From: Clostridiaceae bacterium
GTDB taxonomy: Bacteria; Bacillota; Clostridia; Saccharofermentanales; UBA5734
Assembly (NCBI GenBank): GCA_012523135.1
Contig: JAAYJD010000284.1
Location: forward strand, 1-32,645
Direction: 5' to 3'
DNA: 32,645 nucleotides
Shown piece by piece: positions 1 to 32,645 of the stretch. The translations under genes and the position numbers were made by a program. Numbering within the stretch: the first letter of the stretch is position 1; every line of letters starts with the position of its first letter. Under the pieces are notes generated by a model. The model worked only from the letters and a program-made list of their open reading frames with translations, made no database searches and was not told where the DNA came from.

Positions 1-33
1 AGGTACCCTCCCATTCGCGGAGGGCATCGCCAC

Positions 34-82
34 AAAAAAAGACACCACAGGGCACCTTCATGAAGTTTCCTGCGGTATCTTT
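34..82 (-). terminator. Rho-independent terminator downstream of tRNA-Ser
   Basis: Read on the minus strand, bases 82-69 pair with bases 51-38 over 14 positions with only two G-U wobbles, and the 3' arm runs into a stretch of seven T (40-34). The loop is 17 bases. This is a classic intrinsic terminator about 30 bases beyond the tRNA-Ser 3' end. On the plus strand the same stem has two mismatches and no T tract, which supports the minus orientation. Confidence 0.82.
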
Positions 83-92
83 AAATGATTTT

Positions 93-116
93 CCACCCCT
101 CGGGGGTGGTTTCTCT
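93..116 (+). terminator. Short GC hairpin followed by a T-rich tail (possible plus-strand terminator)
   Basis: CCACCCC (93-99) pairs perfectly with GGGGTGG (103-109) around a three-base loop and is followed by TTTCTCT. In the plus direction it would stop transcripts entering from the left before they read antisense into tRNA-Ser. No plus-strand gene is seen upstream within the window, so its role is uncertain. Confidence 0.35.
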
Positions 117-207
117 GGCGGAGAAGGGGGGATTTGAACCCCCGCGCCGGTTTTGCCGGCCTACCGCATTTCGAGTGCGGACCCTTCAGCCACTTGGGTA
201 CTTCTCC
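116..207 (-). tRNA. tRNA-Ser (anticodon CGA)
   Basis: On the minus strand the acceptor 5' arm GGAGAAG (207-201) pairs with CTTCTCC (126-120), followed by discriminator G and an encoded CCA (118-116). The anticodon arm is CCGCA-CTCGAAA-TGCGG, giving anticodon CGA, which reads UCG serine codons. A long variable arm (GCCGG...CCGGC) marks it as a class II tRNA, as expected for Ser. The T arm has the GGTTCAAAT sequence. A good promoter lies just upstream and a strong terminator just downstream, so it is probably a single-gene unit. Confidence 0.97.
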
Positions 208-233
208 GTGATCGCTACAGGCTGTCTTTTGGG

Positions 234-262
234 ATTATAATCAAGGTTGCACATCAAGTCAA
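234..262 (-). promoter_or_regulatory. Sigma-A promoter for tRNA-Ser
   Basis: On the minus strand TTGACT (262-257) and TATAAT (239-234) are separated by 17 bases, close to the sigma-A consensus. The tRNA 5' end at 207 follows about 27 bases after the -10 box. The -35 box begins at the last bases before the stop codon of the upstream gene, so the tRNA promoter abuts that gene. Confidence 0.85.
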
Positions 263-287
263 TCAGCCGCTGCGGCTGATGTTTTTC
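262..287. terminator. Palindromic hairpin at the end of the EH-like gene
   Basis: Bases 262-280 form an 8-bp perfect stem (ATCAGCCG/CGGCTGAT) with a three-base loop. On the plus strand it is followed by GTTTTTC; on the minus strand the stop codon of the 263-1549 gene lies in the stem and no T tract follows. It may act as a 3' stabilising or weak terminating hairpin for the minus-strand operon. Confidence 0.35.
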
Positions 288-1549
288 AGCTGGCTGCGGC
301 TGGCGATTCTTTTCTTGCTGAGGCAAAAATCCATGAACATGGCGCTGGTGGCCAGGCCGGTCTCGTCAAAGAGCAGGCCGACAGGCCCCTGGGTGCTGCT
401 TCGGCTGACGGCGTCTTCGACCCGGCGGTGAGGCACCTGCGGATTGGCCGGGTTGAGATCGTCCTGCGACTGCTGGAAATCAAAAGGCAGGATTTCCGGA
501 TCCGAAAGCTCGTAATAGACCGCAAATAACGGCTGGCGGCGATCGTCGGCGATCAAAAAACCAGGAAAGCGCAGCAGCAACGTGTCATCGTCCCACTGCT
601 CGATGCTTTCGACAAAACGGGCATAATGCAAGTAAAAGCGCGCCTTGGCCTTGTTTTTGCGACAATGGCTGCCGATCGTAGCGGCCGTGATCCAGTCTCG
701 GAAACGGCGCAAGTCACGGCTCTTGACCTGGCTCCAGATCGGATGCCCCCGCTCAGGATCGCCGAATTGGCGGTATATCTCCTGGTAATAGCGGTTGGTC
801 GTCTCTGGTGGAAGATCCTTGAGCTGGAACAGGCGATGGATGAGCGCGGCCTGCCGGTCGGGGCTGGCCTTCGCCAGCGCCTGCCGGAACTGCAGATGGC
901 CGCCCGCGTACAGACGCGCGTCGCCGGCGATGAAACAGCGGGCCAGAAGCGACGCCCCAAAAGGCATGTCCGACCGGACGGCGAAGCTGGTCATGAACTG
1001 CTCCAGGGGCACGTTGCGCTGCACCAGGACTTTCAAGAGCCTGTCCTCGAACTGACGGGCGTCCGGGGCGACCAGGTTCGAGATCAGGGGTGGCTGGTTC
1101 TGGCCGCGCCTGGACCGCACCGATGTCTTCTGACTGTGCTGCTTGATGTCGAGAATACTGCACAGGATCGCCAGACCGCGAGCAACTGGTGCAGACGGGT
1201 AGACCTGCTGGAAGACAGACCAGCCGTAGCGGTAGAGAGACGGGCAGGCGCGTTCGCGGATAATCAAGTACAGCTTTTCATGGTAATGCTCAAAACGGGC
1301 ATCGGCCGGAACCGGTTCAGACAAAAGCGGGAAGATATGGCGCAGATCGCGGCTGGTCAGCTGGCGGGCCAAATCAATAATTGCCTCGCCCCTTGCCGAT
1401 GTCTCGATGATCACCGCCAACCGGTCCCTGTCCTCCGTATCCGCGGGCCTAAGCAGTTCTTCCGGCAGCGGAAGCTGACGGCGGACCGCTTCCAGGCTCT
1501 CGGCTAACCGCCCTGCCGGGGCTGGCGCGCTGTGGGACAGCTCGCTCAT
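263..1549 (-). CDS. EH-signature (ZorC-like) family protein, putative
   Basis: This is a 428-residue soluble protein with no signal peptide or membrane segment. The C-terminal half has a pattern I associate with the EH-signature domain found in Zorya ZorC proteins: a GDPERGHPIW stretch (about residues 263-272), FRDWI (293-297), and RFYLHYARFVESI (304-316) followed by a probable beta-rich segment. The N-terminal half looks mainly helical and has no motif I recognise. Its ATG overlaps the stop codon of the membrane protein gene by four bases (ATGA), so the two are translationally coupled and probably work together. The family assignment is from memory of conserved positions and is not certain. 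If it is wrong, this is an unknown conserved partner of a MotA/ZorA-like protein. No helicase or nuclease motif is seen. Confidence 0.5.
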   Translation of the reverse strand: MSELSHSAPAPAGRLAESLEAVRRQLPLPEELLRPADTEDRDRLAVIIETSARGEAIIDLARQLTSRDLRHIFPLLSEPVPADARFEHYHEKLYLIIRERACPSLYRYGWSVFQQVYPSAPVARGLAILCSILDIKQHSQKTSVRSRRGQNQPPLISNLVAPDARQFEDRLLKVLVQRNVPLEQFMTSFAVRSDMPFGASLLARCFIAGDARLYAGGHLQFRQALAKASPDRQAALIHRLFQLKDLPPETTNRYYQEIYRQFGDPERGHPIWSQVKSRDLRRFRDWITAATIGSHCRKNKAKARFYLHYARFVESIEQWDDDTLLLRFPGFLIADDRRQPLFAVYYELSDPEILPFDFQQSQDDLNPANPQVPHRRVEDAVSRSSTQGPVGLLFDETGLATSAMFMDFCLSKKRIASRSQLKNISRSG

Positions 1550-3189
1550 GACCCGAAGTGGGCGCCGCGCTGGATGGCAGACGGCAAGGCATCGACGGCA
1601 TCCTGGATTTCCGCGGCGGTCTGCACCAGACGGTTCACGATTTCGGACAGACTCTCGTCGAAGCGGTCCAGCGTCTGCTGTACATACGCATCAGAACCTT
1701 GCGCGAACCGGTCGACCGTTTGACCTAATGTCGTGTTGACATTCTGCAGCTGGCTGCCGATGCTGGCCGTGTTGGCGGCCACCGCGGCTGTTTCCTTGTG
1801 AACTTGCTGCAGCAGCATATCGATCGTGCCGTGCAGCTGCTGGCTGAACTGCTCGGCTTGCTCCTGCAAATTGACGCCCTGCTGGCGGGCCCCTTCCTGC
1901 TGCGCGGCGGCCGCGTCGCGGATATCGCCGGCCATCTGAAGCGCCTGCCGGGTGGTGTCCGTCAGACCATGGGTGCCATCCTGGAGTTGCTTGGCAAAAT
2001 AGCTGAGTGACTGGGCCAGGTTCTGCTCGTTGCCCTGGAACGCATCGGTCAGCTTCTGGCTGGTATCCGCCAGGGCCCGGGTCGCTTCCTGCAGACGGGA
2101 CAGGTCGGTGCTCAATGTTTCGTGTGTCGCCTGCTGCCCCTGAACCGACTGACTGATCGCGTTTTGGATGTCTGCCGTCTGCTGCCGGGTTGTCTCCATG
2201 GCGCGCATGGCCAGCTCGACATAGTTTTTGACGTCAGCCATCAAGGTGCCCATCTGGGCAATCTCGCGGTTGATCGGGTGCATGTGCGCGGCCAGCTGGG
2301 CAGACAGCGCGCCGGCAAAGCGTTCAGCCAGATCCTGCATGCCCTGTTCCTGGCGTTCAGTCAGGGTCTGGGCGAGCTGACCCAGCATGGATGTGGATTG
2401 CTGCAAAGAAGGCGCGACGCTTTCCGTCAGAACTTGTTCGACACTGCGCCGGATTCCGTCCGCCATATCGCTTTCCGCCAGCCGCGAGGTCACCTCGGTG
2501 AAATTGTTGAGGCCATCTTGCATCTTGTGATCGTATTGCAGGTACGCGTCGACGAGCTCAGCCGTGCCGATGGAATCGTTGAAAACCGGCAGATGGCGGC
2601 AAAATGTTTGGTAAAAGGCCTCGGTCTCTTCGTTGACCAGCTGGTTCATGTGCCAGGCGGTCGCCGCAGCCGGCAAAGCGGCGCCCACGGCGGTCAGCAC
2701 GGGGAGCAGGATGAGCAGCAGGCCGAAACGAGGGTCCGGCAGCGGCAGGGGCTGCTGGATCAGCCAGGCGGCCAGGGAGGCCAGGATGCCGATGGTCAGG
2801 ATGCGGGCCGCCGGCATCAGGCTGATCGAGCTGCGCTGCGCGGGCGACAGCCAGACGCGGACCGGCAGCGCCTGGCGCGGATCTGGCAGCCAGCGCCCCT
2901 GGTACAGCTGGACACTGTCTTCCTTCATGCGCTCGAGCGGCCGGACAACGGCTTGCGGCCAGGTTCGGCGGGCCGCCGCGACAACCGCTGGAAAATGGTC
3001 AAGGCTCCGACCCGGCAAGTCTTCGATCTGGTCTGTCAGTTCGGCCAGCGGCACCAGGAAGCTGCGCCTGAGGCGCACCGCGAACAGCCAGCTGACGATC
3101 GCCAGGGCGATCATCAGGAGCGGGACCAGCACTGAGATCAACCAGTGCAGGATATGCAGGTTGGCAATTTCCAGGATGACAAGAGCCAT
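1546..3189 (-). CDS. ZorA/MotA-like membrane protein with long helical tail
   Basis: The product has 547 residues. Membrane segments are visible near residues 16-39, 127-145 and 153-178. They are followed by HMNQLVNEETEAFYQ and then about 340 residues of almost unbroken, Gln/Ala/Thr-rich helix (residues 200-547), probably a coiled-coil cytoplasmic tail. This order of short loop, membrane hairpin with a PVLTAVGAALP segment, and very long tail is the layout of ZorA, the MotA/ExbB-like stator of the Zorya phage-defence system. The tail also has the texture of chemoreceptor-like helices, so a receptor or cell-envelope scaffold is the alternative. A GAGGAGG ribosome binding site sits before the ATG. 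The gene lies 20 bases after an aminopeptidase gene and overlaps the EH-like gene. No ZorB (MotB/OmpA-type) gene is present beside it. Confidence 0.55.
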   Translation of the reverse strand: MALVILEIANLHILHWLISVLVPLLMIALAIVSWLFAVRLRRSFLVPLAELTDQIEDLPGRSLDHFPAVVAAARRTWPQAVVRPLERMKEDSVQLYQGRWLPDPRQALPVRVWLSPAQRSSISLMPAARILTIGILASLAAWLIQQPLPLPDPRFGLLLILLPVLTAVGAALPAAATAWHMNQLVNEETEAFYQTFCRHLPVFNDSIGTAELVDAYLQYDHKMQDGLNNFTEVTSRLAESDMADGIRRSVEQVLTESVAPSLQQSTSMLGQLAQTLTERQEQGMQDLAERFAGALSAQLAAHMHPINREIAQMGTLMADVKNYVELAMRAMETTRQQTADIQNAISQSVQGQQATHETLSTDLSRLQEATRALADTSQKLTDAFQGNEQNLAQSLSYFAKQLQDGTHGLTDTTRQALQMAGDIRDAAAAQQEGARQQGVNLQEQAEQFSQQLHGTIDMLLQQVHKETAAVAANTASIGSQLQNVNTTLGQTVDRFAQGSDAYVQQTLDRFDESLSEIVNRLVQTAAEIQDAVDALPSAIQRGAHFGS

Positions 3190-3209
3190 GGAACAGACCT
3201 CCTCGTTTT

Positions 3210-4331
3210 TCAGGGGTTCAGTGCAGCCAGTTCCGGCGGCACAAACAGGCCATCCTTGCGGACCAGCCGATCGTCAAACCAGATCTCGCCGCCGCCGTTG
3301 CCGGAACGCTGGATCTGGACCAGATCCCAGTGAATGGCGGACGAGTTGCCGTTGGGCGCGTCGTCATAGCAGGCGCCGGGCGTCAGATGGAGGGAACCGG
3401 CGATTTTTTCATCGAAAAGCGTGTTGCAGGTCGCATCGTGAATCAGGGGATTGAAGCCCAGGGCGAATTCGCCGAGATAGCGGGCACCCGCATCAGTATC
3501 CAGAATCTGGTTCAGCTGACTGGTGTTTTCATCTGCCGCCGCCTCGACGATGCGCCCCTCGGAAAACGTCAGGCGGATGTTGTGGTAAAGCTGCCCCCAG
3601 AATAATGAAGGCGTGTTGAAGGAGATGGTGCCGTTGGCCGAGTTGCGGACAGGGGCCGTAAAGCATTCGCCGTCAGGCAGGTTGTATTCGCCGCAGCAGG
3701 GAACAGCCGGGATGCCCAGGATGGAAAACGACAAGTCTGTTCCCGGAGCCAGGATGCGGACCCGATCGGTCTTTTCCATCAGGGCCTTGAGCGGCTGAAC
3801 CGCGCGCTGCATCGCCACGTAGTCGAGTGAGGCGGTCTGCAGGACGAAATCCTCGTATTGGCCGTAGGGCATGTCGGCCCGCTGGGCCCTGGCCTGGGTC
3901 GGGTATTCGAACAGGACCCAGCGCCGCTGGTTGATCACCAGGTCCTTGAAAGGCCTGGCACAGGATGCTTCCAGCTGGCGGACCGCCGGATCGATGCGGC
4001 CGAGTTCGGCGTCGTTCACGTAGGCGCGGATGACGATATCACCGACCAGGTTTTCAAAGCGCCTCAAGTCTGCCGCCGCCTTATCCTTGAGAAAGGCCTC
4101 TGTCCGACCGCCGTCGTCCGGATCGTAAAGCTCCAGCAGCTGGCGCGTGATTTCGGCATCGGTCCAGTCCACCTGGGCCAACGCGCCGGCCTGAGCCGCT
4201 TCGCGCAGCAGTTCCTGCACCAGCGGCCGGGCGGTGATATCCGCCGTGATGTGAAAAGCGTCCCCTTTTTGGATCTTCATCGAGTGGTACAGCATGAGTT
4301 TGGCCAGTGATGCCAGTCTTGAATCGCGCAT
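3210..4331 (-). CDS. M29-family metallo-aminopeptidase (AmpS/PepS-like)
   Basis: This cytoplasmic exopeptidase removes N-terminal residues from peptides using a two-metal centre. The 373-residue protein carries the family blocks EYNLPDGECFTAP, GTISFNTPS, GEFALGFNP, LFDEKIAGSLHL and NSSAIHWDL, which hold the metal-binding Glu, His and Asp residues of M29 peptidases. The reading frame stays open well upstream, but the ATG at 4331 has a strong AGGAGG seven bases before it and starts the protein at the usual point for the shorter clostridial members. An extended -10 promoter lies 32 bases upstream of the start. The next gene begins 20 bases after the stop, so the aminopeptidase and the ZorA-like/EH-like pair are probably cotranscribed. 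Whether the three are functionally linked is unknown. Confidence 0.9.
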   Translation of the reverse strand: MRDSRLASLAKLMLYHSMKIQKGDAFHITADITARPLVQELLREAAQAGALAQVDWTDAEITRQLLELYDPDDGGRTEAFLKDKAAADLRRFENLVGDIVIRAYVNDAELGRIDPAVRQLEASCARPFKDLVINQRRWVLFEYPTQARAQRADMPYGQYEDFVLQTASLDYVAMQRAVQPLKALMEKTDRVRILAPGTDLSFSILGIPAVPCCGEYNLPDGECFTAPVRNSANGTISFNTPSLFWGQLYHNIRLTFSEGRIVEAAADENTSQLNQILDTDAGARYLGEFALGFNPLIHDATCNTLFDEKIAGSLHLTPGACYDDAPNGNSSAIHWDLVQIQRSGNGGGEIWFDDRLVRKDGLFVPPELAALNP

Positions 4332-4362
4332 GAAATCCTCCTGCCTGCGTTTGCCTGCTCCC

Positions 4363-4371
4363 ATTATAGCA
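4363..4371 (-). promoter_or_regulatory. Extended -10 promoter upstream of the aminopeptidase gene
   Basis: On the minus strand TGCTATAAT (4371-4363) is a perfect extended -10 element. A -35 box at proper spacing is weak (TTCCTT at 18 bases). The 101-base gap from fabD allows independent transcription of the aminopeptidase/ZorA-like/EH-like unit. Confidence 0.6.
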
Positions 4372-4432
4372 GAACACGCCGGCAAGAAGGAATTTCCTCG
4401 CCGCTGCTTTGAACCGGGTTTTGGCGCGGCTT

Positions 4433-5362
4433 TCAGCCGATTGTCAGCAAACGGCCGGCCGGCTCCAGGCCATCCGGCAGATCGAGCGGCTGGGCGACCG
4501 CGCCGGGCAAAATCCGGCGGACCAGGCCGCACAGCACCTTGCCGGGTCCGGCTTCCAGAAAACAGGTTGTTCCGTCCTTTGCCATTTGGCGGACTTCGGC
4601 GGTCCAGAGGACCGGACCGCACAAATGGCGAGCCAGGTAATCCGGCCAGTCGACCGTTTCCGGCAGTCTGGCTCCCGACAGGTTGCTGTACAGGCAGGAC
4701 GCGGTGGCTTTGAAACAGAGGTTGCGGGCATACGTGAATAACCGGTCGGCTGCCGGCTGCATCAGGGGCGTATGAAAGGCCCCGCTGACATCCAGGGGGA
4801 TCGTTTTGCGCGCTCCTGACGCCCGGCAGGCCGCCAGGCAATCGTCCATGACGGCCTGTTCACCCGAGACAACCACCTGGCCGGGTGCGTTGAAATTGAC
4901 GGCGAATACGCGGCCGCGCCAGGCCGGCTCAGCCAGCAAAGCGGCGATGATCTCATCATCCAGGCCGATGACCGCAGCCATCGCGCCCGGGTTTTGTTCG
5001 GCGGCTTGCTGCATGAAATCCGCCCGCGCCTGGACCAGGCGCAGCAAGTTGGGGATGTCCAGAATGCCGGAAGCCCCCAGGGCCGTGTATTCACCGAGCG
5101 AGAAACCCGCCAGGCAAGCTTCGTCCGGCAGGCTGCCGACCTGTTCACGCAGCGCCGCCAGGCAGGCCATGCTGTAGGCGACGATGGCGGGTTGGGCGAA
5201 GCGGGTCTGGGACAGCTGATCGGCGGTTAACGTGAGCAGGTCCAGCCCCAGGCAGCCAGAAGCTGTCTGGTAAAGCGAGCGGGCCGCCGGGCTGGCCTGG
5301 CAGAGCGCAACGCCCATGCCGGCGTAATGGGCGCCTTGTCCTGAAAAGATGATGCTGTGCAT
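4433..5362 (-). CDS. fabD: Malonyl-CoA:ACP transacylase
   Basis: FabD moves the malonyl group from malonyl-CoA to acyl carrier protein for fatty acid elongation. The 309-residue protein is of normal family length. It shows GQGAH at residues 9-13, the nucleophile Ser88 in GFSLGEYTA, the substrate-binding Arg113 in QARADFM, and the catalytic His197 in GAFHTPLM. The start at 5362 (MHSIIFSGQG) has AGAGGAAA before it; a longer frame beginning at 5425 would add residues unlike the family and would reach into the promoter region. In most clostridial clusters fabD sits between fabK and fabG on the same strand. Here it is divergent from fabH and separated from the rest by the shared control region. 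Confidence 0.96.
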   Translation of the reverse strand: MHSIIFSGQGAHYAGMGVALCQASPAARSLYQTASGCLGLDLLTLTADQLSQTRFAQPAIVAYSMACLAALREQVGSLPDEACLAGFSLGEYTALGASGILDIPNLLRLVQARADFMQQAAEQNPGAMAAVIGLDDEIIAALLAEPAWRGRVFAVNFNAPGQVVVSGEQAVMDDCLAACRASGARKTIPLDVSGAFHTPLMQPAADRLFTYARNLCFKATASCLYSNLSGARLPETVDWPDYLARHLCGPVLWTAEVRQMAKDGTTCFLEAGPGKVLCGLVRRILPGAVAQPLDLPDGLEPAGRLLTIG

Positions 5363-5420
5363 GCTGTTTCCTCTCTGTTTGCCGACGCGCTTGACAAGCG
5401 CAGGCAGGTTGTCTATCATG

Positions 5421-5452
5421 ATCATATGCTTTGATTATCAAATAATTTGAAC
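5421..5452 (-). promoter_or_regulatory. Probable fabD promoter overlapping the FabT-like operator
   Basis: On the minus strand TATGAT (5426-5421) is a good -10 box 59 bases upstream of the fabD start. The best -35 candidates (TTCAAA or TCAAAT, spacing 18-19) are poor. The FabT-like palindrome at 5430-5442 would lie between the -35 and -10 elements, a typical repressor position. Confidence 0.5.
5430..5442. promoter_or_regulatory. FabT-like operator
   Basis: TTTGATTATCAAA is a perfect 13-base inverted repeat centred on base 5436. It equals the core of the operator described for the MarR-family fatty acid repressor FabT of streptococci and relatives. It lies between the divergent fabD and fabH genes, next to the -35 box of the fabH promoter and inside the likely fabD promoter, so one bound dimer could control both. 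No fabT gene is in the window, so the regulator must be encoded elsewhere. Confidence 0.75.
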
Positions 5453-5475
5453 AACAAATCGTATGCCCATACGAT
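5447..5475 (+). promoter_or_regulatory. Sigma-A promoter of the fabH operon
   Basis: TTGAAC (5447-5452) and TACGAT (5470-5475) are 17 bases apart. The -35 box begins five bases after the FabT-like palindrome. A leader of about 45 bases leads to the fabH start at 5526. The -10 region also overlaps a small inverted repeat (CGTATGCCCATACG). Confidence 0.65.
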
Positions 5476-5525
5476 AACGCACGGATGGAAAGAAATCAAG
5501 GCCGCAGACGCAAGTGGAGGCAAAC

Positions 5526-6530
5526 ATGACAAAAATGAAAATAGCCGGCACGGGCAGTTTCCTGCCAGAGCTGGTTGTCACCAACCAGATGATGACCCGG
5601 ATTGTCGATACCAGCGACGAGTGGATCACGACCCGGACCGGCATCTCGGAGCGGCGGCTGTCGTCAGGCGAACCAACCTGGTTCATGGCCGCCGAGGCGG
5701 CCCGGAAAGCCCTGGCCGAAGCCCGGCTGGAGCCGGCCCAGCTCGACATCATCATGGTCACGACCTGCACGCCAGACTATTATCTGCCGTCTGCCGCCTG
5801 CATTGTCCAGGCCGAACTGGGTGCCGAGCGCGCGTTCTGTTTCGATCTCAACGCGGCCTGCACCGGCTTCGTCTATGCCCTCGACATGGCCGCGCGCTAC
5901 CTGCTCGACCCCCAAATCCACAACATCCTGATCGTCGCCAGCGAAAACATCAGCAAGCTGGTCGACTACAGCGACCGTTCGACCTGCGTGCTGTTCGGTG
6001 ATGGGGCGAGCGCCGTGGTTTGCAGCCGCGGGACCGACGAAGACCCCAGCGCCCTGCTGGCCACCAAGCTGGGTTCCGAGGGGCGGACCGGCCATGTGCT
6101 GGTCAGCCGTGCCCTGAAGGTGCGCCATCCCTTTTTGGCTGACGGTGCGGTCTGGCCGGACCGTTTCGGCGAGCACTCCGATCATACCCTGACCATGGAA
6201 GGGCAGGAAGTTTTCAAATTCGCAGTGCGTGTCCTGGCCGATTCGGTCCTCGAAGCTGCCGCCCAGGCCGGTGTCAACCTGACCGAGCTGCGCTACATCA
6301 TCCCCCACCAGGCCAACGCCCGGATCGTTGAAGCGGCCGCCCGCCGCATGAAAGCCAATCCGGCCCAGATCATTTCCCGGATCGCCGATTTCGGCAACAC
6401 CTCTTCGGCCAGCATTCCCATCTGCCTGGATGAGCTGGTGCGCGCCGGGAAACTGCTGCGCGGCGAAAAAGTGGCGATCTGCGGCTTTGGCGCCGGCTTG
6501 ACCTATGGCGCCGCCATATTCATCTATTAA
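5526..6530 (+). CDS. fabH: 3-oxoacyl-ACP synthase III
   Basis: FabH condenses acetyl-CoA (or a branched primer) with malonyl-ACP and so starts each fatty acid chain. The 334-residue protein has the thiolase-fold triad: Cys112 in NAACTGF, His261 in IIPHQANARI and Asn291 in FGNTSSASIP. The C-terminal GFGAGLTYGA is also typical. GGAGG lies before the ATG at 5526, which is preferred over an in-frame start 12 bases earlier that overlaps this site. It is the first gene of the plus-strand fatty acid operon. In many clostridia acpP follows fabH, but here the next gene is fabK. Confidence 0.97.
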   Translation: MTKMKIAGTGSFLPELVVTNQMMTRIVDTSDEWITTRTGISERRLSSGEPTWFMAAEAARKALAEARLEPAQLDIIMVTTCTPDYYLPSAACIVQAELGAERAFCFDLNAACTGFVYALDMAARYLLDPQIHNILIVASENISKLVDYSDRSTCVLFGDGASAVVCSRGTDEDPSALLATKLGSEGRTGHVLVSRALKVRHPFLADGAVWPDRFGEHSDHTLTMEGQEVFKFAVRVLADSVLEAAAQAGVNLTELRYIIPHQANARIVEAAARRMKANPAQIISRIADFGNTSSASIPICLDELVRAGKLLRGEKVAICGFGAGLTYGAAIFIY

Positions 6531-6574
6531 GCGACCCGGTTTCCACAAACACCAACGACAGGAAGGGACCAACC

Positions 6575-7558
6575 ATGCCGAAAACCGATCTTTGTGACTT
6601 GCTGCAGACAGACTATCCCCTGATCCAGGGCGGGATGGCCTGGGTGGCCAACGCCTGCCTGGCTTCCGCCGTTTCCAACGCCGGGGGTCTTGGCCTGGTC
6701 GCCGCCGGGTCGATGAATGCCGACCTGCTGCGCCGGGAGATCCGCCTCGCCCGGGAACAGACCGACCGCCCGTTCGGCGTCAACATCATGCTGATGAATC
6801 CGGACGTCGACGCCCTGGCAGCGGTCGTCCTGGAGGAGCGCGTGTCGGTCGTGACGACCGGTGCCGGTTCGCCGGGCAAATTCATCCAGGCCTGGAAAGA
6901 TGCCGGCATCCGCGTCGTGCCGGTCGTCGCCTCGGTCGCCTATGCGAAGCGCATGGAAAAGCTGGGCGCCGATGCCGTGATCGCGGAGGGGACAGAGGCC
7001 GGCGGTCATATTGGCGAACTGACCACCATGGTCCTGGTTCCCCAGGTTGCCGACGCCGTCTCGATTCCGGTGGTCGCCGCCGGCGGTATCGCTGACGGCC
7101 GCGGCGTCGCCGCCGCCCTGATCCTGGGTGCAAGCGGCGTGCAGGTCGGCACGCGCTTTCTTGCCTGTGACGAATGCTGTATCCATGAGAACTACAAGCA
7201 GCTGGTCATCAAGGCCCGCGACATCGATACGATGGTAACCGGCCGGAGCGGCGGTCACCCTGTTCGGACGCTGAAGAACAAGCTGGCCCGCCACCTGATC
7301 GAACTGGAAAAACAAGGCGCGTCCTTCGAGGAAATGGAGATCATCGCGGTCGGGTCGCTGCGCCGCGCCGTCCAGGACGGCAACCTGGAGGAAGGCTCCT
7401 TCATGGCCGGGCAGGCGGCCGGCCTGGTCAACGACTGTCTGCCGGCCGCCCAGATCATCGCCGGATTGTTCCGCCAGGCCTGCTCGCTCCTGGGCGGGCA
7501 GATGCCGGTTGCTGTTCCGGGACTCAGGCAGGAACTGCCTGCGGGAGGTGTCCGATGA
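6575..7558 (+). CDS. fabK: FMN-dependent enoyl-ACP reductase II
   Basis: FabK carries out the last, NAD(P)H-dependent reduction of each elongation cycle and replaces the triclosan-sensitive FabI. The 327-residue TIM-barrel protein belongs to the nitronate monooxygenase/FabK superfamily: it has YPLIQGGMAW near the N-terminus, NAGGLGLVAAG, GVNIMLMNP, AEGTEAGGHIG and VAAGGIADGRG followed by GASGVQVGTRFLA, the FMN phosphate-binding region. Its location between fabH and fabG makes FabK much more likely than a nitronate monooxygenase. Its stop overlaps the fabG start as ATGA, indicating coupled translation. Confidence 0.95.
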   Translation: MPKTDLCDLLQTDYPLIQGGMAWVANACLASAVSNAGGLGLVAAGSMNADLLRREIRLAREQTDRPFGVNIMLMNPDVDALAAVVLEERVSVVTTGAGSPGKFIQAWKDAGIRVVPVVASVAYAKRMEKLGADAVIAEGTEAGGHIGELTTMVLVPQVADAVSIPVVAAGGIADGRGVAAALILGASGVQVGTRFLACDECCIHENYKQLVIKARDIDTMVTGRSGGHPVRTLKNKLARHLIELEKQGASFEEMEIIAVGSLRRAVQDGNLEEGSFMAGQAAGLVNDCLPAAQIIAGLFRQACSLLGGQMPVAVPGLRQELPAGGVR

Positions 7559-8283
7559 TCGCCCTGGTGACCGGTGCGTCGCGCGGCATCGGCGCCGCCA
7601 TCGCCCGGCAGCTGGCCGCGGACGGCATGGATGTCGCCGTCGTCTACCGGCGCGAGCAGGAGCAGGCGGAAACGGTTGCCGAGGCCTGCCGGCAAGCCGG
7701 TGTGCGATCGCTGGCCTTTCAGGCTGACGTCGCCGGCGAAGACGGCTGCCGCGACTTGCTCAGCGCGGTTCGCGCACAGCTCGGACCGGTCCAGGTCCTG
7801 GTCAACAACGCCGGCATCACGCGAGACGGGCTTTGCATGCGCATGAGCCGCGACCAGTTCACCGCCGTACTCGACGCCAATCTGACCGGCACCTTCCTGA
7901 TGTGCCGCGCCGTTTTGCCCGACATGGTCAAGGCCCGCTCAGGACGGATCATCAACATGACTTCGGCGGCCGGTGTGCACGGCAACGCCGGCCAGGTCAA
8001 CTACGCGGCTTCCAAAGCCGGCGTGATCGGGCTGACCTTGTCCCTGGCCAAAGAAGTGGCGTCGCGTCAGATCACGGTCAACGCGGTTGCGCCAGGCTTC
8101 ATCGAAACCGATATGACCGCTGTTTTAGCGCAGAAAGTCCGTGACGCGGCCCTGGAGGCGATCGCCCTGGGCCGGTTCGGCCAGCCGGAGGATGTCGCGA
8201 AACTGACCGCATTCCTGGCGTCCGCCGCCGCAGCCTACATCACCGGACAGGTGATTGAAATTTCAGGAGGTCTCAAACTGTGA
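7555..8283 (+). CDS. fabG: 3-oxoacyl-ACP reductase
   Basis: FabG reduces 3-oxoacyl-ACP to 3-hydroxyacyl-ACP with NADPH. The 242-residue short-chain dehydrogenase has the nucleotide motif TGASRGIG (residues 6-13), NNAG (84-87) and the catalytic set Asn109, Ser137, Tyr150 and Lys154 (YAASK). The C-terminal ITGQVIEISGG is typical of FabG. The gene overlaps fabK upstream (ATGA) and fabF downstream (GTGA). The reading frame has no internal anomaly. Confidence 0.97.
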   Translation: MIALVTGASRGIGAAIARQLAADGMDVAVVYRREQEQAETVAEACRQAGVRSLAFQADVAGEDGCRDLLSAVRAQLGPVQVLVNNAGITRDGLCMRMSRDQFTAVLDANLTGTFLMCRAVLPDMVKARSGRIINMTSAAGVHGNAGQVNYAASKAGVIGLTLSLAKEVASRQITVNAVAPGFIETDMTAVLAQKVRDAALEAIALGRFGQPEDVAKLTAFLASAAAAYITGQVIEISGGLKL

Positions 8284-9548
8284 ATAAAACGCGTCAAGCC
8301 AATACCGGCAACACCCGCCGGGTCGTGATCACCGGCAGGGGTGTGATCAGCCCGGTCGGTCTCGATGTGCCGACCTTCTGGAGGAGCCTGGTCGACGGCC
8401 GGTCCGGGATCAGCGAACTGGATCTGGCGGGTGTCGAAAACGTCCCCGTCAAAACAGCCGCCCAGGTCCGCGATTTTGACCCGCTCCAGGTTCTCGACCG
8501 CAAAGAAGCGCGCCGGCTGGACCGTTTCTGCCATTTCGCGGTCGCGGCATCAGCCGAAGCGGTCCGGCAAAGCCGACTTGACTTTTCCACCCTCGACCCG
8601 TGGCGCGCAGGCGTCATCATCGGCAGCGGCGTCGGCGGCCTCGAGACAATGGCGGCGGAATACAGGAAGCTTTACCTAGGCGGCGGTCCGGAGCGGATCT
8701 CGCCCCTGTTCATCCCGATGATGATCGCCAACATGGCCGCCGGCAAGGTATCCATGATCTACGGCGCCAAGGGCAGCAACCTGTGCGTGACCACGGCCTG
8801 CGCCTCCGGCACCCACGCCATCGGCGAAGCCTTCCGCGCCATCCGGCACGGTTACCTCGATGTCTGCCTGGCCGGCGGGGCCGAGGCCCCGATCACGCCG
8901 ATCGCGCTGGCCGGTTTCGACAACATGCGGGCGCTCAGCCGGTCCGCGGATCTGAACCGCGCTTCGATTCCTTTCGACCGCGAGCGGGACGGCTTCGTCA
9001 TCGGTGAAGGCGCCGGCATCCTCGTCCTCGAATCCCTGGAACATGCCCTGGCCCGCGGTGCCGAACCGCTTTGCGAACTGGCCGGCTACGGGTCGACCGC
9101 CGACGCCTACCATGTCACCAGCCCGGATCCCGAGGGCGAAGGCGCCGCCATGGCGATGCGCCTGGCCCTGGAAGACGCGGACGAGAGTCCGGAGCACGTC
9201 GCGTACATCAACGCCCATGGCACCAGCACCCCCCTGAATGACAAGTACGAGACTCTGGCCATTCGCAAGCTGCTGGGTGCGGACGCCGCCCGGGTCAAGG
9301 TCAGTTCGACCAAGTCCATGACCGGACACCTGCTGGGTGCCGCGGGAGCCGTTGAGGCCGTCGCCACGGCGCTGGCGGTCCGCGAGGGCCTGATCCCGCC
9401 GACCATCAACCTGCGCGAAGCCGATCCGGACTGCGATCTCGACTATGTGCCGGGCCGGGCCGTCCGGCAGCCGGTCGCGCTGGCGCTGAGCAATTCGCTC
9501 GGATTCGGCGGCCACAACGGCAGCCTGTGCTTCAGAAAGGTGGTCTAG
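8280..9548 (+). CDS. fabF: 3-oxoacyl-ACP synthase II
   Basis: FabF is the chain-elongating condensing enzyme using malonyl-ACP. The 422-residue protein has the Cys174-His313-His350 triad in TTACASGTHAIG, NAHGTST and GHLLGAAGAVE. It starts with GTG at 8280: an AGGAGG at 8265-8270 is nine bases upstream and the start overlaps the fabG stop as GTGA, while no ATG is suitably placed. The N-terminus carries about a dozen extra polar residues before the conserved RRVVITG strand. Confidence 0.97.
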   Translation: MNKTRQANTGNTRRVVITGRGVISPVGLDVPTFWRSLVDGRSGISELDLAGVENVPVKTAAQVRDFDPLQVLDRKEARRLDRFCHFAVAASAEAVRQSRLDFSTLDPWRAGVIIGSGVGGLETMAAEYRKLYLGGGPERISPLFIPMMIANMAAGKVSMIYGAKGSNLCVTTACASGTHAIGEAFRAIRHGYLDVCLAGGAEAPITPIALAGFDNMRALSRSADLNRASIPFDRERDGFVIGEGAGILVLESLEHALARGAEPLCELAGYGSTADAYHVTSPDPEGEGAAMAMRLALEDADESPEHVAYINAHGTSTPLNDKYETLAIRKLLGADAARVKVSSTKSMTGHLLGAAGAVEAVATALAVREGLIPPTINLREADPDCDLDYVPGRAVRQPVALALSNSLGFGGHNGSLCFRKVV

Positions 9549-9550
9549 AG

Positions 9551-9988
9551 ATGCAGATCCAGGACATGATCGAACTGATGAAGCAGATGAAGCAAAACGG
9601 CATCAGCCTGGTGGAAATCGAAAGCGAAGGCAGCCGCCTGCGCCTGGAAAAACCCGTTGCGGCCGAACCATCTGATGGGCTCGGGGACAGGCAAAGAACG
9701 GCCATCCCGGCCGACGGCCCGGCCGATCTCGCGCCCGGTCAGGACGGCCAGTGGGTCACCGCCCCGGTCGTCGGCGTCTTTTACGCAGCCCCATCCCCGG
9801 ACGACGACCCCTTTGTCCAGGTCGGTTCGGCGGTTGAGCCAGGGATGACGGTCTGCATTATCGAAGCGATGAAGCTGATGAACGAAGTGACTTGCCAGGT
9901 GGGCGGCGTTGTCTGCGAAATCCTGGTCCACGACGGCCAACGGGTCGAATACGGCCAGCCGCTGCTGCGGATCGGAGATGCCTTATGA
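9551..9988 (+). CDS. accB: Biotin carboxyl carrier protein of acetyl-CoA carboxylase
   Basis: AccB carries the biotin that shuttles carboxyl groups from AccC to the carboxyltransferase. The 145-residue protein has an N-terminal helical segment (MIELMKQMKQNGISLVEIE), a variable Pro/Ala/Asp-rich linker (residues 36-68) and a C-terminal biotinyl domain with EAMKLMNE, Lys108 being the biotinylation site. The chosen ATG lies two bases after the fabF stop, with AAAGGTGG upstream. A longer frame starting inside fabF is rejected because it adds residues unlike the family. The stop overlaps the fabZ start as ATGA. Confidence 0.96.
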   Translation: MQIQDMIELMKQMKQNGISLVEIESEGSRLRLEKPVAAEPSDGLGDRQRTAIPADGPADLAPGQDGQWVTAPVVGVFYAAPSPDDDPFVQVGSAVEPGMTVCIIEAMKLMNEVTCQVGGVVCEILVHDGQRVEYGQPLLRIGDAL

Positions 9989-10419
9989 GCCGGATTATTC
10001 TGGAGCGTTCGGATATCGAGCGCATCATCCCCCATCGCGAGCCGTTCCTGCTCGTCGACGCGGTGACGGAACTGACGGACGACCGGGTTGTGGCGCTCAA
10101 GCACGTCAAGCCGGACGAGGACTATTTCCGAGGCCATTTTCCGGCCTTGCCGGTCATGCCGGGGGTCCTGATTATCGAGGCGATGGCCCAGGCCGGAGCC
10201 GTCTGCGTGCTGAACCGCGAGGAGTTCCACGGCCGCCTGGCCTTTTTTGGCGGCATGGACAAGGTGCGCTTCAAGCGCAAGGTCCTGCCCGGCGACACTC
10301 TGCGCCTGGTCGTGCAGCTGAATCAGCTGCGCGGATCGGTGGGCTTTGCCAGCGGCAAGGCCTATGTCGGCGACGATCTGGCGGCTTCAGCGGATCTCAT
10401 ATTCGCCATCGGAGGCTGA
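9985..10419 (+). CDS. fabZ: 3-hydroxyacyl-ACP dehydratase
   Basis: FabZ removes water from 3-hydroxyacyl-ACP to give the trans-2-enoyl-ACP used by FabK. The 144-residue hot-dog-fold protein has [10 protein letters not shown], the catalytic His51 in [11 protein letters not shown] and Glu65 in IIEAMAQ. The start at 9985 overlaps the accB stop as ATGA, with a CGGAG site before it. No FabA-type isomerase gene is in the window, so unsaturated fatty acid formation, if any, is encoded elsewhere. Confidence 0.97.
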
Positions 10420-10422
10420 CGC

Positions 10423-11802
10423 ATGTTCAAGACCATCCTGGTTGCCAACCGCGGTGAAATCGCCGTAACCATCATCCGGGCCTGCCGCGACATGGGGATC
10501 CGGTCGGTTGCGGTCTGCTCGGAGATCGACCGGACGGCCCTGCACGCCCAACTGGCCGACGAATGCATCTGCATCGGGCCGGCCGCCTCCCGCGACAGCT
10601 ACCTCAACCCGCAGGCCATCCTGACCGCCTGCCTGCTCAGCGGGGCGGAAGCGATCCACCCCGGTTTCGGGTTCCTATCGGAGAACGCGGCGTTTGCCCG
10701 CATGTGCGCCAAGTGCAACATCACGTTCATCGGTCCCGACGCCGATGTGATCAGCCGCATGGGCGACAAGGCGGCCGCCCGCCAGATGGCCCAGGCGTCC
10801 GGTGTGCCCGTCATCCCTGGAACTGCCGGCGTGGTGGGCAGCCTGACGGACGCACTGCGCGAAGCCCGCATCATCGGCTACCCGGTCCTGATCAAGGCTG
10901 CGGCCGGCGGCGGCGGACGCGGCATGCGCCTGTCAGCAAGCGACGATGAGCTGCCCCAGGCCTGGCAGACTGCGCGCGCCGAAGCTCTGGCCTGCTTCGG
11001 TGACGACCGGGTCTACCTGGAGCGGTTTATCGACAAGCCGCGCCACATCGAGATCCAACTGCTGGCCGACCGCCATGGCCAGGTGATCCATTTGGGCGAC
11101 CGCGACTGCTCGATCCAGCGGCGCAACCAGAAGATCCTCGAAGAAGCGGTTTCGCCTTTCACAGACGCTGCCCTGCGCGACGCGATGGGGCAGGCCGCCG
11201 TGCGGTTGGCCCGGCAGTCTGGCTACCACAGCGCCGGGACGGTCGAATTCCTGGTGGACGCAGGAAAACGCTTCTATTTCATGGAGATGAACACCCGCAT
11301 CCAGGTGGAACACCCCGTGACCGAGGCCGTGACCGGCATCAACCTGATCCAGGAACAGATCCGGATCGCCGCCGGCGAACCGCTGTCGCTCCGCCAGGAA
11401 GACATCGCCTTTTCCGGCCATGCCATGGAATGCCGCGTCAACGCCGAGGATCCCCTGCACGCTTTCCGGCCCAGTCCGGGCACGATCACCAGCCTGCATC
11501 TGCCCGGCGGAACCGGTGTGCGCATCGACAGCGCGCTTTACCAGGGCGCGGTCGTCCCGCCTGACTACGACGCCCTGATCGCCAAGCTGATCGTCCATGC
11601 ACCGACCCGCGAGCAGGCGATCGTCCGCATGCGCCGCGCCCTGATGGAATTTCTGATCAGCGGCGTTCAGACCAACATCGATTACCACCTGGCCATCCTG
11701 CGCGAACCCGAATTCATCAGCGGCCAGTACGATATCGGCTACATCGGCCGGCACAACGACGACCTGATCGCCCAGCTGCGATCATCAGGAAAGGAGACCT
11801 AA
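10423..11802 (+). CDS. accC: Acetyl-CoA carboxylase, biotin carboxylase subunit
   Basis: AccC carboxylates the AccB biotin using ATP and bicarbonate. The 459-residue ATP-grasp protein has the N-terminal ILVANRGEIA, GFGFLSEN, Lys116, the glycine loop AAGGGGRGM (residues 160-168), and the active-site stretch EMNTRIQVEHPVTE containing Glu288, Asn290, Arg292 and Glu296. It begins three bases after the fabZ stop with GGAGG upstream and ends three bases before the carboxyltransferase start. Length and motifs are normal. Confidence 0.97.
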   Translation: MFKTILVANRGEIAVTIIRACRDMGIRSVAVCSEIDRTALHAQLADECICIGPAASRDSYLNPQAILTACLLSGAEAIHPGFGFLSENAAFARMCAKCNITFIGPDADVISRMGDKAAARQMAQASGVPVIPGTAGVVGSLTDALREARIIGYPVLIKAAAGGGGRGMRLSASDDELPQAWQTARAEALACFGDDRVYLERFIDKPRHIEIQLLADRHGQVIHLGDRDCSIQRRNQKILEEAVSPFTDAALRDAMGQAAVRLARQSGYHSAGTVEFLVDAGKRFYFMEMNTRIQVEHPVTEAVTGINLIQEQIRIAAGEPLSLRQEDIAFSGHAMECRVNAEDPLHAFRPSPGTITSLHLPGGTGVRIDSALYQGAVVPPDYDALIAKLIVHAPTREQAIVRMRRALMEFLISGVQTNIDYHLAILREPEFISGQYDIGYIGRHNDDLIAQLRSSGKET

Positions 11803-11805
11803 GCC

Positions 11806-13557
11806 ATGGTAGTTGACGCTTTGAAACAAATGCGTGAGCGACTGGAGACCGATACTCAACTGCGCCTGGTCAGGCCAAGCCAGCATTCCGCCGGCGCGGA
11901 CGACGAGGTTTTCACCTATTACCGGCCGGTACCGGTTGATCTGTGGATCAAGTGCCCCGCCTGCAGCGGCGTCATGTTCCGCGAGGATTTCGAAAAGGCC
12001 GGCAGCGTCTGCAAGCAGTGCGGGCATCATTACCGGATCAGCAGTGAGGAACGGCTGGAGCTGACCTGTGATCCCGGCAGCTTCCAGGAATGGGACGCCG
12101 GGCTGACCAGCCTGAATCCGATCGATTTCGCCGGTTATCCGGAAAAACTGCAAGCTCTGCAGGAAAAGACCGGTCTGACCGAGGCGGTCGTGACCGGGTC
12201 GGCCCGGGTCGGCGGCCAGTCCTGTGCGATCGGGGTCATGGACAGCCGTTTCATGATGGGCTCTATGGGTTCGGTGGTCGGTGAGAAGATCACCCGCCTG
12301 TTCGAGCGGGCCATGGCCGAAAAGCTCCCGGTCGTGCTCTTCGCGGCATCCGGCGGCGCCCGCATGCAGGAAGGCATCGTTTCCCTGATGCAGATGGCCA
12401 AGACGGCGGCTGCCGTGGGCCGTTTCCAGGCCGCCGGGCTGCTCTACCTGTCTGTACTGACCGACCCGACCACGGGCGGCGTCACCGCCAGCTTTGCCAG
12501 CCTGGGCGACATCGTCCTGTCGGAACCGGGCACCCTGATCGGATTCGCGGGCCGGCGCGTCATCGAGGGGACGCTGGCCGAGCAGCTGCCGGAAGGCTTC
12601 CAGCGGGCCGAATTTTTGCAAAAGCACGGCTTTCTTGACCTGATCGTGCCCCGTGAGCGCATGAAAGCTACGTTGGGGCTGCTGCTCGCGCTGCACGCGC
12701 CGTGTGCGCACGCGGCAAAACCGGCCAGGTTACGCCTGGATGCGGCCGCAAACGGTCCAGTGCGCTGCGGGTCCGACTGCCTGGACCTGATCCGGCACCG
12801 CAAACGCCCGGTCCTGACCGATTATCTGTCGTTGCTGTTTGACGATGTGGTCGAACTGCACGGCGACCGTTGTTTCGGCGACGATCCGGCGCTCTGGTGC
12901 GGTCTGGGCCGCCTGGACGGCCAGCCGGTGACGATCGTCGGCCACCGCAAAGGCAAGACGCTCGACGAGAACGCGCGCTGCAACTTCGGCATGCCCCATC
13001 CGGAAGGCTACCGCAAGGCGATGCGCCTGATGCGCCAGGCGGAGAAGTTCGGCCGACCGGTCCTTTGCCTGATCGACACCTCCGGCGCCTACTGCGGCGT
13101 GGGTGCTGAAGAGCGGGGCCAGGGCGAGGCCATCGCGGCCAACCTGCTGGGCATGGCGCAGCTGGGCGTTCCGGTCATTTCACTGGTGACCGGGGAAGGC
13201 GGCAGCGGCGGCGCCCTGGCCATCGGCGTCTGCGACCGCCTGGGCATGCTGTCCAACGCGCTTTATTCCGTCATTTCCCCGCGGGGTTTTGCCTCGCTGC
13301 TGTGGAAGGATCCGTCGCGCGAAAAAGAGGCGGCCGATGTGCTGCACATCACAGCGCCGGACCTGAAGCAGCTGGGCATCTGCGACGCGATCATCGCCGA
13401 ACCCGAACCAGGCGCCCAGGCGGACCTGGCGGCGACGGCCGCCGTGATGAAGGTGTTTTTCAGCCAGGCGGTCGATGAACTCGGTGTAGCCGATGCCGAG
13501 ACCCTGATCGGCAACCGCTACGCGCGCTATCGTGCGATTGGTGCTTTCGCGGAATGA
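11806..13557 (+). CDS. accDA: Acetyl-CoA carboxylase carboxyltransferase, beta-alpha fusion
   Basis: The carboxyltransferase transfers the carboxyl group from biotin to acetyl-CoA to form malonyl-CoA. Usually AccD and AccA are separate proteins; here one 583-residue frame carries both. Residues 1-300 are AccD-like, with a zinc ribbon (Cys50, Cys53, Cys69, Cys72), [11 protein letters not shown], the oxyanion region [10 protein letters not shown] and [13 protein letters not shown]. Residues from about 325 are AccA-like: [62 protein letters not shown] and [12 protein letters not shown]. The join is a short Ala-rich linker (about residues 300-320), and the usual first helix of AccA appears shortened. 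No frameshift signature is seen. Such fusions occur in some Firmicutes. Confidence 0.95.
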
Positions 13558-13654
13558 ACCGGTTGGTTCCCCAGGCCTTGCCAGAGTGCAGATCCAGGCG
13601 GTAAACTGGAGAAAACCGGGGCAGCGCACCATGCTGCCCGGAATGGAGCATCGC

Positions 13655-14920
13655 ATGACAGCCGATCCGAACCGCCCCCGCCTGCCTGTTTCCTTTTTTG
13701 CCGCCAACCGGGAGAACCTGTTCAGCTGCCTGGGCGATGCGTCCCTGGCCATCCTGACTTCCGGGCGCGCACCGCACCGCACGGCCGATGAGGATTATCC
13801 GCACTGGACCAACCGCAGCTTTCTCTATTTAACGGGCCTGGACCAGGCGGACGCTGTCCTGGCGCTGCACACAACAAAGGGGGAAGGGCATGTTGTGCTC
13901 TTCATTCCCGAAACCGACCCGATGTACGAGCGCTGGCGCGGCCACCGGGCCACTTTGGAGGAAGCCGGCCAGCTGACCGGTATCGCGGATGTCCGCTTGT
14001 TGTCCGGCCTGCCGGAATGGCTGGACAGCCAGGTGCAGAGGCCGGGTCTGATCCTTTGGCTGGACGAAAGTGCCCGCGACGGCCAGGCCGCCGAGCTGAG
14101 AAACCAACTGGCCGAACGGCACAGCGACCTGCTGGCCCGGGCGCAAAACCTGGAACCGTTCCTGATCCAGCTGCGCATGATCAAGCGTGAAGACGAGCTG
14201 GCGATGCTGGACCAGGCCATCGGGCTGACCGACCGCGGCATCCGGGCCATGCTGCGCCGCCTGCGGCCGGGTCAGATGGAATATGAGGTCTGGGCTGATT
14301 TCGACCACGCCCTGGCGGAAGCCGGCTGCCTGAATCCCGCTTTCGCCTCGATTGTGGCCAGCGGTAAAAACATCTTCTGCCTGCACTACATGCAGCCGTT
14401 TGACCGCATCCGGGACGGCGATCTTGTCCAGGTGGACGTGGGCGCCTGGGTCGGCGGTCTTTGCGCGGACATATCGCGCGTCTTTCCCGCCAGCGGACGC
14501 TTCACCGCCGGCCAGGCCGCACTCTATGAGGTCGTCCGGCAATGCCAGGAGACCGCCTTTGCCACCATCGCTCCGGGCACCACGCTGGCCGCGGTCAACG
14601 AAGCCTGCCGCCAGACGGCCCGCCAGGGCCTTCTGGACGCCGGCCTGATGCAGCCCGACGAAGCCATCACGGACTATTTCTGGCATAACGTGTCGCACCA
14701 CCTGGGGCTGGACGTGCACGACATCGCCAACCGGGAGGCCTTGCTGCAGCCCGGCATGGTCCTGACCGTCGAGCCCGGCATCTACATGCCGACCCGCAAC
14801 CTGGGCATGCGCATCGAGGACGATGTCGTGGTCACGGAAAACGGCTGCCGGGTCCTGTCCCGGCGGATTCCGCGCGAAGCTGCCGAAATCGAGGCCCTGA
14901 TGGCCCAAGCCAGACGATGA
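13655..14920 (+). CDS. pepP: Xaa-Pro aminopeptidase (M24B family)
   Basis: This enzyme cleaves N-terminal residues preceding proline in peptides, in the cytoplasm. The 421-residue protein has an N-terminal creatinase-like domain and a C-terminal pita-bread domain with all five metal ligands: Asp261 (QVDVGAW), Asp272 (CADISRVF), His348 (NVSHHLGLDVHD), Glu373 (TVEPGIYM) and Glu388 (MRIEDDV). The start at 13655 has GGAG six bases before it; in-frame ATGs at 13631 and 13643 are possible but have weaker sites. The gene follows the fatty acid operon after 97 bases without a visible terminator and may be read through from it, but its function is unrelated. Confidence 0.92.
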   Translation: MTADPNRPRLPVSFFAANRENLFSCLGDASLAILTSGRAPHRTADEDYPHWTNRSFLYLTGLDQADAVLALHTTKGEGHVVLFIPETDPMYERWRGHRATLEEAGQLTGIADVRLLSGLPEWLDSQVQRPGLILWLDESARDGQAAELRNQLAERHSDLLARAQNLEPFLIQLRMIKREDELAMLDQAIGLTDRGIRAMLRRLRPGQMEYEVWADFDHALAEAGCLNPAFASIVASGKNIFCLHYMQPFDRIRDGDLVQVDVGAWVGGLCADISRVFPASGRFTAGQAALYEVVRQCQETAFATIAPGTTLAAVNEACRQTARQGLLDAGLMQPDEAITDYFWHNVSHHLGLDVHDIANREALLQPGMVLTVEPGIYMPTRNLGMRIEDDVVVTENGCRVLSRRIPREAAEIEALMAQARR

Positions 14921-14989
14921 CGCTCACCTAAGGGATTGTTAAGAAAAGAGCAACTTATTGATGTACAGTCCCTAAGGTAACACGCGTTC

Positions 14990-15018
14990 TTTACAAACAG
15001 CCGCGGGACTCGTATAAT
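14990..15018 (+). promoter_or_regulatory. Sigma-A promoter for the TPP riboswitch and thiT
   Basis: TTTACA (14990-14995) and a perfect TATAAT (15013-15018) are separated by 17 bases. Transcription would start near 15025, at the beginning of the riboswitch aptamer. The preceding stretch (14921-14989) has no gene; it contains an imperfect inverted repeat (CCTAAGGGA near 14930, TCCCTAAGG near 14970) without a T tract. Confidence 0.88.
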
Positions 15019-15024
15019 GAGACC

Positions 15025-15126
15025 ATCACGAGGGGAGCTGGCGGAAGCCGGCTGAGAGGATTCCTGAACGGAATCGACCCTGTAACCTGAACCGGATAAT
15101 GCCGGCGGAGGGACAATCGGGCTGAT
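15025..15126 (+). ncRNA. TPP riboswitch aptamer (THI element)
   Basis: The conserved blocks of the thiamine pyrophosphate aptamer are present in order: GAGGGGAGC, GCCGGCTGAGAGG, ACCCTGTAACCTGA and CCGGATAATGCCGGCGGAGGGA. The closing P1 helix may be ATCACGA (15025-15031) with TCG...TGAT (15117-15126). The element sits between a strong promoter and a thiamine transporter gene, the classic context, so high TPP should lower thiT expression. Confidence 0.95.
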
Positions 15127-15130
15127 TGAG

Positions 15131-15170
15131 AGCTTTCCATTTGTCCAACCGGCAAAAGGAGAGCTTTTTT
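15131..15170 (+). terminator. Riboswitch expression-platform terminator
   Basis: AGCTTTCC (15131-15138) pairs with GGAGAGCT (15158-15165), one G-U pair, 19-base loop, and is followed by six T. A competing hairpin, CCGGCAAAAG (15149-15158) with CTTTT (15164-15168) and TGCCGG (15174-15179), uses the same 3' arm and cannot coexist with it; GGACAA (15111-15116) can also pair with TTGTCC (15141-15146). This fits transcriptional attenuation, with the terminator forming when TPP is bound. Confidence 0.7.
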
Positions 15171-15219
15171 ATATGCCGGAAAGCCTCCCGATGCAGCCAA
15201 TTTGAGGAGGAAGACGTCT

Positions 15220-15825
15220 ATGAGTAAACCTGTTGGAACCGCACAACCCGCAAAATACCGTGAAGCCATCCTGGCGACCGCCACCGGCGGCATGGCGATC
15301 GCGCTGGGCACGCTGCTTTCGGTCTTCACGGTCATCAAGATGCCCCAGGGCGGCTCGCTGACCATCGGCTCGATGCTGCCGGTGATCTTCTGCGCCCTGG
15401 CTTTCGGAACCGGCTGGGGCTTTGGCATCGCCGCCGTGTACGGCGTGCTGCAGTTCATCATCGCACCTTTCATCGCCCACTGGGCCTCGATCGTGCTGGA
15501 CTATCCGGTCGCTTTCGGCCTGCTGGGCCTGGCCGGCCTTTTTGCGGCGCCTGCCGCCGAGCGCCAGGATGAGCGTAACATCCTTAAGCGGGTCGGACAG
15601 ATTCAGCCCTGGCGCATCATCATTGCGGTGGTCGTCGCCATGCTGGGCCGTTTCCTGGCCCATGTCCTGTCCGGTGTCGTTTTCTTTGCTTCTTATGCCG
15701 AAGGCAAGAATGTCTGGCTGTATTCGCTGGGCTACAACGGCTCGTACATGGTGCCCGAAATGGTGGTGACCAGCATCCTGCTCTTGCCGCTGGCCCTCGT
15801 CTTCAGGCCACGCCGGAGATCCTGA
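15220..15825 (+). CDS. thiT: Thiamine-specific ECF transporter S component
   Basis: ThiT binds thiamine in the membrane and works with the general energy-coupling module (EcfAAT), which is encoded elsewhere. The 201-residue protein has about six membrane helices and the family motifs PQGGSLTIGSMLPV, VLDYPVAFGLLGLAGL and GRFLAHVLSGVVFFASYA, the last followed by WLYSLGYNGSYM. The W, Y and N residues of these segments line the thiamine pocket in known ThiT proteins. The ATG at 15220 is chosen because GAGGAGG at 15204-15210 lies nine bases before it; an upstream in-frame TTG is within that binding site. It is preceded by a TPP riboswitch. Confidence 0.95.
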   Translation: MSKPVGTAQPAKYREAILATATGGMAIALGTLLSVFTVIKMPQGGSLTIGSMLPVIFCALAFGTGWGFGIAAVYGVLQFIIAPFIAHWASIVLDYPVAFGLLGLAGLFAAPAAERQDERNILKRVGQIQPWRIIIAVVVAMLGRFLAHVLSGVVFFASYAEGKNVWLYSLGYNGSYMVPEMVVTSILLLPLALVFRPRRRS

Positions 15826-15860
15826 TCGAAAAGCGGCGTCAAGCGGGTAAATCTGAAAAT

Positions 15861-15886
15861 CTGAAGCGATGCCCTGAAGCGATGGC
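15861..15886 (+). repeat. 13-base tandem duplication in the thiT-pyrG gap
   Basis: CTGAAGCGATGCC (15861-15873) is followed directly by CTGAAGCGATGGC (15874-15886), 12 of 13 bases equal. It lies between thiT and the pyrG promoter. It may be a chance slippage duplication. Confidence 0.6.
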
Positions 15887-15899
15887 CCTCGAACTGTTG

Positions 15900-15939
15900 T
15901 TGACAGCCGGGGGTCATTGTCATTACAATATCATGTAAT
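15900..15939 (+). promoter_or_regulatory. Sigma-A promoter of pyrG-guaB with overlapping inverted repeat
   Basis: A perfect TTGACA (15900-15905) and TACAAT (15924-15929) are 18 bases apart. ATTACA (15922-15927) and TGTAAT (15934-15939) form a perfect inverted repeat with a six-base spacer that covers the -10 box and the expected start site, a suitable place for a repressor. The leader to pyrG is about 80 bases; no terminator hairpin is visible in it. Confidence 0.78.
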
Positions 15940-16015
15940 CTATACGGCCTGTCCTGGTCATGCAGCCAAGGCCGCTTATCACATTACCGCACCAGAATCG
16001 GCAGGGGGAGCAGTC

Positions 16016-17713
16016 ATGGCAACAAAATACATCTTTGTAACAGGCGGGGTTGTATCCGGCATTGGCAAGGGCATCACCGCTGCCGTACTCGGCTGCCTGC
16101 TCAAAGCCCGGGGCATCCGGGTGCTCAACCAGAAATTCGATCCGTATATCAACATCGATCCGGGCCTGATGAGTCCCACTCAGCACGGCGAGGTCTTCAT
16201 CACCGACGACGGCGCCGAGACAGACCTGGACATCGGCCACTACGAACGGTTTACCGACACCAGCCTGGACTGCACCAGCGACATCACGACCGGCATGATC
16301 TACCGGGATATCCTGCAGCGCGAACGGGACGGCGCATACAACGGGACGACCGTCCAGGTGGTGCCCCACGTGATCAACGAGATCAAGAAGCACATATACC
16401 AGCCTGAACGGAAAAACCAGCCCGATGTCCTCATCGCTGAAGTCGGCGGCACGGTCGGCGACATGGAGAGCCTGCCGTACATGGAGGCCATCCGCCAGGT
16501 CAGCTATGAAGTCGGCCACCAAAACGTGCTGTTCATTCACGTGACGCTGATCCCGTACTTGCGCAGTTCCGGCGAAACCAAGACCAAGCCGACCCAGCAC
16601 AGCGTTCAGAAGCTGCTCTCGCTGGGCATCCAGCCGGATATCCTGGTCTGCCGCAGCGAACAGCCGCTGACTGACGATACGCGGCGCAAGATCGCCCTGT
16701 ACTGCAACGTCGACATGGACTGCGTCATTCAGAACATCGATGTCGAGACGGTGTACTACCTGCCGCTGGCCCTTGAAGCCCAGAACCTGGCCCAGACCGT
16801 TTGCCAGAAGCTGAACCTGCCTAAAGCAGCCGAACGGGTCGCCGACCTGGAGGCCTGGCACTGCCTGACGCAGCGCGACCGCCTGGCCACCGAGCCTTTG
16901 CGCATCGCCCTGGTCGGCAAGTACCTCGCCCTGCACGACGCCTACCTGAGCGTTTTGGAATCGCTGCGCCACGCCGGCATCGCCAATGGCGTCAAGGTCG
17001 ACCTGAAATGGGTCGACGCCGAAGAGCTGGTCGACGCCAAGTCGGCCGCAGCCCAGCTTGACGATGTCTCGGCTATTTTGGTGCCGGGCGGTTTTGGGCC
17101 GCGCGGCATGGACGGCATGATCGAGGCTGCCGCTTACGCCATCCGGAGCCAGAAGCCGTATTTTGGCATCGGCCTGGGCATGCAGATGGCCGTAGCCGCG
17201 TTTGCCCGCAGCCGGGCCGGGCTGGCCGACGCCCATTCGGCTGAAGCGGAAAAACCCTGCACGCCGCTTTTTGTCCTGCCGCAGCCGGACCCGAACGACG
17301 ACCCCTGCCATGCTACCATCCTGAATATGAACCAGAAGCCCATGCGCCGCGGCGCTTATCCCTGCCGAATCGTGCCGGGTTCACGCCTGGCCGACGCCTA
17401 CCAGCAGCATGAAGTCCTCGAACGCCATCACCACCGCTGGGAATTCAATCTTGCTTACCAGGATCTGCTCTGTCAGGCCGGCCTCAAGCTATCCGGCCTG
17501 TCCCCCGACAGCCGGCTGGTCGAGGCGGTCGAGCTCGAAGACCATCCCTGGTTCCTTGGCGTCCTGTTTCACCCGGAGTTCAAGTCGCGTCCGATCCGGC
17601 CGCATCCGCTGTTTACGGCTTTCCTGTCCGCCGCGCAAGCTTGGGCCGCCCGGCAGCCGTCCCTGAGCGCTGCCAGCCAGATGGAGGATAAGCACCATGG
17701 CCATGATCTTTGA
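16016..17713 (+). CDS. pyrG: CTP synthase lacking the glutaminase nucleophile
   Basis: CTP synthase aminates UTP with ATP, normally using ammonia released from glutamine by its C-terminal domain. The 565-residue protein (slightly long) has the synthetase domain with the P-loop [10 protein letters not shown] (residues 10-19), [24 protein letters not shown], and [11 protein letters not shown]. In the amidotransferase domain the usual GICLGMQ reads GIGLGMQ: residue 386 is Gly (GGC at 17171-17173) where the nucleophilic Cys should be. His519 and Glu521 (FHPEF) remain. Neighbouring blocks are also altered (AHSAE for ANSTE, MDGM for the usual EGK region), and DPGTMSP reads DPGLMSP. I infer an ammonia-dependent enzyme unless this is a sequence error. 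The start at 16016 has GGGGGAG before it. It overlaps guaB by 17 bases. Confidence 0.93.
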
Positions 17714-19208
17714 ACAAGAGTCAAGGACGTTCAGTGAGTATCTGCTGGTTCCAAACCTGACGACACGCGACAACACCCCCGAAAATGTCGATTTATCGAC
17801 GGCCATCGTCCGTTACCGCAAGGGCAAGGAAGCGAGCCGCCTGAGCATCAACATCCCCCTGGTGTCGGCGATCATGCAGGCTGTATCGGACGACGGCATG
17901 GGCATTGCCTTATCCAGAAGCGGCGGTCTTTCGTTCATCTATGCGTCGCAGAGCATCGACAGCCAGGCTGACATGGTCCGCAAAGTGAAAAAGTATAAAG
18001 CCGGTTTCGTCACGTCCGATTCGAATGTGACCCCGGACGCCACCCTGGCGGATGTGCTGGCGATCAAAGCGCGGACCGGTCATTCAACGATTGCCGTGAC
18101 GGCAGACGGCACAGCCAACGGCCGCCTGCTCGGCATCGTGACCAGCCGTGACTACCGGATCAGCCGGACGTTGCCGGACACGCCGGTGCGCGATTTCATG
18201 ACCCCGTTCGACCACCTGGTCTTCGCACGCGAAGGCATCAACCTCAGCGAAGCCAACGACATCATCTGGGAACACAAGATCAACCAGCTGCCCATCGTCA
18301 ATGACCAGGACGAACTGGTCGGCATGGTTTTCCGCAAAGACTACGACGAGCACAAGGACAACCCCGAGGAACTGCTCGACGACCATAAGCGCCTGATCGT
18401 TGGCGCCGGCATCAACACGCGCGATTATGAGACGCGTGTTCCGGCCCTGATCGCAGCCGGAGCCGATATCCTCTGCATCGACTCGTCCGACGGCTTCACG
18501 GAATGGCAGCATGAAACACTCGGCTGGATCCGCCGGCAGTACGGTGACGCGGTGCTGGTCGGCGCCGGCAATGTCGTCGACGCCGAGGGCTTCCGATTTC
18601 TGGCCGGCGCCGGGGCGGATTTTGTCAAAGTCGGCATCGGCGGCGGCTCAATCTGCATCACCCGCGAGCAGAAGGGCATCGGCTGCGGCCAGGCTTCGGC
18701 GGTCATGGCCGTCGCTGCGGCGCGCGACCAGTGGTTCCGGGAAACCGGCGTCTATGTGCCGATTTGCTCCGACGGCGGCATCGTCTACGACTACCACATG
18801 TCGCTGGCCCTGGCCATGGGCGCGGACTTCATCATGCTGGGCCGCTACTTTGCCCGCTTCGATGAAAGCCCGACACGCCGGCTCCTGGTCAACGGGACCT
18901 ATGTCAAGGAGTATTGGGGCGAAGGTTCCAACCGCGCCCGCAACTGGCAGCGCTACGACGAGGGCAGCGCCGAAGCCGGCAAGATGGCTTTCGAGGAGGG
19001 GGTCGATTCGTATGTCCCCTATGCCGGCAAACTCAAGGACAACCTGGATGTATCGACAGCCAAGCTCCGCTCAACGATGTGTGCCTGCGGCGCGAAAAAC
19101 ATCGTGTCTTTCCAGGAGAAAGCCAGGCTGGTGGTTGTTTCGTCCACCAGCATCGTCGAAGGCGGCGCGCATGATGTGATCCAGAAAGAAAGCGAACGGC
19201 GGCCCTAA
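17697..19208 (+). CDS. guaB: IMP dehydrogenase, trichomonad/clostridial subtype
   Basis: GuaB oxidises IMP to XMP with NAD, the committed step to GMP. The 503-residue barrel protein has an inserted CBS pair (about residues 105-225). The active-site loop [17 protein letters not shown] carries the catalytic Cys320, and the flap NWQRYD carries the Arg419-Tyr420 pair. These stretches, and the whole N-terminus ([15 protein letters not shown]), match the subtype known from Tritrichomonas foetus far better than the usual bacterial GIGPGSICTTR type. One loop position usually Arg (GIGRGQ) is Cys here. GGAGG lies nine bases before the ATG, and the start lies inside the end of pyrG, so the two are coupled. 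Confidence 0.95.
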
Positions 19209-19216
19209 GGGGCCGC
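19199..19216 (+). other. Hairpin with the guaB stop codon in its loop
   Basis: GCGGCCC (19199-19205) and GGGCCGC (19210-19216) pair perfectly around TAAG, which includes the guaB stop codon. No T tract follows, so it is a weak terminator at best and may protect the mRNA 3' end or separate guaB from greA. Confidence 0.4.
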
Positions 19217-19257
19217 AATAGATACGAGCAGTGTGAAACAGGAAAGGAGCCAGAACC

Positions 19258-19740
19258 ATGGCAGATAAAGTATATGAGATGACCTATGACGGCGTGAAGA
19301 AGCTTCAGGACGAACTTGACCAGCGCAAGACCGTCACGGCCGCCGAGATATCGGAGCGGCTGAAAGAAGCCCGCGCCCTGGGCGATTTATCGGAGAATTC
19401 CGAATACGACGATGCGAAAACGGCGCAGGCCGAAAATGAGATGCGCATCATGGAAATCGAGTCCATTCTGAAGAATGCCAAGATTATCGACGAGGACGAG
19501 ATCAGCAAGACCAAGGTCACCCTCGGCGCCATGATCAAGATCCGTGACGAGGAGACTCAGGAGGAAATAGAATACCTGCTGGTGGGCACCAAGGAACAGG
19601 ACATTTTCAGCAACAAGATCTCCAGTGATTCACCGGTCGGGGCCGCCATTATGGGCAAGAAACGGGGCCAGATCGTCGATGTCCGCACACCGGCGGGGAT
19701 CTTGCGCTACCGGATCGTCAAAATCTCCAAGCCGTCCTGA
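19258..19740 (+). CDS. greA: Transcription elongation factor GreA
   Basis: GreA enters the RNA polymerase secondary channel and stimulates cleavage of backtracked RNA. The 160-residue protein has the N-terminal antiparallel coiled coil with the acidic tip GDLSENSEYDDAK (Asp43 and Glu46 at the tip) and the C-terminal FKBP-like domain (YLLVGTKEQD, SPVGAAIMGKKRGQIVDV). AGGAAAGGAG precedes the ATG. It sits 49 bases after guaB and 79 bases before lysS; greA next to lysS is a common gene order in Firmicutes. Confidence 0.97.
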   Translation: MADKVYEMTYDGVKKLQDELDQRKTVTAAEISERLKEARALGDLSENSEYDDAKTAQAENEMRIMEIESILKNAKIIDEDEISKTKVTLGAMIKIRDEETQEEIEYLLVGTKEQDIFSNKISSDSPVGAAIMGKKRGQIVDVRTPAGILRYRIVKISKPS

Positions 19741-19768
19741 CCCCAAAAGCCAGATCAATAACCAGCAG

Positions 19769-19796
19769 GCACCGGACGGCCGCGCGTCGCCGGTGC
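19769..19796 (+). other. GC hairpin between greA and lysS
   Basis: GCACCGG (19769-19775) pairs with CCGGTGC (19790-19796), extended inside by ACG/CGT with a two-base bulge. Only two T follow, so it is not a convincing terminator. It may attenuate or stabilise the transcript. Confidence 0.4.
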
Positions 19797-19819
19797 TTGA
19801 CCATGAAAGAAGGTTAACC

Positions 19820-21331
19820 ATGCCACAAGACCAGCAGCCGGCCATGGCGGAACATAGCCAGCCGGACAGCGACCTGCACGAGCAGATGCAGATCCGCCTC
19901 AACAAGCTGCGCGCCCTCAGCGCGGGAGGCCAGGATCCGTTTGCCGAAGTAGCCTGGCCGGTCACCCACCACAGCCAGGAGATCATCAGCCAGTTCGACA
20001 GCCTGGAAGGGCAGCAGGCCTGGCTGGCCGGACGCATCATGAGCAAGCGCGGCATGGGCAAGGTCAGCTTTTGCGACCTGGCCGACGAACAGGGCCGCAT
20101 CCAGCTGTTCACCAAGATCGACGCGCTGGGCGATGCCGCTTATGCTGAATGGCAGAAGCTGGATATCGGCGACCTGGTCGGTGTCACCGGGGAGGTTTTC
20201 CGCACCCAGCGGGGCGAGATCTCGATCAAGACCGCCGCTTACACGCTGCTGGCCAAGTCGCTGCGTCCGCTGCCGGAAAAGTACCACGGGCTCAAGGACA
20301 CGGACACCCGTTACCGCCAGCGCTATCTTGACCTGATCGTCAATCCGGAGGTCAAGGATACCTTCCGCAAACGAAGCCTGATCATCCGGACGCTGCGCAA
20401 TGAGCTTGAGGCGCAAAACTTCATCGAAGTCGAAACCCCGATGCTCAATGCCATACCCGGCGGTGCCGCGGCCCGGCCATTTGTCACGCATCACAACGCG
20501 CTCGACATCGACCTCTACCTGCGGATCGCACCGGAACTGTACCTGAAGCGCCTGATCGTGGGCGGGTTTGAGCGGGTCTATGAGATCGGCCGCCAGTTCC
20601 GCAACGAAGGCTTGTCGATCAAGCACAACCCGGAATTCACCTTGCTCGAAGCCTACCAGGCCTACACCGACTACCAGGGCATGATGACCCTGACCGAGAC
20701 CCTGATCGCCGCCGCGGCCCGGGCTGTGCACGGTTCGACCGTGATCACCTGGCAGGGCAAGACGATCGACCTGACCCCGCCGTTCCGGCGCCTGACGATG
20801 CGCCAGGCCATCCTGGAGCAGACCGGCATCGACTTTGCCGCGGTCGCGGACGACGAGGCCGCCCGGACGCTGGCCCGCGAGCACCACCTCGAGGCCTTCA
20901 AGCCCGGCATGCTGCGCGGCGACATCATGAACCTTTTCTTTGAGGAAGCCTGCGAGGCGACCCTGGTCCAGCCGACCTTCATCACCGACTACCCGATCGA
21001 GGTGTCGCCGCTGACCAAACGCAAACCTGGCAAGCCCGGCCTGACAGAACGCTTCGAGCTGTTTATCGACGGTCGCGAATACGCCAACGCGTATTCGGAG
21101 CTGAACGATCCGATCGACCAGCGCGGCCGTTTCGCTGCCCAGCTCAAGAAGCGGGAAGCCGGCGACGAGGAAGCCAACCTGCTCGATGAAGATTTCTGCA
21201 CGGCACTGGAATACGGCATGCCCCCGACCGGCGGCCTGGGCATGGGTATCGACCGCCTGGTCATGCTGCTGACCGACTCCGCATCGATCCGGGATGTGCT
21301 CCTGTTTCCGACGATGAAGCCGCTGCGCTGA
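19820..21331 (+). CDS. lysS: Lysyl-tRNA synthetase, class II
   Basis: LysS charges tRNA-Lys. The 503-residue protein has an N-terminal OB-fold anticodon-binding domain (about residues 70-175) and a class II catalytic core: motif 1 around IEVETPMLNAIPGGAAARPF, motif 2 FRNEGLSIKHNPEFTLLEAYQAY and motif 3 GLGMGIDRLVML. The start at 19820 has AGAAGG six bases before it. The open frame extends back into greA but those residues do not fit the family. Length is normal. Confidence 0.96.
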   Translation: MPQDQQPAMAEHSQPDSDLHEQMQIRLNKLRALSAGGQDPFAEVAWPVTHHSQEIISQFDSLEGQQAWLAGRIMSKRGMGKVSFCDLADEQGRIQLFTKIDALGDAAYAEWQKLDIGDLVGVTGEVFRTQRGEISIKTAAYTLLAKSLRPLPEKYHGLKDTDTRYRQRYLDLIVNPEVKDTFRKRSLIIRTLRNELEAQNFIEVETPMLNAIPGGAAARPFVTHHNALDIDLYLRIAPELYLKRLIVGGFERVYEIGRQFRNEGLSIKHNPEFTLLEAYQAYTDYQGMMTLTETLIAAAARAVHGSTVITWQGKTIDLTPPFRRLTMRQAILEQTGIDFAAVADDEAARTLAREHHLEAFKPGMLRGDIMNLFFEEACEATLVQPTFITDYPIEVSPLTKRKPGKPGLTERFELFIDGREYANAYSELNDPIDQRGRFAAQLKKREAGDEEANLLDEDFCTALEYGMPPTGGLGMGIDRLVMLLTDSASIRDVLLFPTMKPLR

Positions 21332-21410
21332 CGCAGTTTTCAGGAAATTCACAAACCGGCATATTCCTGCCACAAAATTCAGTTAAAATAGCGTCCAGGG
21401 AGGTGATCGT

Positions 21411-22427
21411 TTGCTGTCCAGAGCTGAATGCTTGCGAATCCTTGAGCTCGATCCCAAGGCCAACAGCTACGATATCGAGAACCGCTACACCATGCTGATC
21501 AAGCGCTACCGGAGCCAGAACGACCCCGAGACGACCAAGAAGCTTGAGCAGATCACCTTGGCTTACGATATCCTGACTGACCGATACGTCGAACCAGAAC
21601 CCATCGATCCGCGCCTGGAAGAGGTCGTTTGGGGAAAAAAGAAACGCGAATGGCAAAACCTGTGGCATTACGGCCGCTGGCCGCTGCTGGGTATCCTGGT
21701 CGGCGTCTTTTTCCTCGGCTACCTGATCTACTCGATTGTGACCAACGAACCGCCGGATTTCCAGTTCGTCGCGGTCGGCCAGTATGCCTCGGCCGACAAT
21801 GCCGACGAGCGGGTCCGGACGTATGTGGCGGACAGCATGGCCGACGTGGAAACGGTCGAGTTCCAGCTGATCCCGCTGAGCTTCACGCCGCCTGATCCCA
21901 CCGGCGGCGCGGTTACCGGCGGGCTGGATCCTGAATCGGAGTACATGTACGTCATGAAGATGATGACCATGATCGCCGGTGAAACGATCGAAACCTTCAT
22001 TTGCGAAAAGAGCGCTTTCGACCAGTATGCGCCCCAAGGGACGTTCAACGACCTGTCCGCGCTCTATGAACGGCTCCAGGATTTGCCTGAAGAGGTCAAA
22101 AGCAAGATCAAACCGCTGCGCCGCGCCCTGATCGATGTTTATGAAAACCCGACGCCCGGGGTGGAGCTGCCCTGGAAAACGGAAGAGGACATGAACCAGG
22201 ACCTGTCTCTGCCGATTTACGGACTGGATGTTTCCGAATTGCACCTGGTCGAGGGATTGGGGCTGTACGGCAAAAGCCAGGTCCTGACGATCGGGTTCAA
22301 GGCGGATGATCCGGCGGCAGTCGAACAGTTCCTGGAAGACTGGGTGCGCGATTACGAGACGATGCACGAACTGAAGAAAGCCTACGAAGAGGCGTTGAAA
22401 GCCACCGCTGCCGCCGCTAAAGGCTGA
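21411..22427 (+). CDS. Membrane-anchored protein with degenerate J-like domain
   Basis: The 338-residue protein starts with TTG, chosen because AGGGAGGTGA ends five bases before it and no other start fits. Residues 5-58 look like a J domain (CLRILELDPKANSYDIENRY...LEQITLAYDIL), but the HPD motif needed to stimulate DnaK is absent; the corresponding place reads SQNDPE. A single membrane segment lies at about residues 88-110, and the remaining 225 residues, which look mixed alpha/beta, would be outside the cell. It follows lysS by 79 bases and converges with the pseudouridine synthase gene. Function is unknown; a J-like cytoplasmic tail on an extracellular domain suggests an adaptor rather than a classical co-chaperone. 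Confidence 0.72.
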   Translation: MLSRAECLRILELDPKANSYDIENRYTMLIKRYRSQNDPETTKKLEQITLAYDILTDRYVEPEPIDPRLEEVVWGKKKREWQNLWHYGRWPLLGILVGVFFLGYLIYSIVTNEPPDFQFVAVGQYASADNADERVRTYVADSMADVETVEFQLIPLSFTPPDPTGGAVTGGLDPESEYMYVMKMMTMIAGETIETFICEKSAFDQYAPQGTFNDLSALYERLQDLPEEVKSKIKPLRRALIDVYENPTPGVELPWKTEEDMNQDLSLPIYGLDVSELHLVEGLGLYGKSQVLTIGFKADDPAAVEQFLEDWVRDYETMHELKKAYEEALKATAAAAKG

Positions 22428-22455
22428 TCCCAACCATATCCGACTGCGCCAAGGC

Positions 22456-23193
22456 TCAGGAGCCCCCTGCCGGTTCGTCCATCTGGACAGCCGCGCGGAG
22501 GGCTTTTGTTTCGTCAGCGGTCAGCAGCCGGCTGGCCCCTGCTGCCAGGTTCTCGTCCAGCGTCAGGGGGCCGAACGTGTGGCGGTGCAAGCGGGTCACC
22601 TCGCGGCCGCAGGTTCGGACCATCCGCTTGACCTGGTGAAACTTGCCTTCGTGCAGCATGAGGTCCGCCACCCCCCCGGAGCGGGGCACCAGGCGGGCCG
22701 GTTTGAGGCGCCGGCCGTCAGGCAACGTCAGTCCGGCAGCAAAGGCGGCGACATCGCCAGGCGTCCATTCAGGGCCGTCATAGCGGAACCGGTAGATCTT
22801 CCAGACCCCCCAGCGCGGACTGGCCAGGCGGTGGTTGAGTGTGCCGTCGTTGGTCAGCAGCAGCAGGCCGGTCGTGTCCCGGTCAAGGCGCCCGACCGGT
22901 ACGAGGCCGGTCCGTACCCAGGCTGGCGGCAGCAGGTCGGCCACCGTCGGCAGCCGGCTGTCTTCCATGGCCGTGACGCAGCCGGCGGGCTTGTTGAGCA
23001 TGACCGTCAGGTGATCGTGCAGCAGCCGTTCCTGCCCGCTGATCCGGACCGTTTCGGCGGCCGGGCCGCCAAGCGGGAAGGCCGGATCCCGGATGACCTC
23101 ACCCGCCACGGTGACTTGGCCAAGGCGGATCAGTTTACGTATTTCGGAACGGGAACCATACCCGGAATTGGCGAGCGCACGGTCAAGACGCAT
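22456..23193 (-). CDS. Pseudouridine synthase, RsuA/RluB/E/F family
   Basis: The enzyme converts a specific uridine of ribosomal RNA to pseudouridine. The 245-residue protein has an N-terminal S4 RNA-binding domain (about residues 1-45, MRLDRALANSGYGSRSEIRKLI) and the catalytic domain with Asp104 in GRLDRDTTGLLLLTNDG, plus EGKFHQVKRM near the C-terminus. I choose the ATG at 23193: a TATAAT at 23222-23217 puts the transcript start near 23210, so a longer frame starting with TTG at 23211 would have no leader. The target (16S U516-like or a 23S site) cannot be decided from sequence. Confidence 0.92.
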   Translation of the reverse strand: MRLDRALANSGYGSRSEIRKLIRLGQVTVAGEVIRDPAFPLGGPAAETVRISGQERLLHDHLTVMLNKPAGCVTAMEDSRLPTVADLLPPAWVRTGLVPVGRLDRDTTGLLLLTNDGTLNHRLASPRWGVWKIYRFRYDGPEWTPGDVAAFAAGLTLPDGRRLKPARLVPRSGGVADLMLHEGKFHQVKRMVRTCGREVTRLHRHTFGPLTLDENLAAGASRLLTADETKALRAAVQMDEPAGGS

Positions 23194-23216
23194 CTTCGTT
23201 TCGTCCTGCAAGACCT

Positions 23217-23222
23217 ATTATA
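23217..23222 (-). promoter_or_regulatory. -10 box for the pseudouridine synthase gene
   Basis: TATAAT on the minus strand (23222-23217), 23 bases before the chosen ATG. No good -35 box is found at 16-18 bases. The upstream region overlaps the Pho box of the divergent pstS promoter, so the regulator bound there might also affect this gene. Confidence 0.5.
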
Positions 23223-23227
23223 GCGGT

Positions 23228-23277
23228 TTATAACCAAGTTTACCTTGATTTTACAAAAGCCTGATTCGGTCATAACT
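23228..23277 (+). promoter_or_regulatory. Pho box upstream of pstS
   Basis: Hexamers TTTACC (23239) and TTTACA (23250) stand exactly 11 bases apart, flanked in the same register by weaker TTATAA (23228) and ATAACT (23272). This matches the tandem TT(A/T)ACA arrangement bound by Firmicute PhoP. A -10 box TACAAT (23298-23303) follows, without a good -35 box, as expected for an activated promoter. The cognate regulator is encoded about 5 kb downstream. Confidence 0.72.
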
Positions 23278-23297
23278 TAGGCCAAACAGGGCCGCGA

Positions 23298-23303
23298 TAC
23301 AAT
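23298..23303 (+). promoter_or_regulatory. -10 box of the pstS promoter
   Basis: TACAAT lies 45 bases before the pstS start. The sequence at the -35 position (ACTTAG) is poor, consistent with dependence on an activator bound at the Pho box just upstream. Confidence 0.6.
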
Positions 23304-23347
23304 GAAGCCACAAGATGAGAGAGAAAGCAATTTGAGGAGGAAAAGAT

Positions 23348-24319
23348 ATGGTTAAGAAAATCATCGCCGCGTTTCTGCTGTTGGGCCTGATCGCATCCAC
23401 GGCGGCTTGCGCGGATCCGAAACAGACTTCGTCTGCGTCCGGTTTGAGCGGCAAGGTCATCGTCGACGGTTCGGGAACGGTGTTCCCCCTGATGGCCCAC
23501 ATCGCCGAGCAGTACATGACATCGGAACAGCCGGATGTCGACGTCCAGGTTGGACGTGCCGGCTCCAGCGCGGGGTTCAAGAAGTTTATTCCGGGAGAAA
23601 CGGATTTCTCCGACGCGTCGCGTAAAATCAAGGCGGAAGAGATCGCCCAGCTGGCGGACAAGGGCCTGGTGTTCGGCGAGGATGTCTACGAGTTCAAGCT
23701 GGCCCTGGACGGCCTGACCTTTGTGATCAACAAGGAGAACGACTGGGCCGCAGCAATGACACGTGACGAGATCGTCAGTGCGTTCTTGTCCGGTACGTAT
23801 CACGCGGAGGACAACGTGCTCTGGTCGGATATCCGCGCCGGATGGCCGTCTGAACCGGTCCAGTTCTACGGACCCAACGAGAACCACGGCACGTACGAGT
23901 TTTTCTACGAGAACATCCTGGAGAAAAAAGATCTGGTCAAAACCGTTAACCTGCAGCAGGAATACGCGACCCTGGTCGACCTGGTGTCCCAGGACACGTA
24001 CGCCATCGCCTTTTTCGGCTTCGGCTACTATGTCAGCAACCAGGACAAGCTGACGGCCGTCTCGGTCGACTTCGGCGCCGGTCCGGTCGCACCGACCCTG
24101 GAGACCATCGGCGAAACCTTGCCCTATGCCGGCTTTACCCGACCTGTCTTCACCTACCTGAACGTGCGTTACGCTAAAGAGAAGCCCCAGGTGCTCGACT
24201 TTGCCAAGTATGTCGTCAGCACCGAAGGTGCGGCCAAGCTGGCCGGCAACAACGGCTTCGCGCCGCTGCCCCCGGCCGAATACGCGGCTTACCAGGATCA
24301 GCTGAACAAGCTGGGCTGA
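23348..24319 (+). CDS. pstS: Phosphate-binding lipoprotein of the Pst ABC transporter
   Basis: PstS captures phosphate outside the membrane and delivers it to PstCA. The 323-residue protein begins with a lipoprotein signal (hydrophobic residues 5-17, lipobox STAAC with Cys21). The mature part has the phosphate-binding features VDGSGTVFPLM (about 38-48), RAGSSAGFKKF (69-79) and DFSDASRKIK, typical of PstS. GAGGAGG precedes the ATG. It is the first and probably best-expressed gene of the phosphate regulon, followed by a structured 165-base gap before pstC. Confidence 0.95.
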   Translation: MVKKIIAAFLLLGLIASTAACADPKQTSSASGLSGKVIVDGSGTVFPLMAHIAEQYMTSEQPDVDVQVGRAGSSAGFKKFIPGETDFSDASRKIKAEEIAQLADKGLVFGEDVYEFKLALDGLTFVINKENDWAAAMTRDEIVSAFLSGTYHAEDNVLWSDIRAGWPSEPVQFYGPNENHGTYEFFYENILEKKDLVKTVNLQQEYATLVDLVSQDTYAIAFFGFGYYVSNQDKLTAVSVDFGAGPVAPTLETIGETLPYAGFTRPVFTYLNVRYAKEKPQVLDFAKYVVSTEGAAKLAGNNGFAPLPPAEYAAYQDQLNKLG

Positions 24320-24328
24320 GAAGCATAA

Positions 24329-24393
24329 CCACCCGCGGAGCGGATCGCACAGGCGTGCGCCGCTCCGCCCTTCCCGGGAACAACAGCGGGTGG
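24329..24393 (+). other. Two-tier hairpin in the pstS-pstC gap
   Basis: An outer stem CCACCCGC (24329-24336)/GCGGGTGG (24386-24393) encloses an inner stem GGAGCGG (24337-24343)/CCGCTCC (24360-24366), itself capped by CGCA/TGCG. All stems are perfect. No T tract follows. Such structures after a binding-protein gene often protect the upstream message and limit expression of downstream permease genes; here that is inference. Confidence 0.6.
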
Positions 24394-24484
24394 ACAATCC
24401 CGGACCGGACAGAACCGCAGGGCGGGCTGGACGGTCAACACCTTGTTACACGGACCGTATTGAGAACATAAGGAGTCGACGGCC

Positions 24485-25414
24485 ATGGCCATCTTGCACA
24501 CATCAACCGGCAAGCATCACCGCATCCCATCCGTTACCCGGGGCCGCAAGCTCGACCGGCTGATGCCCCTGGTCTTGCTGGTCGCTTCGATGGTGCCGAT
24601 CCTGACCACCTTCGGCATCGTGATCACCCTGGCGGCCGACGCCTGGCGCTTCTTCGCCGTCGTGCCGCTGTCAGAGGTGTTCAGCACCGAGCTCGCGCCT
24701 TTGCGGGCCGAACCGTCATTCGGCATCCTGCCCCTCGTTAACGGCACCGTACTGACCTCCCTGATCGCCATGCTGGTGGCCATCCCGGTCGGCCTGGGCA
24801 CGGCGCTCTACCTGAGCGAATTCACCTCGAACCGGGTCAGAAAGATCATCAAGCCGATCATCGAGGTGATCGCCGGCGTGCCGACGATCGTCTATGGCTA
24901 TTTTGCCTACTCCTTTGTCACACCGCTTTTGATCAAGCTGCTGCCCGGCCTGGGAGCCAAGAACGTGCTCAGTCCGGGCCTGGTCATGGGTGTGATGATC
25001 ATCCCGATTGTCGCGTCGCTGTCCGAAGACGCCATGAATGCCGTGCAGGGCTCCTTGCGCGAAGGGGCCTACGCCCTGGGCAGCACCCGTTTCGAAGTTG
25101 CCGGCAAGGTCGTCATGCCGGCCGCCATGTCCGGCATCATCGCCTCCTTTGTGCTCGGGATCTCGCGGGCTGTCGGAGAGACCATGATCGTCTCGATCGC
25201 CAGCGGCAGTTCAAAGCGCTTCAGCTTCGACATCACCCAGTCGATGCAGACCATGACCGGCTACATCGTCGAGTTTACCAGCGGCGACGCTGCCAGCGGG
25301 ACGACCGGCTACTACAGCCTGTATGCGGTTGGCCTGCTGCTTTTCATCTTTACCTTAATCCTGAACCTGGTATCTCAGGCGATTACGCGCCGATTCAGGC
25401 TTCGGGCCGGATAG
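24485..25414 (+). CDS. pstC: Phosphate ABC transporter permease PstC
   Basis: PstC is one of the two membrane subunits of the high-affinity phosphate importer. The 309-residue protein has six likely membrane helices, the first at about residues 26-52, and the ABC-contacting loop EGAYALGSTRFEVAGKVVMPAAMSGI with the conserved EAA-like pattern. PIIEVIAGVPTIVYGYFA is a typical PstC/PstA stretch. AAGGAG lies before the ATG. The stop lies 14 bases before the pstA start. Confidence 0.95.
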   Translation: MAILHTSTGKHHRIPSVTRGRKLDRLMPLVLLVASMVPILTTFGIVITLAADAWRFFAVVPLSEVFSTELAPLRAEPSFGILPLVNGTVLTSLIAMLVAIPVGLGTALYLSEFTSNRVRKIIKPIIEVIAGVPTIVYGYFAYSFVTPLLIKLLPGLGAKNVLSPGLVMGVMIIPIVASLSEDAMNAVQGSLREGAYALGSTRFEVAGKVVMPAAMSGIIASFVLGISRAVGETMIVSIASGSSKRFSFDITQSMQTMTGYIVEFTSGDAASGTTGYYSLYAVGLLLFIFTLILNLVSQAITRRFRLRAG

Positions 25415-25428
25415 GACAGGTGCGCCGA

Positions 25429-26334
25429 ATGGATATGTCGCCTACAACCATGAATATGCCAGCAAAACAGGCGCTCAAGCGGCGTCTCAAGCGCCGCAAG
25501 CGGCTTGATCTGGTGATGCGCGCGCTCAGCTTTTTCGCCGCCGTTTTTTCTCTGGTCGTCCTGGCGATCGTCCTGTATCGCGTCGTGGTCCAGAGCATCG
25601 GCTGGCTGAACATCAAATTCCTGACCGGCACCCTGTCCATGTTTCCGGAAAAAGCCGGCATCTCCGGGGTGATCCTGGGGTCGCTGCTGCTGATGGTCAT
25701 CGTCATACCGGTGACGCTGATCCTCGGTGTCGCCACAGCGGTCTACCTGGAGGAGTACAGCCGCCGCAGCGTGCTGCGGTCCGTTGTGCAGACCGCGATC
25801 GCCAACCTGGCCGGTGTACCGTCGGTCATTTTCGGCCTGCTGGGGCTGACGGTGTTCAGCCGGTTTCTAGGCCTGGGTTCCAGCATCCTGGCCGGCGGCC
25901 TGACCTTGTCGCTGCTGGTCTTGCCGCTGGTCGTCGTCTCCAGTTCCGAAGCCATCAAAGCCGTGCCGTTGTTTCTGCGCGACGCCTCCTACGCGCTGGG
26001 GGCCACGAAATGGACGACAACCTGGCGGGTTGTCCTGCCCACGGCGATGCCGGGCATCCTGACCGGCAACATCCTGGCGCTCTCGCGGGCGATCGGCGAA
26101 ACCGCCCCCCTGGTTGTGCTCGGCATCCCCGCCCTGATCCTCAGATCGCCGCGCAGTCTGCTGGACGATTTCACGGCTTTGCCGGTGCAGATCTACTACT
26201 GGACCCTCGATACCGTCCTGACACCTGAGTACGCGCACCTGGCGGCGGCGACGATCCTTGTCCTACTGGTCATGATGTTTGTCCTGAACGGCTCGGCGAT
26301 CGTCATCCGGCGCAAGTTTGCCCGCCGCTATTGA
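25429..26334 (+). CDS. pstA: Phosphate ABC transporter permease PstA
   Basis: PstA pairs with PstC to form the phosphate channel. The 301-residue protein has a basic N-terminal tail (residues 13-26), six predicted membrane helices, ANLAGVPSVIFGLLGLTVF and the ABC-contacting loop DASYALGATKWTTTWRVVLPTAMPGILTG. I prefer the ATG at 25429, with AGGTG eight to nine bases upstream, over a GTG at 25420 whose AGGA would be only three bases away. A weak terminator follows. Confidence 0.94.
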   Translation: MDMSPTTMNMPAKQALKRRLKRRKRLDLVMRALSFFAAVFSLVVLAIVLYRVVVQSIGWLNIKFLTGTLSMFPEKAGISGVILGSLLLMVIVIPVTLILGVATAVYLEEYSRRSVLRSVVQTAIANLAGVPSVIFGLLGLTVFSRFLGLGSSILAGGLTLSLLVLPLVVVSSSEAIKAVPLFLRDASYALGATKWTTTWRVVLPTAMPGILTGNILALSRAIGETAPLVVLGIPALILRSPRSLLDDFTALPVQIYYWTLDTVLTPEYAHLAAATILVLLVMMFVLNGSAIVIRRKFARRY

Positions 26335-26341
26335 GCCATTG

Positions 26342-26363
26342 AGCAGGCGCAACGCTGCTTTTC
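26342..26363 (+). terminator. Weak terminator after pstA
   Basis: AGCAG and CG (26342-26349, one bulged G) pair with CG and CTGCT (26353-26359) around CAA, followed by TTTTC. It separates pstSCA from the independently promoted smr gene and pstB. Confidence 0.5.
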
Positions 26364-26364
26364 A

Positions 26365-26406
26365 TTGAACAGCCATTTTTTTCATGATACAATCAAAGGT
26401 ATCATG
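26365..26406 (+). promoter_or_regulatory. Promoter of the smr gene with overlapping inverted repeat
   Basis: TTGAAC (26365-26370) and TACAAT (26388-26393) are 17 bases apart, a good sigma-A promoter. CATGATAC (26383-26390) and GTATCATG (26399-26406) form a perfect 8-base inverted repeat with an 8-base spacer that covers the -10 box and the expected start site, so it is a candidate operator. The promoter also rules out an ATG at 26384 as the gene start. Confidence 0.75.
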
Positions 26407-26428
26407 CAGGAAGGCAGCGCAACATACA

Positions 26429-26773
26429 ATGGCGACGGTCGTGATCAATCTGGAGAAGGGGCTGCCTAAAACCGAGGCTGCCCTGTCAAAACTCAAGCTG
26501 GAACTATCGACCTTGCGGCGCATCGGCGTCCAAACCGTCAAGGTCATCCATGGTTATGGCTCGACGGGGACCGGCGGGGCGATTCGCCAGGCCACCCGGC
26601 AATATTTATGCGATCAGCTGAAGAATCGCCTGATCAAGGCATATTGCCCGGGTGAAAACTTCGGTCCGTTCGAAAATTCCGGCCGCCAGCTGGTCGACCT
26701 GGTTCCCGCCCTGCACAAGGACACGGACTGGGGCCGCCAGAATGACGGCATCACGATGGTCGTGCTGCGCTGA
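26429..26773 (+). CDS. Small Smr-domain protein
   Basis: The 114-residue protein has an N-terminal helical part (EAALSKLKLELSTLRRIGV) and the core of the Smr (small MutS-related) fold, VKVIHGYGSTGTGGAIRQATRQYL, with the HGxG signature. Smr domains bind nucleic acids and many have nicking or RNA-cleaving activity; this short stand-alone clostridial type has no established role. The ATG at 26429 is chosen because the promoter -10 box overlaps the only earlier ATG; its AGGAAGG is 14 bases upstream, longer than usual. It interrupts the pst operon between pstA and pstB but has its own promoter and a Pho box follows it, so it may simply be an inserted neighbour. Confidence 0.85.
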   Translation: MATVVINLEKGLPKTEAALSKLKLELSTLRRIGVQTVKVIHGYGSTGTGGAIRQATRQYLCDQLKNRLIKAYCPGENFGPFENSGRQLVDLVPALHKDTDWGRQNDGITMVVLR

Positions 26774-26783
26774 CCGGATCTAT

Positions 26784-26837
26784 TTTACACGGCTTTTACA
26801 CGAGAATAATCCATTCAAAACCTTCGCCTGCTAAACT
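26784..26837 (+). promoter_or_regulatory. Pho box and promoter upstream of pstB
   Basis: Two perfect TTTACA hexamers at 26784-26789 and 26795-26800 are 11 bases apart, with weaker ATAATC (26806) in the same register. A -10 box TAAACT follows at 26832-26837 and the pstB start 52 bases later. This is the clearest Pho box of the window and indicates that pstB-phoU-phoP-phoR has its own phosphate-controlled promoter. Confidence 0.75.
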
Positions 26838-26888
26838 GGTTCTGAACGCATGGCAGACCTTTGTCCCATGCCGGAAGGAGCCGTTTCA

Positions 26889-27659
26889 ATGGCGGATAAG
26901 CTGCAGAACATTCAGATCAGGACAGAAGCGTTGAGCTTGCATTACGGTGCATTCCAAGCCTTGAAAGAGGTCGACCTTGACATCCCGGCCCGCCGGATTA
27001 CGGCGCTGATCGGGCCGTCTGGCTGCGGAAAGTCGACGTTCCTCAAGACCCTTAACCGGATGAATGATCTGATCGAAGGCGTTCGCGTGAGCGGCAAGGT
27101 GCTGATCGACGGCGAAGATATCTATGACCCGGCTGTCGATGTACCGTTGCTGCGCAAGAAAATCGGCATGGTCTTCCAAAAACCCAACCCGTTCCCGATG
27201 ACGGTTTACGACAACATCGCCTACGGGCCGCGGATCCATGGTATCCGCAACCGCCGCGACCTGGATGAGATCGTGGTTCGCAGCCTGAAAGACGCCGCGC
27301 TCTGGCCGGAGGTCAAGGACCGGCTGAAGACGAACGCGCTCGACTTGTCCGGCGGACAGCAGCAGCGGCTTTGCATTGCCAGGGCACTGGCTGTCGAGCC
27401 GGAAATCCTGCTGCTGGACGAATCGACCAGCGCGCTCGACCCGGCTTCGACCTCGAAGATCGAAGACCTGATGACGCAGCTCAAGGCACGCTACACGATT
27501 GTCATGGTGACCCACAACATGCAGCAGGCGGCCCGGATCAGCGACTGGACGGCGGTCTTCATGCTCGGCGAAGTCATTGAGTACAACCGGACGGGGCAGC
27601 TTTTCAACCAGCCGCGCGAACAGCAAACCGAAGCCTACCTGACCGGACGCTTCGGCTGA
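26889..27659 (+). CDS. pstB: Phosphate ABC transporter ATPase PstB
   Basis: PstB hydrolyses ATP to drive phosphate import through PstCA. The 256-residue protein has Walker [10 protein letters not shown] (residues 42-50), Q-loop Gln97 in [10 protein letters not shown], the signature LSGGQ (153-157), Walker B LLLDE (174-178) and the switch His in THNMQQA. After the Walker B Glu the usual Pro is Ser (DEST instead of DEP), a mild change. The ATG at 26889 has AAGGAG upstream; an in-frame ATG at 26850 lies close to the transcript start and is rejected. Confidence 0.95.
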
Positions 27660-27688
27660 CCGGCTTGGCAGCCAGAGAGGAACCGCAT

Positions 27689-28348
27689 ATGACAGCCAGA
27701 ATTGAATTCCAGCATGAGATGACGCTTTTGCACCAGTCCATCATGCGCATGGGCGCCAGCGTGGAGAAGATGATCCGGGAGGCGATCGAGGCCCTGGTCG
27801 ACCTTGACTTGGCGAAAGCGAGCGCTGTCATCGCCCAGGATGACGGCGTGGACCAGATGGAGCGCGAGATTGACCGCCATTGCGTCGAAATCATCGCCCG
27901 ACAGCAGCCGGTGGCCAGCGACCTCAGGGATGTCACATCGACGCTGAAGCTGATCACCGACCTGGAACGCATCGCCGACCACGCCAGCGACATCAGCGAA
28001 CGCATCCTGGCGCTCGGACAGCTAGAGCCCCAGATTGCCGTGCCGCATGACATCGTGACCATTGCCAACCAGGCCAGCCAGATGCTGCACGGCGCCCTGG
28101 ACGCCTATATCCTGCGCGATGTGGTTCAGGCTGAGGCCATTATCCAGATGGACGAAAAGATCGACGAGCGCTACGAGAACCTGAAGGCGTACCTGACCCA
28201 CCTGATGAAGGTGGATCCGGCAAACGTTGACCAGCTTGTCGAGATGCTGTTAATCTGTAAGTATGCGGAGCGGATCGCCGATCACGCCCAGAACGTGGCC
28301 GAATGGGTCGTCTATTACATCCAGGGCCGCTACAAGCATGAATCTTGA
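27689..28348 (+). CDS. phoU: Phosphate signalling protein PhoU
   Basis: PhoU links the Pst transporter to the sensor kinase and restrains Pho signalling when phosphate is ample. The 219-residue all-helical protein consists of two similar three-helix bundles, each with the metal-binding motif: DLERIADHASDI (about residues 91-102) and KYAERIADHAQNV (about 191-203). AGAGAGG lies eight bases before the ATG at 27689; an upstream in-frame TTG is rejected. The gene lies 29 bases after pstB and 19 before the regulator gene. Confidence 0.95.
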   Translation: MTARIEFQHEMTLLHQSIMRMGASVEKMIREAIEALVDLDLAKASAVIAQDDGVDQMEREIDRHCVEIIARQQPVASDLRDVTSTLKLITDLERIADHASDISERILALGQLEPQIAVPHDIVTIANQASQMLHGALDAYILRDVVQAEAIIQMDEKIDERYENLKAYLTHLMKVDPANVDQLVEMLLICKYAERIADHAQNVAEWVVYYIQGRYKHES

Positions 28349-28367
28349 GCAAGCAGGTGAATCACGG

Positions 28368-29147
28368 ATGGCTGAGGACAAGGTGCTGATTGTAGAAGAT
28401 GACCGGGTCATTGCCGAACTGCTGGCCTATAACTTGAAAGAGGCCGGTTACAGCCCCCAGACGTTTTCCGACGCCCAGATGCTGCTGCGTTCGCTCCAGC
28501 AGGAACCCGGCCTGGATCCGTCGTTGTTTATCCTCGATTTGATGCTGCCAGGGATGGACGGGTACGAATTGTGCCAAAAGCTGCGCCAGAACAGCCGCTT
28601 CGAGCTGACCCCGATCCTGATGCTGACCGCGCGCGGCTCTGAAGCTGATAAAGTCAAGGGGTTGGGCAGCGGCGCTGACGATTACCTGACCAAGCCTTTC
28701 GGCATGCGCGAGCTGCTGGCCCGTGTCCAGGGGATGGTGCGCCGCTATGCCCGGACCCGCAGCCTGGTCCATGCAGCGGAAAACCTGCCGGTACCTGCCC
28801 CTGACCGGGCGGAGACGGGCGAAAAGACGCCGTCGGCAGGGCTGCTGACCTGCCGCGACCTGGTCCTGGATGATGTTCGTCACCGGGTCTTTAAAGCCGG
28901 TCAGGAAATCGAGATGACCCACCGCGAATTCGAGCTGCTCAAGTTTTTGATGACCAACCGCGGCATCGCCTTTTCCCGGGACGATCTGCTCAACCATGTC
29001 TGGGGTTTCGCTTACGGCGGGGAAACCCGAACCGTCGACGTGCACATCCGCCAGCTGCGGCGCAAGCTCGAGGACGATGCGGCATCGCCTGCCATGATCG
29101 AGACGGTCCGCGGACGCGGCTACCGCTTCAGCGACCAGGCAGGCTGA
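28368..29147 (+). CDS. phoP: Phosphate response regulator (PhoP/PhoB type)
   Basis: This OmpR-family regulator is the likely protein that binds the two Pho boxes of the window. The 259-residue protein has a receiver domain with the acidic pair Asp11-Asp12, phospho-acceptor Asp57 (FILDLMLPGMDG) and Lys109 (LTKPFG). The C-terminal winged helix has EFELLKFLMTNRG, TRTVDVHIRQLRRKL and RGRGYRF. The linker (about residues 127-160) is longer than usual and Pro/Ala-rich. I choose the ATG at 28368, with CAGGTGA seven bases upstream, over an ATG at 28338 that overlaps phoU. Confidence 0.93.
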   Translation: MAEDKVLIVEDDRVIAELLAYNLKEAGYSPQTFSDAQMLLRSLQQEPGLDPSLFILDLMLPGMDGYELCQKLRQNSRFELTPILMLTARGSEADKVKGLGSGADDYLTKPFGMRELLARVQGMVRRYARTRSLVHAAENLPVPAPDRAETGEKTPSAGLLTCRDLVLDDVRHRVFKAGQEIEMTHREFELLKFLMTNRGIAFSRDDLLNHVWGFAYGGETRTVDVHIRQLRRKLEDDAASPAMIETVRGRGYRFSDQAG

Positions 29148-29182
29148 TCGGCGGCCGCACAGCCGCCGCAACGAGGTAGGCC

Positions 29183-30934
29183 ATGATCAAGAAACTCAAC
29201 ATGCTGACCAGCGCGGTCCTGCTGATCGCCATCCTGACGGCCGGTCTGGCGTCTTTCCAGGCGATCAGCCGCTTCAACGACCAGAACAACCGTGCTTACC
29301 TGATCTCCGCAGGCCAGATGATCAGCCAGCAACTGGCTGACCGCATCCCTGCAGACAGGGCTGTTGCCCGCACGCTCGAAGCGTTCAGCCATAACCAGAA
29401 AACCCTGCGCGCGACGATCGTTGACACGCGAGGCAACGTCGTTTTCGACAATGAGGCAGACAGCAGCCAGATGGACAATCACCTGTTTCGGGCAGAAATC
29501 GCCCTGGCGATCAAAGGTGAAGGCCCGGGATTTGCCATCCGGCGCAGCAACACGCTGGACACCGAGATGATTTATGTCGCCCAGCTAGTCCCGGAGCTCG
29601 ACCTGGTCGTGCGCACTTCGATGCCGGTCTACACCAGCCAAGGACCGCTGCGGGACATGCTGCTGGCCATCGGGCTGGTATTGCTGCTGGCCCTGGCTGT
29701 CCTGATCTTGATTTCCGCGTTGAGCACACGCTGGATCACCCGGCCGCTCCAGGCCTTGAACGCGGCCGCCCGGGCCATTTCCACCGGCGATTACACCGTT
29801 CGATTGCACCAGCTGGACCAGGATGACAACGAGGCTGCTGTGCTGGGTGAAGCCTTCAACAGCATGGCCGATCGGCTGCAACAGACAATCACGGATCTTG
29901 AGGAGCGTAATGAACGGTTGGCGGTCATATTCGAAAACATGAGCGATCCGCTGCTGGTTGTGAACGAAACCGGCGCGGTCATCTTGCTGAACAGCCGTGC
30001 CAAGGCGGTTTTCGGCCGCGATCTGGATCCTGCCAGGGTGACCTACCCGCTGGTTTTGCTTACCCACAGCGAAGCGACCGATGCGCTGGTTCGCCAGGCG
30101 ATCGAGGGCGGCCAGACGATTCGCCGGGAGCTGCCCCTGCAGACCGTGACGGGAGCGGCTGTTTTCCTGGTCATCGCTTCGCCGGTCCGTACGGCAGACG
30201 ACCCGGGCGCGATCCTGACCTTGCATGACATCACAGAGATGAAAAGGATGCAGAAACTGCGCAGCGATTTTGTCGCGAACGTGACCCACGAATTGAAAAC
30301 TCCGCTCACGTCCATCCGGGGTTTCGTGGAGACCCTCAGGGCCGGCGCGGCCCGGAAGCCGGATGTCGCCGACCGTTTTCTCGCCTTTATCGACATCGAG
30401 GCCGAACGGCTGCACAAGCTGATCCAGGACATCCTGATCCTGTCGGAAATTGAAGAGATACACGCAGACCCTCATAGCCAGACATTTGACCTGCAGACGC
30501 TCGTCGACGCGGTCGCCGTCCTCCTGGATGACGCCGCTTCAGCCGCCGGGATTTCGATTGTGGTCGAGGAAAACGACAGCCCATTGACCGTGTCCGCCAA
30601 CCCGGACCGCATCAAGCAGGTCCTGATCAACCTGGTCGACAACGCCATCAAGTACAACCAGCCGGGCGGGAAGGTCTACATCCAGACCGGACGGCAAGAT
30701 AACGGTCTGGTCGCGATCTCAGTCCGCGACACGGGGGTTGGGATCGAGCCGGAGCACCAGGCGCGGATTTTCGAACGCTTCTACCGGGTGGACAAAAGCC
30801 GCTCGCGCGATCTGGGCGGAACCGGACTGGGCCTGTCGATCGTCAAGCATATCGCCCAGCTTTACGACGGCTACGCCACGGTTGAAAGCAAGCCCGGTCA
30901 GGGCTCAGATTTTCAGGTTTTCCTCAAGATATAA
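29183..30934 (+). CDS. phoR: Phosphate sensor histidine kinase (PhoR type)
   Basis: The 583-residue kinase has a membrane segment at about residues 8-26, an extracytoplasmic domain (27-157), a second membrane segment (158-182), HAMP (183-235), PAS (about 245-350), HisKA with His369 in FVANVTHELKTPLTSIRGF, and the ATPase domain with VDNAIKYNQPGG, DTGVGIEPEH and GGTGLGLSIVKH. This is the PhoR/WalK layout of Firmicutes; its place after pstB-phoU and the regulator makes PhoR the better call. In such systems the kinase senses the transporter state through PhoU. Confidence 0.93.
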   Translation: MIKKLNMLTSAVLLIAILTAGLASFQAISRFNDQNNRAYLISAGQMISQQLADRIPADRAVARTLEAFSHNQKTLRATIVDTRGNVVFDNEADSSQMDNHLFRAEIALAIKGEGPGFAIRRSNTLDTEMIYVAQLVPELDLVVRTSMPVYTSQGPLRDMLLAIGLVLLLALAVLILISALSTRWITRPLQALNAAARAISTGDYTVRLHQLDQDDNEAAVLGEAFNSMADRLQQTITDLEERNERLAVIFENMSDPLLVVNETGAVILLNSRAKAVFGRDLDPARVTYPLVLLTHSEATDALVRQAIEGGQTIRRELPLQTVTGAAVFLVIASPVRTADDPGAILTLHDITEMKRMQKLRSDFVANVTHELKTPLTSIRGFVETLRAGAARKPDVADRFLAFIDIEAERLHKLIQDILILSEIEEIHADPHSQTFDLQTLVDAVAVLLDDAASAAGISIVVEENDSPLTVSANPDRIKQVLINLVDNAIKYNQPGGKVYIQTGRQDNGLVAISVRDTGVGIEPEHQARIFERFYRVDKSRSRDLGGTGLGLSIVKHIAQLYDGYATVESKPGQGSDFQVFLKI

Positions 30935-30962
30935 GCCAGGAAACGAGCCCGCCGGGGTGCCC

Positions 30963-30992
30963 CTGACGCATCGATTCCTCCTGTGGTACAAT
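30963..30992 (+). promoter_or_regulatory. Extended -10 promoter upstream of the uracil-DNA glycosylase gene
   Basis: TGGTACAAT (30984-30992) is an extended -10 element. CTGACG (30963-30968) is a moderate -35 box at 18 bases spacing. It lies in the 116-base gap after phoR and gives a leader of about 50 bases. Confidence 0.65.
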
Positions 30993-31050
30993 AGTGCTGC
31001 GCCGCTTGAGTCAGTAAAAAACGCAGCGCACGGCGGACGAGGAGGCTATC

Positions 31051-31680
31051 ATGACAGAACAGGGTAAGTTGACGGATCAAGAGGCCTGGCAGCAGTTTGT
31101 GCAGGGGTGCCAGGCCTGTCAGCGCTGTTCATTGAGCCAGAGCCGCCGCCACGTGGTCATTTCGCGCGGTGCGGTTCCGGCGCCGCTGATGTTTATCGGC
31201 GAAGGCCCCGGTGCGGACGAGGACGCCCAGGGCATTCCCTTCGTCGGCGCTGCCGGGAAGCTGCTGGATTTGCTCCTGGTCGCCTATGACCTGAAGCCGG
31301 ACATGTATCACATCGCCAACATTGTCAAGTGCCGCCCGCCGCAAAACCGGGTGCCGACGCCGGAAGAGGCCAAGTCATGCCGGCCATGGCTGGCCAGGCA
31401 GTTCCAACTGGTCAGACCGAAGCTGATCGTGCTGCTCGGCGCCACCGCCTACAAGTATTTCACCGGCGGAACCGAGGGCATATCGAAAATCCGCGGGCAA
31501 TGGATTGAGAAGAGCGGTTATCTGATCCTGCCGACATACCACCCTGCCTATATTCTGCGCAACAACAACGAACGGGTCAGGCTGTGGGACGACATCGGGA
31601 TGGTGCGTGACAAGCTGGAGGAACTCGGCTTGGTTGAGCCGCTGCAGCATCAGCCGGATATGCCGCTGGGCCGGTCCTGA
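31051..31680 (+). CDS. Uracil-DNA glycosylase, family 4 (iron-sulphur)
   Basis: The enzyme removes uracil from DNA to start base excision repair. The 209-residue protein has motif GEGPGADEDAQGIPFVGAAGKLL (about residues 50-72), NIVKCRPPQNR, and HPAYILR at residues 164-170. Cys23, Cys26, Cys94 and Cys110 fit the four ligands of the [4Fe-4S] cluster of family 4. GAGGAGG precedes the ATG. The tail beyond residue 195 is variable. Older annotations may call it a phage SPO1 DNA polymerase-related protein. Confidence 0.93.
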   Translation: MTEQGKLTDQEAWQQFVQGCQACQRCSLSQSRRHVVISRGAVPAPLMFIGEGPGADEDAQGIPFVGAAGKLLDLLLVAYDLKPDMYHIANIVKCRPPQNRVPTPEEAKSCRPWLARQFQLVRPKLIVLLGATAYKYFTGGTEGISKIRGQWIEKSGYLILPTYHPAYILRNNNERVRLWDDIGMVRDKLEELGLVEPLQHQPDMPLGRS

Positions 31681-31709
31681 CCGGAACGGATCGGGAGGAG
31701 CCGATCAGC

Positions 31710-32222
31710 ATGTACCTGGAGAACAATGAGGTCAAGAAATACCCGATTCGCACCATCCTGGCCTGGACATCCGTCGTCGCCTGGATGGCCGTTATTTTCA
31801 TGTTCTCCAATCAAACGGCTGACAATTCGAGCCGGCTCAGCATCAGCCTGACAGAGACCCTGGTGCGCCTTCTGGACAACCAGGCCAGTGATGTGGTGGT
31901 TCAGTACGCGGAATCAGTCGTCCGCATGGTCGCCCATGGCCTTGTCTTCTTTGTGCTCGGCCAGCTGCTCAGCTGGGCGTTCAGCGAGATGGCGACGCCC
32001 GAATTGCTCAACGCCCTGCTCAGCTTTATCATCGGCTCCCTGTACGCAGCATCGGATGAACTGCACCAGTCTTTTGTGCCGGGACGGGCCAGCCAATGGT
32101 CGGATTTCCTGGTTGACCTGGCGGGCATCGTGCTGGCGATCCTGATCTACCAGGTGGTCATGACGCTGCGCTTCCTGCGCCAGGACCTGCGGGTCAAACG
32201 GGAAGAAGACCTGCGTATCTGA
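31710..32222 (+). CDS. VanZ-like family membrane protein
   Basis: The 170-residue protein has about four membrane segments (near residues 15-33, 72-90, 100-115 and 130-152). The family signature is FMFSNQTADNSSRLS near the start and SLYAASDELHQSFVPGRASQWSDFLVDLAGIVLA near the end. VanZ-like proteins are common in Firmicutes; teicoplanin resistance is known only for VanZ itself, so no resistance role is implied. GGGAGGAG lies before the ATG, 29 bases after the uracil-DNA glycosylase stop, probably one transcript. Confidence 0.9.
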   Translation: MYLENNEVKKYPIRTILAWTSVVAWMAVIFMFSNQTADNSSRLSISLTETLVRLLDNQASDVVVQYAESVVRMVAHGLVFFVLGQLLSWAFSEMATPELLNALLSFIIGSLYAASDELHQSFVPGRASQWSDFLVDLAGIVLAILIYQVVMTLRFLRQDLRVKREEDLRI

Positions 32223-32254
32223 CCTTTAAGGGCTCTTTAGGTACAAAATCGATC

Positions 32255-32283
32255 TTGCATTCAATTCTGTTCTATGATACTAT
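32255..32283 (+). promoter_or_regulatory. Sigma-A promoter of tRNA-Gln
   Basis: TTGCAT (32255-32260) and TACTAT (32278-32283) are 17 bases apart, placing the transcript start about 30 bases before the tRNA 5' end. Confidence 0.7.
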
Positions 32284-32319
32284 CTTTCCTGCTGGCAGAA
32301 CCGCCAGCCTATAGCTTAT

Positions 32320-32393
32320 TGCCGGATTGTGTAATGGTAGCACTACTGACTCTGGATCAGTCTGTCTGGGTTCAAATCCTAGTCCGGCAGCCA
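32320..32393 (+). tRNA. tRNA-Gln (anticodon CTG)
   Basis: The acceptor arms TGCCGGA (32320-32326) and TCCGGCA pair, with U1-A72 as is typical of bacterial tRNA-Gln, discriminator G and an encoded CCA (32391-32393). The anticodon arm ACTGA-CTCTGGA-TCAGT gives anticodon CTG, reading CAG codons. The T loop TTCAAAT and D loop TAATGGTAG are normal. Confidence 0.97.
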
Positions 32394-32404
32394 CAGAAAA
32401 ACAC

Positions 32405-32440
32405 AAGAGCCACAGGAGTTTTCGGACTTCGGTGGCTTTT
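32405..32440 (+). terminator. Rho-independent terminator after tRNA-Gln
   Basis: AAGAGCCAC (32405-32413) pairs with GTGGCTTTT (32432-32440), one G-U pair, with an inner GGAGT/ACTTC helix in the loop. The 3' arm ends in four T. A second, weaker AGGCT/GGCCT hairpin followed by TTTTTT lies at about 32452-32477. Confidence 0.78.
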
Positions 32441-32523
32441 GCATGTGCGGCAGGCTGGTTGCACACGGGCCTTTTTTGTACGATCATAGATTCAGGCAAG
32501 ATCAAAGCGAAAGGGGTAAGGCG

Positions 32524-32645
32524 ATAAAACAGAACACGCAGATTGTATTTCTCGGCACCGGTGCCGCTGACTGGCGCGGACCTGCAGAGAACGGGGAATG
32601 TCGTACGTTTGCGAGCATTCTGGTCGACGGGCATATTCTGCTGGA
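32524..32645 (+). CDS. Metallo-beta-lactamase-fold hydrolase, N-terminal part only
   Basis: The first 40 codons are visible before the window ends. The sequence IVFLGTGAADW followed by CRTFASILVDGHILL is the opening of a clostridial MBL-fold family (strand, GTGAADW loop, second strand leading to the expected DPG). The zinc motif HxHxDH is beyond the edge. No ATG, GTG or TTG stands at the expected place: AAGGGG (32511-32516) is seven bases before an ATA codon at 32524. The nearest in-frame usual start is a TTG at 32476, inside the terminator region and without a binding site. The ATA may be a real rare start or a base error. Confidence 0.65.
   Translation, partial: MKQNTQIVFLGTGAADWRGPAENGECRTFASILVDGHILL

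What the first reader, a model, noticed from the sequence alone, without database searches (positions are those of the whole stretch)
263..3189. ZorA-like and EH-signature-like gene pair without ZorB or effector
A membrane protein with an N-terminal helix, a membrane hairpin and a tail of about 340 helical residues is translationally coupled (ATGA overlap) to a soluble protein with W/F/Y pattern blocks (GDPERGHPIW, FRDWI, RFYLHY) that I recall from the EH-signature domain of Zorya ZorC. Seen: topology, coupling and the motif blocks. Known: Zorya needs ZorA and the peptidoglycan-anchored ZorB plus ZorC/D or other effectors. Inference: this may be a reduced or ancestral relative, acting in envelope sensing or phage defence with a missing or distant ZorB. 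It sits behind an aminopeptidase in an otherwise housekeeping region.
Basis: partly seen in the sequence, partly recalled or inferred. Interest (0 to 1): 0.72.

Follow-up and report, generated by a model that had tools for sequence, protein, structure and literature searches.

The report
Motor-less Zorya-derived core gene pair
Two neighbouring genes in this anaerobic bacterium descend from parts of Zorya, a motor-like bacterial virus-defence machine, but they have lost the motor and are inherited as ordinary chromosomal genes; their relatives sit inside type IV pilus operons, which suggests a defence machine turned into a cell-envelope or pilus part.

Summary
The pair is real: A (1546-3189 -, 547 aa) and B (263-1549 -, 428 aa), ATGA-overlapping. 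It is nevertheless not a Zorya system. No ZorB or MotA/ExbB profile match was found in the draft genome, ion-path residues and the E/H signature are gone, and the pair is inherited vertically at family-specific housekeeping loci (62 of 188 genomes of the order; 36/38, 11/12 and 15/23 in three families). Tail tip and tail base of A are its best-kept parts. The nearest relatives outside the order (11 of 11 loci, five families) lie inside type IV pilus clusters. Five keep a ZorB, always with the essential Asp replaced by Asn; six have none. Seven true Zorya loci keep Asp and ZorD. The trees run Zorya, pilus-linked with dead ZorB, pilus-linked without ZorB, window. Best reading: a non-motor membrane scaffold derived from Zorya, whose A tail holds B, with the pilus as ancestral context. 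Its present role is inferred, not shown; defence is less likely.

The parts
1546..3189 (-). Gene A, ZorA-derived membrane protein, 547 aa
   Evidence: ORF; family in 55 aligned relatives; hhalign to ZorA type I 94%, E 1.1e-7
2650..3147 (-). Membrane domain of A: TM1 (res 15-38), cytosolic loop, TM2-TM3 hairpin (res 122-180); the ZorA channel Thr147/Ser184 positions are not conserved
   Evidence: hydropathy, alignment to ZorA
2317..2589 (-). Tail base of A (res 201-291), with PVF.D..G, YD..M and RQE.GM..LA..F motifs, strongly conserved
1579..1779 (-). Tail tip of A (res 471-537), FD..L.EI..RL..T..EI.DAVDALP, best conserved part, shared with pilus-linked A and Firmicute ZorA
263..1549 (-). Gene B, ZorC/EH-derived soluble protein, 428 aa, overlaps A by 4 bases
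   Evidence: ORF; hhalign to ZorC 94.8%, E 5.5e-8; to pilus-linked EH proteins 99.8%, E 3.5e-28
734..763 (-). GDPERGHPIW block of B
   Evidence: sequence; aligned to GDP..W of ZorC
623..703 (-). FRDWI to RFYLHY blocks of B (EH core)
   Evidence: sequence; aligned to F..W / FW.RY of ZorC
545..547 (-). Asp335 of B at the position of the ZorC signature Glu (E400); the signature His has no clear counterpart
3210..4331 (-). Upstream neighbour: M29-type aminopeptidase, conserved neighbour in the window's family (context, not part of the system)

Best explanation
The pair is a Zorya-derived module that is no longer a motor. A is a descendant of ZorA that keeps the membrane anchor and the long cytoplasmic tail. 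It has lost the ion-path residues and, in this lineage, its partner ZorB. B is a descendant of ZorC whose EH signature residues are gone. Inferred mechanism: several A subunits form a membrane ring whose bundled tails project into the cytoplasm, and the conserved tail tip holds B. The complex is then a passive scaffold at the membrane, not an ion-driven, peptidoglycan-sensing motor. The ancestral setting of this branch was the type IV pilus machine, with the module in one operon with pilB. In the window's order it became independent of the pilus and is kept as a vertically inherited envelope component. Shown here: homology, loss of motor features, vertical inheritance, pilus linkage of relatives. 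Inferred: ring formation, tail-tip/B contact, scaffold function.
For: Profile homology with controls; the B-family profile finds a true ZorC gene, E 2.6e-6. Two independent trees (B; membrane domain of A) give the same grouping: Zorya / pilus-linked with ZorB / pilus-linked without ZorB / window order. All 11 non-Zorya loci outside the order lie in type IV pilus clusters, in five measured loci 34-47 bp before pilB. ZorB there scores up to 4e-66 to PADLOC ZorB, yet all 5 have Asn where 15 of 15 Zorya ZorB have Asp; the same D-to-N change abolishes Zorya defence (PMC11890865). ZorB is absent from six loci; in L153 A and B are 38 bp apart. Loss of T147/S184 and E/H residues. Tail tip and base are the best conserved parts of A. 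Core-like distribution and family-specific synteny.
Against: No structure, interaction or phenotype is shown; AF2 models with two sequences were poor and fold searches empty. In the window's order most pairs are not next to pilus genes, and several genomes of family f4 keep the pair without a PilC/GspF gene, so a pilus role cannot be general. Asp-to-Asn as a derived state rests on Asp being shared by stators generally (own knowledge); the trees are midpoint rooted.
Confidence: 0.6

Rival explanations
1. A reduced or still working anti-phage system: A and B act without ZorB, or with a ZorB elsewhere, and sense or block phage.
For: Descent from Zorya components. Some f1 genomes lack the pair or carry a second pair.
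Against: No OmpA or MotA_ExbB profile match in the draft genome. Ion path and EH signature lost. Near-universal and at fixed housekeeping loci in f3 and f4. No hit for B in plasmids or for A's membrane part in phages. True Zorya loci in the phylum keep ZorB-Asp and ZorD.
Confidence: 0.15
2. A type IV pilus accessory also in the window organism: the pair serves the pilus-like cluster found on another contig.
For: All outside relatives are pilus-linked; the same family has pilus-linked members (G017, G011); the window genome has PilC-, PilT- and prepilin-like genes on contig C325.
Against: No PilM match in the window genome; several f4 genomes keep the pair without PilC/GspF, and f2 genomes have pilus genes without the pair.
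Confidence: 0.2
3. No real kinship: a generic three-helix membrane protein with a coiled coil next to an unrelated helical protein; the Zorya hits are coiled-coil noise.
For: Direct hmmscan hits of A lie in the tail and include apolipoproteins and JetC; B alone has no significant hit.
Against: Profile comparison of the membrane domain only, with reversed, shuffled and unrelated-protein controls; profile hit of the B family to a true ZorC; ZorB between A and B in five relatives.
Confidence: 0.05

Closest known systems
Zorya type I anti-phage system (ZorA, ZorB, ZorC, ZorD)
   Same: Homologous A/ZorA membrane domain and tail, homologous B/ZorC, same gene order A then EH protein
   Different: No ZorB, no ZorD, no ion-path residues, E/H signature lost, vertical core inheritance
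Pilus-linked ZorA-ZorB-EH and ZorA-EH loci found here (L086-L088, L152-L159)
   Same: Nearest relatives of both proteins; same motor loss; tail tip conserved
   Different: Lie in type IV pilus operons; five keep a ZorB with Asp-to-Asn
MotA/ExbB/TolQ stator family (PF01618)
   Same: Overall layout of one helix, cytosolic loop, helix hairpin, cytosolic extension
   Different: No PF01618 match in the window genome; no B-type partner with Asp

Membership tests
Zorya (ZorABCD/ZorABE) | ZorA with MotA/ExbB-type membrane domain | tested here: met
   Homology by profile only: 94%, E 1.1e-7, controls at most 1.4%; PF01618 itself gives no hit
Zorya (ZorABCD/ZorABE) | ZorB with OmpA/peptidoglycan-binding domain | tested here: not met
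   No ZorB between or after A and B; no OmpA-domain match in the draft genome
Zorya (ZorABCD/ZorABE) | Ion-path residues (ZorB Asp24/26, ZorA Thr/Ser ring) | tested here: not met
   T147/S184 positions variable or non-polar in the A family; no ZorB; in pilus-linked relatives ZorB Asp is Asn
Zorya (ZorABCD/ZorABE) | Effector ZorC/ZorD or ZorE | tested here: not met
   A ZorC-derived protein (B) is present, but no ZorD-like helicase/nuclease gene next to the pair in window or order relatives
Zorya (ZorABCD/ZorABE) | Anti-phage activity | not testable with these tools
   needs a plaque assay
EH_Signature (PF15611) / ZorC | Match to the family profile and presence of the Glu and His signature residues | tested here: not met
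   hmmscan: no match for B, two members weak; hhalign to ZorC 94.8% shows descent; Glu replaced by Asp and His without counterpart
MotA/ExbB/TolQ (PF01618) | Significant profile match and stator fold | tested here: inconclusive
   No Pfam match; AF2 model pLDDT 47.5, fold search without significant hit
Type IV pilus operon component | Gene lies in a pilus gene cluster | tested here: not met
   Not in the window; met in 11 of 11 outside relatives and in G017/G011

The most novel reading that the evidence does not exclude
A previously unrecognised branch of the Zorya family has been turned into a non-defence, motor-dead envelope scaffold: first built into type IV pilus operons with a ZorB that lost its ion-carrying Asp, then freed of ZorB and of the pilus, ending as a core gene pair in families of a bacterial order. 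It would be a stator-type assembly that works as a fixed tail-and-adaptor scaffold.
Probability: 0.5. Interest if true: 0.75.

Novelty: new variant of a known kind. Interest (0 to 1): 0.6.

Why it matters
Zorya is known only as a phage-defence motor. These loci show natural homologues in which the motor residues are gone while the cytoplasmic tail tip and the EH partner stay. That separates the motor from the tail-effector part by evolution and points to the tail tip as the contact for the EH protein. The tight linkage of Zorya-derived genes to type IV pilus operons in Clostridia-like bacteria was not found in the papers searched and makes a testable candidate for an unknown pilus component in Gram-positive bacteria.

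Tried and rejected
Direct PADLOC ZorA hits of A (1.6e-7) were rejected as proof: they lie in the coiled-coil tail and come with JetC, LmuB and apolipoprotein hits. The EH_Signature match in the window genome on contig C95 was rejected: it falls in a frame with three stops across mutL- and miaA-like genes. PDB sequence searches gave only coiled coils or nothing significant. A pilus-dependence test within the order (PilM, PilC/GspF against pair) did not show a positive link.

Full report
1. Observation. B carries the GDP...W, F..W and RFYLHY blocks. The pair is under purifying selection (dN/dS about 0.14 for both genes, between 0.07 for fabH and 0.24 for fabD in the same comparison).

2. What direct database searches say. 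Pfam, NCBIfam and PADLOC give no significant hit for B. For A they give only hits in the coiled-coil tail, mixed with apolipoproteins, JetC and others. PF01618 (MotA_ExbB) and PF00691 (OmpA) have no match anywhere in the window's draft genome (97% complete).

3. The family. B has a match in 36 of 58 genomes of the first draw. A survey of the order finds it in 62 of 188 genomes: 15/23 in the window's family f1, 36/38 in f3, 11/12 in f4, and in none of the f2 genomes listed. A lies next to B in every locus that is not cut by a contig end. In f3, B is shortened to its N-terminal helical part, so the EH half is dispensable there. The position is family- or genus-specific and housekeeping: fabH-fabD-aminopeptidase-A-B in f1, fabD-A-B or near prfC in f4, next to pyrG and/or ddl in most f3. 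This is the pattern of vertically inherited chromosomal genes, not of mobile defence islands; no match was found in plasmids for B or in phages for A's membrane part.

4. Kinship with Zorya. True Zorya references came from annotated plasmids (zorA1/B1/C, zorA2/B2/E) and from the phylum (L084, L085, L160-L164). Profile-profile comparison of the membrane domain alone gives A-family vs ZorA type I 94.2% probability, E 1.1e-7, score 55.6, collinear over 200 columns. Controls: reversed ZorA 1.4% (score 20.5), eight column shuffles at most 0.2%, seven unrelated proteins at most 1.1%. Single ZorA sequences without a profile score far lower (at most 38%), so the link needs the family profiles. B-family vs ZorC: 94.8%, E 5.5e-8, score 69.6; reversed 0.1%, shuffles at most 0.3%. 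The B-family profile also finds the ZorC gene of a real Zorya locus by itself (G215, E 2.6e-6).

5. The missing link: pilus-linked relatives. Outside the order, every non-Zorya relative found (11 loci, five families: L086, L087, L152-L155; L088; L156; L157 and L158; L159) lies in a type IV pilus cluster with pilB, pilT and further pilus genes. Spacing B to pilB is 34-47 bp in the five loci measured, so co-transcription is likely. Two genomes of the window's own family (G017, G011) also have the pair next to pilus or prepilin genes. Five of the 11 loci carry a ZorB between A and B, up to 4.1e-66 to PADLOC ZorB, with the OmpA domain kept. In all five, the essential Asp of the membrane helix is Asn; in all 15 Zorya ZorB compared it is Asp. 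In Zorya types I and II that same Asp-to-Asn change abolishes defence (Nat Commun 2025, PMC11890865). In L153, a close relative of L086, ZorB is gone and A and B are 38 bp apart.

6. Trees. A tree of B/EH proteins (46 rows) puts Zorya on one side (100/97) and the window order on one side (99/97), with the ZorB-bearing pilus group and then the ZorB-less pilus groups between them. A tree of A's membrane domain alone (37 rows, quick method) gives the same arrangement (SH-aLRT 97 and 98). Taking Asp as the ancestral state, because working stators share it (own knowledge), the series reads: active motor; pilus-linked with a dead motor; loss of ZorB; loss of pilus linkage in the window's order. Both trees are midpoint rooted, so direction is inferred.

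7. Which parts are kept. In A, the channel Thr/Ser positions are lost. The highest conservation is in the tail base (2.30 bits per column) and tail tip (2.33), against 1.37 to 1.62 for helix 1, loop and hairpin. The tip motif is shared with pilus-linked A and with Firmicute ZorA, e.g. L161. In B, the ZorC Glu (E400 in the 560-aa Klebsiella protein) is Asp in most members and the His has no clear counterpart; that these two are the signature residues is my own knowledge, the alignment shows only that they are conserved in ZorC. So evolution keeps the tail and its presumed partner and drops the motor.

8. Function. The best reading is a passive membrane scaffold: an A ring whose tails hold B. 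Ring formation, contact and purpose are inferred. A pilus role in the window organism is possible: contig C325 has PilC-, PilT- and prepilin-like genes, though no PilM match was found. It cannot be the general role in the order, because several f4 genomes keep the pair without any PilC/GspF match. In two f4 loci a DUF4015 glycosyl-hydrolase gene follows B directly, a weak pointer to the cell wall. Defence remains possible but is the less likely reading.

9. Limits. Structure prediction was run only with the window and one close relative and failed to give usable models. The assembly is a draft of 366 contigs, so absence of ZorB is likely but not absolute. The literature search covers open-licence papers only.

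Noticed in passing
L086, L087, L152, L154, L155: ZorB homologues in type IV pilus operons, all with Asn at the ion-carrying Asp position; a natural motor-dead ZorAB-EH set.
   Followed up: yes
L056 7900-11774, L050 8115-9647, L065 781-4014: A second, longer pair (A about 863 aa, B about 419 aa in L056) exists in some genomes of the window's family; in L050/L056 near tsaD-, uppP- and smpB-like genes.
   Followed up: partly
L047 9155-10696, L061 9562-11076: In family f4 a DUF4015 putative glycosyl hydrolase with an N-terminal membrane or lipoprotein anchor follows B directly.
   Followed up: partly
L051, L048, L066 and other f3 loci: B is cut down to its N-terminal helical domain behind a leader that is long and low-complexity in many members; the EH half is missing.
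   Followed up: partly
G000 contig C325, L143 7771-11767: Pilus-like cluster of the window genome: PilC-like, prepilin-like and PilT-like genes, without a PilM match in the genome.
   Followed up: partly
L122 1360-8299: Prevotella plasmid with a ZorA/ZorB-like pair flanked by FtsK-like translocase genes instead of known Zorya effectors.
   Followed up: no
L150 342-2979: Small mobilizable Psychrobacter plasmid (7.5 kb) carrying a compact Zorya type II-like set (short ZorA, ZorB, HNH protein).
   Followed up: no
window 15202-15825: ORF resembling an ECF-type vitamin transporter component (ThiT-like by eye); no riboswitch found by Rfam in the window.
   Followed up: no
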